The translations under genes and the position numbers were made by a program. Below the pieces are notes generated by a model. It worked only from the letters and a program-made list of their open reading frames with translations, did not search any database and was not told the origin of the DNA. Below, piece by piece: positions 1 through 64,000 of a stretch of DNA of 64,000 nt. Source of the DNA: Fluctibacter halophilus (GTDB lineage: Bacteria > Pseudomonadota > Gammaproteobacteria > Enterobacterales > Alteromonadaceae). The stretch is taken from contig NZ_JAJEWP010000006.1 of assembly GCF_020687825.1 (NCBI RefSeq), positions 124,001-188,000 of the forward strand, written 5' to 3'. Positions within the stretch are counted from its first letter, which is position 1. Each line of letters opens with the position of its first letter.

Positions 1-2
1 AC

Positions 3-1718
3 GTACGGGCACAAAATCTGTACGTAAAACACATCGCCACTGGCACCGAAACAGCGCTGAGCAAAGACGGCGGTGGCCTCATTAAATACGGCATGGCCGA
101 GTTCGTCGCTCAGGAGGAAATGGGCCGCATGACCGGCTATTGGTGGTCACCGGATGAATCAAAAGTCGCCTTTACCCGAGTCGACGAATCGCCGGTTGAA
201 GTGATCACCCGCAGTGAGATTTACGCTGACAGTATTGAGATGATCGAACAGCGTTATCCCAGGGCCGGCACCCCGAACGTCGATATTGCCCTGGCGGTCA
301 GCGATGTAAGCGGTAAGCACACCGACTGGATTGACCTGGGTATCGACAAAGACATCTATCTGGCACGGGCCAAATGGATGCGCGACAGCACAACACTGAC
401 CTATCAGTGGCAGAGCCGCGATCAGCAACAGTTGGAATTACGCGCCTACAACACCCAGACCAAACAGCAGAAGGTGTTGATCAAAGAGAGCAGCAACACC
501 TGGGTAAACCTGCACGATGACCTGTATTTCCTGACCTCGAAGGACCAGTTTATCTGGGCGTCTGAGCGCAGCGGCTTCAAGCACCTCTACCTGTATGATC
601 TGAATGGCAAGATGCTCCGTCCTCTGACGCAAGGCCAATGGGTGGTGGATAATCTGGAGGCCGTGAATGAAAACAGTGGAGAGGTGTTCTTTACCGGTCG
701 CAAAGATACCCCCATCGAAAAACACCTCTACCGCGTGTCCCTCAATGGTGAGGCCGTTGCGCGGGTCAGCCAGCGTGAAGGCTACCATGACATTACCTTT
801 GGTGAAGACGCATCAGTCTACGTCGACAAATACTCAACCATTAACACACCTTTCCAGGTCAGTCTGCACAAGGCCAATGGTGAACAACTCACCTGGCTGG
901 AAGAGAATGTGGTTGACGATGATCACCCGCTGGCCCCTTATCAACAACAATGGGTAAAACCCAGCTTTGGCACCCTGCAAACCGCCGACGGCGCGACGTT
1001 GCACTACCGTCTGTTTACACCGCAAAAACGGCAGGGCAAACACCCGGTTATCGTGTTTGTTTACGGCGGCCCACATGCGCAAATTGTCACCAACAAGTGG
1101 TACGGCAACCGCGGCCTTTTGATGCAGCATTGGGTCAATAAAGGTTACGTGGTGTTCACGCTGGACAACCGGGGCTCGAACTACCGTGGCAAAGCATTTG
1201 AGGAACCTATCTACCAGAAGATGGGCAGTGTGGAAGTACGGGACCAGGTCGAAGGGGTTAAATTCCTGCGTGGCCTGGATTATGTGGATCCAGAGCGCAT
1301 TGGCATCTATGGCCACAGTTACGGTGGCTATATGGCCCTGATGACCATGTTTAAAGCCGGTGACTACTTCGCCGCGGGTGTGGCTGGCGCACCGGTCACT
1401 GATTGGCGCTTGTATGACACCCACTACACCGAACGCTATATGGGCAACCCGAAACAGGTGGATGACGCCTACACGGCTTCATCGGTGTTCCCCTATGCTG
1501 ATGGCCTGAAGGGTGACTTGCTGATTTACCACGGCATGGCTGATGATAACGTTCTGTTTACCCACAGTACCAAACTGTATAAACACCTGCAGGACATCGC
1601 CAAGCCCTTTGAAGTGATGGACTATCCCGGTAAAAAACACAGCATTCGTGGCAAACAGACGGGTATTCACCTGTACAACACGATCACGCGGTTTTTTGAC
1701 CGCCACCTGGACAACTAA
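3..1718 (+). CDS. S9 family peptidase (dipeptidyl peptidase IV type), 5' end outside window
   Basis: C-terminal part of a prolyl-oligopeptidase family serine peptidase. The reading frame is open from base 3, so the gene begins upstream; the ATG at 93 is internal. The first two thirds visible are beta-propeller sequence (DPPIV_N), the last third is the alpha/beta-hydrolase domain. The nucleophile motif GHSYGG lies near base 1315, the Asp motif HGMADDNV near 1535 and the His motif KKHSIRG near 1635, giving a complete Ser-Asp-His triad. The family removes N-terminal X-Pro dipeptides, usually in the periplasm; the signal peptide would be upstream and cannot be seen. Family assignment is firm, exact substrate is inferred. 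Confidence 0.93.
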   Translation, partial: VRAQNLYVKHIATGTETALSKDGGGLIKYGMAEFVAQEEMGRMTGYWWSPDESKVAFTRVDESPVEVITRSEIYADSIEMIEQRYPRAGTPNVDIALAVSDVSGKHTDWIDLGIDKDIYLARAKWMRDSTTLTYQWQSRDQQQLELRAYNTQTKQQKVLIKESSNTWVNLHDDLYFLTSKDQFIWASERSGFKHLYLYDLNGKMLRPLTQGQWVVDNLEAVNENSGEVFFTGRKDTPIEKHLYRVSLNGEAVARVSQREGYHDITFGEDASVYVDKYSTINTPFQVSLHKANGEQLTWLEENVVDDDHPLAPYQQQWVKPSFGTLQTADGATLHYRLFTPQKRQGKHPVIVFVYGGPHAQIVTNKWYGNRGLLMQHWVNKGYVVFTLDNRGSNYRGKAFEEPIYQKMGSVEVRDQVEGVKFLRGLDYVDPERIGIYGHSYGGYMALMTMFKAGDYFAAGVAGAPVTDWRLYDTHYTERYMGNPKQVDDAYTASSVFPYADGLKGDLLIYHGMADDNVLFTHSTKLYKHLQDIAKPFEVMDYPGKKHSIRGKQTGIHLYNTITRFFDRHLDN

Positions 1719-1726
1719 CCCCTGGC

Positions 1727-1756
1727 TGGCGCACAACCCCGTCGGGATGTGCGCCA
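1727..1756. terminator. hairpin between convergent genes
   Basis: TGGCGCACA at 1727-1735 pairs perfectly with TGTGCGCCA at 1748-1756, with a CCC/GGG pair able to extend the stem inside the loop. It sits between the end of the S9 peptidase and the end of the convergent PH-domain gene. There is no clear U-tract on either side, so use as a bidirectional terminator is inference. Confidence 0.45.
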
Positions 1757-1764
1757 CTCATGAT

Positions 1765-2136
1765 TCAGGGCAGGAATGTCGCCAGGGTCTGCTGGATCCC
1801 GACCACCGTGTCCTTTTTCAATTCCTTCTCAATCGGCTCGGATTGACCCGACACCCAAATCTTCAACTCGGCATCTAAATCAAAATGCCCGGCGGTTTCC
1901 AGTTTGAACTGCACAATCGCTTTGTACGGTATGCTGTGATAATCCACTTTTTTGCCGGTGAGCCCCTGCTTATCAATCAGAATAAGCCGCTTACTGGTGA
2001 ACACATACATATCGCGAATTTCTTTAAAAACCCGCTGTATCGCCTCGTTTTCACCCAGCATCGGAGCCAGTTCATCGGCCACTTCACTCACGTCAATTTC
2101 GGCCGCGTGGCCGAGCAATCCATCCAATAGTCCCAT
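1765..2136 (-). CDS. PH domain-containing protein (bPH_1-like)
   Basis: 123-residue cytoplasmic protein with no signal peptide or membrane segment. The pattern of a short helical N-terminus followed by beta-strand sequence around FTSKRLILIDKQGL (about residues 50-65) and SIPYKAIVQF fits the bacterial pleckstrin-homology family PF08000. Homologues are common single-gene proteins of unknown function. It is transcribed alone, convergent with the S9 peptidase and divergent from the PLP enzyme. Good ribosome site (GGAGAAAAC) just upstream of the ATG. Confidence 0.75.
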   Translation of the reverse strand: MGLLDGLLGHAAEIDVSEVADELAPMLGENEAIQRVFKEIRDMYVFTSKRLILIDKQGLTGKKVDYHSIPYKAIVQFKLETAGHFDLDAELKIWVSGQSEPIEKELKKDTVVGIQQTLATFLP

Positions 2137-2247
2137 CAGTTTTCTCCTCGTTTTGGCTTGTAGCTTAGGCGAGTGCCGCCAAAAAACAAGAGGCTGGAGC
2201 GTGGATGTTTTTCATGGCAAAGTTGACCACCGCAGCGAGGAGGCACC

Positions 2248-3261
2248 ATGCCAGGTTATGACGACATTCGACGGGCTCAAATCCGTGTACAAGAACACAT
2301 TAAGCAAACACCGATTGTAGAATCTCATTTACTCAATCAATGGTTAGGTAGCCGCATCCTGTTCAAAGCAGAATGCTTACAAACCACCGGGGCATTCAAA
2401 GTACGCGGCGCGCTGAATGCGTTGTCGGCTTACATAGAGCGTCATGGAAAGCCCCGTCAAGTGGTGGCCAACAGTTCCGGCAATCATGCCCAAGCGGTTG
2501 CCTGGGCTGCCCACAACCAGGGCATTCCGGCAACCATTTACACAACCCACACGGTGTCTGCTGTCAAAGCGGCGGCAACCCGTCATTATGGCGCACAGTT
2601 GTGTCAATTCAGCACCCGGGTGGAGGCTGACGAAGCAGTGCAGCGCGCAGCCGAACAGGACGGTGTGTTCTGGATCCCACCGTTTAATCACGAAGATGTC
2701 ATCGCCGGCCAGGGCACCCTGGCACTGGATGCATTTTCTCAACTGAACGGGCTAAATATTGATGCCATCTGCACACCCTGCGGTGGCGGAGGCCTGCTTT
2801 CGGGAACCCTGCTGACAACCCGCCAACATTTCCCTACAGCCAAGGTGTTGGGAGCCGAGCCTGCCAACGCCAACGATGCCGCCCGTTCGCTGAAACTGGG
2901 ACACATCGTCGGCCTGGAAGGGACCGCGAATACGCTGGCGGATGGTGCCGCAACCCCAAGTGTGGGTCCATTGACGTTTCCATTGCTACAACAGGTTGAT
3001 GGTTTCTATGAAGTGGAAGAAACTGCCATTGCTTACTGGACCCAGTGGTTGCAACACTTACTAAAACTGCACATCGAACCCACCTCGGCCATGACACTTG
3101 AGGCAGTCGCCCGCTACCTGCAGCAGCAAGGACGGGGACAAACCATCATGGTGCTGATTTCAGGGGGCAATATCTCACCGCAAACCTCACAACAGGTGTG
3201 GTCTGTCGACCACTTACAAAAGGTACCGGATGGTCCCTTTATAAGTAGCGGAAGTTGTTGA
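2248..3261 (+). CDS. PLP-dependent threonine dehydratase / serine racemase-like enzyme
   Basis: Fold-type II PLP enzyme, 337 residues. The Schiff-base lysine is K51 in TGAFKVRGAL, the substrate-carboxylate loop is SSGNHAQA (about 75-82) and the phosphate-binding glycine loop is GGGGLLSG (about 178-185). There is no C-terminal ACT regulatory domain, so it is the short catabolic type (threonine/serine dehydratase, serine racemase or threo-3-hydroxyaspartate ammonia-lyase) and not the biosynthetic IlvA. A strong GAGGAGG site about 7 bases upstream fixes the ATG start. Which amino acid it takes cannot be told from sequence. Confidence 0.85.
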   Translation: MPGYDDIRRAQIRVQEHIKQTPIVESHLLNQWLGSRILFKAECLQTTGAFKVRGALNALSAYIERHGKPRQVVANSSGNHAQAVAWAAHNQGIPATIYTTHTVSAVKAAATRHYGAQLCQFSTRVEADEAVQRAAEQDGVFWIPPFNHEDVIAGQGTLALDAFSQLNGLNIDAICTPCGGGGLLSGTLLTTRQHFPTAKVLGAEPANANDAARSLKLGHIVGLEGTANTLADGAATPSVGPLTFPLLQQVDGFYEVEETAIAYWTQWLQHLLKLHIEPTSAMTLEAVARYLQQQGRGQTIMVLISGGNISPQTSQQVWSVDHLQKVPDGPFISSGSC

Positions 3262-3292
3262 AATTATAATCGGAACCTGACATAACTAGGGT

Positions 3293-3736
3293 ATGAACGC
3301 CATCAAAAAGCTCTTAAAATTGTCTGCCAGGTCGAGACTTGCCGTCGCCTGCCTGCTGTTTTTTGCGCTTTTAAGCCCTTCAGCATTGGCAAAAAAATGC
3401 ACCATTATTTATGCTCTCGAAGGCATACCCTATCAGAGTTTCAGCAGTCAGCTAGATGCCCTGCATTGGCATCTCAAACAACTCGATATCACCCTGATTG
3501 ATTTGAACCATTGGCACAGCGCGCCACTGCACGAACCCCTCAGTGGGCGGGAGCGCGCCTTGCTGAGAGATCGCTTTGTACTCAATGCGCCGCACACCGG
3601 CGCGGTATTGCTGAACCGTCATGGCACCATTTTGCAACGTTATGAACATATGGTGGATTTGGTTGACTTGTTAATGACCTGTCAGTCGCCGCAACGCTCC
3701 CAACCACGGCATCGCCAGATGGCCAGCCAGCAATAG
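3293..3736 (+). CDS. exported DUF4174-like protein
   Basis: 147 residues with a signal peptide (positive N-terminus, hydrophobic stretch about 17-31, cleavage near ALA-K). The mature part has a thioredoxin-like alternation and ends with AVLLNRHGTILQRYEHMVD, resembling the DUF4174 family, in which a strand-turn-strand with a conserved Gly near the end is typical. No CXXC motif is present, so a thiol-redox role is unlikely. It lies 31 bases after the PLP gene and ahead of the halogenase homologue, in the same direction. Function unknown. Confidence 0.55.
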   Translation: MNAIKKLLKLSARSRLAVACLLFFALLSPSALAKKCTIIYALEGIPYQSFSSQLDALHWHLKQLDITLIDLNHWHSAPLHEPLSGRERALLRDRFVLNAPHTGAVLLNRHGTILQRYEHMVDLVDLLMTCQSPQRSQPRHRQMASQQ

Positions 3737-3742
3737 TAGGTT

Positions 3743-3756
3743 TGTAAACGTTTTCA
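3743..3756. promoter_or_regulatory. candidate LacI/GalR-family operator
   Basis: TGTAAACGTTTTCA is a CG-centred palindrome with one mismatch between half sites and fits the cre-like consensus TGNAANCGNWNNCA of LacI-family regulators. It lies 72 bases before the halogenase start, where an operator would act. No LacI-family gene is in the window, so the regulator is unknown. Confidence 0.45.
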
Positions 3757-3827
3757 TTTCAGCGTCTGATAACGTACAGTAACCTCCAGTCCTAACAGTC
3801 TATCTCCTAACAGAGTCAGGAGTTCAG

Positions 3828-5360
3828 GTGACGTCTTCATCCCCTTTTCATGTGGTTATCGTCGGTGGCGGCAGTGCCGGATGGCTAACCGCAGGTTTGC
3901 TGGCAGCGCGATTTGGCAGCGGCACCAACGGGGCTTATAAGTTTACCCTGATAGAGTCACCGGATGTACCCACCATCGGCGTCGGTGAAGGCACCTGGCC
4001 GTCTATGCGCAACACCCTGCAGCAGATTGGCATCCGTGAAGGCGATTTTTTGCGCCAGTGTCACGCCAGTTTCAAACAAGGCTCCCAGTTCATTGGCTGG
4101 CGTAATGGCGCTGATGATGATCGGTATTATCACCCTTTCACCACGCCGCTTGGGTATGGACAGCTGGATCTACACGCAGCATGGGCTCGGCAATCGACAC
4201 AATCATTTGCTGAATGGCTTTGTCCTCAGGTAGCGGTCAGTGAAGCCGGATGTGCGCCCAAGCAACTGGCAACGCCAGACTATGCTGGCGTGACCAACTA
4301 CGGTTATCACCTCGATGCGGGGCAGTTTTCACGGATGCTGGAAGCGCATTGCACAAAAGTCCTGGGCGTCGATTATTTACAGGACCATGTTAACGGGGTA
4401 CGCAGTCACAGCAATGGCGATATTGCGGCACTGGACTGCGCCCAACATGGCGAGTTGTCTGGCGATCTGTTCATCGACTGTTCCGGCATGACAGGTCTGT
4501 TGATAGACCAGCATTACGGGGTACCTTGGTTGTCGCAAAAATCCGTGTTGTTCAATGATCGTGCGGTGGCTGCCCAGGTGCCCTATGTACAGCCTGATCA
4601 GGACATTGTGTCTACGACCCTGAGTACCGCACAGGCGGCAGGCTGGATATGGGATATCGGCTTACAACACCGACGGGGAACCGGCTACACCTACAGCAGC
4701 AACCATTGTGATCAAGCCAACGCCGAAGCGACCCTCAGAGACTACCTTGCATTGCCCGAAGACAGCGAGGTGTCATTCCGCCATTTATCCTTTACTCCGG
4801 GCTATCGGGAGCAAATGTGGGTCAACAACTGCGTTGCCATCGGCATGTCTTCAGGCTTCATTGAACCATTGGAAGCGTCTGCACTGGCCATGGTTGAATT
4901 ATCAGCGACCATGCTCGGTGATGACATGCCACGGGATCATCAGCACATGAAAATCGTGCGCGAGCGCTTCAATCAGCGTTTCCGCTACCGTTGGGAACGC
5001 GTCATTGAGTTTCTCAAACTGCACTACGTGTTGAGCCAACGCACTGAACCCTACTGGCAACAGAACCGAAATCCGGACACAATCCCTGAACGTCTGCAGA
5101 CACTGTTGTCATTATGGTCCTATCAACCCCCCAACCGTCATGATTTCATTCAGAACGAAGAGGTATTTCCCTCCGCAAGCTATCAGTATGTGCTGTATGG
5201 AATGGGCTTCACCACCCAGCCAGCAGGAGACCACATACTGCAGCGCCAGCAGTCTCGCATCGCTGACATTGTGGCCAGCAATCAGCAGCAAACCCAACGT
5301 TTGTTGGGAGGACTACCCAGCAACAGGGCGTTACTTGACGCGATAGTGGCACAAGCTTAG
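3828..5360 (+). CDS. tryptophan halogenase family flavoprotein
   Basis: 510-residue FAD-dependent halogenase homologue. GGGSAGWL (about 13-20) is the FAD-binding GxGxxG motif and VGEGTWPS (about 52-59) the second flavin motif. K83 in ASFKQG aligns with catalytic Lys79 of PrnA, and SSGFIEPLEAS aligns with the segment holding PrnA Glu346. The diagnostic WxWxIP motif reads WIWDIG, so Pro is replaced by Gly. GTG start, with CAGGAG seven to ten bases upstream. Marine gammaproteobacteria carry many such genes next to TonB-dependent receptors, and their substrates are mostly unknown. A peptide, indole or sugar-linked aromatic substrate is possible. Cytoplasmic; no signal peptide. Confidence 0.88.
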   Translation: MTSSSPFHVVIVGGGSAGWLTAGLLAARFGSGTNGAYKFTLIESPDVPTIGVGEGTWPSMRNTLQQIGIREGDFLRQCHASFKQGSQFIGWRNGADDDRYYHPFTTPLGYGQLDLHAAWARQSTQSFAEWLCPQVAVSEAGCAPKQLATPDYAGVTNYGYHLDAGQFSRMLEAHCTKVLGVDYLQDHVNGVRSHSNGDIAALDCAQHGELSGDLFIDCSGMTGLLIDQHYGVPWLSQKSVLFNDRAVAAQVPYVQPDQDIVSTTLSTAQAAGWIWDIGLQHRRGTGYTYSSNHCDQANAEATLRDYLALPEDSEVSFRHLSFTPGYREQMWVNNCVAIGMSSGFIEPLEASALAMVELSATMLGDDMPRDHQHMKIVRERFNQRFRYRWERVIEFLKLHYVLSQRTEPYWQQNRNPDTIPERLQTLLSLWSYQPPNRHDFIQNEEVFPSASYQYVLYGMGFTTQPAGDHILQRQQSRIADIVASNQQQTQRLLGGLPSNRALLDAIVAQA

Positions 5361-5435
5361 CACCTCGGTTGAACGGTTGCGCGCCACGACTTTTTAAGGC
5401 AACGTAACTGCTACCCTATTTCCGGAGGCATTGTT

Positions 5436-7082
5436 TTGCGCATAATTACGCTCTTGGTTGGCTTTTTCGTTAGCCTGTCTGCATTGGCCAAACCGATCCA
5501 ATTCGTGAACGTCAATGGCTATACCTACACTCCTCAAGGTGAGCTGCGGACCTTTTCCAGTATCGTTATCGAGGACGACATCGTTCTGGCCACCTACGAA
5601 CCCGATTCAATGCAACACTGGCCCGAGGCACAGACGATTGATTTGGCCGGTAAAACCATGCTGCCGGGACTCATTGATGCCCATGGCCACTTACTCGGTC
5701 TGGGCGACACCCTGCTAAAAGTGGATGTGCGTGACCAGACCAGTGCCGAGCGCGCCGCCCAACAGGTACAGGCGTATGCCCAGGGCCATCCCCAACTGCG
5801 TTGGATTGTCGGACGGGGCTGGAACCAGGTGCTCTGGCCAGGCAAGCAATTCCCCACCGCCGCGCAACTGGATGAATACGTCAGTGACAGACCAGTATTT
5901 CTGGAACGGGTGGATGGACACGCCGCCTGGCTGAACAGCAAGGCTCTTACGGCAGCAGGCATCAATAAAGACAGCGTGTCACCACCGGGCGGAAAAATTG
6001 AAAAGGGCCCGGATGGCGAACCGACCGGGATCCTGATCGACAATGCCATGAACCTGGTTACGCCTTTATTGCCCAAAGCAGACGATGACTACCTGTCCGC
6101 CAGCCTTGAGGCGGCTGGTGAGCACCTGTTGTCGGTCGGGATCACCAGCATGCACGACGCGGGCATTCCGGCCAACGTGTACAACTTTTATCAACAACAG
6201 GCCACCCAACAGCGTATGCCGGTGCGGGTTTACGCCATGCTTGCCGCCACCGAACCCACCCTACTGACATTGCTGCAAAAAGGTCCGGTTTACAGTGATG
6301 ACGGCATGCTGTCGATCCGCAGTGTCAAAGCCTACGGAGATGGCGCACTGGGTAGTCGTGGGGCAGCGTTACTCGCTCCCTACAGCGACGCTGCAGACAA
6401 TCAGGGCTTGTTGCTGACCGCTGAACAGGACATGAAAGACCTGTTTGATACCGTTATCGGCTATGGCTATCAGCTCAACTATCATGCCATTGGTGACAAA
6501 GCCAATCGCTATGCTCTGGATCAATATCAGGACACCTTCAAGCGCGTTGGCGGCAAAGCCCTGCGCCACCGTATCGAACATGCCCAGGTGATCGCATTAA
6601 CTGACATTCCCCGTTTCGCCGAGCTGTCAGTGATAGCCTCCGTCCAGCCTACTCACGCCACCAGCGACATGAATATGGCTGAGGATCGACTCGGCAAAGA
6701 GCGATTGAAAGGCGCTTATGCCTGGCAGCGATTGCTGGATGCCGGTGCGACATTGGCATTTGGCTCTGACTTTCCCGTCGAACTGGCCAATCCGTTTTAC
6801 GGATTGCACGCCGCCGTCACCCGACAGGATCGCAATGATCAGCCAGTCAATGGCTGGATACCCGAACAAGGTGTAACCCTGCAACAGGCGTTTAAAGCCT
6901 TTACCCTTGATGCAGCGTATGCCGCCCATCAGGAACACCGATTGGGCACCTTAACGGCGGGGAAATACGCCGATTTTATTGTCATAGATCGAGACATCTT
7001 CCAGCGCCCCGCATCGGAATTGTGGCAAGTGAAAGTGGAACAGACCTGGCTGGCAGGTAAACAGGTCTATTCTGCACAATAA
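5436..7082 (+). CDS. exported amidohydrolase, YtcJ type (amidohydrolase family 3)
   Basis: 548 residues with an N-terminal signal peptide ending near ALAKP (residue 19). Metal-site motifs of the amidohydrolase superfamily are all present: DAHGH near residue 82, HAIGDKANRYALD, HRIEHAQ and GSDFPVE. This is the YtcJ-like group whose known members hydrolyse N-acyl or formamide-type bonds; the natural substrate here is unknown. TTG start, chosen because GGAGG lies 8 bases upstream and the next residues make a proper signal peptide. It follows the halogenase gene by 75 bases in the same direction. Confidence 0.88.
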   Translation: MRIITLLVGFFVSLSALAKPIQFVNVNGYTYTPQGELRTFSSIVIEDDIVLATYEPDSMQHWPEAQTIDLAGKTMLPGLIDAHGHLLGLGDTLLKVDVRDQTSAERAAQQVQAYAQGHPQLRWIVGRGWNQVLWPGKQFPTAAQLDEYVSDRPVFLERVDGHAAWLNSKALTAAGINKDSVSPPGGKIEKGPDGEPTGILIDNAMNLVTPLLPKADDDYLSASLEAAGEHLLSVGITSMHDAGIPANVYNFYQQQATQQRMPVRVYAMLAATEPTLLTLLQKGPVYSDDGMLSIRSVKAYGDGALGSRGAALLAPYSDAADNQGLLLTAEQDMKDLFDTVIGYGYQLNYHAIGDKANRYALDQYQDTFKRVGGKALRHRIEHAQVIALTDIPRFAELSVIASVQPTHATSDMNMAEDRLGKERLKGAYAWQRLLDAGATLAFGSDFPVELANPFYGLHAAVTRQDRNDQPVNGWIPEQGVTLQQAFKAFTLDAAYAAHQEHRLGTLTAGKYADFIVIDRDIFQRPASELWQVKVEQTWLAGKQVYSAQ

Positions 7083-7098
7083 GGGCGCAGCGGACAGC

Positions 7099-7584
7099 CT
7101 ATTGCTGGCGCAACAACACCATGTACAGGGTTGCGCCATAGTTGTCCGGTAAATCCCCGGGATAAGGGGCCGGGACAAATCCGTAGCGACGGTAACTGTG
7201 AATTGCTGCACTATTGTCCTGATGCACAAACAACGACACGCCGTTGGCCGGTTGATGTTGATATGCCTGCTCAATCAACGCGTCCATCAAGTGGTGCACA
7301 AGGCCTTTGCCGCGCTGCAAAGGCGAAATGGTCAGGCGGGCCAGGTGGTGCAATCCATGGCGCGAATAGCACTGTCCGAAACCCAACAGCGGGGTTGCAG
7401 CGCTTTTCAGCGCATGACTGCGAATACCGGGCATCTGCAACTGTTGAATAAAATCGTCCAATGACGGGGTCAGACGTACATCGGGCCCCGCCCATGCCTG
7501 TAAGGCTTGTGGCGTATCAAACCAGTCTTGCAGGGTCTGATAGTCAGACCGGGTGGGGGGCGTCAGATGATAAGACAATGTCAT
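7099..7584 (-). CDS. GNAT family N-acetyltransferase
   Basis: About 161 residues from the ATG at 7584. The open frame extends further upstream to a TTG at 7659, but that would collide with the start of the divergent antiporter and adds unconserved sequence. The GNAT acetyl-CoA region is seen as LTISPLQRGKGLVHHLMDALI (motif A, Q/RxxGxG/A) followed by LFVHQDNSAAIHSYRRYGF (motif B). Small-molecule or protein N-acetylation is expected; substrate unknown. Convergent with the amidohydrolase, 16 bases apart. Confidence 0.8.
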   Translation of the reverse strand: MTLSYHLTPPTRSDYQTLQDWFDTPQALQAWAGPDVRLTPSLDDFIQQLQMPGIRSHALKSAATPLLGFGQCYSRHGLHHLARLTISPLQRGKGLVHHLMDALIEQAYQHQPANGVSLFVHQDNSAAIHSYRRYGFVPAPYPGDLPDNYGATLYMVLLRQQ

Positions 7585-7658
7585 CTCCGATAGGGTAACC
7601 GCCGCCGTAGTATACCAATAACCGACGCATCGACACATAAAAGGAGTCAACCCGTACA

Positions 7659-9380
7659 ATGGACATTAAACGCTACCAGGGTTTACTGTGGTTGGTTGCC
7701 GGACTGCTGATTGCGCTGATCGTACAGTTCACCTCACAGCCTCAGTGGAACAGCAAAGTTCAACGGGTACCGGTCACACAAGATGCCCAGGGGCAATGGA
7801 CGTACACCCAGGGAGACACAACAACGGTGATCTCTGCCCAGCCCTATACCCAATCGCCGCTGCATCCGGACAACCTGCGTCAGGCTGCAACGCCGCCGGA
7901 CGTTGAACAACAATGGGTGCTGATCGCAGGGGAAGAAAAGCCCGTTCGCCTACAAGCCTACAGTCATCAGGGCATGGCTTCGTTGCTGCCGGCCTTCCTT
8001 GCGATTGTGTTATGCCTGGTCACCCGGGAGCCGCTGATGGCACTGCTGGGTGGGGTCATCAGTGCCGCCATCTTGTTGGGACGATTCGACCTGAGCAGCG
8101 ATGTGTTCATCCCCGCGCTGGCCACCGAAAGTGCCGCGGGCATTCTGATCCTCTATTTGTGGTTACTCGGCGGCCTGATGGGGATATGGGGGAAAACCGG
8201 TGCAGCACAGGCCTTTGCAGAACTGATGACACGGCGGGTAGTCCGCGGTCCGCGTTCGGCCAAGCTGGTGACCTGGTTGCTGGGCCTGATCTTTTTTCAG
8301 GGCGGCACCATGAGTACCGTACTGGTCGGCACAACCGTGAAGCCAATGGCCGACAAAGCCAATGTCAGTCATGAAGAGCTCAGTTACGTGGTCGATTCTA
8401 CCGCATCGCCAATTGCCATCCTGATTGCCTTCAATGCCTGGCCAGCCTATGTGCAAGCGTTGATCTTTGTGCCGGGCGTGACCTTTCTGGCCACCGAGGC
8501 TGACCGCCTGAGCTTTTTCTTCGCCAGTGTACCGCTGAGCTTTTATGCCGTACTGGCAATTCTGAGTACTTTCCTGCTCAGTCTCGACAAACCCTGGTTT
8601 TGCAGTGCTGAAATGCGCCAGGCAATGCAGCGGGCCCGACGGGGAGAAGGGCTCAATCGTCCCGATGCCCAACCGTTGAGTGCAAAAGAGTTACATGCCG
8701 TGACACCTCCCGCAGACTATGCATCACACTGGGGTGAGTTTGTCTGGCCTCTGGTCACTCTGATCGTCGTCGCTATCGGCACGTTCATGTTCAATGACAG
8801 CCCACAAATACACTGGGCGTTTGGCGCCGCACTGTTGCTGGCAACCATCATGGCCATGGTCAAAGGTATGGGATTGCGCCAGGTGATGGAAGGCTTCGCC
8901 AACGGCTGGAAAGGTGTGGTTGTCGCGTCAGTGGTACTGATGCTGGCCATCACCCTCGGCGGACTGAGCAAAGAGCTGGGTGGCGGTAACTACCTGGTCC
9001 AACTGTTAGGCGACAAACTGCCGTTTTGGTGTCTACCTGTGCTGCTGCAATGGCTGACCATGGTCATTGCCTTTTCAACCGGCACCAGTTGGGGCACCTA
9101 TGCGGTGGCATTTCCGTTGGCCATGCCACTGGTATGGGCGGTGGCGCAAAGCCAGGGGGTGGCTAATCCTGAGCTACTCATGATGCTGTGTTTCGCAGCG
9201 GTTTTAAATGGCAGTGTCTACGGCGATCAGTGTTCGCCGATATCCGACACCACCATTCTCAGCGCCATGACCACCGGTTGTGATTTGATGGATCATGTTC
9301 GAACCCAGTGGGTACCCGCAACATTTGCTGCTGTAGGGGCCAGTGTGCTGTGGACCGGCTGCGCACTGGTCTGGGTCTGA
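7659..9380 (+). CDS. Na+/H+ antiporter, NhaC family
   Basis: 573-residue inner-membrane antiporter. An N-terminal membrane anchor (residues 10-25) is followed by about 80 polar residues likely outside the membrane, then about ten further hydrophobic segments. Conserved NhaC-family segments include GGLMGIWGKTG, FFQGGTMSTVLVGTTVKP, DSTASPIAIL and, near the end, NGSVYGDQCSPISDTTILSAM. Expected to exchange cytoplasmic Na+ for H+, which would work with the Na+-extruding Nqr complex encoded at 22-28 kb. AAGGAG lies 12 bases upstream of the ATG. The polar N-terminal insertion is longer than in short NhaC proteins. Confidence 0.9.
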   Translation: MDIKRYQGLLWLVAGLLIALIVQFTSQPQWNSKVQRVPVTQDAQGQWTYTQGDTTTVISAQPYTQSPLHPDNLRQAATPPDVEQQWVLIAGEEKPVRLQAYSHQGMASLLPAFLAIVLCLVTREPLMALLGGVISAAILLGRFDLSSDVFIPALATESAAGILILYLWLLGGLMGIWGKTGAAQAFAELMTRRVVRGPRSAKLVTWLLGLIFFQGGTMSTVLVGTTVKPMADKANVSHEELSYVVDSTASPIAILIAFNAWPAYVQALIFVPGVTFLATEADRLSFFFASVPLSFYAVLAILSTFLLSLDKPWFCSAEMRQAMQRARRGEGLNRPDAQPLSAKELHAVTPPADYASHWGEFVWPLVTLIVVAIGTFMFNDSPQIHWAFGAALLLATIMAMVKGMGLRQVMEGFANGWKGVVVASVVLMLAITLGGLSKELGGGNYLVQLLGDKLPFWCLPVLLQWLTMVIAFSTGTSWGTYAVAFPLAMPLVWAVAQSQGVANPELLMMLCFAAVLNGSVYGDQCSPISDTTILSAMTTGCDLMDHVRTQWVPATFAAVGASVLWTGCALVWV

Positions 9381-9381
9381 C

Positions 9382-10137
9382 TCAACGTAGCATGTCTGCC
9401 AAACGATCTTTATTGCGACGAGAAAGGGTCAGGCTGTCGCCGCTTTTGAGGATGACTTCGTAGTCCCCTTTGATATTGGGGCGCAGCTCACAGATACTGT
9501 CCCGGCGTACAATACTGGAGCGATGAATCCGCACAAAAACGTCTGGATCGAGTTGCCGCTCAAGGCTGCTCAGGGTCTCCCGATGCAGGATCATGCCATC
9601 ATCGAGCAGGTGCACTTCTGCATAATTGCCGGCGCCGGCAATGTAGTTAATATTACTGACGTCTATCAGGCGGATCCGTCCCGGCTCCTTGACCACCAGC
9701 CGGGACTTGTACGACTGGCGCCGTTCACTCATGGCATATTGCAACAACACCTGTAAGTTTTCATGGTGCTGAGTCCGATGGCTCAATTGCTCCCGGGCCT
9801 TACTCAGAGCGACACGGAACCGTTCATCTTCAAAGGGCTTGAGCAGATAATCCACCGCACACAGGTCAAACGCATTAACGGCAAACTCATCATAGGCCGT
9901 AACGAACACCACCACACTGTCTGGTGGTAGCTTCTCCGCCAATTGCAAGCCGGTCTGCCCCGGCATCTGGATGTCGAGAAAGATGATGTCGGGTTGCCAG
10001 TCATTGGCCAGTTGCAATGCTTCATTGCCGTCGCGTGCTTCGCGGATGTCACTTACCTCACCATCCTGCTCCAGCAACATCACGATAATGTTACGGGCAA
10101 TCGGTTCATCGTCAGCAACCAAAACTTTAAGCATCAT
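9382..10137 (-). CDS. LytTR-family response regulator (pair 1)
   Basis: 251 residues: receiver domain (1-120; acidic pocket ADDEP, phospho-acceptor Asp in IIFLDIQMPG, conserved Thr in FVTAYDE and Lys in LLKPFED) followed by a LytTR DNA-binding domain (about 150-251, with FVRIHRSSIVRRDSI and the ending SLTLSRRNKDRLADML). It overlaps the end of the histidine-kinase gene by 11 bases, so the two are translationally coupled. It is a close paralogue of the regulator at 11522-12277. Confidence 0.92.
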   Translation of the reverse strand: MMLKVLVADDEPIARNIIVMLLEQDGEVSDIREARDGNEALQLANDWQPDIIFLDIQMPGQTGLQLAEKLPPDSVVVFVTAYDEFAVNAFDLCAVDYLLKPFEDERFRVALSKAREQLSHRTQHHENLQVLLQYAMSERRQSYKSRLVVKEPGRIRLIDVSNINYIAGAGNYAEVHLLDDGMILHRETLSSLERQLDPDVFVRIHRSSIVRRDSICELRPNIKGDYEVILKSGDSLTLSRRNKDRLADMLR

Positions 10138-11224
10138 CGCCTCCTACCGGGATGATCAGGGTAGTGATATAGGTATCCTCGTTTTCAGACTGACAGGACA
10201 ATACAAACTGCTCGCCGTACAAGTGCTTCAGGCGCTGACGACAGTTGTCCAGGCCAATACCGAACCCGCCATGGTTGTCCGTTTTAGATACACGATTGGA
10301 CAACACCAGAGTAAGCTTGCCATGGTCAACCTTGCCCCTTAACGACAATATGTTCTCATCACTTTCCAACTGGGACCCGTGCTGAACAGCATTCTCCACC
10401 AGGGTATGCAGCAGCATAAACGGGAGTTCACATTCCAGCGTATCCGGATCCAGGGCGATGCGAATGGACAGTTTGTTGCTAAAGCGTAGCTGCTGGATTG
10501 ACAGATAGCTGTCAATGAAGGCCATTTCGGTAGCCAGCGTGGTCAGTTGCTGCTTCTGGTTCTCCAGCACTTTACGAAACATTTTTGATAATTCGCTCAG
10601 CGCTTTGACCGCCGCATCGGTCTCTTTCATACGCACCAGGCCTGAAATGGTGTTCAGCGCGTTGAACAGAAAATGGGGGCTTAACTGAGACTTCAGCGCC
10701 TGTAGCTCAACACTCAGCAACTGATTGCTGAGTACCTGATTCTGGAGGGCCTGGTCCCGGCTGTGTTGATAGTAATGCAAGGTTAACCCAAAGCTGGCCA
10801 CCGCCAGGTACACCAGAAGGTCCATGTGCAGCGGGCTGACCATCAGGTGATTGAACACCTCACTGGCTACCGACCAGTGCCATTCACCGCTACCGTGCAA
10901 CCAGGTCGCAAAAAATACCGTCAGCGCCCAATAAATTGTCATGGAAAGCACCAGGATCAGGGCCTGAAAACCGATAAACCGCGCCCACTTGCCCTCTTGA
11001 TAGGGGGTCGCGCGGATCGCGGCAATGATGAATGGCGCCACCAGTGCCCAGTTGCCCCACCAGGGCAGAAAATCGAGCCAGGTCGATACAAAATTGGACG
11101 GCCGGCCGTAGAACAACCGGGTGCGGTGAGTATGATCCGCGGCAATCGTATTCAGCACCAACCAAAACAGCACATTGGAGAGGCAGAACAGCCGGGAAGG
11201 GAAATAGTCAATCAGCCTTTTCAT
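10127..11224 (-). CDS. LytS-type sensor histidine kinase (pair 1)
   Basis: 365 residues. The N-terminal 150 residues contain about four membrane segments and no recognisable ligand domain. The His_kinase (PF06580) motif LSPHFLFNALNT carries the phospho-accepting His. The ATPase domain shows LVENAVQHG (N box) and FGIGLDNCRQRL (G box). It pairs with the overlapping LytTR regulator. The signal is unknown; membrane-embedded sensing is inferred from the lack of a periplasmic domain. Confidence 0.9.
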   Translation of the reverse strand: MKRLIDYFPSRLFCLSNVLFWLVLNTIAADHTHRTRLFYGRPSNFVSTWLDFLPWWGNWALVAPFIIAAIRATPYQEGKWARFIGFQALILVLSMTIYWALTVFFATWLHGSGEWHWSVASEVFNHLMVSPLHMDLLVYLAVASFGLTLHYYQHSRDQALQNQVLSNQLLSVELQALKSQLSPHFLFNALNTISGLVRMKETDAAVKALSELSKMFRKVLENQKQQLTTLATEMAFIDSYLSIQQLRFSNKLSIRIALDPDTLECELPFMLLHTLVENAVQHGSQLESDENILSLRGKVDHGKLTLVLSNRVSKTDNHGGFGIGLDNCRQRLKHLYGEQFVLSCQSENEDTYITTLIIPVGGDDA

Positions 11225-11521
11225 TCACGTACAACTTACTCATGAGCATATCCATTGATGTCTTCATGGCATTAACGCCCATCCTGAAGGCGCAATTATC
11301 AGGCACTGAGACGGGTTTTGGCAAATCAGCCCCGGTCCGGGGGCTTGAAAAGCGGGGATTTTAGCGGTTTTGGCTGTCTATTTCTGCACCAGATCAGACC
11401 GTTAAACGTCGATATTCGGCAGTTTGTCCCACCGTTCATGCAGACGGTGTATTTGCCCGGCAAACCCCGCATTGGCCAACTAAACTGCGATACGGGGAAG
11501 TCCAAGCTGCGGAAAGTGTGA
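11225..11521. other. 297 bp intergenic region between the two two-component pairs
   Basis: No gene seen. It must hold the promoter of kinase-regulator pair 1 (leftward). Two copies of ACCGTT (11398 and 11431) occur; the second, ACCGTTCAT, fits the LytTR-binding consensus but the 33-base spacing does not match the usual tandem arrangement. A six-pair stem (AGCCCC/GGGGCT, 11328-11345) has no T-run and is not a convincing terminator. Confidence 0.35.
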
Positions 11522-12277
11522 TCAGTGGGTTAATTCTTCCAGTTTACTGCGGTTGCGCCGGGACAGAGTCAGGACTTCACCGGAGCGCAAAATCACCGAG
11601 TAATCTCCTTTATCATTGGGGCGCAATTCGGTCACTGCACTGCGACGCACAATCGATGATCGATGAATGCGCACAAACACCTCTGGATCGAGCTGGGTCT
11701 CCAGCGTGGTCAAGGTTTCCCGTTGCAGCACCTGTTTACCGTCCAACAAATGGATCTCGGCATAATTGCCTGCACCGGTGATAAACTCAATCTGATCAAC
11801 ATCGACCAGACGTATTCGACCGGGCTCACGGATCACGAGGCGAGTTTTGAACGGTTGATGCTGTTCCGCCAGTAAGCCCTGCAGGGCATTACTGATTTTG
11901 GCGTAGTCCTGTTGATGATTTTCACGGTACTTGGTCCTGGCCCGCTCCAGGGCGCGGAAAAAGCGCTCGTCTTCGAAAGGCTTAAGCAGATAGTCGATGG
12001 CATTCAGTTCAAAAGCAGCAACCGCATGCTCGTTGTAAGCGGTGGCGAAAATCACGATGCTCGACGAAGGTATCTCCCGTGCCACATCAATACCACTTAA
12101 TCCCGGCATTTCAATGTCCAGAATAACGATATCCGGCTGGTGTTGAATCACCATATCCCGGGCTTGCAGGCCGTCTTCCGCCTCCAGCACCATTCCAATA
12201 TCAGACTGTTCTTCCAGCAACAACTTGACCGTGTCCCGGGCCAGGCCTTCGTCGTCTGCAATCAATACTTTAAGCAT
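11522..12277 (-). CDS. LytTR-family response regulator (pair 2)
   Basis: 251 residues, same architecture and length as the regulator at 9382-10137: receiver with ADDEG, phospho-Asp in IVILDIEMPG and LLKPFED, then LytTR domain with FVRIHRSSIVRRSAV and VLTLSRRNRSKLEEL. The DNA-contacting segments of the two paralogues are nearly identical, so they may bind related sites. It overlaps the kinase gene upstream by 8 bases. Confidence 0.92.
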   Translation of the reverse strand: MLKVLIADDEGLARDTVKLLLEEQSDIGMVLEAEDGLQARDMVIQHQPDIVILDIEMPGLSGIDVAREIPSSSIVIFATAYNEHAVAAFELNAIDYLLKPFEDERFFRALERARTKYRENHQQDYAKISNALQGLLAEQHQPFKTRLVIREPGRIRLVDVDQIEFITGAGNYAEIHLLDGKQVLQRETLTTLETQLDPEVFVRIHRSSIVRRSAVTELRPNDKGDYSVILRSGEVLTLSRRNRSKLEELTH

Positions 12278-13349
12278 CCAGCTCCCCTATGGGTATTGCC
12301 AGCAGTGTTTCAAACAAGTCATCGTCCAACGGGCGTAATTCCAATAAATAGTGGCTGTAAAGGCGTGATAAGCGTTCGCGGGTGTTGGTCAGTCCTATGC
12401 CAAACCCTTCGTGCTTGTCGTTCTTGGCCACTTTATTGGTGAGCCTGATGTTCAGTTCACCGCTGTTTATTCTTATGTCCAAACTGAGGAGGTTTTTGTT
12501 CGATTCAAGCTGCGAACCATGTTGAACCGCATTCTCCACCAAGGGATGTAATATCATGTTCGGAATTTCAATGTCCAGACAATCTGGCGCGATGGTAATT
12601 TTTGTATCCAACTTTTCTGTAAATCGAAGTTTCTGAATCGCCAGATAGCTGTCAATAAAGGCCACTTCATCACGCAATTTCACATCGGTACTGTTTTTAT
12701 GTTCGAGGATTTTCCGCAGCATGTTGCTCAATTCAGACAGAGCTCTGACCGCCTCTTTTTCACGCTTAAGTCTGACCAGACTGGCGACCGTATTCAGGGC
12801 ATTGAACAGAAAGTGTGGATTGAGCTGCGAATGCAGAGACTTCAGTTGCTCGTCGAGCAGTGCAGCCTGTAACTGGCGAATCTCAACCCGCTCTTCCAGA
12901 CGCTTGCGGACATAACAAATGCCGATACTGACAAACACCGTACACCCGTACAGCAAGATGTCCAGCTGAAAGGCAATCTTGGTCAGGTTCTCCCAGTAGT
13001 AGCTCATGTCTGGCGACACGATCAGGGTTTTAAAAAACACCGCATTGGGGAAGTACACCAGACTGACCAGGGGAATGAACAGCGCATGCTGTAACACAGC
13101 GCGCACCAGGTTGGTGAACGTTTCGTATTGCCAGCGCACAAAGGCATAGGTGAGCGGTGCAATCCAGATCCAGTTGAAATACCACGGACTGAACAACAGC
13201 CAGGCATCCAGCCAGCTCATTTTGGTGTCGACAGCGACCATGGCCCGGTATTGCAGATTGGTAAACAGGGCGTGAAAAGCCAGCCAAAAGAAAACGTTGG
13301 CGATAAAAAAGGGCCGTCGTGGCAGGTATCCCAGTATGCGTTCCAACAT
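12270..13349 (-). CDS. LytS-type sensor histidine kinase (pair 2)
   Basis: 359 residues. About four to five membrane segments in the first 150 residues, a short linker helix, then LNPHFLFNALNT (phospho-His), LVENAVQHG (N box) and FGIGLTNTRERL (G box). Same family and layout as the kinase at 10127-11224, but the membrane parts are much less alike than the catalytic parts, suggesting different signals after duplication. Its promoter must lie in 13350-13644, shared with the divergent TonB-dependent receptor. Confidence 0.9.
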   Translation of the reverse strand: MLERILGYLPRRPFFIANVFFWLAFHALFTNLQYRAMVAVDTKMSWLDAWLLFSPWYFNWIWIAPLTYAFVRWQYETFTNLVRAVLQHALFIPLVSLVYFPNAVFFKTLIVSPDMSYYWENLTKIAFQLDILLYGCTVFVSIGICYVRKRLEERVEIRQLQAALLDEQLKSLHSQLNPHFLFNALNTVASLVRLKREKEAVRALSELSNMLRKILEHKNSTDVKLRDEVAFIDSYLAIQKLRFTEKLDTKITIAPDCLDIEIPNMILHPLVENAVQHGSQLESNKNLLSLDIRINSGELNIRLTNKVAKNDKHEGFGIGLTNTRERLSRLYSHYLLELRPLDDDLFETLLAIPIGELDA

Positions 13350-13644
13350 AGGTGTTGCGGTTCATTCTCAAAAAGGGCCAATCAACATACCTTGTTCACG
13401 CACGTTGCACCAGCCCCCAGAAACCTCCTGTTACAGGTCATTCATCCCTGAAATCTGTTCACTCTTCGCAAGTTTCCCCGTTTTGTCCCTTCGCAGCGAC
13501 CATTTATCACCCCGTTCTGACGATTAGCGGAATGGCACTAGTGAAGACTGCGCCATGGGCATAGCTTAACGTCAGATAACTACCGTTATCGACAACAAAA
13601 ACGCTTATCGGGCGATTCATCGTTCGGTAACAGGGAGAAAATAC
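13350..13644. promoter_or_regulatory. 295 bp divergent promoter region, kinase 2 / TonB-dependent receptor
   Basis: No gene seen. It separates the leftward two-component operon from the rightward receptor. An imperfect repeat, ACCGTTATCG (from 13582) and ACGCTTATCG (from 13601), lies 45-65 bases before the receptor start. AAACGCTT within the second copy also resembles a LacI-family core. Which, if either, is an operator cannot be decided here. Confidence 0.3.
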
Positions 13645-16620
13645 ATGTTTAATAACTCTAAGCTCGCTCGATCTGTTCGTCGGGCCATTGTACTGGGAGC
13701 GGCCTCGGCGGCAGCGCTCAGCACAATGCAACTGCAGGCTCAGGAAGCTGATGCGGCAGCAGAAGAAGCTGCCAATCTTGAAGTCATCGCCATTACCGGT
13801 AGCCGCATTCGTGCACCGGGTGTCGAATCCTCCAGCCCGATCATGAGTATCGGCGATGAGGAAATCGGCAAACTGGGTACACCAGAATTTGAACGGGTTA
13901 TCCGTTCACTGCCCTCCACCATTCCTGCCGACGGCGGTAACGTGAACAACGGTACTGCCGGTGCGGCCACCATCGATTTGCGCGGCCTCGGTGCACAGCG
14001 TAACCTGGTGCTGCTGAACGGCAAACGTATGGTGCCATTTAACTTTAATGGCCAGGTAGATACCGCCAACATCCCCACGGCATTGATTGAGCGTATTGAT
14101 GTACTGACCGGTGGTGCGTCCACCGTGTACGGTTCCGATGCGATTTCCGGTGCGGTCAACGTTATCCTGAAAAACAACTTTGAAGGTGCGGCGCTGGACA
14201 TCAATCACTCCCAGACGTCGGAAAGCGACGGTGATCAGGACAACATTGCCCTGACCCTGGGTGCAAACTTTGATGGTGACCGCGGTAACGCAGTACTGTC
14301 AGTCAGTTGGATGGACCGTAAACCCATTCTGTTGGGTGACCGTCCATTGGGTCAATTCGGTATCAACTCCAACAGCGGTTCTGGCCTGGCTGAATACCTG
14401 GCGGGTGAAGAAGCCATCCTGCCACCGGCAGGCTGTCAGGGCCCTAACGTGGTCGACATCAATGGCTCCGGTTCAACCACCGCCATTCCGACCCGCTTCG
14501 AGCTGATTGGTACTGGTGTGAGTGGCCAGTTCCGTGAAGACGGTACTCTGGGCGCCAACTGTAGTTTGTTCAACTTCAACCCCTTCAACTACTACCAGAC
14601 GCCAGCCGAGCGCTACAGCGCAACCGCACTGGCTCGCTACCAGATCAACGATGATCACGAGTTCTATTCCTCGTTCAACTTCACCAACACCACGGTAGAG
14701 CAACAGGTAGCACCGTCAGGTACCTTCGGTCAGGCGTTTAACCTGCCGTTGTACAACCCGCTGATCGGTTCTCAGGCGCTGGACTTTATCATCGACGGTG
14801 CTAACGCCGCAGTATTGAGTGGCACCCTTCTCGACGGTGGCAGCTGGACCGATGCCAATGGCAACGGAGTGGTTGATACCGAAGATTCACTGAACGTACG
14901 TCTGCGTCGTCGTACCCTGGAACTGGGACCACGTACCGAGCGTTACGATTCTGAAATCTGGCAGTTGAACACCGGTGTTCGTGGTGCCTTTTACGGTGAC
15001 TGGAACTATGACTTCTCCTATCAGTATGGCGAAGCCAACCGTACCACCGTGCGTGACGGCTACACCAACCTGCCCAACATCCAGAACGCGCTGGACACCC
15101 GTGACGGTGTAACCTGTGCGGTCGGCGGCAACTGTGTGCCGATCAACCTGTTTGGTGGCTTCGGTACCATCACTGAAGACATGGCAGCCTATGCCCGTGC
15201 CATCGCGATTCAACAACAAAAATACGAACAGGAAATCATCTCTTTCGTATTGGATGGCCCGGTAGACGGCATCGAGTTGCCGACTGCAGCCGGTCCTCTG
15301 GCCATGAGTGTGGGTTATGAGCACCGTAAAGAAACCGGTTTGCTTGAGCCTGACGAGTGTCTGAAAGAGTCACCTGCCAGCTGTCAAGGTGGTGCCGGCG
15401 GTAACCTGTTACCGATCAAAGGTGGCTTCACTGTGGAAGAGTTCTTCCTCGAAGGTATCCTGCCAATCTTCGATGGTCAGCCCTTTGCTGAACGTCTGGA
15501 CGTAGAGTTCGGTTTCCGTACCTCCGACTATGACTCTGTCGGCTCTGTTGATTCCTGGAAGTTAGGTTTCAACTGGCGCCCGGTTGAAGAAGTGATGTTC
15601 CGTGTTATGCAGCAACGCGCAAACCGTGCTCCTAATGTTGGCGAGTTGTCTTCTCCGGTAACCACCGGTCTGGACAATGCGGTACAGGATCCCTGTTCAG
15701 TTGCCAACGCGGCTAACATTGACGCAAACCTGCGTCAGCTGTGTGTATCCACCGGCATGAGCGAAGCACAGGTTGGTGTGGTACCGGACATCATCTCCGG
15801 TCAGATCAATACCTTCAACGGTAGCGATCCTGCTAACCCTCCAGGTCCTGAGAAAGCCGATACCACCACAGCCGGTATCGTGTGGACACCTGATTTTGCC
15901 TGGGCCAATGACTTCACCTTGTCTGTTGATTACTACAACATCGAAATCGAAGACATCATTGGTAGCTTCTCTGCCCAGGAAATCATGGACGCCTGTTACA
16001 AGAACGGCGATACCGCTGAGTGTGCCAAAATCATCCGTGTGGGTGGTGACCTGACAGGCTCTTCCGCCGGTGTGCAGCAGTTCATTACCAACCTGAAGTA
16101 TCTGCAGGCTGAAGGTATCGAAATCGGCTTCAACATGAACTTCGATTTGGATGACATGGGTAGCCTGGCGTTCTCCGGAACCATCAACAAGTACCTGACC
16201 CAAGAGTCTCAAAGCTCTGACACCGTACCGGTACTGGATTGTAAAGGTTACTACGGCACCAGCTGTGACCCTATCTCCGACCTGCGTTGGATCCAGCGGA
16301 CTACCTGGAGCTATGACGATTTCGAATTGTCATTGCTGTGGCGTCACATTGACGGCGTAGACGTTGAACCAGGCGAAGCATCACTGCGCTTTGAGCAGTT
16401 CCGTAAGATTGATTCTTACGATTACTTCGACCTGTACGGTAGCTGGGCGTTCCATGAGAACATGACGTTCACCCTGGGTATCGACAACATGTTCGACAAA
16501 GATCCACCGGTTGTGGGTAACGATGTAGGTGACACCAGCTCTAACTCTGGTAACACCTTCCCCAGTAACTACGACGCCATTGGTCGTGTTTACAAAGCGG
16601 GCATCCGTTTCCGCTTCTAA
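13645..16620 (+). CDS. TonB-dependent outer-membrane receptor
   Basis: 991 residues. Signal peptide (about 1-32, ending LQAQEA), then a TonB-box/plug start (EVIAITGSRIRAPG), a plug domain with LRGLGAQRNLVLLNGKR and GGASTVYGSDAISGAVN, and a long beta-barrel ending in RVYKAGIRFRF with the C-terminal Phe needed for BAM-dependent insertion. Imports an unknown large nutrient across the outer membrane using ExbBD-TonB. The ATG is supported by GGGAGA 9 bases upstream. Receptors of this oligogalactan/oligopeptide-size class are often co-regulated with tryptophan-halogenase-like genes in this group of bacteria; here they are 8 kb apart. Confidence 0.95.
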   Translation: MFNNSKLARSVRRAIVLGAASAAALSTMQLQAQEADAAAEEAANLEVIAITGSRIRAPGVESSSPIMSIGDEEIGKLGTPEFERVIRSLPSTIPADGGNVNNGTAGAATIDLRGLGAQRNLVLLNGKRMVPFNFNGQVDTANIPTALIERIDVLTGGASTVYGSDAISGAVNVILKNNFEGAALDINHSQTSESDGDQDNIALTLGANFDGDRGNAVLSVSWMDRKPILLGDRPLGQFGINSNSGSGLAEYLAGEEAILPPAGCQGPNVVDINGSGSTTAIPTRFELIGTGVSGQFREDGTLGANCSLFNFNPFNYYQTPAERYSATALARYQINDDHEFYSSFNFTNTTVEQQVAPSGTFGQAFNLPLYNPLIGSQALDFIIDGANAAVLSGTLLDGGSWTDANGNGVVDTEDSLNVRLRRRTLELGPRTERYDSEIWQLNTGVRGAFYGDWNYDFSYQYGEANRTTVRDGYTNLPNIQNALDTRDGVTCAVGGNCVPINLFGGFGTITEDMAAYARAIAIQQQKYEQEIISFVLDGPVDGIELPTAAGPLAMSVGYEHRKETGLLEPDECLKESPASCQGGAGGNLLPIKGGFTVEEFFLEGILPIFDGQPFAERLDVEFGFRTSDYDSVGSVDSWKLGFNWRPVEEVMFRVMQQRANRAPNVGELSSPVTTGLDNAVQDPCSVANAANIDANLRQLCVSTGMSEAQVGVVPDIISGQINTFNGSDPANPPGPEKADTTTAGIVWTPDFAWANDFTLSVDYYNIEIEDIIGSFSAQEIMDACYKNGDTAECAKIIRVGGDLTGSSAGVQQFITNLKYLQAEGIEIGFNMNFDLDDMGSLAFSGTINKYLTQESQSSDTVPVLDCKGYYGTSCDPISDLRWIQRTTWSYDDFELSLLWRHIDGVDVEPGEASLRFEQFRKIDSYDYFDLYGSWAFHENMTFTLGIDNMFDKDPPVVGNDVGDTSSNSGNTFPSNYDAIGRVYKAGIRFRF

Positions 16621-16648
16621 TCCAGCATGGTCGCAAGACCTCGCAAAA

Positions 16649-16673
16649 GGGAGCCTTAAGGCTCCCTTTTTTT
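16649..16673 (+). terminator. Rho-independent terminator after the TonB-dependent receptor
   Basis: GGGAGCC - TTAA - GGCTCCC followed by seven T residues (16667-16673), flanked by AAAA on the left, so it may also act leftward for the DUF1653 gene, whose stop codon at 16672 touches it. Confidence 0.9.
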
Positions 16674-16884
16674 ATCCTTCTATGCGGGCAAACCGCGGTA
16701 TGGATTTGCCATCCACCTCAACGGTTTCAGTAAACATCGATAACGGACGCACCCACAAGGCACGTTCGCCATAAAAGGGACGATACACCACCAACTGCGA
16801 CTCATCTTCCGAGTGCGTCGCCACACCAATCACCTCGTAGTCGTTGCCCTTGTAATGGCGATAACGCCCAGGAGCTATGCTCAT
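16672..16884 (-). CDS. DUF1653 domain-containing protein
   Basis: 70 residues: APGRYRHYKGNDYEVIGVA at the start and VYRPFYGERALWVRP in the middle are hallmark segments of the DUF1653 family, a small soluble beta-rich protein of unknown function. The gene ends against the receptor terminator and its start is immediately downstream of the MFS gene (1 base apart), so it is the last gene of a leftward operon (aminopeptidase, MFS, DUF1653). Confidence 0.85.
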   Translation of the reverse strand: MSIAPGRYRHYKGNDYEVIGVATHSEDESQLVVYRPFYGERALWVRPLSMFTETVEVDGKSIPRFARIEG

Positions 16885-16885
16885 A

Positions 16886-18079
16886 TCAGTTCTCCTCCTG
16901 AAGCTGCCACTGGGGTCTGCGCAGGCGTTGCAGTTGCCATAGCATCAACAGTGCCTGCACACCCAGTAACAGTAAGCTTATCATCAGCATGCCTTGCCAA
17001 CCGGTCATGGTCAGCACCACACCGGCGCCTAAAGACGCCAGCGCCTGCATGGAAAACACCACCGCATCATGCAAGCCCTGCACCTTCGCCTTGTGCGTGC
17101 CGTCCTGCATCTGGTTGAGGATCACCGTACCGCCCAGGAACAAGAAGTTCCAGCCAATGCCCAACAACACCAGCGCAGTGAAATAATTCATCCAGGCCTG
17201 ACCGGCAAACGCCATCATGATGGTCAGCACATAAGCGACACTGCCCAACCAGGCAACCCGAACAGGGCCCCACTGACGGATCAACCAACCGCTGAACAGA
17301 CTGGGTAAAAACATCGCCACAATGTGACTTTGTATTACCCACTTAGTGTCTGCCAGCGAATGGCCACTGTGTACATGCATGTGCACCGGCGTCGCGGTCA
17401 TGATAAAACTCATCAAACCGTAGCCCAGTGCCGAGGCACACAATGCCAGAATAAAACGGGGGTGGGTCAGTGTACCGGATGGCACAACAACGGGGCCGTG
17501 GTGGTTGACCCGTGACGCCTGAGGCTGACGATAGAACAGGAACAATATGCCGCATAACAGGCCGATCATGGCCAATGCGTAAAACGCGCCGGCATAGTCA
17601 ACGTCAGACAGCAGTTTACCGAACACCGCCAGTTCCGGGCCTAAAAACGCTGCCACAAGTCCTCCCAGCAGCACCTTCGAAGCGGCATTGGGGGCCTGTT
17701 CAACTGGGACACTTTCCATCGCTGCAAAGCGCAACTGTTGAAAACCACTGATGGCAAATCCCAGCAGTGTGGTCGCTGCAAGAAATACGCTAAAAGCCTG
17801 TTGATTGACCGCGTAGGCAGCCACAAGTGCCGCCGTGACCGCCAAACCGGCGCTGCCCAGAAAACCGGCTTGTCGGCCATAGCGGGCCATCGCTCGGGTC
17901 ATCGGGATCACCGCCACGGCAGTTCCGATAATCATGGTTGCCAGCGGCAATGTCGACAGTGACGGTTGCGGCGCCAGGTGGGCTCCGACTACGCCCCCCA
18001 ACAACGCCATCATTGCCCCGCCGCTCATCGCCAGGGCCTGGATGACGGTTAACAGCCAGACTTGCTGGCGACCGTTCAT
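16886..18079 (-). CDS. MFS transporter
   Basis: 397 residues with about 12 hydrophobic segments. The loop between segments 2 and 3 is RAMARYGRQAG, a recognisable MFS motif A variant. The segment starting the second half has clustered histidines (TPVHMHVHSGHS) followed by VIQSHIVAMFLPS, as in a subgroup of proteobacterial MFS permeases that includes riboflavin transporter candidates. Substrate not assignable. It follows the aminopeptidase gene directly (stop and start adjacent), so both are one operon. Confidence 0.8.
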   Translation of the reverse strand: MNGRQQVWLLTVIQALAMSGGAMMALLGGVVGAHLAPQPSLSTLPLATMIIGTAVAVIPMTRAMARYGRQAGFLGSAGLAVTAALVAAYAVNQQAFSVFLAATTLLGFAISGFQQLRFAAMESVPVEQAPNAASKVLLGGLVAAFLGPELAVFGKLLSDVDYAGAFYALAMIGLLCGILFLFYRQPQASRVNHHGPVVVPSGTLTHPRFILALCASALGYGLMSFIMTATPVHMHVHSGHSLADTKWVIQSHIVAMFLPSLFSGWLIRQWGPVRVAWLGSVAYVLTIMMAFAGQAWMNYFTALVLLGIGWNFLFLGGTVILNQMQDGTHKAKVQGLHDAVVFSMQALASLGAGVVLTMTGWQGMLMISLLLLGVQALLMLWQLQRLRRPQWQLQEEN

Positions 18080-19633
18080 TTAGCGACCACGCAAATAAGT
18101 GGCAGCCAAGGCTACCACCGGTGCAGCGGTTGGCTTGCCATGCTGCCAGTCACCTTTCTCTACACCACTACCGGCGATGTCGACATGGGTATAGGCCAGC
18201 GGATTGGCGTTGTGTTGATTGTGCCGATCCAGACCGGACGCGATGGCCAGAAAGGCCATCGGGAATTGGTGGCCACGGGGCGTGCTCACTGAAGGTGCAT
18301 TGTTGGACGACAACACATCATCCGCTTTGCTGCGAGGGCGAATAAAGTCAAAGTCTTCGCGCCGTGACAGCGATTGTTCAGCCGGGTCGCCCCACACCTC
18401 TCCGGCAGCAATGATCCGCGGTGCAACCTGCTGCTGTTTGGCGGCGCCGTTTTCAACCAACGCGGTGTACGGGCCAAAGGCAATCGCAGCATGACCCGTC
18501 AGGGTCGCTACCGAAAACAATTCCGGCGCCTGTGCGCTGACGGCCTCCTCGCGCAGGTGGGACAGAATGTCGGCTAACACCATACGCCCTTCCGCATCGG
18601 TATTACCGACCCGTACACGCACCCCTGCATGACTGGTAATGATTTCATCCGGCACAAACGCATCGGCACCGATACTGTTGCGCACGGCGCCCAGTTCAGC
18701 CACCACTTTAAGACCTTTGGGTTTGCACTGTTCTACCACTTTCATGAAGCCAGCGACGGCGGCAGCGCCGCCTTTATCGCGACTCATACCGGCCATGTGG
18801 CCGCCCACTTTAAGATCCGCGCCACCGGTATCAAAGGTGATCCCTTTACCGGCCAGATACAGGGTTTTGTCGACCGCTCCCTCGGGAGTATATTCCAAAC
18901 GGATCACTCTCGGCTGGTGACGCTCAACGGCCACAGACGCGCGAGCCACTGCGTGTAACAGCGGGTACTCATTGCATAACCGGGCATCATCTTCGATCAC
19001 TGACACCGCAACGCTGCCGTCGGTGAAGTGCTCCTGGCAATAGCTGGCGAAGCCGGGAGGCGCCATGCGCTCAGGTTCGGTGCCACACAAGTCCCGCGCA
19101 ACCCGACGGCCAGCTTCCAATGCACTCAACCAGGCGGTATCAACCTCTGTTTGGGCCAGCAGGCCAATCGCCTCAACCGGTTCTACTGCGTCTTCACCCA
19201 GCGACTGGCGGGCTTCAAGCGGCTGCCACAATGCCTGACAAGCACCCAGGTAGGCGACTTCCAGGGCATGTTCAAAGGCGACCGAGGGGGCAGTGACATT
19301 CACCACCACCAAGGGTTTGATACTGCCCGCCTGCGCAGCGAGTTGCATGCCGTCCCGTGCCGCATCATACACCCGACGCACATCGTCATAATCCCGATGC
19401 AACGGACCCGTCGGCGCAACAATCATACGAGAGCCAGGCAACGCCGTTGCGGTGATCATCAGCGCTTGCTGACCGAGGCGCTGATCGACTTTGGCATGGG
19501 CACTGAGCAAATCATTCAGTGGTGCCGGAGCAGCCTGAATGTCTGGATCAGTGATCAGCAGAATGCTGTCCCATTGTGAGGTTTTCAGTGCTGCAGAAAG
19601 ATCCGCTACATGGTGCGCGCGTGGAAAAGCCAT
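18080..19633 (-). CDS. M17 leucyl aminopeptidase family protein
   Basis: 517-residue cytosolic dizinc aminopeptidase. Family motifs: KGITFDTGG (metal Lys and Asp), SRDKGGAAAV, and the signature NTDAEGRMVL, which supplies the metal Asp/Glu and catalytic Arg. The N-terminal domain is divergent, as in most M17 enzymes. It releases N-terminal residues from short peptides, feeding amino-acid catabolism. AGGA lies 6 bases before the ATG. First gene of the leftward set with the MFS and DUF1653 genes. Confidence 0.9.
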   Translation of the reverse strand: MAFPRAHHVADLSAALKTSQWDSILLITDPDIQAAPAPLNDLLSAHAKVDQRLGQQALMITATALPGSRMIVAPTGPLHRDYDDVRRVYDAARDGMQLAAQAGSIKPLVVVNVTAPSVAFEHALEVAYLGACQALWQPLEARQSLGEDAVEPVEAIGLLAQTEVDTAWLSALEAGRRVARDLCGTEPERMAPPGFASYCQEHFTDGSVAVSVIEDDARLCNEYPLLHAVARASVAVERHQPRVIRLEYTPEGAVDKTLYLAGKGITFDTGGADLKVGGHMAGMSRDKGGAAAVAGFMKVVEQCKPKGLKVVAELGAVRNSIGADAFVPDEIITSHAGVRVRVGNTDAEGRMVLADILSHLREEAVSAQAPELFSVATLTGHAAIAFGPYTALVENGAAKQQQVAPRIIAAGEVWGDPAEQSLSRREDFDFIRPRSKADDVLSSNNAPSVSTPRGHQFPMAFLAIASGLDRHNQHNANPLAYTHVDIAGSGVEKGDWQHGKPTAAPVVALAATYLRGR

Positions 19634-19662
19634 AATTGTCCTGTTGGTAAATTACTGAAGGC

Positions 19663-20751
19663 CTATTTTGCCTGTCCTTGACCATCCTGCTCAACCTTCT
19701 CGAACACAAAACTCAGTTGTTCGGTGTCAGTCTTTGTTGGCAGGGCAACGTGCAGGCCGACCAGACGCACGCCACGGCCTTTGGCCCGTGCCCAGGCTGT
19801 TTCCAGCAAGGTGTAGAAATAGTCAGGATCCCAGTCACTAAGCCGGTGTTCAACCGTGGTTTGCTGAAAGTCGCTGAACTTCAGCTTCACGCCCTGACTG
19901 GCTATTCGACAATGGGGATCTTTAGCCCGCAGGCGCTGGATGAGTTTCGGCAGCAGCGCCGCTATCATTTGTTTGCAGCCATCCAGATCGTCTAGATCAT
20001 CGGGCACCGTGCGCTCAACACCGATGGATTTGCGTTCCCGGGACAAGGTCAGACCCCGCTCATCGATACCGTGACTGCGTGACCAGATCACCGGACCAAA
20101 CTTACCAAACTGCTTCACCAGGTGTTCTAACGGATACCCACGCACATCCGCACAGGTGTAGAGGCCCAGATGGTGGAGCTTCTCCACCGTGACTTTTCCA
20201 ACCCCCGGGATCTTTCCCAGCGGCAGGTGTTTAACAAACTCGTCCAACTTATCCGGAGTGATCACACACAACCCATCAGGTTTGTTTTCGTCGCTGGCGA
20301 CCTTTGCCACAAATTTGCACGGCGCCACACCGGCTGATGCCGTCAGACCGGTTTCCTGGTGAATGGCGCGGCGGATATCCTCGGCAATCAGGGTGGCGCT
20401 GCCACCAAACAGGGTCACGTCGGAAACATCAAGGTAGGCTTCGTCCAGCGACAACGGCTCAATCTTATCCGTATAGCGTTCGAAAATGGCGCGGATCTGC
20501 TTTGACACCTGCACATAAACGTCCATGCGCCCGGGGATCAGCAATAGATCCGGGCACAGTTTCAATGCCAGGCCACTGGCCATCGCCGAACGCACACCAA
20601 ACTGGCGGGCAAGATAGTTGCAGGTCGAAATAACGCCGCGGCGATCGGCACTACCGCCCACGGCAATGGGTTTATCGCGCAGTGCAGGATTATCGCGCAT
20701 CTCTATCGCCGCATAGAAACAATCCATGTCAATGTGGATGATTTTTCGCAC
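19663..20751 (-). CDS. dinB: DNA polymerase IV (Y-family translesion polymerase)
   Basis: About 362 residues from the GTG at 20751 (protein beginning MRKIIHIDMDCFYAAIE, as in E. coli DinB); a TTG at 20757 is in frame but extends beyond the family N-terminus. Catalytic residues are in HIDMDCFYAA and PLSLDEAYLDV; the helix-hairpin-helix LGKIPGVGKV and the little-finger region QGVKLKFSDFQQTT follow. It performs error-prone bypass synthesis. A perfect LexA box lies 14 bases upstream, so SOS induction is strongly indicated. The extreme C-terminus lacks an obvious QLSLF clamp motif but has EQLSFVF, a plausible beta-clamp-binding variant. Confidence 0.96.
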   Translation of the reverse strand: MRKIIHIDMDCFYAAIEMRDNPALRDKPIAVGGSADRRGVISTCNYLARQFGVRSAMASGLALKLCPDLLLIPGRMDVYVQVSKQIRAIFERYTDKIEPLSLDEAYLDVSDVTLFGGSATLIAEDIRRAIHQETGLTASAGVAPCKFVAKVASDENKPDGLCVITPDKLDEFVKHLPLGKIPGVGKVTVEKLHHLGLYTCADVRGYPLEHLVKQFGKFGPVIWSRSHGIDERGLTLSRERKSIGVERTVPDDLDDLDGCKQMIAALLPKLIQRLRAKDPHCRIASQGVKLKFSDFQQTTVEHRLSDWDPDYFYTLLETAWARAKGRGVRLVGLHVALPTKTDTEQLSFVFEKVEQDGQGQAK

Positions 20752-20764
20752 CGTCAATTAACCA

Positions 20765-20780
20765 CTGTACTTTAATACAG
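20765..20780. promoter_or_regulatory. LexA (SOS) box upstream of dinB
   Basis: CTGTactttaatACAG matches the CTGT-N8-ACAG consensus of gammaproteobacterial LexA exactly and lies directly upstream of the dinB start. LexA repression of dinB is well known in the family. Confidence 0.9.
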
Positions 20781-20810
20781 TGCTATTGTGCGGGTATCGC
20801 GATAAATTGC

Positions 20811-20837
20811 AATAAAAAACGCCGCTTGATGCGGCGC
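20811..20837 (-). terminator. Rho-independent terminator after nqrM
   Basis: Read leftward, CGCCGC - ATCAA - GCGGCG is followed by a run of T (A-run 20815-20819 on the given strand). It ends the leftward apbE-nqrM transcription just before the LexA box and dinB. Confidence 0.85.
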
Positions 20838-20860
20838 TTTATAGGGATGTGACAGGAACG

Positions 20861-21094
20861 TCAGATGATTTGATTTTGTTTCCACTCTTCGAGCTTTTTG
20901 TCTCGAAGGGCTTCTTTTTCCATCCGGGCTTTCTTGCGATCACAAGGCTCAGGGCAATCGCAGGCCTTTTCAATACCCAGCGCACCCAAGCCGCCGCAGC
21001 TGCCGGAAATGGTCTTGCGTTGTACCAGATAGCCCACTGCCATCGCGGTGACAACGATCAGAAAAAATACAAAAGCCAGAAAAAAAGTGCTCAC
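20861..21094 (-). CDS. nqrM: Nqr assembly factor NqrM (DUF539)
   Basis: 77 residues: one N-terminal membrane helix (about 4-24) and a cysteine-rich segment (SCGGLGALGIEKACDCPEPCDRKK) characteristic of NqrM. The family is required for maturation of the Na+-translocating NADH:quinone reductase, probably by delivering iron for the NqrD/NqrE cluster. Placed 11 bases after apbE at the end of the nqr gene group, as in Vibrio and Shewanella. Firm identification from the cysteine pattern and context. Confidence 0.93.
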   Translation of the reverse strand: MSTFFLAFVFFLIVVTAMAVGYLVQRKTISGSCGGLGALGIEKACDCPEPCDRKKARMEKEALRDKKLEEWKQNQII

Positions 21095-21105
21095 GGTGAA
21101 TCCTG

Positions 21106-22137
21106 TTACAGCTGGTAAGTTTTAACGTTTTGTTCAAAAGCGGGACTAGTATACTCGAAAAATCCATCGGATTCGCGGCTAATCAACAATACTGCCAAGT
21201 GCTCTTTTTCCGCCAGCGCAATGGCCGCTTCTTTGCCCATCACGTTCAGTGCCGTGGCCAGGCCATCAGCGGTCATTGAAGAGGGATGCACCACCGTTAC
21301 CGCAACCAGATTGTGCTCAATCGGGTAGCCTGTGCGGGGGTCAATCAGATGTGAATAGCGCTTGCCATCCTCTTCATAATAATTGCGGTAATCACCCGAG
21401 GTCGCAATGGCATTGTTTCCAATCGAGATCAGACGCTGAACAAGCCGTTGTTCAGAGACCGGTTTCTCCACTGCGATTCGCCACGGCTCATCATTGGCCT
21501 TGTGACCTGCCACACGCATTTCGCCGCCAATTTCGACCAGGTAATTTGTGATCCCACGCTGTTCAATCAGGTCGGCCACCACGTCAACCCCATACCCTTT
21601 GGCAATGGTCGACAAATCGACGTACAAATCGGTATGGGTCTTTTGCGCGGTGGTATCACCTAACAGGAGCTTATCCAAACCCGTTTGCCCTTTTACCTGT
21701 GCAATCAACGCAGCATCAGGCACAGTGACCGGACGCGCTTTAGGGCCAAATCCCCACAGGTTGACCAAGGGACCCACCGTCACGTCAAGCACACCGCCGC
21801 TCAGTTCACCGAGTCGCTTGGCTTCGCGCATCACCTGCAGGGTCTGTGCAGACAGTGGAAATGGCTCAACACTGTTCCATTGGTTGAAACGCGACAATTC
21901 CGAATCTGCTATGTACGTCGACATTAACTGGTTAACGTTAACCAGCAGTGCGTCGATATCCGCCTGCAACGCGCTACCGTCGACTTTGTCTGCCGTCACC
22001 ACTTTGACATTGTACGTGGTGCCCATGGTATGGCCCTGCAAATGCAGGCTGTGTAACGCCGTCATTTTCTGGAGGATCATCATCATCACAATGAACACCA
22101 CCAAGCCCATGACGGCCGCTTTTAATTTCAACATCAT
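21106..22137 (-). CDS. apbE: FAD:protein FMN transferase
   Basis: About 343 residues from the ATG pair at 22134-22137; the frame is open further upstream, but that part crosses the nqrF terminator and is not conserved. An N-terminal hydrophobic segment (about 5-24) exports or anchors it in the periplasm. Family motifs: HTMGTTYNVKV, DLSTIAKGYGVD, GGEMRVAG and the Mg-binding TADGLATALNVMG. It attaches FMN through a phosphoester to the Thr of S(G/A)AT motifs; both NqrB and NqrC encoded upstream carry SGAT. A terminator between nqrF and apbE suggests partly separate expression. Confidence 0.94.
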   Translation of the reverse strand: MMLKLKAAVMGLVVFIVMMMILQKMTALHSLHLQGHTMGTTYNVKVVTADKVDGSALQADIDALLVNVNQLMSTYIADSELSRFNQWNSVEPFPLSAQTLQVMREAKRLGELSGGVLDVTVGPLVNLWGFGPKARPVTVPDAALIAQVKGQTGLDKLLLGDTTAQKTHTDLYVDLSTIAKGYGVDVVADLIEQRGITNYLVEIGGEMRVAGHKANDEPWRIAVEKPVSEQRLVQRLISIGNNAIATSGDYRNYYEEDGKRYSHLIDPRTGYPIEHNLVAVTVVHPSSMTADGLATALNVMGKEAAIALAEKEHLAVLLISRESDGFFEYTSPAFEQNVKTYQL

Positions 22138-22180
22138 TGTTCCAATACAGGTGACACCACTGTGGTGCCTTTGACCTAAT

Positions 22181-22203
22181 AAAAAAGGGGCAAACTGCCC
22201 CTT
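22181..22203 (-). terminator. Rho-independent terminator after nqrF
   Basis: Read leftward, AAGGGGCA - GTT - TGCCCCTT followed by TTTT (A-run at 22181-22186 on the given strand). It sits between nqrF and apbE and probably attenuates readthrough into apbE-nqrM. Confidence 0.85.
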
Positions 22204-22255
22204 CCTTTGTATTTTGCGGGGTCTGCAAATGCAGCCCCTCATCCTGCATCAATGA

Positions 22256-23488
22256 CTAGCCGCCAAAGTCATCCAACAGGATGTTTTCATCTTCAACGCC
22301 CAAATCCTTGAGCATGTTGATAACGGCAGCGTTCATCATCGGTGGCCCACACATGTAGAACTCACAATCTTCAGGCGCAGGGTGATCCTTCAGGTAGTTT
22401 TCCAGCAACACCTGGTGGATGAAGCCTGTGTGACCTTCCCAGTTGTCTTCCGGTTGCGGATCAGACAAGGCCACGTGCCACTCAAAGTTGTCGTTTTCTT
22501 TGGCCAGCATGTCGAAATCTTCTACATAGAACATTTCGCGCAATGAACGGGCACCGTACCAGAAGGTGATCTTACGATCCGTTTTGATACGACGCAGCTG
22601 GTCGAAAATGTGCGAACGCATCGGCGCCATACCTGCACCACCGCCGACGAATACCATTTCGGCGTCGGTTTCTTTGGCGAAGAACTCACCAAAGGGTCCG
22701 GAGATGGTCGCTTTGTCACCTTCCTTCAGGCTCCAGATATAGGAAGACATTTTACCGGCCGGCAGGCTCAGGTTGTTGGGCGGCGGCGTTGCGATCCGCA
22801 CGTTCAACATGATGATGCCTTCTTCTTCCGGATAGTTAGCCATCGAATAAGCACGGATGGTTTCGTCGTCGACTTTTGACTCAATGTCAAAGAAGCCAAA
22901 GCGTTCCCAATCGCCGCGATATTCTTCTGGAATGTCGAAGTCTTTGTATTTGACGTGATGAGGTGGCGCCTCAATCTGAATGTAGCCACCGGCACGGAAA
23001 GGTACACTCTCACCGTTAGGGATTTTCAGCTTCAGTTCTTTAATGAACGTTGCTTTGTTGTCATTAGAAATGACTTCACAATCCCATTTACGGATACCGA
23101 ACACTTCTTCCGGCAGTTCAATGTCCATGTCTTGCTTAACCGCAACCTGACAGGACAAACGGCAGCCTTCACGAGCTTCACGCTTGGTGATGTGGTCCAG
23201 CTCAGTTGGCAGGATTTCACCGCCACCGGATTTAATGTCAACACGACACTGGCCACATGAGCCACCGCCACCACAGGCGGAAGAGACAAAAATACCACTG
23301 TCGGCCAATGCGCCCAACAGCTTGCCACCCGGTGAAGCAGTAATTGCCTTGTCTGGATCACCGTTGATGGTAATGGTTACGTCACCTGAGGGCACCAGCT
23401 TGGATTTGGCGAACATGATAATGAACACCAACGCCAATACGATGGCGATAAACATGCCTACACCCAGGTAAATTTCTACTTGATTCAT
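22256..23488 (-). CDS. nqrF: Na+-translocating NADH:quinone reductase subunit F
   Basis: 410 residues: N-terminal membrane helix (about 6-27), a 2Fe-2S ferredoxin domain with [12 protein letters not shown] and a fourth Cys in CRLSC (about residues 70-112), and a FAD/NADH reductase domain with [22 protein letters not shown] and a C-terminal [13 protein letters not shown]. It is the NADH entry point of the complex: NADH to FAD to 2Fe-2S. Last of six co-directional nqr genes. Confidence 0.98.
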
Positions 23489-23513
23489 CGTTAAAACTCC
23501 TCAGTGTCGCTGT

Positions 23514-24122
23514 TTACAGGGCTACGCCGGTGAACGACTGGAAACCCAGCGCCATCAGGCCTGCAATCATGAAGACCGATCCCAGACCACGAATGCCTTC
23601 AGGCATATCTGCGTACTTCAGCTTCTCACGCACGGCTGCCAGCAGGGTAATGGCAATCGCCCAGCCCAGGCCACTGCCCACGCCGTACACGATGCTCTCT
23701 GTGAAGTTATATTCACGCTGAACCGCGAATGCGACACCACCGAAAATGGCGCAGTTAACCGTGATCAATGGCAGGAAAATCCCCAATGCGTTGTACAACG
23801 CCGGGAAAAACTTATCCAGACTCATTTCCAGGATCTGTACCAGAGCGGCGATAACACCGATGAAGGTCAGGAAGTTCAGGAAGCTCAGGTCAGCATCCGG
23901 AAAGCCTGCCCATGCCAATGCACCGGGCGCCAGAATGTTAACGTAAATCACCTGGTTAACCGGTACTGAGATACCCAGCACCACAACCACTGCGACACCA
24001 AGGCCCATGGCGGTTTTTACTTTCTTTGACACTGCCAGGAATGTACACATCCCGAGGAACAGTGACAGGGCCATGTTCTCGATGAAAATCGAGCGAACAA
24101 ACAAACTCAGATAATGTTCCAT
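23514..24122 (-). CDS. nqrE: Na+-translocating NADH:quinone reductase subunit E
   Basis: 202 residues from the ATG at 24122, matching the usual length; the GTG one codon earlier is less likely. Six membrane helices. [10 protein letters not shown] and TVNCAIFGG supply the Cys residues that, with the NqrD pair, hold an intramembrane iron centre. AAGGAG lies about 6 bases upstream, inside the end of nqrD, implying coupling. Confidence 0.97.
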
Positions 24123-24125
24123 CAC

Positions 24126-24758
24126 TTACTCCTTGGGCTCAACCTGGGCAGGGCGAATCGTACGGATAAACCAGATCATACCGCCAATCAGGAAGAATGA
24201 ACTGAACGGCAAAATCAACAAGCCGTTACCTTGATACCAGCCACCGTTTTGGATCAACGGCAGGATTTCAAAGCCCAGGATGGTGCCGAAGCCCGCCAGT
24301 TCTTTGATCGTACCGATCACAATCAGGATGAAGGAATAACCCAGACCATTACCAATGCCGTCCAGGAAGCTCATCAGCGGTGGACTCTTCATCGCATACG
24401 CTTCTGCACGTCCCATCACGATACAGTTAGTGATGATCAAGCCAACGAACACCGACAGCTCCTTGGCAATCTGATAGGAGTAGGCCTGCAGGATCTGGTC
24501 TACAACGATTACCAGTGACGCAATGATGGTCATCTGAATGATGATCCGCACACTCGAAGGAATGTGATTACGGATCAGCGAGATAAACAGGTTGGAGAAA
24601 GCCACAACCGAGGTCAATGCCAGAGACATTACCAGCGCCGTTTCCAACTTGGTGGTGATTGCCAGCGCTGAACAGATGCCCAGAACCTGTAATGCAATCG
24701 GGTTGTTGTCCAGGACAGGCCCGAACAATACCTTTTTCATTTCTTTTGTATCAGCCAT
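24126..24758 (-). CDS. nqrD: Na+-translocating NADH:quinone reductase subunit D
   Basis: 210 residues, six membrane helices, homologous to NqrE in inverted topology. [10 protein letters not shown] and [12 protein letters not shown] contain the two Cys residues of the NqrD/E intramembrane centre. Located between nqrC and nqrE with 14 and 3 base gaps. Confidence 0.97.
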
Positions 24759-24772
24759 TGTTCAATACCTCT

Positions 24773-25531
24773 CTAGGATTTCCAGCTCTGGCGCTTCAGG
24801 AAAGTGCCATAACCGTTTTCACCCACCCAGTAGCTCAGGGTGTTTTGCACACCATTACTGGTCAGGGTTGCACCTGACAGGGCATCAACGGAATATGGGT
24901 TATCGGCGGCAGCGTTTTTCTTCACCTGAATGGCAACGTCACCATCCTTGTAAAGTTTCTTGCCGTCCCACTTCGCTTTCCAACTGGGGTTTTGAACTTC
25001 ACCGCCCAATCCGGGGGTTTCTTTGTGCTTGTAGTACACCAACTCACGGGTGGTATTGCCGTCAGCATCTACCGCCAGGAAGCCGTACATCAGATCCCAC
25101 AATCCACTGCCGTGCACCGGCAACACAATGCGACTGACCGCGCCACTTGGGTCTTTGACCAGATACACACTGGCGACGTCAGGACGGGTCTGGAAGCCCA
25201 CGTTGGAGTTCTCTACGCGGCTGCTGTACTCGGGCATTTTCGCCGCTTTGTACATGTCATAGCCTTCATAGGGAGCGTCCACGAACTGACCTGTATTGAG
25301 GTCGACGAAACGCTCTTCAACCAACGCATCGTAGGTTTCCATGATTTTGCCGTTAGCTTGCTCAAGCAGGCCAGCGGCTTCGAGAATATTGGTTTGCTTG
25401 TCCAATGCTGCATTGGTCTGTTGCAACGAACGCAGACCGACCGCGGCACCCGATACAACAATGGAGCACACCAAACACACTGCCAGCACGATGCCGACGG
25501 TTTTTCCTAAGGTTTCCTTCTTAGCCGACAC
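24773..25531 (-). CDS. nqrC: Na+-translocating NADH:quinone reductase subunit C
   Basis: About 252 residues. The start is the GTG at 25531, 11 bases inside the end of nqrB, supported by GGAGGG seven to eight bases upstream and by the family N-terminus; longer starts in frame run backwards through nqrB. One N-terminal membrane helix, then a periplasmic FMN-binding domain. [10 protein letters not shown] near the C-terminus carries the Thr that ApbE flavinylates. Confidence 0.97.
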
Positions 25532-26732
25532 GTGCAACCCTCCGCTTGATGTTACTTTGTGCAACGAAATAGTCGAATAGTGGCGCCCACAGGTTGGCAA
25601 ACAGAATGGCCAACATCATTCCTTCAGGGAATGCAGGGTTAAGTACACGGATCATTACGGTCATGAAACCGATCAGGATACCGTATGCCCACTTGCCTTG
25701 GTTGGTAAAGGACGCCGACACCGGATCGGTCGCCATAAAGAACATACCAAAAGCAAAGCCACCCAATACCACGTGCCAGTACCACGGCATGGCAAACATG
25801 GGGTTGGTGTCGCTACCGATCATATTCAGCAAAGTGCTGAAGAACATGGCACCGAGCAATACACCCAGCACGATGCGCCATGAGGCGATGCGCAGGTAAA
25901 TAATCGCCAGGCCACCAATCATCAGCATCAGGGTGGAGACTTCACCCATGGAGCCTTGAATGTTGCCGTAGAAAGCGTCCCACCACTGGGCGTTGATGCT
26001 CCAGTCGGTGAATTCACCGGCCGCGGCTTTACCCAACCATGTTGCACCCGAGAAACCGTCGGCAGCCGTCCAGATCGCATCACCGGAGATTTGTGCCGGA
26101 TAAGCAAAGTACAGGAACGCACGACCAGACAAGGCGGGGTTCAGGAAGTTACGGCCAGTACCGCCAAACACTTCTTTGGCGATAACGACACCGAAGGTAA
26201 TACCCAATGCGACCTGCCACAGTGGGATGGTAGCGGGCAATGTCAGCGCAAACAGGACCGAGGTAACGAAGAAGCCTTCGTTCACTTCGTGCTTACGCAC
26301 AGAAGCAAACAACACTTCCCAGAAGCCACCGACCACAAAGGTGGTCAGATAAATCGGCAGGAAGAAACAGGCGCCGTAGGCCATCATGCCCAGCCAGGTC
26401 ACACCATCAACACCCAGCTCACCGCCCAGGGCAGTAAACAAGGCCGCCTGCCACATGTCAGGCAAGGTGCCTGCACCGGCGGCAATCGCCATGTGCGCCT
26501 GTGCACCGATATTGTACATGCCGTAGAACATGGCCGGGAATGTTGCCATCCAAACCATGATCATGATGCGTTTCAGATCGATGCTGTCTTTTACGTGGGT
26601 GGTCGATTTGTTGACCTTACCCGGCGTGTAGAAAATGGTCGCGGCTGCTTCATACAGGGCGTACCACTTTTCATACTTACCACCCGGTTCAAAATCGGGT
26701 TCAATTTTCTCTAAAAATGCTTTCAAACCCAT
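25521..26732 (-). CDS. nqrB: Na+-translocating NADH:quinone reductase subunit B
   Basis: 403 residues with about ten membrane helices; the core of the sodium path. GFSGATWLG (about residues 233-241) contains the FMN-binding Thr corresponding to T236 of the Vibrio protein. It is preceded by nqrA with a 3-base gap and overlaps nqrC by 11 bases. Confidence 0.98.
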
Positions 26733-26735
26733 GAA

Positions 26736-28076
26736 TTAGCCCTCTTTCTCAATCGTGGTCAGACAGTTACGCAAGATTGGGCCGTAATTGTATTTGCCAG
26801 GGCAAACGTACGTACACAACGCCAAATCTTCTTCGTCCAACTCCAGACAACCCAGTGACTGCGCACCGTCGGTGTCACCGGAAATCAAGTCGCGCAACAA
26901 CAAGGTTGGCAAAATGTCCAATGGCATGATCCGCTCATAGTTGCCAATCGGCACCATGGAACGATCGGAGCCGTTGGTGGTGGTGGTCATATTGAACAGA
27001 CGCTTGGGGCTCAGGTGGCCCAGATAGGCACGGGTCACAGAGTGTTTGTCGCCGCCTGGACGCAGCCAGCCGAACAGCTCTTTTTCACGGCCTTCCAGCA
27101 AAGCTGAAATCTGGGTGTGATAGCGTCCCAGATAGCCATGTACGCCATAGGCGTGGCTACCTTGCAACACAGAACCGGATACCACACGCACTTCACCGTC
27201 TTTAAGCTCATTGGCAGTGATTTGCGCAGTATCCGCGCCCATCACCGTGGTCAGCAAACGGGGATTCTTCACCGCCGGGCCGCCCAATGCAACAACACGA
27301 CGGTTGTCGATCTTACCGGTGGTAAACAGGGCACCGATTGCAATCACATCCTGATAGCCAACGTGCCAGACGGTTTTACCCGCGCCAGCGGCATCAATGA
27401 AGTGAATGTGGGTACCCACCAGACCGGCAGGGTGTGGGCCGTCAAATTCGCGAACCTCAACGCTGGCGTCACCGGTGGCAACGTCGCTACCGTAGGCTTT
27501 GGTCACATAGACCGTGCCTTCGGTGAGATTTTTCAGCACCTTCAGACCGCTGATAAAGTCATCTTTACGCGCAGCAATCACAACCGCAGGATCGGCGGCC
27601 AGAGGATTGGTGTCCATGGTGTTGACGAAAATCGAACGGGGAGCACTGCCCAGCGCAGGGATCTTGCTGTAAGGACGGGTACGAATACCGGTCCACAAGC
27701 CAGAATCCACCAACTGCTTCTCAACCGCGTCGCGGTCGATGCTGGTCAGTTGTGCCTGCTCATAAGCGGTAAACGTTTCTTCGTCATCACCCTGTACATC
27801 AATCACAACGGATTGCAGTACACGCTTGGCGCCACGGTTGACTTCAGAGACGGTACCGGCTGCGGGTGCTGTGAATTTAACCCCAGGATTCTTTTTGTCT
27901 TCAAAAAGAACCTGACCTTTTTTCACAGTGTCACCTACCTGAACATACATGGTAGGCCGCATGCCGACGTATTCTTCACCCAAAACTGCCACACGCGTAA
28001 TCGCGGGACCGTCGTGGATTTGCTGTGTTGGCGCACCCTCAATGGGGAGGTCCAAACCTTTCTTGATTTTTATCAT
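26736..28076 (-). CDS. nqrA: Na+-translocating NADH:quinone reductase subunit A
   Basis: About 446 residues from the ATG at 28076, which gives the family N-terminus [14 protein letters not shown]; an in-frame upstream start at 28088 is less likely. Soluble cytoplasmic subunit without cofactor, related to the barrel-sandwich domains of RnfC. The C-terminal [15 protein letters not shown] region is conserved in the family. First gene of nqrABCDEF. No strong Shine-Dalgarno sequence is visible directly upstream, unusual for a highly expressed complex and possibly tied to the structured leader. Confidence 0.98.
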
Positions 28077-28440
28077 ACGCAATCGCACTACTTTTAAACT
28101 AAAGACAAATCACGATTAGACTCTCAGCCCCACCACCCACAGTGGAAAGCCCAATCGTGATACGGTAAATGCTTTGCCGAGAAAACGACGAAAAGCGAAC
28201 GGCACCTGCACCGTATATCCGGCCACGCCTCCTGTGCTGTACAGGGTAGCAAGCCATCCCAATAAGCGCTAAATAATTCCGCTACGCTTAACTACGGGAT
28301 TTTAGCATTAATCCCCTTGGTTTCGCTATGCCTATTACAGCTAATCACTGATATCACCGGCTTTTTTGCACAAATTATCACCAACACCCCTGCATGAAGC
28401 GTGTTCGATTGCTGACAATTCCATGCTGTCGTCATGCGCC
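28077..28440 (-). promoter_or_regulatory. nqr operon promoter/leader region (about 360 bp without a gene)
   Basis: No convincing coding sequence on either strand. It must contain the nqr promoter (leftward). ATCACGATT (28109-28117) and AATCGTGAT (28153-28161) form a perfect 9-base inverted repeat with a 35-base loop, 33 bases ahead of nqrA. A second short stem, CCTGT/ACAGG, lies near 28235. The first could be an mRNA stem or an operator; nothing here matches a riboswitch that I can name. Confidence 0.45.
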
Positions 28441-28443
28441 AAT

Positions 28444-28470
28444 AAAAAAGCCGTCGAATGACGGCTTTTT
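28444..28470. terminator. bidirectional Rho-independent terminator after fabV
   Basis: AAAAAGCCGTC - GAAT - GACGGCTTTTT. Read leftward it directly follows the fabV stop codon and has a T-run; it also shields the nqr promoter region. Confidence 0.92.
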
Positions 28471-28477
28471 CTTCTGC

Positions 28478-29656
28478 TTACCAATCTGCCAGTGGATTGA
28501 CATCAGCGTCGTAATCCACCGACGGGATATCAAAACCAAACAGCTTAAGAAACTCGTGATGGTAGCCGGCATAGTCACTCAGGGTGTGGAAGTTTTCCTG
28601 GGTCACCTGATCCCACAGGGCTTTGATTTTCGCCTGTGTCGCTTCATTGGTCTCTTTGCCGTCCATACGCAGACGGTTCATGTCATCGGTCTGCGGGTTT
28701 TCCAGCAACAGTTTTTCACGGAACAATCCGGTGATTTGCTCGATGCAGCCCTCATGGGTGCCCTCTTCTTTCATGACTTTATAAATCAATGAAATGTACA
28801 GTGGCATCACCGGGATCGCCGAGCTGGCTTGTGTCACTAAGGCTTTTAGCGAGGAGACATAGGCCTTAACCGCCTTGTCGTTGTGCCGGGTCTGAATAGC
28901 GGCAGCAGCGCGATCCAGGTCTTCTTTGGCTTTACCGATGGTCGCCTGACCATAAATCGGCCAGGTCAGCTCCTTGCCAATGTAGGTATACGCGGTGGTC
29001 TTACAATTATCCGCCAGCAAATCTGCATCAGCCAGGGCTTGCAACCACAATTCCCAATCCTCACCGCCCATCACTTTGATGGTGTTTTGGATTTCTTCTT
29101 CATTGGCCGGTTCCAATTCGACTTCATGGATCAGATCTTTGTCGGTGTCGTAGGTTTTGGTCTTATAGGCCTGACCAACCGGCTTAAGCGTCGACTTGTA
29201 GACTTCACCGGTCTCGGGATCGGTGCGTCGTGGCGAGGCCAGGCTGTAGATAACCAGATCAACCTTGCCCATGTCGGCTTTTAATGTGTCGATGACTTGC
29301 TGCTTCATCTCTTTGGAAAACGCATCGCCATTCAGGGTCTTAGCGTACAAGCCAGCCTGCTGAGCTTGTTGATGGAACGCCGCAGTATTGTACCAGCCGG
29401 CAGTGCCTGTCTTGCGGTCGCTGGGAGCTTTTTCGAAACAGACACCCAGGGTTTTGGCACCGTAACCGAACGCTGATACGATGCGTGACGCCAGGCCATA
29501 GCCGGTTGAACAACCCAACACCAATACATTCTTTGGTCCGTCGCCCAACGCCCCTTGCTGTTTCACGTAGTCGATCTGTTCCTGCACGCTGGCGGCACAG
29601 CCCACCGGATGGGCATTAGTGCAAATGAAGCCACGTACTTTGGGCTTGATAACCAT
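28478..29656 (-). CDS. fabV: NADH-dependent trans-2-enoyl-ACP/CoA reductase
   Basis: 392 residues, the length of FabV. N-terminus MVIKPKVRGFICTNAHPVGC and the nucleotide-binding glycine segment LVLGCSTGYGLASRI match the family. The catalytic Tyr-X8-Lys is in IYGQATIGKAK. It reduces the enoyl intermediate in the last step of fatty-acid elongation and is intrinsically triclosan-resistant. Monocistronic, between the terminator and the TRAP operon. Confidence 0.97.
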   Translation of the reverse strand: MVIKPKVRGFICTNAHPVGCAASVQEQIDYVKQQGALGDGPKNVLVLGCSTGYGLASRIVSAFGYGAKTLGVCFEKAPSDRKTGTAGWYNTAAFHQQAQQAGLYAKTLNGDAFSKEMKQQVIDTLKADMGKVDLVIYSLASPRRTDPETGEVYKSTLKPVGQAYKTKTYDTDKDLIHEVELEPANEEEIQNTIKVMGGEDWELWLQALADADLLADNCKTTAYTYIGKELTWPIYGQATIGKAKEDLDRAAAAIQTRHNDKAVKAYVSSLKALVTQASSAIPVMPLYISLIYKVMKEEGTHEGCIEQITGLFREKLLLENPQTDDMNRLRMDGKETNEATQAKIKALWDQVTQENFHTLSDYAGYHHEFLKLFGFDIPSVDYDADVNPLADW

Positions 29657-29678
29657 AAGTCATATCCTTGTTTGAAAT

Positions 29679-29702
29679 GTGCGCCTATTGTAATCGGCGC
29701 AC
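29679..29702 (-). terminator. possible terminator hairpin after the TRAP operon
   Basis: GTGCGCC (29679-29685) pairs with GGCGCAC (29696-29702) around a 10-base loop, in the gap between the end of dctP and the start of fabV. Read leftward it is followed by ATTTC only, so terminator strength is doubtful. Confidence 0.4.
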
Positions 29703-29741
29703 TTCATTAAACAACTCTGAGCAGCTACACACTGTCTGAAC

Positions 29742-30866
29742 CTAAGGCTCCTGGTATTGCTGACGGTTTTTGTAGTATTCCTGTTCAGACAGGGCATGGA
29801 ACTTCCAGATACCGTCCTGGAATGCTTTATAGGAGGCATACACCTTGGCAAACACCGGATCGGCAGCCACCTGTTCAGCCATGACCTGTTCAGTCGCCTC
29901 CCGCAACGCATCCATGACATCTTCAGGCAACGCACGTAGTTGCACCCCGTGCTTTTCTACCAGGGCCTGCATGGCTTCATAATTGCGCGCAGTGTACTCG
30001 TCCAGCATATCCTGGTTGGCCGCTCTGGCTGCCACTTCAATGATGGCCTGTAAGTCTTCGGGCAGCGCTTCATAAGCCGCTTTGTTGACCGTGAATTCAA
30101 GAGTAGCGCCGGGCTCATGCCAACCACTGTAGTAGTAATAGTCAGCGGCTTTGTACAAACCGAAGGCCAGGTCATTGTATGGACCTACCCATTCTGTTGC
30201 ATCAATTGCGCCGGATTGCAGTGACGTAAACAACTCTCCACCTGTTAATGCCACGGGCACACCACCCACTTTTTTGAACACCTCACCACCCAGACCGGGG
30301 ATGCGCATTTTCAGGCCCTGCATGTCTTCGATGCTGTTGATTTCCTTTTTGAACCAACCTGCCATCTGCACGCCGGTATTGCCACCGGCAAACGGGATCA
30401 CACCAAACGGCTCATACACTTCACGCCACAGTGCCAGGCCGCCGCCGTAGTGCAGCCAGCCATTGAACTCCTGTACGTTCATGCCAAACGGAATGGCGCC
30501 GAAGATTTGTGCCGCGGGGGCTTTGCCTTTCCAGTAGTAAGCACCGGAATGGCCCATCTGCACGGTACCGGAAGACACCGCATCAAACACTTCAAATCCG
30601 GGCACCAACTCGCCGGCACCATACACTTTGATGGTCAGACGTCCGCCGGACATGCGCTCAACATACTTGGCAAATGTCTCGGGCGCCCGGCCCAGACCAG
30701 GAAAGTTCTTCGGCCAGGAGGTGACCAGTTTCCACTCGTAGGTTTGCTGTGGCGCTGCCGTGGTGGTGCTATTACTTTGTGGGCTGTCGCCAGAACACGC
30801 GGCCAACACCCACGCCAACAATGTTGCAACCATCACACGGCCGCAGACGTTCATAAGCATTTTCAC
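29742..30866 (-). CDS. TRAP transporter solute-binding lipoprotein (DctP/TakP type)
   Basis: 374 residues with a lipoprotein signal (lipobox LAAC, about residues 21-24). The DctP fold is seen in LVTSWPKNFPG, GAGELVPGFEVFDAVSSG, the long hinge segment MQGLKMRIPGLGGEVF with the ligand-carboxylate Arg, and WVGPYNDLAFGLYKAADYYYYSGWHEPG. The last segment is typical of the TakP branch, whose characterised members bind 2-oxoacids or lactate. It captures the ligand in the periplasm for the adjacent DctQ/DctM permease. Substrate is inferred from the subfamily only. Confidence 0.9.
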   Translation of the reverse strand: MKMLMNVCGRVMVATLLAWVLAACSGDSPQSNSTTTAAPQQTYEWKLVTSWPKNFPGLGRAPETFAKYVERMSGGRLTIKVYGAGELVPGFEVFDAVSSGTVQMGHSGAYYWKGKAPAAQIFGAIPFGMNVQEFNGWLHYGGGLALWREVYEPFGVIPFAGGNTGVQMAGWFKKEINSIEDMQGLKMRIPGLGGEVFKKVGGVPVALTGGELFTSLQSGAIDATEWVGPYNDLAFGLYKAADYYYYSGWHEPGATLEFTVNKAAYEALPEDLQAIIEVAARAANQDMLDEYTARNYEAMQALVEKHGVQLRALPEDVMDALREATEQVMAEQVAADPVFAKVYASYKAFQDGIWKFHALSEQEYYKNRQQYQEP

Positions 30867-30868
30867 AA

Positions 30869-32245
30869 TCAGTCTCCATACACTAAATTAGGCAACCAGG
30901 TCACCAGCTCTGGCCATATGGCCAGACTTATCAACAATAACAGTTGCATCACAATAAACGGTATCACACCACGATAGATTGCCGTGGTTGGTACGGACGC
31001 CGGGGCAACGCCGCGCAGATAAAACAGCGCAAAGCCAAACGGGGGGGTCAGAAATGAAGTCTGCAAATTGACCGCAATCATGATCCCCAGCCAGATCGGA
31101 TCCACCCCCATGGTTAACAACACCGGCGCCACCAAAGGCACCACCACAAAGGTGATCTCGATAAAGTCCAGGATGAAGCCGAGCAGGAAAATCACCAGCA
31201 TCACCACCAGCATCGCCATCCATACACCGCCCGGCAACTGTTCAAACAGTTCCTCGATCAGCGTTTCACCACCCAGGCCTCTGAATACCAGTGAAAATAT
31301 CGACGCACCGATCAGGATCAGGAACACCATCGCCGTCACATGGGTAGTTGACTGGCACACCTCACGCAGTCGCTGCCAATTCAGTGAACCTTGTATCGCA
31401 GCCAAAAGCATGGCGCCAAAGGCACCGACACCCGCCGCTTCGGTCGGGGTCGCATAACCCGCCAGTATCGAGCCCAGAACCACCACCATCAGGACCAGAG
31501 GCGGTAGCAACGCTTTCAGCAGCCCGGACAGGGAAGCGTGTTCCGGTGTGTCTTTTTCGACATCACCGGCATCTTGGGGACGCAGCACGCTGATCAACAG
31601 TACATAACCAATGTACAAGGTGACCAGTAACAGCCCAGGCACCATGGCGCCCACGAATAAATCCCCCACAGAGACCGACTCGGGCGAAAAGATCCCCATG
31701 TTCAATTGCGCCTGCTGATACGCACTGGACAACACATCCCCCAGTAACACCAGCGCAATCGACGGCGGAATGATCTGCCCCAGCGTGCCGGTAGCACAGA
31801 TACTGCCGGTTGCGAATGCCGGTGAATAGCCCCGCTTAAGCATGGTTGGCAGCGACAACAATCCCATGGTCACCACCGTTGCACCGACAATACCGGTACT
31901 GGCAGCGAGCAACATACCGACCAGGATCACTGACAGCGCAAGACCGCCATGGAAGCGCCCGAACAATTGCGCCATCGCGGTGAGTAAGCGTTCGGCAATA
32001 CGGGATTTTTCCAGCATAACGCCCATAAACACAAATAAAGGCACAGCTAACAACGTCTGGTTGGTCATAATGCCGTACAGGCGACTGGGTAGGGCATGCA
32101 GGAAGGCACTTTCCAACTGACCGGTCCAAACCCCGATACCGGCAAACAGCAACGCGACACCGGCCAGCGATAAGGCCACCGGATATCCCGCCAGCAGCAC
32201 CACACACACAACAGCAAACAGGATCAACGGCATAAACTCAATCAT
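30869..32245 (-). CDS. TRAP transporter large permease (DctM)
   Basis: About 458 residues from the ATG at 32245 (MIEFMPLIL...); this overlaps the dctQ stop by 4 bases (ATGA), a common arrangement, while the longer frame would run back through dctQ. Around 12 membrane segments; SICATGTLGQIIPPSIALVL and YATPTEAAGVGAFGA are DctM hallmark segments. Uses the Na+ gradient to drive uptake. Confidence 0.93.
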   Translation of the reverse strand: MIEFMPLILFAVVCVVLLAGYPVALSLAGVALLFAGIGVWTGQLESAFLHALPSRLYGIMTNQTLLAVPLFVFMGVMLEKSRIAERLLTAMAQLFGRFHGGLALSVILVGMLLAASTGIVGATVVTMGLLSLPTMLKRGYSPAFATGSICATGTLGQIIPPSIALVLLGDVLSSAYQQAQLNMGIFSPESVSVGDLFVGAMVPGLLLVTLYIGYVLLISVLRPQDAGDVEKDTPEHASLSGLLKALLPPLVLMVVVLGSILAGYATPTEAAGVGAFGAMLLAAIQGSLNWQRLREVCQSTTHVTAMVFLILIGASIFSLVFRGLGGETLIEELFEQLPGGVWMAMLVVMLVIFLLGFILDFIEITFVVVPLVAPVLLTMGVDPIWLGIMIAVNLQTSFLTPPFGFALFYLRGVAPASVPTTAIYRGVIPFIVMQLLLLISLAIWPELVTWLPNLVYGD

Positions 32246-32766
32246 GCAGTTTCTCCCTTGTGTAAAGTCAGGGCGTTGCGGATGACCTCGGCAACCCCCT
32301 GTAAACACAGTGACGTGGCGAACAATAACAGCAACGACTTAAGGGCATAGACCAACGGCAGCCCACCGGCTTCTCCGGAACGTTCCATCATTTGCCAGGA
32401 CGTCATCACGTAATCCCAGCACATGACAAAAATGAACACACTGACCGGCATTAGCAACAACACAGCACCGAGCAGATCAACCCAGGCCTTACGCCGCCCG
32501 CTGAAGCCCCGATAGAAAATGTCCACCCGCACATGCTCATTTTTCTGTAATGCATACGAACAGGCGAGTAAAAACAGGCTGGCGTGCAGGTACATGACAG
32601 ACTCTTGCAGGGCTATCCAACCGAGGTTAAAACCGTAACGCAACACCACGATGGCAAATGTGAGAACAACCATCAGCACGCTAAACACGCTGACCATACG
32701 GCCCAGCCAGGCGTTGGCCGTGTCGATGCCCGAACGTACAGCGGACAACCAGGAAATGAGGTTCAT
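32242..32766 (-). CDS. TRAP transporter small permease (DctQ)
   Basis: 174 residues with four membrane segments, KNEHVRVDIFYRGFSGRRKAWVD being the conserved cytoplasmic loop of DctQ proteins. First gene of the leftward dctQ-dctM-dctP operon; order Q-M-P is one of the usual ones. Confidence 0.9.
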   Translation of the reverse strand: MNLISWLSAVRSGIDTANAWLGRMVSVFSVLMVVLTFAIVVLRYGFNLGWIALQESVMYLHASLFLLACSYALQKNEHVRVDIFYRGFSGRRKAWVDLLGAVLLLMPVSVFIFVMCWDYVMTSWQMMERSGEAGGLPLVYALKSLLLLFATSLCLQGVAEVIRNALTLHKGETA

Positions 32767-32846
32767 TGACTAACGCTACTCGGGGCACCCCACAGGGCTT
32801 CCCTATCCAATTGAGTTATGTAGCGTTTTTTTAACAAAAAAGGACT

Positions 32847-32882
32847 GTAAAAGAAACAAAACCAGCGCGGAATCGCGCTGGT
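32847..32882 (-). terminator. Rho-independent terminator after bolA
   Basis: Read leftward, ACCAGCGCG - ATT - CCGCGCTGGT is followed by TTTTGTTTCTTTT. It ends bolA transcription ahead of the TRAP operon. Confidence 0.85.
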
Positions 32883-32894
32883 CGGGGCAGGCGA

Positions 32895-33218
32895 TCAGGA
32901 CGCCTGGCGATGCATGCCTCCCAGGCAACGTGGTGAATCCGGGGCTTCACCATACAGGCTGTGCCACTCTTCATCGGTGTAAGTGTGCAATGCCAAGGCA
33001 TGAATTTCGTTGGCTAATTCATCTTTGAGCACTGCGTTCACCGCACGGTGACGGTTGATCAGACGTTCGCCACTGAATTTGGGCGTCACCAACACCACTT
33101 TAAAGTGGGTTTCCGCGCCATCAGGAACGTTGTGCATGAAGCTTTCATTGATCACCTCCAGATGCGCCGGTTCAAAGTGATCCAGTAGCTTTTTTTCGAT
33201 GTTGTTCTGAATATTCAT
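32895..33218 (-). CDS. bolA: BolA family protein
   Basis: 107 residues from the ATG at 33218 ([10 protein letters not shown]), with CAGGAG 5-10 bases upstream; the frame is open further but without conservation. The core [26 protein letters not shown] and [14 protein letters not shown] is classical BolA, with the invariant C-terminal His. BolA proteins partner with monothiol glutaredoxins around a [2Fe-2S] cluster and influence cell shape and stress response. Confidence 0.92.
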
Positions 33219-33290
33219 AGTCGCTCCTGTCCGGTTACTGCATGTTGGGCGAAACTTCCTTTTCACCCTTAAAGTTAGTCTGAATATGCC

Positions 33291-33353
33291 AAGGACAAAA
33301 ACCCAATTCCAGCGAGAATTGATAAGCCTTTGTCCTTACTTGTTATATTTTTT
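33291..33353. repeat. nested inverted repeats between bolA and the alkB-like gene
   Basis: AAGGACAAA (33291-33299) and TTTGTCCTT (33329-33337) are a perfect inverted pair; inside them CAATTC (33304-33309) and GAATTG (33316-33321) form a second perfect pair around a 6-base loop. A T-run (33347-33353) follows on the given strand. It may be a terminator for an unrecognised rightward transcript or a folded leader. No open reading frame is associated. Confidence 0.4.
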
Positions 33354-33389
33354 TCAGGTTGTTTTTGTGCCGCTTATAACACCTTTCTC

Positions 33390-34007
33390 TCAGGCCTGTA
33401 TCCGCCTGAACGTCAGGTTAATACGGCCGTTGTCAATCGATTTCCGCTTCGGCACGGCGTGCTGCCAGTACTGTTGGGTGGTGCCAGACATAATCAGTAA
33501 ACTCCCGTTTTGTAAAGGAATTCTGATTTTTTGCCCGGTCACTTTGTGGCGCAGATCAAAGTCCCTGCAGCTGCCCAACGTCAACGACGCAATCACAGGC
33601 TGGGCGCCAAGCTCGGGTTCATCGTCACTGTGCCAGCCCATGCTGTCGTCTCCGTCCCGATACCAGTTCGCCAGCACCGCATTGAACACCTGACCGGTGT
33701 GAGACTGACAACGCTCGCGCAACGATTGCAAATGTTCCGTCCAGGGTTGTGGCAACATCCACAAACCGGAATAACGATAGCGGGCTTGCGGATCGCCGTA
33801 ATAGGCCTGCAAACGTGGTATCCTTACCGTTCGACCAAACATTTTGATATTATCCTGCCGCCAGTTGAGGCTGTCACACAACGCGCGGTAATGGTCATCG
33901 GCATCCCTGACATTCAGAAACGCTGGCACGTACTGCAAGGTGGCGTCCGGTAAATCCAGCGTTTGCAGCGCTGAACTATCATTTGTCGCAAACATATCAC
34001 CTTGCAT
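33390..34007 (-). CDS. AlkB-like 2-oxoglutarate/Fe(II) dioxygenase
   Basis: About 205 residues. Possible starts are the ATGs at 34019, 34007 and 33995; the last has AAGGTG just upstream, so the exact N-terminus is uncertain. The iron ligands are in GWHSDDE (HxD) and QHAVPKRK, and the 2-oxoglutarate Arg pair is in RINLTFRR. NWYRDGDDSMGWHSDDE is characteristic of the ALKBH2/3-like branch, which reverses alkyl damage on single- or double-stranded nucleic acid. Divergent from rlmG with starts only about 25 bases apart. Confidence 0.88.
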   Translation of the reverse strand: MQGDMFATNDSSALQTLDLPDATLQYVPAFLNVRDADDHYRALCDSLNWRQDNIKMFGRTVRIPRLQAYYGDPQARYRYSGLWMLPQPWTEHLQSLRERCQSHTGQVFNAVLANWYRDGDDSMGWHSDDEPELGAQPVIASLTLGSCRDFDLRHKVTGQKIRIPLQNGSLLIMSGTTQQYWQHAVPKRKSIDNGRINLTFRRIQA

Positions 34008-34032
34008 CACATCAACCATTGATCGAAGACAC

Positions 34033-35169
34033 ATGAACACAGAACTGACCCTGGCAGGGCGCACTCTGCACCTGACACGCTACCCGACAGCTGCCCAACA
34101 CCCCAGTTTGCAGGCCTGGGATGCTGCTGACGAACTGTTGATAAACCATGTCGTTGAAACCTACGGCGAGCAGTTTAACGGTCGCTGTCACATTTACAAT
34201 GACGATTTCGGTGCCCTTGGGTGTTGGTTTGCCGCCTGGCAGACCGACTGGGTCAATGACTCGTTTGTCGCCCGTCAGGCCCTACAGGCAAATCTCGATG
34301 CAAATCAGTTGATGGCCGCCGAGGTAAACTGCCATGATCCCCTGTGGCAACCTGCATCTCCAGTCGATCGGGTATTGATCAAGATCCCTAAAACCACCGC
34401 ACTGCTGGAGCACCAGTTAGCACAATTGCAGCCTTGGGTCGGACCGGAAACGCAAATCATTGCTGCAGGTAAAGTCAAAGCCATACACACCTCGACCCTG
34501 AAATTATTTGAACGCTATCTGGGGCCAACCACCACATCCCTGGCGAAAAAGAAAGCCAGATTGATTTTCTGCACCCCAACTGCGTCGGGGATTGTACCAA
34601 TGCCTCCCCCTACCGAGTGGTATACCGACAATCCGCGCTTTCGGATCAGCAATCATGCCAACGTATTTGCCCGTCAGCAGCTCGATATCGGCGCCCGTTT
34701 CCTGCTCGATAATTTGCCAGACTGCAGTGGCCAGCGGATCATCGATTTGGGCTGCGGCAACGGGGTGCTGGGATTGCACGTGCTGGCACAGTGGCCCGAC
34801 AGTCGCGTAACCTTTGTGGACGAATCTTTTATGGCCATTGCCTCCGCACGGGACAATGTCACCGGCAACCTGCAAGATGGGCTACAACGCAGTGAATTTC
34901 TGGTCAGCAACTGTCTGGAGCAGTTCAGTGGCGGCCAGGTCGACCGAATACTGTGCAATCCCCCCTTCCATCAACAAAACACCATCACCGACCACATTGC
35001 CGATCAGATGTTTGCTGATGCTCGCCAACACTTGCGTCCCGGCGGTGAGTTACGCATCATTGGCAATCGTCATTTGGATTACCCGGCCAAGTTGAAGCGG
35101 TTGTTTGGTGGCTACACGGTTGTGGCTGCCAATCGAAAATTCAGCATTTTATCGGCCATTAAACGATAA
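34033..35169 (+). CDS. rlmG: 23S rRNA (guanine-N2)-methyltransferase RlmG-like
   Basis: 378 residues from the ATG at 34033; the open frame begins upstream but that part overlaps the divergent gene. Two-domain architecture: a degenerate N-terminal methyltransferase-like half and a C-terminal catalytic SAM domain with IIDLGCGNGVLGLHVLA (motif I) and the base-modifying motif ILCNPPFHQ (NPPF). RlmG methylates G1835 of 23S rRNA in E. coli; RsmC is the sister family with the same motif, but length, the position 175-200 linker and the NPPFHQ ending favour RlmG. Confidence 0.85.
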   Translation: MNTELTLAGRTLHLTRYPTAAQHPSLQAWDAADELLINHVVETYGEQFNGRCHIYNDDFGALGCWFAAWQTDWVNDSFVARQALQANLDANQLMAAEVNCHDPLWQPASPVDRVLIKIPKTTALLEHQLAQLQPWVGPETQIIAAGKVKAIHTSTLKLFERYLGPTTTSLAKKKARLIFCTPTASGIVPMPPPTEWYTDNPRFRISNHANVFARQQLDIGARFLLDNLPDCSGQRIIDLGCGNGVLGLHVLAQWPDSRVTFVDESFMAIASARDNVTGNLQDGLQRSEFLVSNCLEQFSGGQVDRILCNPPFHQQNTITDHIADQMFADARQHLRPGGELRIIGNRHLDYPAKLKRLFGGYTVVAANRKFSILSAIKR

Positions 35170-35178
35170 GGAATTGGT

Positions 35179-35820
35179 ATGTTTCGTTTGTTCCCAATGT
35201 TGTGTCTGCTGCTCACCAGTCATAGTGCCAACGCGGCGCAGGACGGTTCCCACATTCAGCCCGACAACTTTTATCCGCGAGTAAAACTGGAAACCACCAT
35301 GGGTGATATTGTGGTCGAGCTTGATCGCACCCGTGCGCCCCGTTCAGCCAATAACTTTTTGCGCTATGTCGACAAACGTTCCTTTGAAGGGACCATTTTC
35401 CATCGCATCATTGAGGGTTTCGTGGTGCAGGGCGGCGGCTATGATGAAGAATTCCGTGAAAAACCCAAATTTCCGCCGATCATTAATGAGTCCGGCAATG
35501 GCTTGAAAAATGACATGTACACCATCGCCATGGCACGGGAGAACGATCCCCACACGGCGACACGGCAGTTTTTCTTTAATGTAAATGACAACGACAGCCT
35601 CAACCCAGGCAGGGATTGGGGCTATGCAGTGTTTGGTATGGTGGTCGAAGGCTACGATGTGGTCGATGCAATGGCCCAGGTTGAAACCTTCTATAAAGCC
35701 ACCATCGGCTGGGCCGACGTGCCCCGTGAACCGATCATACTGACCAAAGCAACGGTATTACCCCCCTTTTCACCGACGACTGAGCAAAGTGCTACCAACG
35801 ACGGCGATACACAACCGTAG
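35179..35820 (+). CDS. exported cyclophilin-type peptidyl-prolyl isomerase
   Basis: 213 residues with a signal peptide (cleavage near NAAQD, residue 20). Cyclophilin core: KLETTMGDIVVELD, catalytic Arg in TIFHRIIEGFVVQGGG, and MARENDPHTATRQFFFNV. The C-terminal 15 residues are low-complexity. It catalyses proline isomerisation during folding of exported proteins. Follows rlmG by 9 bases and overlaps the convergent GNAT gene by 29 bases. Confidence 0.92.
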   Translation: MFRLFPMLCLLLTSHSANAAQDGSHIQPDNFYPRVKLETTMGDIVVELDRTRAPRSANNFLRYVDKRSFEGTIFHRIIEGFVVQGGGYDEEFREKPKFPPIINESGNGLKNDMYTIAMARENDPHTATRQFFFNVNDNDSLNPGRDWGYAVFGMVVEGYDVVDAMAQVETFYKATIGWADVPREPIILTKATVLPPFSPTTEQSATNDGDTQP

Positions 35821-36313
35821 GGCCATCGAATTCGTCACACTGACAATCATCACAGTGTGACATGCCCAACCGTTGCAATACTTTGATAGACGCCCCGTTG
35901 TGAGGGGCCGCCAGTCCGAGTATTTCAGCGGTACCAAAACGGGCGACTGCTTCGTCAATCACCGCCTGGGCTGCCTCAAAGGCATAGCCCTTACCGCGGT
36001 ATTCAGGCAAAAAGGCAAAGCCAATGTCCGGGCTATCGAGGTTAGGGCGCTGCAGCAAACCACACAAACCGACCGGCACGCTGTCATGTCGCTGTACCAC
36101 ACACTTCAGCCCCAACGGCGGCTGCCGATAGTGTGTCAGCGGTCCTTTTTGAAGATAGTCACGGGCCGTTTCCTCATCGCGAACCCCCCGATCACCAATG
36201 TTTCGGATCCAGTCGGGATCCCGCTGCAATGCATGAATAAATGCGGCGTCATCCAGGGTCAGGTGACGAAGCAATAGACGCGAGGTTTCCAGGATTGTGT
36301 GGGTATTCAACAC
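35792..36313 (-). CDS. GNAT acetyltransferase, RimJ/RimL-like
   Basis: 173 residues, GTG start with AAGG 5 bases upstream. LETSRLLLRHLTLDDA at the N-terminus and FAFLPEYRGKGYAFEAAQAVIDEA (acetyl-CoA loop RGKGYA) mark the Acetyltransf_3 subgroup that includes ribosomal-protein and small-molecule acetyltransferases. Substrate unknown. Tail-to-tail overlap with the cyclophilin gene. Confidence 0.82.
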   Translation of the reverse strand: MLNTHTILETSRLLLRHLTLDDAAFIHALQRDPDWIRNIGDRGVRDEETARDYLQKGPLTHYRQPPLGLKCVVQRHDSVPVGLCGLLQRPNLDSPDIGFAFLPEYRGKGYAFEAAQAVIDEAVARFGTAEILGLAAPHNGASIKVLQRLGMSHCDDCQCDEFDGPTVVYRRRW

Positions 36314-36322
36314 GACGACCTT

Positions 36323-36904
36323 CTAACGATTGGGTTTCAGTAGCGCATCAATCACCTGCCAATGGGGCTGAGTATTGCGCGCGCGACGAGGGTAAATGGG
36401 CTCATGCCGATCCCAATGCCAATGTACATCCTGCCAATGGGTGGTGTCGATAAAAGCCTGGGCAAAATCATGTCCACCGACTTCCAGACAACCGGTCAGG
36501 CAGGTATCCACGTAACTCTGCGACACCGGATAATCAGGGTTGGCAGGCTGTCTCGCCCGGGTATGGCAAATCCATATCCGGCTGTCACGCAACGTTACAG
36601 GCAATGGGTCTTGCGGCTGGGCACTGCTCACCTGGGCAGGATCAACCTGCTCAAAGGTGTAATCCTGTTCACGCTTGCGAAAATCGGCACTGAAGCCGTC
36701 TACTGGCAGCAGCACGGCATTGAGTGTGGCATGGGCAACCGGCCAGGCTCCGACGTAGGTTTGCAGCTCGGTCATTGAGCGGGTCACCCAGCCCCGTTGC
36801 CACCCCTTTACGTTAACCGCCACGGCGTGGTCAGATAACGCCGAGTAGTGGGTTCGGCTGTCGTGGCTGAGCAGACTGCCATAGCCCAGTAAAAAATCAG
36901 ACAT
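36323..36904 (-). CDS. gamma-glutamylcyclotransferase-like protein
   Basis: 193 residues. LLGYGSLLSHDSR at the N-terminus is the substrate-binding YGSL motif of the BtrG/GGCT fold, and the conserved Glu-containing segment follows around residues 70-80. Members cyclise gamma-glutamyl amines or glutathione-related substrates to 5-oxoproline; this particular branch is uncharacterised. GAGGAAA precedes the ATG. It lies 9 bases before the GNAT gene and 12 bases after the diguanylate cyclase gene, so these three may be one leftward transcript. Confidence 0.75.
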   Translation of the reverse strand: MSDFLLGYGSLLSHDSRTHYSALSDHAVAVNVKGWQRGWVTRSMTELQTYVGAWPVAHATLNAVLLPVDGFSADFRKREQDYTFEQVDPAQVSSAQPQDPLPVTLRDSRIWICHTRARQPANPDYPVSQSYVDTCLTGCLEVGGHDFAQAFIDTTHWQDVHWHWDRHEPIYPRRARNTQPHWQVIDALLKPNR

Positions 36905-36916
36905 ATCGGGTTTTCC

Positions 36917-38068
36917 TCAGGTACGTACGGACGATACCACAGCACGTGCCATTTGCACCCGGTCCTTACCCTTTTGCTTAGCCTGATAAAGGGCTTTATC
37001 AGCCCGTTCGATCAACGCAATTAAGCTCTCCCCCTCAAATTGCGCATGCCCGACACTGACGGTCAGCGTGGGTAGCCCGGCTACCATAGGAATTTTACTC
37101 ACCTGCTGGCGCATTCGCTCGGCCACCTGCAGGGCATGCCGTTTGTCGGTTTCGATCAGGATCACGATAAATTCATCCCCGCCCAGGCGACCGACAAAAT
37201 CAACATCCCGTACGTGCTGCTGCAAACAATGGGCAATACTTTTCAGTACTTCATCGCCCTGCACATGCCCAAGCGAATCGTTAATGTGTTTAAAGTTGTC
37301 AACATCCAGCATCAGGATCGACAATGCATGACCAAACCGTTCGCTGCGGGCTATTTCCTGTTCAAGGGTGCGATCAAGCGCCCGGCGGTTCAGCAGGCCG
37401 GTGAGGTGATCCTGATTTGACAACCGCTGCAACTGCCGGTTTTCCGAATGGAGTTTTTGCTGCAGTTCGAACTGCGTGATCCGCGAACACTCAGTCATGT
37501 TGGCAACCATGATACACGCCAGTGCGGCCGTGAAGCTGATGGCAATCTCCGGCGATAACCACGGCACGCCCAGCAACAGCACCAATGCAACGGCCAACGC
37601 ACCCCAACTGAACAAAACCAGGCCAACCACCAGCAGATACTGACCCTGCAGCAATACACTGATCAACATCATCATGACCGGATAGGTCGTAACCCCCTGC
37701 TGATTACCGGCCGAAAGCACCGACAATGCCACCGCAATCAGTGCCATAAAGACCGGAAATGCTTGTTCAACGAACACCGCCAATGGCCCCATGGCGGGAT
37801 ACTGTTTGACATAACGGAGGGTCAGCAAAATAACTGCGGGATAGCCGATACCAAAGGTATACAGAAGGGTATAGGGCATCATCTGTGCACTGAGCACGTC
37901 AACACCCAGACGAGCGTGGTGCAGTAAATGCAGACCGAAGACGATACAGGCAAGCAGGGCAAAGCGCTCCACACAACGCATGTTGTGTTCATTACAGGCG
38001 CGTCGATAAACATCCCGCAACGGGGTTGTTGGCCTTGGAAAAAGAGTCATTCGCTTCACGCTGAACAT
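36917..38068 (-). CDS. membrane-bound diguanylate cyclase (GGDEF)
   Basis: About 383 residues from the ATG at 38068 (GGAAG just upstream); the ATG at 38050 is an alternative. Six or so membrane helices in the first 190 residues (MASE-like sensor without a named domain), a short coiled coil (ITQFELQQKLHSENRQLQRL), then a GGDEF domain. The active-site loop is RLGGDEF and the product-inhibition I-site RDVD lies five residues before it, so an active, feedback-inhibited c-di-GMP synthase is predicted. Confidence 0.92.
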   Translation of the reverse strand: MFSVKRMTLFPRPTTPLRDVYRRACNEHNMRCVERFALLACIVFGLHLLHHARLGVDVLSAQMMPYTLLYTFGIGYPAVILLTLRYVKQYPAMGPLAVFVEQAFPVFMALIAVALSVLSAGNQQGVTTYPVMMMLISVLLQGQYLLVVGLVLFSWGALAVALVLLLGVPWLSPEIAISFTAALACIMVANMTECSRITQFELQQKLHSENRQLQRLSNQDHLTGLLNRRALDRTLEQEIARSERFGHALSILMLDVDNFKHINDSLGHVQGDEVLKSIAHCLQQHVRDVDFVGRLGGDEFIVILIETDKRHALQVAERMRQQVSKIPMVAGLPTLTVSVGHAQFEGESLIALIERADKALYQAKQKGKDRVQMARAVVSSVRT

Positions 38069-38178
38069 TGCTTCCGTTTTGCAACCACAGTAGACCGCCA
38101 CGACGGTGACGGATTGAGCAGCGCTTCCAGCGGAAGTTGCTCTTCCAACGCTAAGTGTAGGTCGCCTTACGGCATTCG

Positions 38179-39147
38179 TCAGGCATTGTGGTACGAAAAA
38201 CTTAAAACCTCTTTAATTTCGCGAGCGCCGCAGGCCAGCATCACCAGTCGATCGACCCCCAATGCAACACCCGCACAATCCGGCAATCCACTGCGAAGGG
38301 CATCCAACAAATAGTGATCCAAGGGCACTTGCGGCAGACCCAGGCGCTGGCGCTGCTGGTTATCCTGCTCAAAACGCGCCTGTTGCTCATCGGCATCCGC
38401 CAATTCATGAAACCCATTCGCCAATTCCATGCCCTTGTAATAAAGTTCAAATCGTCTCGCCGTGCGTGGGTCTTGCTCATCAATGCGCGCCAGGGCCGCC
38501 TGGCTGGCAGGAAAGTGAGTCACAAAGCACGGTGCCTGCTGACCAATGCGCGGCTCCACTTCCATGCAAAACAGCAACTGTAGCAGCGTGTCTTTATCGG
38601 TCTCGTTCTCGGCGACATCACCGTGACCTCTCTGCATGGCTACATCCCGCAATGCCTCGATGTCCGCACAGAGTGGATCCACACCAACATGATCGACAAA
38701 CACCTGTTGGTAGGTAAAAATTTCGGCGCCCGGGCAAGCCAGCACGTGCTGCATTAATGCGTCAACTTCGCTGATCAACTGTCGATGGTCAAACCCCGGC
38801 CGGTACCATTCCAGCAAGGTAAACTCGGGGTTATGATGCCGCCCGGCTTCCTCGTTTCGGTACGCTCTGAACAACTGGAAAATAGGGCCACTGCCGGCAC
38901 ACAACAGACGTTTCATGGCATATTCCGGCGATGTTTGCAGGAACAACTGTTGTCCCTGCTGCTTGCCGGGCATGTGTAAGTGTGTGGTAAAGGCCTGCAG
39001 GTGCACGTCGGTCACCCCCGCAGCACACAAACTGGGCGTCTCAACCTCAAGGACACCACGGGCAGCAAAAAACGCCCGAATACGCTGCATTACCTCTGCC
39101 CGGGCCTGCAAACGGGTCAGTGTTGCACTGGGTTGCCAATCACTCAT
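38179..39147 (-). CDS. epmA: EF-P (R)-beta-lysine ligase
   Basis: 322 residues from the ATG at 39147 (MSDWQPSA), with GGAGGA 5-10 bases upstream. Class II lysyl-tRNA-synthetase catalytic core without the anticodon domain: [32 protein letters not shown] (motif 2) and [17 protein letters not shown] (motif 3). It adenylates beta-lysine and transfers it to Lys34 of EF-P. Located 63 bases after efp, separated by a terminator. Confidence 0.95.
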
Positions 39148-39164
39148 GCTGTCCTCCAAGGCAC

Positions 39165-39190
39165 AAAAAAAGCCCACCAGGTGAGCTTCT
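39165..39190 (-). terminator. terminator between efp and epmA
   Basis: Read leftward, AAGCTCACC - TGG - TGGGCTT followed by TTTTTT (A-run at 39165-39170). One mismatch in the stem. It would limit epmA expression relative to the abundant efp. Confidence 0.75.
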
Positions 39191-39210
39191 TTAACGGTCT
39201 GTCGATGTGA

Positions 39211-39780
39211 CTATTTCTGTGCCCGTGACACATACTCACCGCTACGGGTATCGACCTTGATCACTTCGCCGGTTTGCACGAACAGCGGAACGCGCACAAC
39301 AGCACCGGTTGCCAGGGTTGCTGGCTTACCACCGGTACCGGCGGTGTCACCCTTGAGGCCAGGATCCGTCTCAGTGATTTCCAGCTCAACGAAGTTGGGC
39401 GGTGTTACAGCGATAGGAGAACCGTTCCACAACGTCAGTGTGCAGGTGTCATTTTCCACCAGCCATTTGACCGCGTCGCCTACGGCTTTTTCATCAGCAG
39501 CGATTTGTTCGAAGGTTTCATTGTTCATGAAATGGAAGAACTCGCCATCGTTGTAAAGATAGGCCAACTCGGTATCCAACACGTCGGCACCTTCCACAGA
39601 ATCCCCTGATTTAAAGGTTTTCTCCAACACTTTGTTGGAAATCAGCTTGCGGATTTTGACCCGGTTGAACGCCTGACCTTTGCCCGGCTTTACATATTCG
39701 TTCTCAAGAATGTTGCAAGGTTCGCCATCGAGCATTATTTTAAGGCCCGCTTTGAACTCGTTTGTGCTGTAATTAGCCAT
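39211..39780 (-). CDS. efp: translation elongation factor P
   Basis: 189 residues, three OB-like domains. The loop VKPGKGQAF presents Lys34, the residue beta-lysylated by EpmA/EpmB, and Pro32/Gly33 flanks typical of the lysylated subtype. The C-terminus [18 protein letters not shown] is canonical. EF-P rescues ribosomes stalled at polyproline. Its start is only 23 bases from the divergent epmB start. Confidence 0.97.
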
Positions 39781-39803
39781 ATTTCCTCTAATCCAATTTA
39801 CTG

Positions 39804-40841
39804 TTGAGCACTCAGTTGGCGCAAATAATACCTAAAAATCCCATTGCTGTAGAGAATAACTGGCAAAAAGAACTGGCGATGGCCTTTACCGACCCGGATC
39901 GCTTGTTGTCACATTTGCAATTGGACCCTCAAGCCTACCGCGAACACAGTAAAGCCCGGCGTTTATTTCCGATGCGCGTACCCCGTCCATTCGTCGCCCG
40001 AATGAGCAAGGGCAATCCCGACGATCCGCTGCTGCGACAGGTGTTGCCGCTGTCCGATGAATTTGTCGCAGCCCCCGGTTTTGGTCACGATCCACTGCAA
40101 GAACAAAACAGCCCGCAAAAAGGCCTACTACACAAATACCACAGCCGCGTTTTGTTGTTGGTACGTGGCGGTTGTGCGGTCAATTGTCGCTATTGCTTTC
40201 GTCGCCATTTCCCGTATGCCGACAACAAAGTCAACAAGCAAGGATGGCTTGAGGTATTGGACTACATCCGTGCTGACCACGGGATCAATGAAGTGATTTA
40301 CTCCGGTGGCGATCCGCTGATGGCCAATGATGAGCAGCTGGCCTGGCTCACCGAACAATTACAGGACATTCCTCATCTCACCCGATTGCGCATTCACACA
40401 CGCCTGCCGGTGGTCATTCCAAGCCGCATTACGCCCTCGCTGATTGACTGGTTTGCACGCCAACGGCTGAAGCCGGTCATGGTATTGCACATCAATCACA
40501 GTAACGAAATCGATAAGGCCTTACGCGAGCGTCTCGCCCAACTGCGGGATGCGGGGGTAACCTTGCTGAACCAGGCGGTTTTACTGCGGGGTATCAATGA
40601 CAGCGCAGACGCCCAGGTTGCGTTGAGTGAGGCGTTGTTTGCAGCCGGCGTATTACCCTATTACCTGCATATGCTGGATAAGGTTGACGGTGCCAGCCAT
40701 TTTGATGTGCAGGAGGACGATGCCAGAAACATCATGGCAGAGGTGATAAAGCGCCAGCCAGGTTTCCTGGTGCCGAAACTCGTGAGAGAAATCGGCGGCC
40801 AGCCTGGCAAAACGCTGTTGGACTTACATCTTCAACCGTAA
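39804..40841 (+). CDS. epmB: EF-P beta-lysylation protein EpmB (lysine 2,3-aminomutase-like)
   Basis: 345 residues. Radical-SAM cluster motif CAVNCRYC (CX3CX2C) in [20 protein letters not shown]-binding and aminomutase segments [11 protein letters not shown] and [15 protein letters not shown] follow; the C-terminus ends [19 protein letters not shown]. It converts L-alpha-lysine to (R)-beta-lysine for EpmA. The TTG at 39804 gives an N-terminus of family length but has no clear ribosome site; an ATG at 39879 would truncate conserved residues. Divergent from efp. Confidence 0.94.
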
Positions 40842-41030
40842 TCAGGCGTAGGTATCGATCGTCGAACCTACTGCCGGATTTGCGGATGAAGTTTTTGGTA
40901 CGTCAGCGGCTGATTCCAGCAGCTGAAGCGTGGCCTGACCTTCCTGCTCCTGACGAGATTTCGCCAGTTGCAAGGCTTTCAGTTCCAACGCACCGGACGT
41001 TCCAGAGGTGTTTGCACCTTGAAGTTCCAT
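40842..41030 (-). CDS. YjfB-like putative motility protein
   Basis: About 62 residues from the ATG at 41030, chosen because GAGGAAA lies seven to twelve bases upstream. The sequence is alanine/leucine/glutamine-rich with LELKALQLAKSRQEQEGQATLQLLESA, a pattern seen in the YjfB_motility family (small proteins linked loosely to flagella). Function unknown. The stop codon adjoins the epmB stop codon (convergent). Confidence 0.6.
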   Translation of the reverse strand: MELQGANTSGTSGALELKALQLAKSRQEQEGQATLQLLESAADVPKTSSANPAVGSTIDTYA

Positions 41031-41155
41031 ACCAATTTCCTCTATTGCTTGTGGCAATGCTTAAAAACAGGCAGAATTGCCCGCCTTCGGTCCTGTATCG
41101 GCCACACTTAACCAGACTTTAGCGTTTTTTTTGATTTTTTTTACAAGGCTTTTTC

Positions 41156-41473
41156 ATGCAAGGCATTCTCGACAAATTGGCAGAAAATCTTCAGCACATT
41201 TACCGCCAGGCAATTGATGCCGATGATGCGCTGGCCAAACTGGCCCAACAGGGACACGGCAAGTTTCAGAATGTGTTCGCCGCAGACGCCGGTTTTAGCG
41301 TAGCCAGCAAACGCTTTATGCCCTATGTAGAAGAAGTTGCAAAGCAGGTAGCTGAGTTGTCAGACGCGGATGATAAAGTCCTTAAAGCGGCATTGCCAGC
41401 GCTGGTGAAAAAAATCGAACTACTGCACGTCACCCTGGCAAACTTCAAATCGTCGTTGAAAGCAAAGCCCTGA
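41156..41473 (+). CDS. conserved-looking small helical protein, function unknown
   Basis: 105 residues, no signal peptide, no Cys. Predicted almost wholly alpha-helical (charged heptad-like segments YVEEVAKQVAELSDADDKVLKAAL and LVKKIELLHVTLANFKSSL), reminiscent of small bundle proteins. I do not recognise a family. AAGG lies about 8 bases before the ATG. Transcribed rightward alone or with the next gene 75 bases on. Confidence 0.6.
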   Translation: MQGILDKLAENLQHIYRQAIDADDALAKLAQQGHGKFQNVFAADAGFSVASKRFMPYVEEVAKQVAELSDADDKVLKAALPALVKKIELLHVTLANFKSSLKAKP

Positions 41474-41548
41474 TCCTGCCAGCACCACAGGTTGAATTTT
41501 CACCAATTTGTCGCATACTTAAAGTGAGTAATTGGGTGAGATTAAACG

Positions 41549-41899
41549 ATGGAAATTGGTGGCATTACTGCATTTCCCACCGTGACGGTGAACACGGGCA
41601 CTGCCCGTCAGGCCGAGCCGTCTGACAGCAGCCCGAATGCGTTTGGCATTGGTCGTGCCAACCAGCCTGAAGTGCAATTGTCCCCCCAAGCCCGGATTCT
41701 GCAACAAAACGAGCAAAACGACAGCGCCCGACGTGAAGCCCTCGGCCAGGACCGCAGTCAGCAAGATTCTCAACCAAGTCAGGACGTGGCCGGTAACGAT
41801 TACGTGCGGGTATCCAGTAGCGTAGGTTCTGCCCAGCGCAACAATCTCACCACCGAACAAGCCACTGAGGTGTATCGCTCGATACAAGATTTACTCTGA
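41549..41899 (+). CDS. low-complexity hypothetical protein
   Basis: 116 residues, rich in Gln, Asn, Ser and Asp in the middle (about 40-85), so likely disordered, with a more ordered C-terminal end (YVRVSSSVGSAQRNNLTTEQATEVYRSIQDLL) that looks like a short helix. No signal peptide. N-terminus MEIGGITAFPTV is hydrophobic and hook-like, as in some flagellar-associated small proteins, but that is only a resemblance. Overlaps the convergent gene by 9 bases. Confidence 0.5.
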   Translation: MEIGGITAFPTVTVNTGTARQAEPSDSSPNAFGIGRANQPEVQLSPQARILQQNEQNDSARREALGQDRSQQDSQPSQDVAGNDYVRVSSSVGSAQRNNLTTEQATEVYRSIQDLL

Positions 41900-43213
41900 G
41901 GGATCAGCGGATTGTCGTTGGCGGAGTTGCTGAAACAACGGGACCCTGTTAACACGCTGTTCAATCTGCGCTACCTGCTGTCGATACGCCTGACTGTCAA
42001 TATTACCGTAAGTCATCTGAAACTGTCGTTTGTCGAGTCCTTCCGGCAGCCCCTCAATACCGGGAAAATAATCAGCCGAGCTTTCCACACTGGCAAGATG
42101 CCGCTGAATGTCCTGAGCAACCGTCGGCTGCGCCAGCCAACGGGCGAGAGAAATACCGGCCATATCGGCTGCCAGATCAACAAAACTGTAGCCACTGCCG
42201 CCATTGGCCCGATCCATCAGTTCCTTGAATTCACCAATCGCACTGCTTACGCCCTGTTGGGCGAGGATCTGTAATGCCGCGGAGATCAGAAAATGCTGGG
42301 TCAAATCGGTTCTTCCATGCAAGGTAGGCCGACGCTTGGGCAACAACACCTGATCCGGTGGCTGTACTGCGCCAATCAGATTGGCCACCCGATGGTGGCC
42401 CGCATACACGGCCAATGCCAGAATCGCTGCCTGGTTTTCTTCCATGCTGCGACACACGTCTGCGGCTTCGCATTCGCGGCGCACCCGCTCAAACAACGGC
42501 TGTAAAAAGGTGTTTAAATCACTGGCGCTGGACAAGCTGGCAGCAGGTAAGCCATGCAAAAAGCGCAGGTAGGTCGCCACACGCTGGCGTTGAAACTCAT
42601 TTTCTTCACCGGCAATCCCGGTACGGATCGTGTTGAGCTGTTGCAGCAACGCATCCACAGGCTGCAGCGTCAGGACCATCTGCTCAGGTAAAAACCGGAC
42701 CTGGCTGATTTTACTCACAAACTGGCTGGCAATGTCACTTTGGGTGTGCCAATCCGCCAACCATACCAGCAGCTCAAGCACCGTATTGGCAGGCAATGGA
42801 AGTCTGCCCACAGACACGGCGTCCAGTTGCACACCATCGCTGTCTTTGGCGGCGATATGAACATTCAGATAACGGGGTGATGCCCCTTTCCAGACCTGCC
42901 AGGTAAACGCCACATGACCGCGCTGTTCGCGCAATGAAACGTTGCCGCCCAGATGTGGACGTGCACGTTGCACAAGACCCATTAAGCTGTTCAATTGGGC
43001 TTCGTAAAGGGACACGTGCTGAGTTTGATTGCGCCGTACACTGCTGAGCTGCAGTTGCTGCATCAGCGCTTTGACCGTGTCCGCGTCTTCCAGTTGCTGG
43101 GCGGAGTTCGCCTGCACTGCCGGCTCGGTTTCCAACACCCACCAGAACAACGCGCAGGCGGCGCCAACAAAGACAAGCAAAGCAACCACAAATCCACGCA
43201 ACACTGCAAACAC
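41891..43213 (-). CDS. membrane-anchored protein of unknown function
   Basis: 440 residues: an N-terminal membrane helix (about 5-28) followed by a large soluble domain presumably in the periplasm. No catalytic motif that I can name. A conserved-looking stretch is GGSGYSFVDLAADMAGISLARWL (about 345-367), and Cys residues at about 240 and 245 (RRECEAADVCRSM) could form a disulfide. It is transcribed leftward, 85 bases downstream of the sulfur operon's last gene. Whether it is part of that transcript is unclear. Confidence 0.65.
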   Translation of the reverse strand: MFAVLRGFVVALLVFVGAACALFWWVLETEPAVQANSAQQLEDADTVKALMQQLQLSSVRRNQTQHVSLYEAQLNSLMGLVQRARPHLGGNVSLREQRGHVAFTWQVWKGASPRYLNVHIAAKDSDGVQLDAVSVGRLPLPANTVLELLVWLADWHTQSDIASQFVSKISQVRFLPEQMVLTLQPVDALLQQLNTIRTGIAGEENEFQRQRVATYLRFLHGLPAASLSSASDLNTFLQPLFERVRRECEAADVCRSMEENQAAILALAVYAGHHRVANLIGAVQPPDQVLLPKRRPTLHGRTDLTQHFLISAALQILAQQGVSSAIGEFKELMDRANGGSGYSFVDLAADMAGISLARWLAQPTVAQDIQRHLASVESSADYFPGIEGLPEGLDKRQFQMTYGNIDSQAYRQQVAQIEQRVNRVPLFQQLRQRQSADPSE

Positions 43214-43298
43214 CGGTATCCTATCCGACCGTCAGAAGATGGAAAGGATGCTAGCATGAATCTGCCCATCCCTGTAGCGTCAAACACCTTTTCCTGAC

Positions 43299-43748
43299 TC
43301 AGATGTGCATCCCTAGCCACGGTTGTTCAAGGTTGTGTTGCTCCAGGTGGGACTTGATGGACGCCAGATCGCAGGGCGCCTTGGCACATTCGGCCAACAA
43401 CGCGTCGGAGGATTTGCCCAGTGCATTGGCCAACGCCCATACATGCATCACCCGATTGCCCGAACGGCAATAGCTGTGTACACGATGGTTACACCCATTC
43501 AAGGTGGTTCTGAGCATATTGACCGCATCCTCTGCATACATACCGGGTACAATGGGCAAGTACACATAAGCCATATTCGCCTGCTGGGCAGCTGCTGCGA
43601 TGGCATCACTGCGCAAATGGGGCTCCACTTCTTCATCCGGGCGCATATTGACCAGCTCGGTGACCCCCTGTTGCGCCAGTATTGCCACATCGTCAGGGGT
43701 GATTTGATCCGACACCGAAAACCGATCATTGATAAGACTGACTTGCAT
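43299..43748 (-). CDS. DUF442 / TIGR01244 sulfur transferase-phosphatase-like protein
   Basis: 149 residues with the protein-tyrosine-phosphatase-like loop YCRSGNRVMHVWALA (CxxGxR type) around residue 95-100 and the early VNMRPDEE motif. Proteins of this family are the N-terminal partner of Blh-type persulfide enzymes and act as or resemble sulfur transferases. Last gene of the leftward sulfide-oxidation operon, 9 bases after the exporter gene, with GGAGAAGG upstream of the ATG. Confidence 0.85.
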   Translation of the reverse strand: MQVSLINDRFSVSDQITPDDVAILAQQGVTELVNMRPDEEVEPHLRSDAIAAAAQQANMAYVYLPIVPGMYAEDAVNMLRTTLNGCNHRVHSYCRSGNRVMHVWALANALGKSSDALLAECAKAPCDLASIKSHLEQHNLEQPWLGMHI

Positions 43749-43757
43749 ACCCTTCTC

Positions 43758-44519
43758 CTAACCCAACCATTGCCCAACGAGCATGCCACTACCGAGCAGC
43801 AACAACGTCACGGCAAACACCTTTTTCAACACCGGGGCCGGTACTTTATTGGCAATAGCTTGTCCGATGACAGCTCCCAGCACCCCCAACAAAACCACCT
43901 TGAGGATTAGCCCAAAGTCCACTGCTAAACCAAGCCCCAGCAGGACATGGTAATGCTTAGCAAATCCGACAAACGACTGCAGGGCAATCACCACCAAAGA
44001 CGTTGCCGTTGCATGTAACATGCTGAGACCCGCCAGCCCCACCAGCGCCGGTACAATCAGAAAGCCGCCCCCGATCCCGACCAGGCCGGCCAGTATTCCG
44101 ACCCCCAGCCCCCCCAACAGCATGGCAAGCCAGTGTGGCTCAGCTGAGGTATTTTGTTGTACTTTCAGTGGCCTGAACATAAACCCGGCAGCGATCAACA
44201 TCACTAGCGCAAAGATCATCAACTGCACCTGACCACTCAACCACTGGGACAACCAGGCCCCCAGCAAGGTAGCCAGCATACTGGGTATTCCAAATCCCAG
44301 TACCATTGACCACACAACCCGCCCCTGGCGGGCCGGTGCTATGCTGCTCAGGGCGGCGATGATACCGACAATTAACAGCGCCTGTGCAATCGCCAGTTTG
44401 CCGCCCTGATCAAACCCGTAAACCAGCAGTGGCACCGTAACGATCGACCCTCCGGCACCGAGAATACCCAGCAACAGACCAATGATCAGCGCCCCTAACC
44501 AACCCAGCATCGCCGTCAT
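43758..44519 (-). CDS. TauE/SafE family sulfite exporter
   Basis: 253 residues, about eight membrane helices in two repeated halves: GLLLGILGAGGSIVTVPLL and GILAGLVGIGGGFLIVPAL are the twin glycine-rich motifs of the family. In sulfide-oxidation operons this protein exports the sulfite made by the persulfide dioxygenase. Start overlaps the metallohydrolase stop by one base (TGATG), so translation is coupled. Confidence 0.92.
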   Translation of the reverse strand: MTAMLGWLGALIIGLLLGILGAGGSIVTVPLLVYGFDQGGKLAIAQALLIVGIIAALSSIAPARQGRVVWSMVLGFGIPSMLATLLGAWLSQWLSGQVQLMIFALVMLIAAGFMFRPLKVQQNTSAEPHWLAMLLGGLGVGILAGLVGIGGGFLIVPALVGLAGLSMLHATATSLVVIALQSFVGFAKHYHVLLGLGLAVDFGLILKVVLLGVLGAVIGQAIANKVPAPVLKKVFAVTLLLLGSGMLVGQWLG

Positions 44520-45391
44520 CAGACGTCCAGACCACTCAGCGGTAACTTAAGGTAACGCACACCGTTGGACTCCGCCGGTGGCAGCTGTCCGGCCCGGATA
44601 TTAACCTGTAGTGCCGGTAGTAATAACCGGGGCGCACCAAGGGTGGCATCACGGCTTTCCCGCTGTTGAATGAAATCCGTTGCAGAAACACCGTCGTGGA
44701 CATGGATATTGCTACGCTTCTGCTCCATGACCGTGGTTTCCCAGGCGTAATCCTCTCGCCCTTCAGGCAGGTAATCATGGCCGACAAACATGCGCGTCGA
44801 CGGCGGCAATGCGAGCAGCTTTGAAATTGAACGGTGCAGCGTTTTGGCGCTGCCATCGGGGAAATCGGTACGGGCAGTGCCATAGTCCGGCATGAACAGG
44901 GTATCGCCGACAAACACCGCATCTTCAATGTGGTAGGACACACAGGCAGGGGTGTGTCCGGGCGTGTGCAATACGGTGATATCAACGTGGCCCACGGTGA
45001 TCACTTCACCATCGGCCAATAAGTGATCAAATTGTGAGCCATCACAAGGAAAGTCATCCGGCAAATTAAACCGCCCCTTGAAGGTACTCTGAACCCGGCG
45101 GATGTGTTCACCGATACCAATACTGCCACCCCGACGCTGGCGTAAAAGGTGGGCTGCACTTAAGTGATCGGCATGCACATGGGTTTCCAGGATCCATTCG
45201 AGGTTCAAGCCCTCCCGGTCAAGAAAGGCGATAACACGATTGATCTGGGTATCAGAAATCACCCCAGATGCAGGGTCGTAGTCCAGCACCGGGTCGATCA
45301 CCGCAGCAAGTCCACTGGCAACATCCGCGACCACGTAAGTCACCGTGTGCGTCACGGGGTCAAAAAAGCTTTGTATACGTATTTTACTCAT
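44519..45391 (-). CDS. MBL-fold persulfide dioxygenase-type hydrolase (Blh/ETHE1-like)
   Basis: 290 residues. The metal motif THVHADHLSA (HxHxDH) and the later HTPGHTPACVSYH, FVGDTLFMPDYGTARTDFPDGSA and FVGHDY complete the metallo-beta-lactamase site. GTARTDFPDG is typical of the PDO/Blh branch, which oxidises glutathione persulfide to sulfite. GGAGG precedes the ATG. Between the DUF3365 heme gene and the exporter in the sqr operon. Confidence 0.9.
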   Translation of the reverse strand: MSKIRIQSFFDPVTHTVTYVVADVASGLAAVIDPVLDYDPASGVISDTQINRVIAFLDREGLNLEWILETHVHADHLSAAHLLRQRRGGSIGIGEHIRRVQSTFKGRFNLPDDFPCDGSQFDHLLADGEVITVGHVDITVLHTPGHTPACVSYHIEDAVFVGDTLFMPDYGTARTDFPDGSAKTLHRSISKLLALPPSTRMFVGHDYLPEGREDYAWETTVMEQKRSNIHVHDGVSATDFIQQRESRDATLGAPRLLLPALQVNIRAGQLPPAESNGVRYLKLPLSGLDV

Positions 45392-45474
45392 CTCGTACCT
45401 CCGAAAATCGAACCCCGTTCACCTGACACCGGCTCACAATGCGCGAGCTCCATAGCACACGACATTCAAACCGA

Positions 45475-46011
45475 TTATTCAACCGGAGTAAACGTCAGCG
45501 TAAAAGCGCCGCGTAGCTCACCGGGCTGAAACCCGGTTGCCTGATCCAGCGGGTAGTGACGTGCAATGGCCTGCTGCACCTCTGGCGCGATTGAGCGTCC
45601 GTGACATTGCATACACAGCTGACCTGTCGGGATCCCCTTCATCATGCGAAAACGGCCGTCAATCAATGTTGCCTGACGCCATTGTTGCGGTGATTGTTGC
45701 AAAAAGTCCTGTAACACACGGTTTTCCCAGGCATCCGGCGCATTGTCAGGATTGCGGGTTTTGTGGCTGGTACGGCCAATCAGCCAGCCGTCGGTTGACA
45801 GCTGTCGGGCAATGACGGGCGCCCGTTGATGACACACATCCACCGCCGCAGCGAGCCCACCTTTGCCGATGGCCCCAAGCAGCTCACTTTTAAGCTGTGC
45901 AGAAAACTGCGCAATACGCTGCTCGCCCCCGGCAATTAATGCCTCCGGCGGCGCTTGCGCCATGGTGCGGCTGGCCAATAGCGCAACCATCAATAGTACT
46001 GTCCATTTCAT
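45475..46011 (-). CDS. DUF3365 (Tll0287-like) periplasmic c-type heme protein
   Basis: 178 residues. Signal peptide (1-18, ending TMAQA). A single CMQCH heme-c attachment motif at about residue 133 and the upstream segment VDVCHQRAPVIARQL give the DUF3365/Tll0287-like heme sensor-type fold. Its start overlaps the sqr stop codon (ATGA), so it is translated with sqr. Characterised relatives are cyanobacterial proteins thought to act as redox sensors or electron carriers. A role as a periplasmic redox partner in sulfide oxidation is inference from the operon only. Confidence 0.85.
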   Translation of the reverse strand: MKWTVLLMVALLASRTMAQAPPEALIAGGEQRIAQFSAQLKSELLGAIGKGGLAAAVDVCHQRAPVIARQLSTDGWLIGRTSHKTRNPDNAPDAWENRVLQDFLQQSPQQWRQATLIDGRFRMMKGIPTGQLCMQCHGRSIAPEVQQAIARHYPLDQATGFQPGELRGAFTLTFTPVE

Positions 46012-47288
46012 TTGTCGGACTCCAGTCGTTCGATACCCAATGCCTTGAGGACATATTTTTCGTACACCGGCTCGCTGGTACCGGTTTTCATCTTACGCAT
46101 AAAGTACTTCTCAAACGCTATTTTCGCCAGGTGCACCCATTTGCCTTTTTTAAACCAGGTCACATTGCGCGGTGGGATCTGCGGCATGGCCACAAACGCA
46201 GCACCCGTGTCTCCCATGTCTGCTAGGCAGATAGCATGCCAGGTGCCTTTGGCATGGGGTTGTTTGTCTTCCAGCAGTATCGCCTTCAGATTGTGCGCAA
46301 TCGCGGTCATCATGGTCTCAATCATGTAGCCGGTTTTAGGCGTTCCGGTCGGTACCGGTGTCGCTTCTACCGGTGGCAATGCCACACACACGCCGCCGGA
46401 GAAAATAGTCGGGTATGTTGGTGAACGCTGGAATTCATCAGTGATCACAAATCCCTTGGGATTGCACAACCCCTCCACATTGGCCACCGCCTCAACACCC
46501 GAGAAAGGGGGGATCAGCATGCTGTGATGGAAGGGCTGCGTGTGCTCAAACGCCACGTCGCCCTTGCGATCCAGCTCACTGATGTGCATGGTTTGTGGCT
46601 CCACCCGGTCAACCCGCGCATTGCAAATCCATTTGATGTCCCGTTGCCGCAACTCTGATTCCAGCAGTGATTTCGAGTCTCCCACACCACCCAGCCCCAG
46701 GTGGCCGATGTAGGGTTCACTGGTGACAAAATGCATCGGTACTTTGTGACGGATTTTGGCGTCCCGAAGCGCCTTATCAAGGATAAACGCATATTCATAA
46801 GCGGGCCCGAAGCAGCTGGCCCCCTGAAAGGCGCCCACCACCACCGGCCCGGGTTTCTCAATCAGACGTTGCACATCCTCATAGCATTGCACGGCATGAT
46901 CCAGGGTACACACCGACTGTGTATGTCCTTTGGGACCCGCGCCTTCGATCGCTTCAAAAGCGAGTTTAGGCCCGGTCGCGATAACCAGGAAATCATAGTC
47001 CAGCACCTCGCCACTGTCGGTATGCAGTTGTTGCTTGTCAGCGTCAATCCTATCGACACGGGCACACACAAATCCAATCCCTTTTTTGGACAGGTACTTC
47101 TCGATCGGTATGCAAATCGCTTCTGGCTCTCGCCATCCCACAGCGACCCAAGGGTTAGAAGGTACAAAGCGGAATTCAGGGCGTTCATTGACCATGACGA
47201 CGTCATGGGCTTTGCCCAACGCTTCTTTGATTTCATAGGCGGCAGGCATGCCCCCCGTTCCCGCACCCAGCACGATGATCTTGGCCAT
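46008..47288 (-). CDS. sqr: sulfide:quinone oxidoreductase
   Basis: About 426 residues from the ATG at 47288 (MAKIIVLGAGTGG), with GGAGAAC 5-10 bases upstream; the frame is open 13 codons further. FAD motif VLGAGTGGMPAAYE, the second flavin motif, a conserved redox Cys in QGASCFGPAYEYAF and the C-terminal membrane-facing helices fit SQR. It oxidises sulfide at the membrane and passes electrons to quinone, giving persulfide. First gene of the operon with the heme protein, dioxygenase, exporter and DUF442 gene, behind a sigma-54-type promoter. Confidence 0.92.
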   Translation of the reverse strand: MAKIIVLGAGTGGMPAAYEIKEALGKAHDVVMVNERPEFRFVPSNPWVAVGWREPEAICIPIEKYLSKKGIGFVCARVDRIDADKQQLHTDSGEVLDYDFLVIATGPKLAFEAIEGAGPKGHTQSVCTLDHAVQCYEDVQRLIEKPGPVVVGAFQGASCFGPAYEYAFILDKALRDAKIRHKVPMHFVTSEPYIGHLGLGGVGDSKSLLESELRQRDIKWICNARVDRVEPQTMHISELDRKGDVAFEHTQPFHHSMLIPPFSGVEAVANVEGLCNPKGFVITDEFQRSPTYPTIFSGGVCVALPPVEATPVPTGTPKTGYMIETMMTAIAHNLKAILLEDKQPHAKGTWHAICLADMGDTGAAFVAMPQIPPRNVTWFKKGKWVHLAKIAFEKYFMRKMKTGTSEPVYEKYVLKALGIERLESDK

Positions 47289-47341
47289 GTTCAGTTCTCC
47301 GTTGTGCGCCTTGCCGGCGCGAGTCATGTAAACAGACTGTT

Positions 47342-47357
47342 AACAAGACCCGTGCCA
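47342..47357 (-). promoter_or_regulatory. sigma-54 (-24/-12) promoter of the sqr operon
   Basis: Read leftward: TGGCACGGGTCTTGTT, against consensus TGGCACG-N4-TTGCW. The -24 element TGGCACG is perfect; the -12 element reads TTGT instead of TTGC, with correct N10 spacing between GG and GT. Transcription would begin near 47330, 40 bases before the sqr ATG. The divergent gene encodes a sigma-54 activator, which fits. Confidence 0.75.
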
Positions 47358-47387
47358 TGTCCCACCAATTTTTTATCTTATTGTTTT

Positions 47388-47416
47388 AATTAGCTTTAAT
47401 GCTGTTATGACTAATT
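47388..47416. promoter_or_regulatory. inverted repeat, possible activator site
   Basis: AATTAG (47388-47393) and CTAATT (47411-47416) form a perfect 6-base inverted pair with 17 bases between, 31 bases or more upstream of the -24 element. Its distance fits an enhancer-like binding site, or the site may be chance in AT-rich sequence. It extends past the listed ATG of the activator gene. Confidence 0.3.
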
Positions 47417-48801
47417 TGGCATTGCATCACCGCAGAACCTATGCCATTTTTGACAGTACATTTTTGACACCGGCGCCAATTTTGTCAGACACTGTCAATA
47501 CCTCTGTGATCCAATCGATGATCGATGCCATCGATAAACCGGCCATTTACATCACTCCGGATTACGTTATCCAGGCCGTCAATGCCGCCTATGCTGAGAC
47601 CTATCAGACGCGGGTGAAAATCGGCAGCAGCAAGTGTCACCAGGTCTCCCACAAGCAGGAACAACCCTGTGATCAACACGGTGAGGATTGTCCCCTTCAA
47701 CAATGTCGCGTAAGTGGACGCGCCACAAGCGTGGTGCATATTCACACGCTGCCTGGGGGCAAGCAGTACTGCGACATATTGATGAAACCCGTGCGCGACG
47801 CATCGGGCATGACAGTGGGCTTTCTCGAAATCCTGGAAAACATCGACTACGCATCCGCCGACCCTGACAAGGACAAAATGATTGGCCAGTCCCCGGCCTT
47901 TCGCAGCCTGCTCAACCAAATCAACCGCGCCGCCCGTTCAGACATCGCCGTTTTGCTGCAGGGCGAAACCGGCACCGGAAAAGAACTGGTGGCACAAGCC
48001 CTGCACGACTCCAGTCATCGGCAGGAAAAGCCGTTTGTGGTGATCGAATGCACCGGATTGAATGAGAGCCTGTTTGAGTCTGAGCTGTTTGGCTATGAAA
48101 AAGGCGCTTTTACTGGCGCCACCGCGCCCAAAAAAGGCTTGGTCGAGGTGGCCAATGGCGGCACTATTTTCTTCGATGAAATCGGCGACGTACCGCTCAA
48201 CATGCAGGTTAAATTGTTGCGTTTGCTGGAAACCCAGTGTTTCCGGGCAGTCGGAGGCCTGAAGCAGAAAAAAGCCGACTTTCGCCTGATCTGTGCGACG
48301 CACAAGGATCTGCTGGCATTGGTTGAGCGCGGAGAGTTTCGAAAAGACCTGTACTACCGTATCGCCGGTTTTCCAATCCATCTGCCGTCTTTGCATGAAC
48401 GCACCGAGGACATTGACCAATTAGCCGACCATTTCCTCCATTACAGCAACCAGCCCAACCGCCGTTTCAGCGCCAACGCATTAGCAACGCTGCGCCAGTA
48501 TCCATTTCCGGGTAACATTCGCGAGTTAAAAAGCGCGGTAGAGCAAGCCGCCCTGCTGGCCGACGAAGATATCATCAACGTCACGGACCTGCCCCCCCGA
48601 ATTCAGAACTGGCAAGCAACCTCAGCCACTCAACAACCCACAACACTGATGCCGCTGGATGCAGTCGAAAGGGATTATTTGCGCCGCGTTGTTGCCCAGC
48701 ATGAAGGAACTGCGGAAACACTGGCCAGTGCACTGGGGATCAGTCAGCGTACCCTGTATCGCAAACTGCAGCGCTACGGCATCCGCCTGAAGCATGCTTA
48801 A
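47407..48801 (+). CDS. fisR: sigma-54-dependent regulator, FisR-like sulfane-sulfur sensor
   Basis: 464 residues with this start: PAS-like sensor (about 38-148), AAA+ domain (158-395: Walker A GETGTGKE 186-193, GAFTGA 233-238, Walker B IFFDEIG 254-260), and Fis-type HTH (432-460, GTAETLASALGISQRTLYRKL). The PAS domain has Cys77, Cys88 and Cys95 (CX10CX6C), the spacing of Cys53/64/71 in FisR, plus Cys100. FisR activates sqr-pdo genes when those Cys bind sulfane sulfur. The true start may be downstream (GTG 47506 or ATG 47518), as no ribosome site precedes 47407. Divergent from sqr. Confidence 0.88.
   Translation: MTNLALHHRRTYAIFDSTFLTPAPILSDTVNTSVIQSMIDAIDKPAIYITPDYVIQAVNAAYAETYQTRVKIGSSKCHQVSHKQEQPCDQHGEDCPLQQCRVSGRATSVVHIHTLPGGKQYCDILMKPVRDASGMTVGFLEILENIDYASADPDKDKMIGQSPAFRSLLNQINRAARSDIAVLLQGETGTGKELVAQALHDSSHRQEKPFVVIECTGLNESLFESELFGYEKGAFTGATAPKKGLVEVANGGTIFFDEIGDVPLNMQVKLLRLLETQCFRAVGGLKQKKADFRLICATHKDLLALVERGEFRKDLYYRIAGFPIHLPSLHERTEDIDQLADHFLHYSNQPNRRFSANALATLRQYPFPGNIRELKSAVEQAALLADEDIINVTDLPPRIQNWQATSATQQPTTLMPLDAVERDYLRRVVAQHEGTAETLASALGISQRTLYRKLQRYGIRLKHA
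47445..47469. repeat. direct repeat CATTTTTGACA
   Basis: CATTTTTGACA occurs at 47445-47455 and 47459-47469 with a 14-base period, and TTGTCA/TGTCAA elements follow at about 47484-47498. These lie inside the N-terminal codons of the regulator as annotated but would be upstream DNA if the gene starts at 47506 or 47518. Confidence 0.4.
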
Positions 48802-49598
48802 TGCTCGGTGCTGATGGTCTGGGGTGAAGGCGCGTAAAAACCTTTGATCAGCTGTTGTTCGAGGGTTTCCAGCGTGCCATCACGCCGACATTGGGCCAAT
48901 CCAGCGTTAAAGGCAACTTTCAGTGACTCACCGTCAGGGTGCTTGCGGGAAAAAAGCACATGCCCTTGCTGCACGCCCAATACGGGCTGCATCACCTCAA
49001 TCAACTGGCGCTGCTCCGGCGCAAATCGTGAGTGCAGAATATGCCATAGCATCAATTCATCAACCGGGAACACGTCAATTCGATCGAGTAACAACATTTC
49101 AATGTTTTGCGCGTCGGTATTGACCACGGAAACATGATTTTGATGCTGGCGGGCAAATGCCTGCCAGTCCGGTGTATAGGAATATCCACGGGTCATGCCA
49201 ATTCGCACATCACTGAAACTGTCCAGTCCGGACCAGGTCGAGGGTATGGGGTTGCGGCGGCGCTTCACAAGCACCAGTGTTTCTTCGTGCATCGGGTCGC
49301 TGTAGTAAAAGTCTTTGGCCCGCTCGTCAGTGTAAAACCAGTACGCCGATGCCGGGTACTCGCCATCACGGGCCAAATCATAAGCCCTGACCCAATTCAC
49401 AAACAGGAATTTAACGCCAATGCCCTGTGTGCCGAAAGCACACCGCACCACGTCGGCAACAAACCCCTGGTGCGGATGTTCTTCGCTCATGTAAGGCGGA
49501 TATTCGGATGTAGTGATGGTGATTCCGTCAGCTGTCGCAGCTGGGTGAAAGCTTCCCAACAGCAGGAGCGTACAAACATAACTGAAGGTTTTTAACAT
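48798..49598 (-). CDS. periplasmic solute-binding protein (SBP_bac_3 type)
   Basis: About 266 residues from the ATG at 49598, which begins a signal peptide (MLKTFSYVCTLLLLGSF, cleavage near ATA). The body has ITTSEYPPYMSEEHPHQGFVADVVRCAF and other segments of the amino-acid-type binding fold. No permease gene is adjacent, so it may deliver to a distant transporter or a sensor. Ends four bases inside the convergent fisR end. Confidence 0.8.
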   Translation of the reverse strand: MLKTFSYVCTLLLLGSFHPAATADGITITTSEYPPYMSEEHPHQGFVADVVRCAFGTQGIGVKFLFVNWVRAYDLARDGEYPASAYWFYTDERAKDFYYSDPMHEETLVLVKRRRNPIPSTWSGLDSFSDVRIGMTRGYSYTPDWQAFARQHQNHVSVVNTDAQNIEMLLLDRIDVFPVDELMLWHILHSRFAPEQRQLIEVMQPVLGVQQGHVLFSRKHPDGESLKVAFNAGLAQCRRDGTLETLEQQLIKGFYAPSPQTISTEH

Positions 49599-49790
49599 CG
49601 CAGCGAGATCATTTAGGCGCATGGTTAAAGTATGGGCCATACCGATAAAGTTGCCACATTGTGTCTGAAGTAGCCCGCCATGAGCGGGTAAACTTTATTA
49701 CCTTCAAGGTTGTGTTATATTGGCAGCCAGTCTGTGGTGAATGGCCTTTCGCAATCTGCGTATACCCATTGCAACTGAAGGTGTGTGGAA

Positions 49791-50081
49791 ATGATAAGGA
49801 ATGTGATTTTACTCTCCGCGCTTGTTCTGACCTCAACAAGCGCTTCGGCGGACTCATTTCGCTGCAACAATAAGGTGGTAGTTGACGGCGAGTCGACCGG
49901 AGAGGTGCTGGCAAAATGCGGGACACCCAAGATGCAGGAAACCGTGGGGTATGTGAAGATTGATGATGCATACGTTAACGTGGTTAAACTCTACTATGAC
50001 AAAGGCAAAGGCAAATTGCTGCATATCCTCGAGTTCCACAACGGAAAACTATTCAGCATTACAACGGGTGCCCGTCAGTAA
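49791..50081 (+). CDS. DUF2845 domain-containing exported protein
   Basis: 96 residues. Signal peptide ends near SASADS (about residue 20); mature part SFRCNNKVVVDGESTGEVLAKCGTP has two Cys likely forming a disulfide, the DUF2845 pattern. Function unknown. Start taken at the ATG 49791, with AAGG at 49778-49781 at better spacing than for the GTG at 49785. Transcribed alone. Confidence 0.8.
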   Translation: MIRNVILLSALVLTSTSASADSFRCNNKVVVDGESTGEVLAKCGTPKMQETVGYVKIDDAYVNVVKLYYDKGKGKLLHILEFHNGKLFSITTGARQ

Positions 50082-50087
50082 TGGATA

Positions 50088-50110
50088 ACGGGGCCGCTGG
50101 CGGCCCCCGT
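50088..50110. terminator. GC-rich hairpin between convergent genes
   Basis: ACGGGGCCG - CTGG - CGGCCCCCGT between the DUF2845 gene and the FG-GAP-like gene. A bulged C and no U-tract; bidirectional termination is inference. Confidence 0.5.
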
Positions 50111-50128
50111 CCTGGCACTCATTGCGAC

Positions 50129-51139
50129 TTAATACCTTTCCCAACGTATGACACCGGTGGCGTCATAGATTGTCGCATTCTGGCTTCTGCCATAATTGTT
50201 GATCAAGACCTCTTTGCCCGCTTTATTATCGATGTTTTGAGCACCGTTAACAAAATATGCCCCACTGATCCCATAATTTCGCCACCGGTAGTCACGCAGA
50301 TCAAACAGGGTAAAATAGCCAGAGCTCACCACCCCCAATTCAACACCGGGATCGCCATCGGTGTCGTAATTGCCATTGATGGACCATGAATTCCAGCTCA
50401 GATAAAAGTCTGTTGTATCTTGATCAATATCCTCAATGAACACCAGGTGGTGGGACTTTACGATGCCGATTTCGTTACCACTACGACCATTGGCATCGTA
50501 GTGACCATTGATCGCCCAATTGCTACCGAGGTAGTAACTTCTTTTGCGATCATCGGCGGCATCGACTATTTCCAGGTACGGTGCATTGACGACGACGATT
50601 TCGACACCCGCCTCACCGTCGGTATCATAGACCCCATTGATTGCCACGTTGCCGGAAAAATTGTAATACCGGGTTCTGCTGGCGCAGGGCATGGTGATTG
50701 AAATCCGATCACCATTGACGGTTGCGGTGTCAGTACAGCCATCACCGTTAAAATCACCGCTCAAGTTGTAGCTGTAAGCCTGGGGCGATGCTTTGCGACT
50801 GTTTTTCCCCTTTAGTCCGTTACTCCCCAGTGATTCAGTCACCGCAATGTTAAGGTTGGCCCGCTCAATCGAATAGTCGCCGTCATCGGTAGCACCCATT
50901 GACTGATTGATAGAACGCAGAGTGGTATTTGAGCCGTGTGGGCTGATTTTCTGTGTGCCTTGCTGGAAAACACCATCAGCGGTCTGAATGACATACTCCC
51001 CTGTCTCTTTAACATACCGCGCGCTTTCAACTGGCTCCTTCGCGAAAACAAACGTCGATGCCAGTAGACCAATCAACAATGCAGAAATCTGCTGCGGATA
51101 TACCTTTCTCGTCGGTGCTGCACTATTTACATTCTTCAT
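50129..51139 (-). CDS. exported protein with tandem FG-GAP-like repeats
   Basis: About 336 residues from the ATG at 51139 (AAGGAAA 7-13 bases upstream). A signal peptide or anchor (about 19-33, ending VFAKE) is followed by about 90 residues of linker and then repeats of about 46 residues, each carrying a Ca2+-loop-like motif: GDFNGDGCTDTATV, NGVYDTDGEAGVEIVVV, NGHYDANGRSGNEIGIV, NGNYDTDGDPGVELGVV and a degenerate fifth, VNGAQNIDNKAGKEVLI. The Asp-x-Asp-Gly loops suggest a calcium-stabilised beta-propeller or adhesin-like protein. One Cys pair near GCTDT/PCAS may be a disulfide. Family not certain. Confidence 0.7.
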   Translation of the reverse strand: MKNVNSAAPTRKVYPQQISALLIGLLASTFVFAKEPVESARYVKETGEYVIQTADGVFQQGTQKISPHGSNTTLRSINQSMGATDDGDYSIERANLNIAVTESLGSNGLKGKNSRKASPQAYSYNLSGDFNGDGCTDTATVNGDRISITMPCASRTRYYNFSGNVAINGVYDTDGEAGVEIVVVNAPYLEIVDAADDRKRSYYLGSNWAINGHYDANGRSGNEIGIVKSHHLVFIEDIDQDTTDFYLSWNSWSINGNYDTDGDPGVELGVVSSGYFTLFDLRDYRWRNYGISGAYFVNGAQNIDNKAGKEVLINNYGRSQNATIYDATGVIRWERY

Positions 51140-51405
51140 TCCATTTTCCTTTGCTTGTAAATAATTAAATGGGTAAATATCTTTACCCTTCACTATTCAA
51201 GCATGGATGGAGGCAACCAACAAGTCAGTACACATGTTGCAATAAAATCAAAAGCTAACTCGCCACTGAATGGGAGCAATTCACCCATACACAGTGAATG
51301 TATGAAAAATTAAGCTGATACGGACGAAGACCTGACCCATCAGAATACTCTCAGCATGGTTCAGCCTGGAGGAGCGTCCAATTGATATTAGCCCCCTTAC
51401 TAAAA
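51140..51405. other. 266 bp intergenic region
   Basis: No gene seen. It holds the promoter of the FG-GAP-like gene (leftward). CACTG (51264-51268), ATGGG (51270-51274), CCCAT (51284-51288) and CAGTG (51292-51296) make an interrupted inverted repeat, either an operator or mRNA stem, about 130 bases before the start codon. Confidence 0.35.
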
Positions 51406-53208
51406 TCAGCCTTGTTGAATGGATTTGGCTTCAGCCCCAGCGTCACACAGTGTGTAGTAACGTCTTTGCTCACTCGGCAGTTGCGCAATGGTCAGGAAAA
51501 TCGAGATATTAAAGCCGCGCTGCTCACTCACCGGACTCCTGACATCGACCCTGCCCTGATATTTTTGCATGACCACGTTGTAAATAATGCTTAGTCCTAA
51601 TCCGGTACATTGCTTGCTGCGGGCCGTGGTGTAAAACGGTTCAAAAATATGCTCCAGTGCCTCTGCATCTATCCCCATACCGTCGTCCTGAAACGATAAC
51701 ACCAATTGATCTGCCTCTACACGGGCTGATATATCAACCTGACCACCTTTCCCCTCAACCATGCCATGCTGCAGTGCATTGGTCACCGCGTGCCGAGCGA
51801 TGTTCATGAACTCCAGAGAAGATCCTTTGATCATCAGTCCTTCAGGTATATCAATGGATAACGTCACATTGTTTCGATCCAATGCATCCTGTAGTGAGTA
51901 AACGGCAGAGTGAATCGCCTCCGCCAAAGAAAAAACCTGCTCCTCACCCGCCTGCTTGTTAACCGCCAATAACTTAAAGTCATGGATCAAGTTAGACAGG
52001 CGTTTAAGATTTTTGTCCACCAATCCCCCGGACTCTTCGGTATAGCGCAGATATTCTTTAAGACACGACTTTGAAAGCAAACCATCCGTATATTTCTTTT
52101 CAATTTCCGCCGTCGATGAAAGCAAACAGCTGTTTGCCGTTATCGCCACCCCCAACGGGGTGTTTATCTCATGCGCCACACCAAATACGATCTGTCCCAG
52201 AGACGCCATCTTTTCCTTCTCGACAATGTACGCGAGCATGCTTTGCTTGGCCTGTTGACTTTGTTTTAATTCAACGTCTTTCTGTGCAACGACCTTGGCC
52301 TTTCGTTGCAGCTTGACCAATGACAAGTTGAGTAGCACGGTAATCGTTAACGCCGCGATCAATGTCCCACTGGCTAACCACCATGCATTATTTTTTGACT
52401 GTTGATAAAACTGCCGATCCATTCTCACAACAACAGCCCCGATCACCTTGCCGCTGAAGTCTTCCAGTCTGTCAGCATATAACCGGTAGTGAACCTCCTC
52501 CTGCTCAGTAAGCCACTGAACAGGTTCGACGATGGCATGCGCCAGCGCTTGCTCATCGATTGATGCTCCTTCCCATGTGCTGATGTAGGGTTGCAATTGC
52601 CCGTCCCGGAGCAGATACAGTGCCACGTCTGCTCCTCTTCGTTGTCTGAAACCCTCAAGGAAGGTTTCATCAACCGCAAAGCCGATCTCCACTGAGCCGA
52701 CATTCTGCTTGCTAACGGGGTCAGTGAGCGGCTCAACCCCGCGTATTCCGACACCGTATACGCCTTTTTCGAGACCCACTACAGGTTGATTGGTGTTTTG
52801 AGACTGGACAACCGTAAACCGAAAATCAGCCAGTGAATCACCATACTCATCAGGGGAGTGTAAACGCAAAAAGGAATCTGCGTCGGGGGCATGAAACTGA
52901 AACTGTCTGACATTGAATCGTTGATTCAGCATCGTCCATGTATCGGATAATTCGCGCCGCAGATAAGCACGATCACCACGGATAACCGCATCGATGTACA
53001 AAGGCATGCTTGAGATTGTGGCCGCAACCGTCAACGCACTGTCACCTTTGTTCTGGATCTCAGCAACAAACCCCTGATAAAGATCCGACACCTTGCGGCT
53101 CTCGGCTTCCTGTAGAAACCCCAGGGATTGCTTCAACAACAAACCAACACAGATGGTCAAAAACAAGAAAAAGGCTAAGCTGTAAAGTGCCTTTGGACTG
53201 ACTTGCAT
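51406..53208 (-). CDS. membrane sensor histidine kinase with Cache-type sensor
   Basis: 600 residues: membrane helix (about 8-28), periplasmic double-Cache-like sensor (about 30-285, with QFHAPDADSFLRLHSPDEYGDSLADFRFT), second helix (about 287-307), a coiled coil, and a kinase core with the His in GVAHEINTPLG, N box RHAVTNALQHG, DDGMGI and TGLGLSIIYNVV. No response regulator is adjacent, so its target is unknown. It follows the chemoreceptor gene by 21 bases (good AGGAAAAG site) and its sensor is paralogous to that receptor's. Confidence 0.92.
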   Translation of the reverse strand: MQVSPKALYSLAFFLFLTICVGLLLKQSLGFLQEAESRKVSDLYQGFVAEIQNKGDSALTVAATISSMPLYIDAVIRGDRAYLRRELSDTWTMLNQRFNVRQFQFHAPDADSFLRLHSPDEYGDSLADFRFTVVQSQNTNQPVVGLEKGVYGVGIRGVEPLTDPVSKQNVGSVEIGFAVDETFLEGFRQRRGADVALYLLRDGQLQPYISTWEGASIDEQALAHAIVEPVQWLTEQEEVHYRLYADRLEDFSGKVIGAVVVRMDRQFYQQSKNNAWWLASGTLIAALTITVLLNLSLVKLQRKAKVVAQKDVELKQSQQAKQSMLAYIVEKEKMASLGQIVFGVAHEINTPLGVAITANSCLLSSTAEIEKKYTDGLLSKSCLKEYLRYTEESGGLVDKNLKRLSNLIHDFKLLAVNKQAGEEQVFSLAEAIHSAVYSLQDALDRNNVTLSIDIPEGLMIKGSSLEFMNIARHAVTNALQHGMVEGKGGQVDISARVEADQLVLSFQDDGMGIDAEALEHIFEPFYTTARSKQCTGLGLSIIYNVVMQKYQGRVDVRSPVSEQRGFNISIFLTIAQLPSEQRRYYTLCDAGAEAKSIQQG

Positions 53209-53229
53209 ACCTTTTCCTGTTCACACGTT

Positions 53230-55152
53230 CTAAATTTTAAAACTACCAACGATTTTATTGAGTTGATAACTGAGTTCCTGAACCTTCTTCGTGCCGCTCT
53301 GCGCCTTCATGACATCGTCCAATGACAGCGTCGCCAGTTCATCAATCTTGCTGGTGTTGCGATTAATTTCATCCGACACATAGGTTTGCTCTTCCACCGC
53401 CGTCGCGATCTGGTAGTTCAGATCCCTGATCTCCACCGCGGATTGCTTCACGGTCTGCAGCGCTTCAGCCGTCTCCTTAGTAAGGGCGACACCGCTGCTG
53501 GCCTGCTCACGACTTTGTTTGATGGTACTCACCGCTTCCGAAACCCGGTTTTGCAAACTACTGATCATGGTATCAATTTCTTCAGTTGAGGATTGCGTCC
53601 TGCTAGCCAGAGTTCTGACCTCATCTGCCACCACGGCAAAGCCGCGTCCCTGCTCACCGGCCCGGGCGGCTTCAATGGCCGCATTCAGCGCCAGTAAGTT
53701 GGTTTGCTCAGCGATACCACGAATGACATCAAGTACGCTACCGATGTTGGTGCTCTCATCACTGACCTTGGAGATCACGTCATTGGCTTGTGAAATTCGC
53801 GCGTCTAATTGTTGGATCTGGTCGCTGGCTCTATCCAGCAATTCGACACTGCCACCTGATTCCTGCTCAACTCTGTCCGCCGCTTTGGCGGCGTCAGAAC
53901 CACTTTTAGAGACCTCGTGAATCGTTGTGGTCATCTCCGTGATGGCGGTCGCAACAGAGCCGATCTCTTCACGCTGCTTGGCAGTGTGATCGGTAATACT
54001 GACCATCATTTGATTCACTTCCTGCACGGCTTCATCGAGGACCTTGGTCGAGCCGCTGACGTCAAAGATGGACCCTCGAACCTTCTCGGCAAAATCGTTG
54101 AATGCCTCAGCCAATCGGCTGAACTCGTTGTTACCAACCACCGGCAATCGTTTAGTAAGATCCCCTTCGCCCTTTGAAATGTCTTTCATGGCATCGACGG
54201 CACGGTTCAACGGCGTGGTAATCAGCACCGAAAGGAAGTAAGCAATCGCAACGCCAACGGCCACGATCAATACGCTGATAATGGCAATATTGCGTTTTGC
54301 AGCGCTGATTTGCGCTTCATAATCCCGCCGGTCCATTGCCAGGGTTACCGTTCCGATAACCTCTCCGGCGTAATCTGTCAGGACGGACGCAAATAAAGCA
54401 AAGCTCTGCTCCCCCTGATCCAGATCAAACACCACAGGGCTGGAGCGCGCGGCCAGGATCTGGTCAGTTGAGAGATCAATAACCTCTTTGTCAGTATTGG
54501 CCAGCAACCTTACCTTGCCGTTCTCGATGGCGTGCATACTGATATCAATGTCGTATTTGCTTTTTATCATCTCCAGGAACGCCTCATTCAAGGACAGGCC
54601 AAACTCGACACTGCCGAGATGGCTCCCCTGATAGGAAACAGGCACGACGCCACGAATACCAAAGCCGGCAACCCCTTTCTCAATGCCAGACACCGGGTTA
54701 CGCCGCCGATTGACATCAACAACGGTGCTGCGGAACTCGGACAGGTCATCGCCAAACTTTTCGGTCCTGTGTAAGCGCAGGAATGACGTTGCAGGCGGCA
54801 AATGAAACTGGGCCTGCTTAACCCCGTAATCCCGGGCCGCCAGAAGGTAAAAGGGTTCAGTTAATTGTTGCAGCGTTGCTCTGTCCTGGTCTTGAAATGC
54901 CTGTTGAACGGGCGGGGAGCTGGCGAAGGTTTGTGACAACGCGGTGGCCAATTTTCCCTGAGATTCAATCTCAGACAAAACCGCCTTGTATAAGTTGGAC
55001 AATTCTCTCAACTCCGCCTGCCGCGACATGCTCACCAATGTTGTGACGGACGAGATGGCAAACACCGTTGCAATCAGCACCACCAGCACGGTAAATACAC
55101 CGATCAAGGTTTGCTTCATTCCAAGGCGTTGAAATAGTGCGGTAATTCCCAT
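53230..55152 (-). CDS. methyl-accepting chemotaxis protein with Cache-type sensor
   Basis: 640 residues: membrane helix (about 15-37), periplasmic sensor (about 40-285) containing [40 protein letters not shown] (dCache_3-like), second helix (about 290-310), HAMP, and the signalling hairpin [38 protein letters not shown]. There is no C-terminal NWETF-type tether, so adaptation enzymes dock directly. Ligand unknown; first gene of the two-gene leftward operon with the paralogous kinase. Confidence 0.95.
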
Positions 55153-55351
55153 AGTCGTGTATCCCTGCGTTCACCATTACTAGGTATAGCAGAGAGTGAG
55201 ATGCTTCGGAGACTATCAGGGCTAGGAATAGACAAAAGTCTGAGAAAAAGACGCAGGCCTGATCACAATAGCGGTTTGGTTGTGTCGCTGTGCAAACAGG
55301 CCATCGGTGACGACCCACCCCCGAACGACCTGAGTGATAACCGGATAAACA

Positions 55352-55368
55352 GCCAGCCCTTCGCTGGC
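55352..55368 (-). terminator. weak hairpin downstream of parE
   Basis: GCCAGC - CCTTC - GCTGGC (as given), in the 250 bp gap between parE and the chemoreceptor gene. No clear U-tract (TGTTTATC follows leftward), so only a possible terminator. The rest of 55153-55402 shows no gene; it must hold the chemoreceptor promoter. Confidence 0.35.
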
Positions 55369-55402
55369 ACTGGGTGTTGTGCCTCTAAAGCTGAGAAACT
55401 AA

Positions 55403-57358
<1,956 letters not shown>

Positions 57359-57407
57359 CTAACCTACCCCCCCGCAATGTACTTGCAACGGGGTCTTCTG
57401 CTCACCT

Positions 57408-57986
57408 TCAGGGACTGATCAGAAAGTCCAGGATCGGGGTGAGAAAACGCTCATAACCGACAAAGCTGTGATCACCATCAGGCTCTATGGTGAGTTTGGC
57501 GCCCTGGTATTTGGCTTCGGCCTGACGATAATCCAGGGTCTCATCACCTTGTTGCAATAACACCCAGTAGTCACCCCCGTGCTGCAGTGTTGGTGTGTCC
57601 AGCGCCAGCAATTCATCCAGGTGTTGATTGGTGAGTGTGAATCGCTGACCGGTGTACGGATTTTCATGGTCACCCAGATAATCCTTGAGCAGGGCATAGG
57701 GCTTAACCGCAGGGTTGATCAGGACCCCTTTGCCGCCATACTTTTCCACAAAGTGGGTACTCAGAAAGCCGCCCATAGAGCTGCCGATAAAGCGCAGTCG
57801 TTTACCGCGGTGCTTTTTCACCACGTCTTCAACCTGCTGTGCAGCCTCGCCAGGGTAATTGGACAATTGCGGCACCTCTATGTTGAGGTGAGGGAAATAC
57901 TGATCAATGAAGGCGACAGTTTGTTGTGCCTTGACCGATTGGGGTGAGCTTAAAAAGCCGTGTAGGTAAATCAGCTGATAGTCCAT
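57408..57986 (-). CDS. yqiA: YqiA family esterase
   Basis: 192 residues, alpha/beta hydrolase. LIYLHGFLSSPQS (oxyanion region), nucleophile elbow GSSMGGFLS and C-terminal DGDHSFVGYERF (catalytic Asp and His). Its place directly upstream of parE is the same as in E. coli. Esterase activity on short acyl esters is known for the family; the physiological substrate is not. Confidence 0.9.
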   Translation of the reverse strand: MDYQLIYLHGFLSSPQSVKAQQTVAFIDQYFPHLNIEVPQLSNYPGEAAQQVEDVVKKHRGKRLRFIGSSMGGFLSTHFVEKYGGKGVLINPAVKPYALLKDYLGDHENPYTGQRFTLTNQHLDELLALDTPTLQHGGDYWVLLQQGDETLDYRQAEAKYQGAKLTIEPDGDHSFVGYERFLTPILDFLISP

Positions 57987-57987
57987 C

Positions 57988-58743
57988 TCATACCATCACT
58001 ACGCGTTTCACTGTTGTGGTCCATTGACCGTCCGAGCCCAAGTGTATCATACGGTAGCCCGGACGCTCATCACTGACGGCAAATTCCGCCCCGTTGGCCC
58101 ACTGCCAGCACGTTGAGGGACAGCCCAATATCGCCGTCGACGCCAGGGTTTGCTCCGTTGCCATGTGGGTATGGCCATGCAGCACAAATTTAACCTGCGG
58201 GTGGGCAGCCAGCCAGGTGGCAAAGGCCTCCCGGTTGACCCAGGCATGGCGGTCCATCCAACCGTTCACCGCCACCGGGTGATGATGCACGGCAACGGCA
58301 TGATGCCGTTCAGGGTGCCCGGCGATCCGCGCGGACAAACGGTCTAATGCGTCCGGCGTCACCTGTCCCAGGGTGCCACGATAGTGACTGCTCAGCCCAT
58401 GCAACATCCAATGGCTGCCAATCGGTATCCCTTGGTCCACCATGCTCTGAACAGACGATGTCGCCATCAGCGCGTCCGGCTCATCATGGTTGCCGGGAAT
58501 GGCATGCAGCGGTAAGCCAATATCCGCCTGCTGCCACAGCTGACTCAGGTGTTGATAACCGGTGGTATCATGTTCGCCCAGTACATCGCCGGTCAGCACA
58601 ATGGCGTCTGCCGGTTGCCTGGCGATATCCGCCAATACTGCAGCAAGACTGTGATAGGGATTGCATTGCGCGTAGCCGCTGCGTTCAACATCGGCAAACA
58701 GGTGACAATCACTGAACTGGATCAGCGTACACGGGTTTTGCAT
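57988..58743 (-). CDS. cpdA: 3',5'-cyclic-AMP phosphodiesterase
   Basis: 251 residues from the ATG at 58743 (a TTG one codon upstream is less likely). Metallophosphatase motifs in order: FSDCHLF (DxH), VLTGDVLGEHD, PGNHDEPD, AVHHHPV and LHGHTH. It lowers intracellular cAMP by hydrolysis and so tunes CRP-dependent genes. The position between yqiB and yqiA is conserved. Confidence 0.93.
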   Translation of the reverse strand: MQNPCTLIQFSDCHLFADVERSGYAQCNPYHSLAAVLADIARQPADAIVLTGDVLGEHDTTGYQHLSQLWQQADIGLPLHAIPGNHDEPDALMATSSVQSMVDQGIPIGSHWMLHGLSSHYRGTLGQVTPDALDRLSARIAGHPERHHAVAVHHHPVAVNGWMDRHAWVNREAFATWLAAHPQVKFVLHGHTHMATEQTLASTAILGCPSTCWQWANGAEFAVSDERPGYRMIHLGSDGQWTTTVKRVVMV

Positions 58744-58749
58744 CAACGA

Positions 58750-59202
58750 TCAGGCCTGAGTCAGTGTGCGGGTCGCATTGTTTTGACAAAACACCAACCA
58801 CTCGGCCAGAAAGCGGTTAACCATTTCTTTCTCGTTACGCTGATGCATGCGCTGGTTGGGGTAGGCATAGCTGGCTTTGAGGGCACCGATATGCTGGGAT
58901 TTCAATACTTCAGCCATTTGCGCATCATGGTACATGCGTACCTGCATGACCGGATTCAGATAGCCCGGATTACCCTGGGTTATCTGACGGCATTCCAGAG
59001 TACTGGTATAGCGGCTGCTGTCGAGAATTCGGATCTGGTAGTACAAACGGTCATTGACACTGAAGCGGTAACATAAATCTTCGGAGTCACAATCGGGTAA
59101 CAGGCGCAACAAACGGGCATAGTTCACCTCGCACACCGCCAACAACGTTGGCAAATGCGGTACATACTTGGTTTGTAGCCGTTGCTTATTGACCCCAGTC
59201 AT
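58750..59202 (-). CDS. yqiB: DUF1249 domain-containing protein YqiB
   Basis: 150 residues; the segments YVPHLPTLLAVCEVNYARLLRLLPD and the later YHDAQMAEVLKSQH fit DUF1249. Function unknown but the gene's place between nudF and cpdA is conserved across gammaproteobacteria. It overlaps the end of nudF by 17 bases. Confidence 0.9.
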   Translation of the reverse strand: MTGVNKQRLQTKYVPHLPTLLAVCEVNYARLLRLLPDCDSEDLCYRFSVNDRLYYQIRILDSSRYTSTLECRQITQGNPGYLNPVMQVRMYHDAQMAEVLKSQHIGALKASYAYPNQRMHQRNEKEMVNRFLAEWLVFCQNNATRTLTQA

Positions 59203-59806
59203 CCAGCACCTTTTGTTTATTCAACAAGAACCATTGTACTGCAATCAGGGTGGCAGCGTTATCAATTTTACCGCCATCCAGCCAATCGCGAATTTCCGGT
59301 TCAGGGATAACATGCACCAGAATGTCTTCACCTTCGTGGTCCAGACCATGCACGCCACCCGCCTGGCTCGCATCCACACAACCGACAAATACGTGCAAAC
59401 GCTCTGTGGTGCCACCAGGGCTGGACAAATAGGTCAGTGCAGGTGTGAGGTGTTGCAATGTCAGGCCAGTCTCCTCGACTGTTTCACGATAGCAAACCTC
59501 GCGAGCATCCTCGCCCGGTTCAATAATACCGGCCACCACTTCCAACAACCACGGACAGTCAGAGGTGGCCATTGCGCCGATACGAAACTGCTCGATCATC
59601 ACAAAGGCTTCCTCGCGGGGATCGTACAACAGCACCGCCACAGCATGGCCGCGCTCAAACACCTCGCGACTCAGGATTGGTGTCCAGCCACCTTCAAACA
59701 GGCGGTGCTGAAACTGGTACCTGACCATCTTAAAGAAGCCCTTGAAAAGGGGGGTCTTCGTCTCAACTTTTACATCGTCAGTGGAAAATCGAAATGGACG
59801 TTTCAA
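59186..59806 (-). CDS. nudF: ADP-ribose pyrophosphatase
   Basis: 206 residues from a TTG at 59806, supported by an AGGA eight bases upstream and by alignment with E. coli NudF (209 residues). The Nudix box is GIIEPGEDAREVCYRETVEETGL (GX5EX7REUXEEXGU), and LSSPGGTTERLHVFVG follows. It hydrolyses ADP-ribose to AMP and ribose 5-phosphate. Divergent from tolC; first gene of the leftward nudF-yqiB-cpdA-yqiA-parE set. Confidence 0.94.
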   Translation of the reverse strand: MKRPFRFSTDDVKVETKTPLFKGFFKMVRYQFQHRLFEGGWTPILSREVFERGHAVAVLLYDPREEAFVMIEQFRIGAMATSDCPWLLEVVAGIIEPGEDAREVCYRETVEETGLTLQHLTPALTYLSSPGGTTERLHVFVGCVDASQAGGVHGLDHEGEDILVHVIPEPEIRDWLDGGKIDNAATLIAVQWFLLNKQKVLDDWGQ

Positions 59807-59987
59807 CGGGAATATCCTCAGTCTTGTCGTAATTGCCTTTTTCTTGCACATATTCTGTTACACTTGAGAGCCTTGTGTTACGTCTGATCAGTTTTGTTTA
59901 GCAATTGATTTCCTTAGACTTTGCAAGGGAAAAGAAATTACACTGAACATAAAGCATACTGAAATTGCAACCTTAACAGGAAAACCC

Positions 59988-61349
59988 ATGAAAAAATCGA
60001 TTCTGTCTCTGCTTGTAGGTTTTAGCGTGGCCTCACAAGCGCTCGCAGACGATCTATACCAGGTCTATCAACAGGCTCTGGCCAAGGATCCTACCATTAA
60101 CCGTGCCAAAGCAGAGCGCGATGCTGCCTTTGAAGGCATCGGTATCTCACGGGCGAATTTGTTGCCACAAATCTCAGGCTCCGTCAGCTACTCTGACAGC
60201 AGCCGTGAATCCCTTGATCCCGTTGTGACTGAAAACGATGATGGTAGCTCTACGTTAGAAGGCTTCAATGTGATCAAAACCGATACCACCGGCGTCGGCC
60301 TTGGTCTGCAACTGGACTTGTCCATCTATGATCACAGCAACTGGATCAATCTGGGGCGTGCCGAGAAGGTAGCCCAGCAGAGCGATACCCAATATGCCGT
60401 GTCCAAACAAGACCTGATTGTGCGTACCACCACAGCGTACCTGAATGTGTTGCGGGCATTGGACTCTCTGGAGTTTGTTCAGGCCGAAAAACGCGCCATT
60501 GAGCGTCAGCTGGAACAAACTAAGCAGCGTTTTGAAGTGGGTTTGACCGCCATCACCGATGTGCATGAAGCCCAGGCTAACTACGACAACACCCTGGCGC
60601 AGGAAATCCGTGCCCAGAATACTGTCGAACTGCGCCGCGAAGAACTGCGTGAGATCACCGGTAAATACCATGACGGACTGTCGGTACTGAACACCGAACG
60701 ATTCGAAGCTACCCGACCTACCCCTGCCGATGTGGACAGCTGGTTAGGTTTGGCTGAGGAACGTAACCTTGACCTGATGGCCCAGCGCCTGGGTGTCGAA
60801 ATTGCCAAAGATGACATCGAATCCAGCCGTGCCGGACACTACCCGACACTGGGTTTACGTGCTACCGCTTCTCGCGATGACGACGAAGCCAATGGTGTTT
60901 CTTTGCCAAAAACCGATGCTCACTCGATTAGCCTGACACTCAACGTGCCCATTTATTCCGGCGGCGCTACCAGTGCCCGTACCGACCAAGCCCGTTACAA
61001 CTACGTGGCTGCCAGTGAAAACATGGAACTGACTTACCGTACCACCGTGCGTTCGGTACGCAGCTCCTACAATGATGTCACGGCTGCCATCTCGACCATC
61101 CGGGCATTGCAACAAGCGGTTGTGTCAGCGGAAAGTGCACTGAAAGCTACCGAGGCAGGTTTTGATGTTGGTACCCGTACCATCGTTGACGTATTGAACA
61201 GTACCCGTAACCTGTTTGACGCCCGTCGCAACCTGGCCGGTGCCCGCTACGACTTTATCTCGTCGATCCTGGCGCTGAAGCGAGCAGCAGGTACCCTGAC
61301 CGAAGAAGACCTGGTTGCCATCAACAGCGGTTTGAAGAAAGCCTCTTAA
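59988..61349 (+). CDS. tolC: outer-membrane efflux channel TolC
   Basis: 453 residues. Signal peptide ends at SQALADDL (residue 21). Two outer-membrane-efflux repeats rich in coiled coil, with repeat hallmarks NLLPQISGSVSYS and ALSVLNTERF regions and GTRTIVDVLNSTRNLFDARRNLAGARYDFISSILALKRAAGTL at the end. Forms the trimeric outer-membrane exit duct for RND efflux and type I secretion. Divergent from nudF, as in E. coli. Confidence 0.96.
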   Translation: MKKSILSLLVGFSVASQALADDLYQVYQQALAKDPTINRAKAERDAAFEGIGISRANLLPQISGSVSYSDSSRESLDPVVTENDDGSSTLEGFNVIKTDTTGVGLGLQLDLSIYDHSNWINLGRAEKVAQQSDTQYAVSKQDLIVRTTTAYLNVLRALDSLEFVQAEKRAIERQLEQTKQRFEVGLTAITDVHEAQANYDNTLAQEIRAQNTVELRREELREITGKYHDGLSVLNTERFEATRPTPADVDSWLGLAEERNLDLMAQRLGVEIAKDDIESSRAGHYPTLGLRATASRDDDEANGVSLPKTDAHSISLTLNVPIYSGGATSARTDQARYNYVAASENMELTYRTTVRSVRSSYNDVTAAISTIRALQQAVVSAESALKATEAGFDVGTRTIVDVLNSTRNLFDARRNLAGARYDFISSILALKRAAGTLTEEDLVAINSGLKKAS

Positions 61350-61369
61350 CGGGTCTTGATGAAACAATA

Positions 61370-61398
61370 AAAAAAGCGAGGCTATGCCTCGCTTTTTT
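61370..61398 (+). terminator. Rho-independent terminator after tolC
   Basis: AAAAAAGCGAGGC - TAT - GCCTCGCTTTTTT, 20 bases after the tolC stop codon. Symmetric A/T flanks, so it may also stop the leftward small gene that follows. Confidence 0.93.
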
Positions 61399-61416
61399 GT
61401 GTCTTGGGTACAGCCT

Positions 61417-61644
61417 TCAACCTGCGTTGACTTCATGACCGTCCAGTTGTGACGCCAGATCATCCAGCGCACTGGCGGTACTATCAAAGCGACCTTCTCC
61501 GTAGGTATAGCGCACCCTGACCCTGTCGCCAGCGCCAGCAAGGCGCGCGTCGACTTTGCTCACCGACCAGCTGGTCAGCGTATTCAGAAAACGATTGGCA
61601 ATCTGTGCCGAGGGAAACTCATAGGTGATTTGCGCGCTGATCAT
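61417..61644 (-). CDS. small hypothetical protein
   Basis: 75 residues, no signal peptide. ISAQITYEFPSAQIANRFLNTLTSWSV and later RVRVRYTYGEGRFDSTASALDDLASQLDG alternate strands and helices, like a small ferredoxin-fold or ACT-like domain. No family recognised. It overlaps the ion-channel start by four bases (channel begins within its stop region in the leftward order), so both are likely one transcript. Confidence 0.55.
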   Translation of the reverse strand: MISAQITYEFPSAQIANRFLNTLTSWSVSKVDARLAGAGDRVRVRYTYGEGRFDSTASALDDLASQLDGHEVNAG

Positions 61645-62468
61645 TTCAATGACTCCCGATCATTCGACTGATTGTCAGTCAGGGTTTTCAGCATGCGCTG
61701 CACATCATTCAACTGCGCCTGCAATTCCCCCAGGGTTGGCTCCCGCGTTTCCGCGTCTTCCTGGCGCGCACGGGTGTGCTCCTCTTCCATCACATTCACC
61801 ACAATGCCGATCACCATGTTCAGAAACGCAAATGCGGTAAAGAAGATAAAACTCATGTAGTACATCCAGCTCATCGGATACACGTCCATGGTTTCATATT
61901 GAATGTCCGTCCAGTCCTCAAAGGTCATCACCCTGAACAGGGTCAGCATGGAAATGGCGATGTTGCCCCACAACACCGGGTTGATGTCCTTGAACAGGTA
62001 GCTGCCAATGGCGGCATAAATGTAGAAGATAATGAACATCAACAGCACCACGTAGCCCAATTGCGGCAGCGCCTTGATCAACGAGTTGATCAGTACCCGC
62101 AATTCCGGGATCACGGACACCATCCGCAGTACACGGAAAACCCGCACCAGTCGCGCCAGCAACGCCATCTCTGAATCTTGCACCGGGATCAGGCTGATCA
62201 CCACAACCAGGGTGTCAAACACGTTCCAGCCAGAACGGAAAAAGCCCTTTTTATTCGGTTCAGCAAGAAATCGAATGGTGATTTCAAACAGGAAAAACAG
62301 GGTGATAAACACATCCAGATACTGGGTTATCAGCGCAGCCCAGCCTGGTAAGTCGTAGGTTTTGGCGCCGATTTCCAGCGCCGAAATGATAATAACGCTG
62401 ACCACAAACAGCTCAAAAATGCGGTTATTTTTCAGGCGTTGCAGTTGATGTTGAAACCGTTCGTACAT
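61641..62468 (-). CDS. single-domain voltage-gated cation channel (BacNav-like)
   Basis: 275 residues, six membrane helices plus pore. The S4 helix has R106, R109, R112 and R115 at every third position (RLVRVFRVLRM), a working voltage sensor. The pore filter is T182-F-E-D-W-T-D188. Compared with NavAb TLESWSM, it has Asp at the S178 and M181 equivalents, the changes that made NavAb Ca2+-permeable in CavAb, while keeping Glu at the 177 position. Calcium or mixed selectivity is inferred. A C-terminal coiled coil (LQAQLNDVQRMLKTL) would hold the tetramer together. Confidence 0.85.
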   Translation of the reverse strand: MYERFQHQLQRLKNNRIFELFVVSVIIISALEIGAKTYDLPGWAALITQYLDVFITLFFLFEITIRFLAEPNKKGFFRSGWNVFDTLVVVISLIPVQDSEMALLARLVRVFRVLRMVSVIPELRVLINSLIKALPQLGYVVLLMFIIFYIYAAIGSYLFKDINPVLWGNIAISMLTLFRVMTFEDWTDIQYETMDVYPMSWMYYMSFIFFTAFAFLNMVIGIVVNVMEEEHTRARQEDAETREPTLGELQAQLNDVQRMLKTLTDNQSNDRESLK

Positions 62469-62504
62469 GACTCAAACTCGAAATAATTACAGCGATACAA
62501 ACAT

Positions 62505-62532
62505 AAAAGAGCCTCCCGGCATGGGAGGCTCT
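62505..62532 (-). terminator. Rho-independent terminator after the TPR gene
   Basis: AGAGCCTCCC - GGCAT - GGGAGGCTCT. Read leftward, it is followed by TTTTATG. It ends the TPR gene before the ion channel. Confidence 0.85.
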
Positions 62533-62585
62533 TCCAGGGTGGAGCATTAGTGGGGCAAAATCTCGCGATTTTCAAGCCCCGTCGA

Positions 62586-64000
62586 TCAGATACCGTATTC
62601 AGCCTTTAGCGTGGCAAGACGGGCCTGGGCATCAGGATTTGACACATTGCGTGCTGCCAAACGACGTTTAGCCTGGGTATCCCTACCAGCCTTGAGCAAC
62701 GCTTCAATGTAATTCAGGAAGATTTCATCATTCTCCAGTGACGCAAGGTCAATGCGCTGATACAGGGTCAACGCTTCGTCCAGATCATCCTGTCGCACTC
62801 GAATTTGCGCCAGCGTGTCCACCGCAGCAATGTTTTCAGGCTGCATTTCAACCGCTTTATTGGCCAGGGCTGCAGCCTGGGACAGTTGCCCTTCTTCCAT
62901 ATACAGGTAGGCAAGATTGTTCAGCGCGACAAAATTGTTCGGATTCTGCTCCAGCGCTTTCACGTAGGTTTTGATCGCGGAGGCATTGCCACTTGCGCCG
63001 CCGATCTGACGCTCAGCCAGCAACATTTGCGCAGCAATATCCTCAGGCGCGCGTTGCAGGTGGCGCTCAAGCAACGCGATCCCCTCTGCGGTTTTGCCCT
63101 GCAGTTCCAGTGCTGCCAGCAACACAATCAAATTGCGGCTGTTGGGTAGTGCTTCATAGGCATCGCTGGCCAACGGCAGAGCCGTTTCACCGTCCCGCTG
63201 AGACACGCTAATCCGCGCCGAAATGCTTTTCACGAAGGGTTGGTCCAACACATCCTTGGACAATCCCTGCAACGCATTTTGCGCCTGATCAAACTGGCCG
63301 GTTAATGTCAGGAAATGAGCGCGCAACAGGTGTAATTGCTGATCGTCTCGCTGCGTTAACACCTTGTCGAGCAAGCCAAGGGCTTCCTTGGCTTTATTTT
63401 GTGAATCCAACAACAGTAACTTGCCCACAACGGCCTGCTTGTTATTGGGCATCTCCGTCAACCAGGCATCGTAATGTGCTTGTGCCTGTTCGACTTTTTG
63501 TTGCTTTAACAGCGCTTGTCCACGCAATGCCCAATACACCACTGGCACATCATCGCTCACGGTGACGTTACCGGTGACGGACTCAACATCGCTCCAACGC
63601 CCTTCGGTGGCGTAGATACGGGCCAGCAACAAGGCCAAATCGGTACGTTGTGGCGCCTTCTGATAAGCCGCTACGGCCGGCGCCATGCCTTCTTCACCCT
63701 GTTGCTGACGTTTAAAGAACAGGTAATGGGTGGCGAGACCGGGCAAATAGTCTGGCGCCTCGTTAATCACCGCAGTCACTTGCTGTTGAGCACTGTCCAT
63801 ATCCCCTTGCTTGAAGGCCAGGTTCGCCAGTGCCAGTTTGGCCTGCAACATATCAGGCTGGGCAGCCAGCGCCCGTTCAAAAGCCTGCTGGGCAGCGGCC
63901 CAATCATTATTGCGCGAGGCCACTTCACCGAGTAGCAGGTGGGCTTCGGCATCATCAGGGTTTGTGCTCAACCACTGGTTAGCCAACGCCTCTGCCTTGT
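62586..64000 (-). CDS. TPR-repeat protein, PrsT-like; 5' part outside window
   Basis: At least 470 residues seen; the frame remains open to base 64000, so the start is outside (TTG at 63986 is internal). Tandem TPR units of 34 residues are clear, for example NPNNFVALNNLAYLYMEEGQLSQAAALANKAVEMQPEN (about 358-395 of the visible part). The long all-TPR layout resembles PrsT of XrtA/PEP-CTERM exopolysaccharide clusters, which are near 900 residues. No such partner gene is in the window, so the subfamily call is tentative; a TPR scaffold is certain. Confidence 0.75.
   Translation of the reverse strand, partial: KAEALANQWLSTNPDDAEAHLLLGEVASRNNDWAAAQQAFERALAAQPDMLQAKLALANLAFKQGDMDSAQQQVTAVINEAPDYLPGLATHYLFFKRQQQGEEGMAPAVAAYQKAPQRTDLALLLARIYATEGRWSDVESVTGNVTVSDDVPVVYWALRGQALLKQQKVEQAQAHYDAWLTEMPNNKQAVVGKLLLLDSQNKAKEALGLLDKVLTQRDDQQLHLLRAHFLTLTGQFDQAQNALQGLSKDVLDQPFVKSISARISVSQRDGETALPLASDAYEALPNSRNLIVLLAALELQGKTAEGIALLERHLQRAPEDIAAQMLLAERQIGGASGNASAIKTYVKALEQNPNNFVALNNLAYLYMEEGQLSQAAALANKAVEMQPENIAAVDTLAQIRVRQDDLDEALTLYQRIDLASLENDEIFLNYIEALLKAGRDTQAKRRLAARNVSNPDAQARLATLKAEYGI

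Follow-up and report, generated by a model that had tools for sequence, protein, structure and literature searches.

The DUF3365 gene of Fluctibacter halophilus is, as judged from gene layout and a promoter-like site, part of a FisR-type sulfide-oxidation operon, and its closer and more constant partner in related genomes is the sigma-54 activator FisR, not the sulfide:quinone oxidoreductase (SQR) whose gene it overlaps. We consider it highly probable that the gene belongs to the FisR regulon. Its adjacency to sqr is nevertheless real and not unique to this genome. Both the protein family and the kind of operon are known, and their combination was not found in print in the open PMC literature. 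Throughout, the window is the whole stretch of 64,000 nucleotides that was analysed.

Layout of the locus and its predicted products

The run of five genes reads sqr, DUF3365, persulfide dioxygenase (PDO), TauE and sulfur transferase, with the FisR-type activator divergent from it (Table 1). A GGAG stands 8 nt ahead of the DUF3365 ATG, and PDO and TauE meet in a TGATG junction. The -24/-12 site before sqr is near consensus, and its score was reached by none of 500 shuffles, as a match of sequence rather than a mapped start. This site and a GGAG both precede Met14 of SQR, and the position of the promoter-like site suggests that the true start of SQR is probably this Met14, at 47288. The PDO-like protein scores 376.9 bits against NF040641 (profile positions 141-421 covered), below a cut-off of 625 that refers to the bifunctional whole protein, and the sulfur transferase scores 93.8 bits against TIGR01244 (cut-off 85.85). 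Gene calls are simple open reading frames, and adjacency counted in draft contigs is a lower bound.

Table 1. Features of the FisR-type locus in the window, with their positions, strands and the basis of each assignment.
Feature	Position	Strand	Basis
BLH-phosphatase-like / TIGR01244 sulfur transferase	43299..43748	-	PF04273 E 2.3e-25; TIGR01244
TauE/SafE sulfite-exporter family protein	43758..44519	-	PF01925 E 4.6e-42
Persulfide dioxygenase (PDO)-like metallo-beta-lactamase-fold protein	44519..45391	-	NF040641 and PF00753
DUF3365 gene, stand-alone Tll0287/DUF3365 (sCache_heme)	45475..46011	-	178 aa, ATG start
CMQCH heme-attachment motif, residues 133-137	45601..45615	-	CXXCH in 144/145 aligned rows
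Cys60, predicted axial heme ligand	45832..45834	-	Cys in 145/145 aligned rows
ATGA stop/start overlap of sqr and DUF3365	46008..46011	-	read from sequence
sqr, sulfide:quinone oxidoreductase	46008..47327	-	match to 3sz0 structures
Sigma-54 -24/-12 promoter-like site TGGCACG-N4-TTGTT, before sqr	47342..47357	-	shuffle test
FisR-type sigma-54 activator, PAS_4 domain, Cys77/Cys88/Cys95	47407..48801	+	profile matches and alignment

The best solved relatives of the window SQR are SQR structures headed by 3sz0 (E = 5.9e-161), which we take to be the type I enzyme of Acidithiobacillus ferrooxidans, and its QSVC, GASC and AICL motifs align with QSIC, GASC and AVCF of 3sz0; the aligned cysteines are presumably the three catalytic cysteines of SQR, an enzyme that reduces quinone. 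The three cysteines of the window FisR are unchanged in all 14 aligned homologues, and the spacing of Cys77 and Cys88 equals that of Cys53 and Cys64 in Cupriavidus FisR, which presumably has a third cysteine as well. In the Cupriavidus protein, Cys53 and Cys64 form a tetrasulfide (PMC9495516). This conservation is suggestive only, because the FisR of Acinetobacter still responds without those sensor cysteines (PMC7315123).

In its divergent sigma-54 activator, sigma-54-type promoter, SQR, PDO and TauE, the window resembles the FisR operons of Cupriavidus and Acinetobacter (PMC7315123). In Acinetobacter a divergent FisR and a predicted sigma-54 promoter drive pdo1-sqr-tauE-hsd, and induction by sulfide is lost in a fisR deletion (PMC7315123). 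Unlike those operons, the window adds a gene for a predicted periplasmic sCache_heme protein, has a different gene order and carries PDO and the BLH sulfur transferase as separate genes, while some of its relatives add cydABDC.

The first-pass annotation, which had placed here a single-heme c-type protein of DUF3365 tied to SQR by an ATGA overlap, was correct in coordinates and description: PF11845 (Tll0287-like) matches at E = 4.1e-20 (73.1 bits against a cut-off of 24.1) and nowhere else in the whole genome, the protein has a single CXXCH, the overlap is present, and the upstream product is SQR by its match to 3sz0. The N-terminus is Sec-like as judged by eye, and a profile search found no output or transmembrane domain, PF11845 being its sole match. 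An AlphaFold2 model (mean pLDDT 92.8, 46 sequences) aligns over 151 positions with Tll0287 (5b82; Z = 17.7, rmsd 2.8 Å, residues 21-178), with the second-best fold match at Z = 7.8. Tll0287 is also matched by Foldseek (E = 9.6e-9), is the only solved structure matched by sequence, and has a cysteine at the place aligned with Cys60. Sensor domains are common among the listed fold matches below Tll0287, and neither TsdA nor SoxA is among those listed. A c-type heme protein is thus supported by motif and fold, and a periplasmic location is predicted; the window protein would be exported, have its heme attached and ligate it through Cys and His. The residue counts of Table 1 come from an alignment of 145 stand-alone proteins, that of the window included, without 31 fetched genes of other subfamilies. 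At one locus (L141, in G499; 2427-3050) DUF3365 stands beside sqr and a FisR homologue, the axial cysteine is kept and CXXCH is lost (CLVYY), so that the usual attachment of heme c is probably impossible in this protein. Matches to the DUF3365 protein occur in 17 of 72,556 plasmid records.

A 2026 preprint (PMC12889525) names the family sCache_heme, reports more than 5,000 DUF3365 sequences in a curated set, nearly half of them stand-alone, and proposes fused members as NO sensors. Its stand-alone member from P. putida is a low-spin, Cys/His-ligated protein of redox-like behaviour, whose axial cysteine was probed by mutation; its binding of NO is weak, and with O2 it gives no stable complex (PMC12889525). 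With Tll0287 (5b82) and P. putida Target 1 (PMC12889525) the window protein shares its single domain, CXXCH, aligned axial cysteine and modelled Cache fold; unlike these two, for which no published sulfide link was found, it sits in a FisR-type sulfide operon. A word search of PMC12889525 returned neither sulfide nor quinone, and PMC9230427, in the part concerned, names sqr and a DUF3365 protein in Idiomarina without linking them. In the open PMC literature no paper linking the family with sulfide was found. The first-pass annotation was incomplete in that PMC12889525 provides biochemistry for a stand-alone member.

Neighbours of DUF3365 in related genomes

The search for DUF3365 beside sqr in other genomes, which the first-pass annotation had put forward as a check, found that the adjacency recurs, so that the refuting case named there, a pairing confined to this genome, does not hold. 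SQR (E = 1e-40 or better) occurs in 18 of 295 genomes of the order, and DUF3365 adjoins it in five of these (the window, G090, G282, G263 and G173). These five fall within the six order genomes whose SQR is at least 79% identical, and DUF3365 stands beside SQR in none of the 12 order genomes with SQR at 53-60% identity. Across the class, where SQR (E = 1e-60 or better) occurs in 106 of 369 genomes, type I sqr lies no more than 5 kb from 10 of 87 stand-alone against 0 of 61 fused DUF3365 genes (105 genomes besides that of the window; Fisher P = 0.0039, a value that overstates independence because the sampled genomes are related), and the chance expectation for linkage within 3 kb is about 0.24. 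Nine of the 10 linked loci are co-directional and less than 1 kb apart, with DUF3365 preceding sqr in eight and following it in one. This class count used 148 of 155 PF11845 rows, ignored SQR rows below 50% identity and set the stand-alone limit at 330 aa; the seven omitted rows came from frames of 572-883 aa and either missed the cut-off or passed it only together with neighbours.

In the named collection of 69 loci, SQR directly precedes DUF3365 in four (two being the G282 and G263 contigs), type I SQR lies 4.7 kb upstream of DUF3365 in L211, and type II SQR occurs together with PDO and FisR at two Pseudomonas loci; no SQR, PDO or bd gene was found at 62 of the 69, 21 of the 69 having less than 3 kb on one side. 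In the class, type I SQR is absent within 5 kb of 77 of the 87 stand-alone genes. The idea that all of the DUF3365 family serves in sulfide metabolism was rejected, since most stand-alone genes examined lack such neighbours, and for the same reason the chemistry need not be sulfide-specific.

SQR-linked DUF3365 genes are clustered yet spread over several subfamilies: on the DUF3365 tree they need 12 label changes against a shuffled mean of 16.3, and at least three of the 12 are forced by well-supported (starred) branches. For 75 of the 77 unlinked class stand-alone genes the regions were fetched, as were 20 order stand-alone loci with wide flanks; 29 of these 95 loci gave no profile match and two a weak one, and 31 are absent from the tree and the cysteine count. 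The tree labels L211 and L243, the latter with another SQR-like neighbour, as unlinked.

The junction and the promoter also differ from locus to locus. Four close relatives (L128-L131) have 12 to 52 nt between sqr and DUF3365, the two genes overlap by 4 bp in L140, and in L291 a remnant of sqr meets DUF3365 in a TAATG junction; the ATGA overlap was rejected as a generally conserved device, since the gaps vary among relatives. A -24/-12 score equal to that of the window is found before sqr in L128, L129, L130 and L132 (0 of 500 shuffles each) and variant sites in L144 (0.004 of 500 shuffles) and L145 (0.002), while the promoter-like site of L131 (G173) is no more than weak (0.062 of 500 shuffles) and FisR is not divergent there. 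Such sites stand directly ahead of DUF3365 in L291 (0.004) and L295 (0.022 of 500 shuffles) and, by sequence likeness without shuffles, in L321-L323.

FisR orthologues (limit E = 1e-100, counted in the one order) occur in 11 of 295 genomes spanning three families, at 58-100% identity over most of their length; a second FisR-like match in G159 (45% identical) was not counted. DUF3365 is present at 10 of these 11 loci, PDO at seven, bd oxidase at six and type I SQR at six. FisR is therefore a more constant partner than SQR, to which the first-pass annotation had tied the gene. Anywhere in the genome, DUF3365 is found in 10 of 11 FisR-positive against 51 of 284 FisR-negative genomes (Fisher P = 7e-7, overstated by kinship). 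The protein is dispensable, since G292 has FisR, SQR, bd oxidase and PDO yet no DUF3365. In five genomes (G203, G159, G031, G204 and G214) the genes divergent from FisR begin with DUF3365, behind -24/-12-like sites; PDO comes next in two of them and cydABDC in three. None of these five genomes has a type I SQR at E = 1e-40 or a type II SQR at E = 1e-10, the sole type II query match among them, in G031, falling on the BLH part. In G203 (L291:6700-6880) the 3' end of sqr survives as a relic of 24 codons, behind a sigma-54-like site and with an open frame of DUF3365 immediately after it (identical at 15 of 24; its score of 83 compares with a maximum of 44 over 500 shuffles), so that here sqr was lost and DUF3365 kept; the same comparison showed no relic in G159. 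DUF3365 would be expected to be induced by sulfide.

PF11845 occurs in 14 of 149 sampled Pseudomonas genomes, and PDO (at least 50% identity) lies within 7 kb of six of nine stand-alone DUF3365 genes with frames up to 240 aa, or five of eight without G660, the centre of the sample, which was picked for its island. The island of G695, G805 and G660 reads FisR-PDO-(BLH-SQR)-TauE-ArsR-YeeE-PDO-DUF3365 and resembles that of P. fragi L159; elsewhere the PDO-linked DUF3365 is accompanied by BLH-SQR (G776), CydAB (G727) or BLH-SQR and CioAB (G677). The SQR part of the BLH-SQR fusion is closest to a mitochondrial SQR (E = 1e-87), presumably human SQOR. G717, whose neighbours include a TauE homologue and an MBL match at 33%, was left out of the linked genes, and the 7-kb comparison found no sulfide neighbour near DUF3365 in G745 or G732. 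Outside the nine stand two more genes, in frames of 283 and 302 aa, that the 330-aa limit would admit; one of them, L349, gave no neighbour match. The islands of L346, L348, L159 and L160 are closely similar (FisR-PDO-(BLH-type II SQR fusion)-TauE-ArsR-YeeE-PDO-DUF3365) and perhaps mobile; that of L346 is followed by UmuC-like and transposase-like genes, as judged by eye.

Several other neighbours were seen. In L144 (8553-18352), L145 and L146, from Aliiglaciecola and Glaciecola, the FisR operon has DUF3365 and PDO with cydABDC in between, which brings sulfide detoxification and a sulfide-resistant oxidase into a single run, and near the SQR-DUF3365 locus of G173 (C1:1890857-1892342) cydA is split over two frames and contains a stop. 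A thioredoxin-2-type gene follows DUF3365 in L140 (6392-8711, with 4-bp overlaps) and L211 (10001-12038), among ArsR and, by eye, RND efflux genes. A rhodanese gene lies immediately upstream of DUF3365 on the same strand in L288 (6986-8212). At six loci from Denitrificimonas and gammaproteobacterial MAGs (L157, L163, L167, L173, L194 and L206) DUF3365 has a TauE homologue (35-41% identity) downstream, and neither SQR nor PDO was found; these six and the TauE homologue of L345 were not counted as linkage. At 16 loci, mostly of Candidatus Thiodiazotropha, soxYZ-like genes (by eye) lie about 2-3 kb off on the opposite strand, and were left out of the linkage count because those genomes are closely related.

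Possible role of the heme protein

Our explanation of the whole, to which we give an even chance, is a FisR-type sulfide operon whose heme protein would act alongside SQR in the periplasm. A rise in sulfide would lead to sulfane sulfur, upon which FisR would fire the promoter; SQR, PDO, TauE and the sulfur transferase would remove sulfide and persulfide, both in the cytoplasm and at the membrane, while the heme protein would perform one-electron redox in the periplasm with sulfide, persulfide or their products and pass its electron to another cytochrome or to O2, both substrate and acceptor being presumed. It would work in parallel to SQR rather than as its obligate acceptor, and Cys60 may be a plain ligand of the heme or a reactive site. 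Because the company of FisR holds whichever partner (SQR, PDO or bd) remains, we infer that the job of DUF3365 is useful alone under sulfide stress, in the periplasm. As to the chemistry, our tentative preference, at somewhat less than an even chance, is that a Cys/His-ligated heme would carry out one-electron redox work on sulfide species; it is favoured because sulfide can reduce c-type hemes and Cys/His-ligated c hemes recur in sulfur oxidation. One example is TsdA, which acts by way of an S-thiosulfonate on the cysteine that ligates its heme (PMC4423706).

The periplasmic step proposed in the first-pass annotation survives in part: redox work is plausible and the operon is one for sulfide, but a step dependent on SQR is unlikely, because five FisR loci keep DUF3365 without a detected type I or II SQR. 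On the same ground SQR was rejected as an obligate partner, and it is unlikely that DUF3365 serves as its obligate electron acceptor. The sqr overlap in the window and L140, the recurring adjacency with type I SQR, and the SQR-like genes that follow DUF3365 in L243 (26% identity) and, beyond a thioredoxin gene, in L211 (22%) would suit a direct redox partner of SQR that accepts electrons or sulfane sulfur. We nonetheless hold this very unlikely, as half of the 10 FisR-DUF3365 loci lie in genomes without a type I (E = 1e-40) or type II match, G203 pairs an sqr remnant with an open DUF3365 frame, the gene order varies over the nine class loci, and SQR hands its electrons to quinone. Chance placement in the operon, with a general role unrelated to sulfide, is likewise very improbable: most stand-alone family members examined do sit elsewhere, but DUF3365 is kept at 10 of 11 FisR loci in three families and where sqr was lost, and the association recurs in Pseudomonas and in several DUF3365 subfamilies.

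Service to the sulfide-resistant cytochrome bd branch, through protection or assembly of CydAB or through heme or redox support, draws on the position of DUF3365 immediately before cydABDC in L144-L146 and, at loci without SQR or PDO, in G031, G204 and G214, on bd genes beside it in L133 and L347 and beyond FisR in L131, and on the report that bd genes are sulfide-induced and bd oxidase refractory to H2S (PMC7315123). It is nevertheless rather improbable, since bd genes are absent at five of the 10 FisR-DUF3365 loci (window, G090, G282, G203 and G159) and G292 has a FisR locus with bd genes and no DUF3365. We regard with similar doubt a sensor of redox state or gas in the periplasm that would adjust the response via a partner; the Cache fold, the many sensor domains among the fold matches listed after Tll0287 and the NO-sensor proposal for fused members (PMC12889525) speak for it, whereas the window protein has no output or transmembrane domain by profile search, the stand-alone P. 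putida protein binds NO weakly and O2 in no stable complex, and sensing at the locus is, by analogy, already the task of cytoplasmic FisR. Unlikely, though less so, is a sulfur enzyme that uses the fold of a Cache sensor, in which a Cys-ligated heme would oxidise or condense periplasmic sulfide, persulfide or thiosulfate independently of SQR, convergent with TsdA and SoxA. In contrast to these Cys-ligated cytochromes, DUF3365 has a Cache fold in its model.

Stand-alone DUF3365 proteins have so far carried only a general redox-related label. Their repeated place at a sigma-54 locus of the sulfide-responsive type, kept without SQR, would give a subset of them a concrete role, and directs attention to a periplasmic arm of the defence against sulfide and persulfide. 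If one-electron redox in parallel to SQR is the true reading, the protein would be an unusual Cache domain with redox or enzymatic work, and if it proves to be a sulfur enzyme, bacteria with the FisR regulon would gain a means of clearing sulfide in the periplasm that is independent of SQR.
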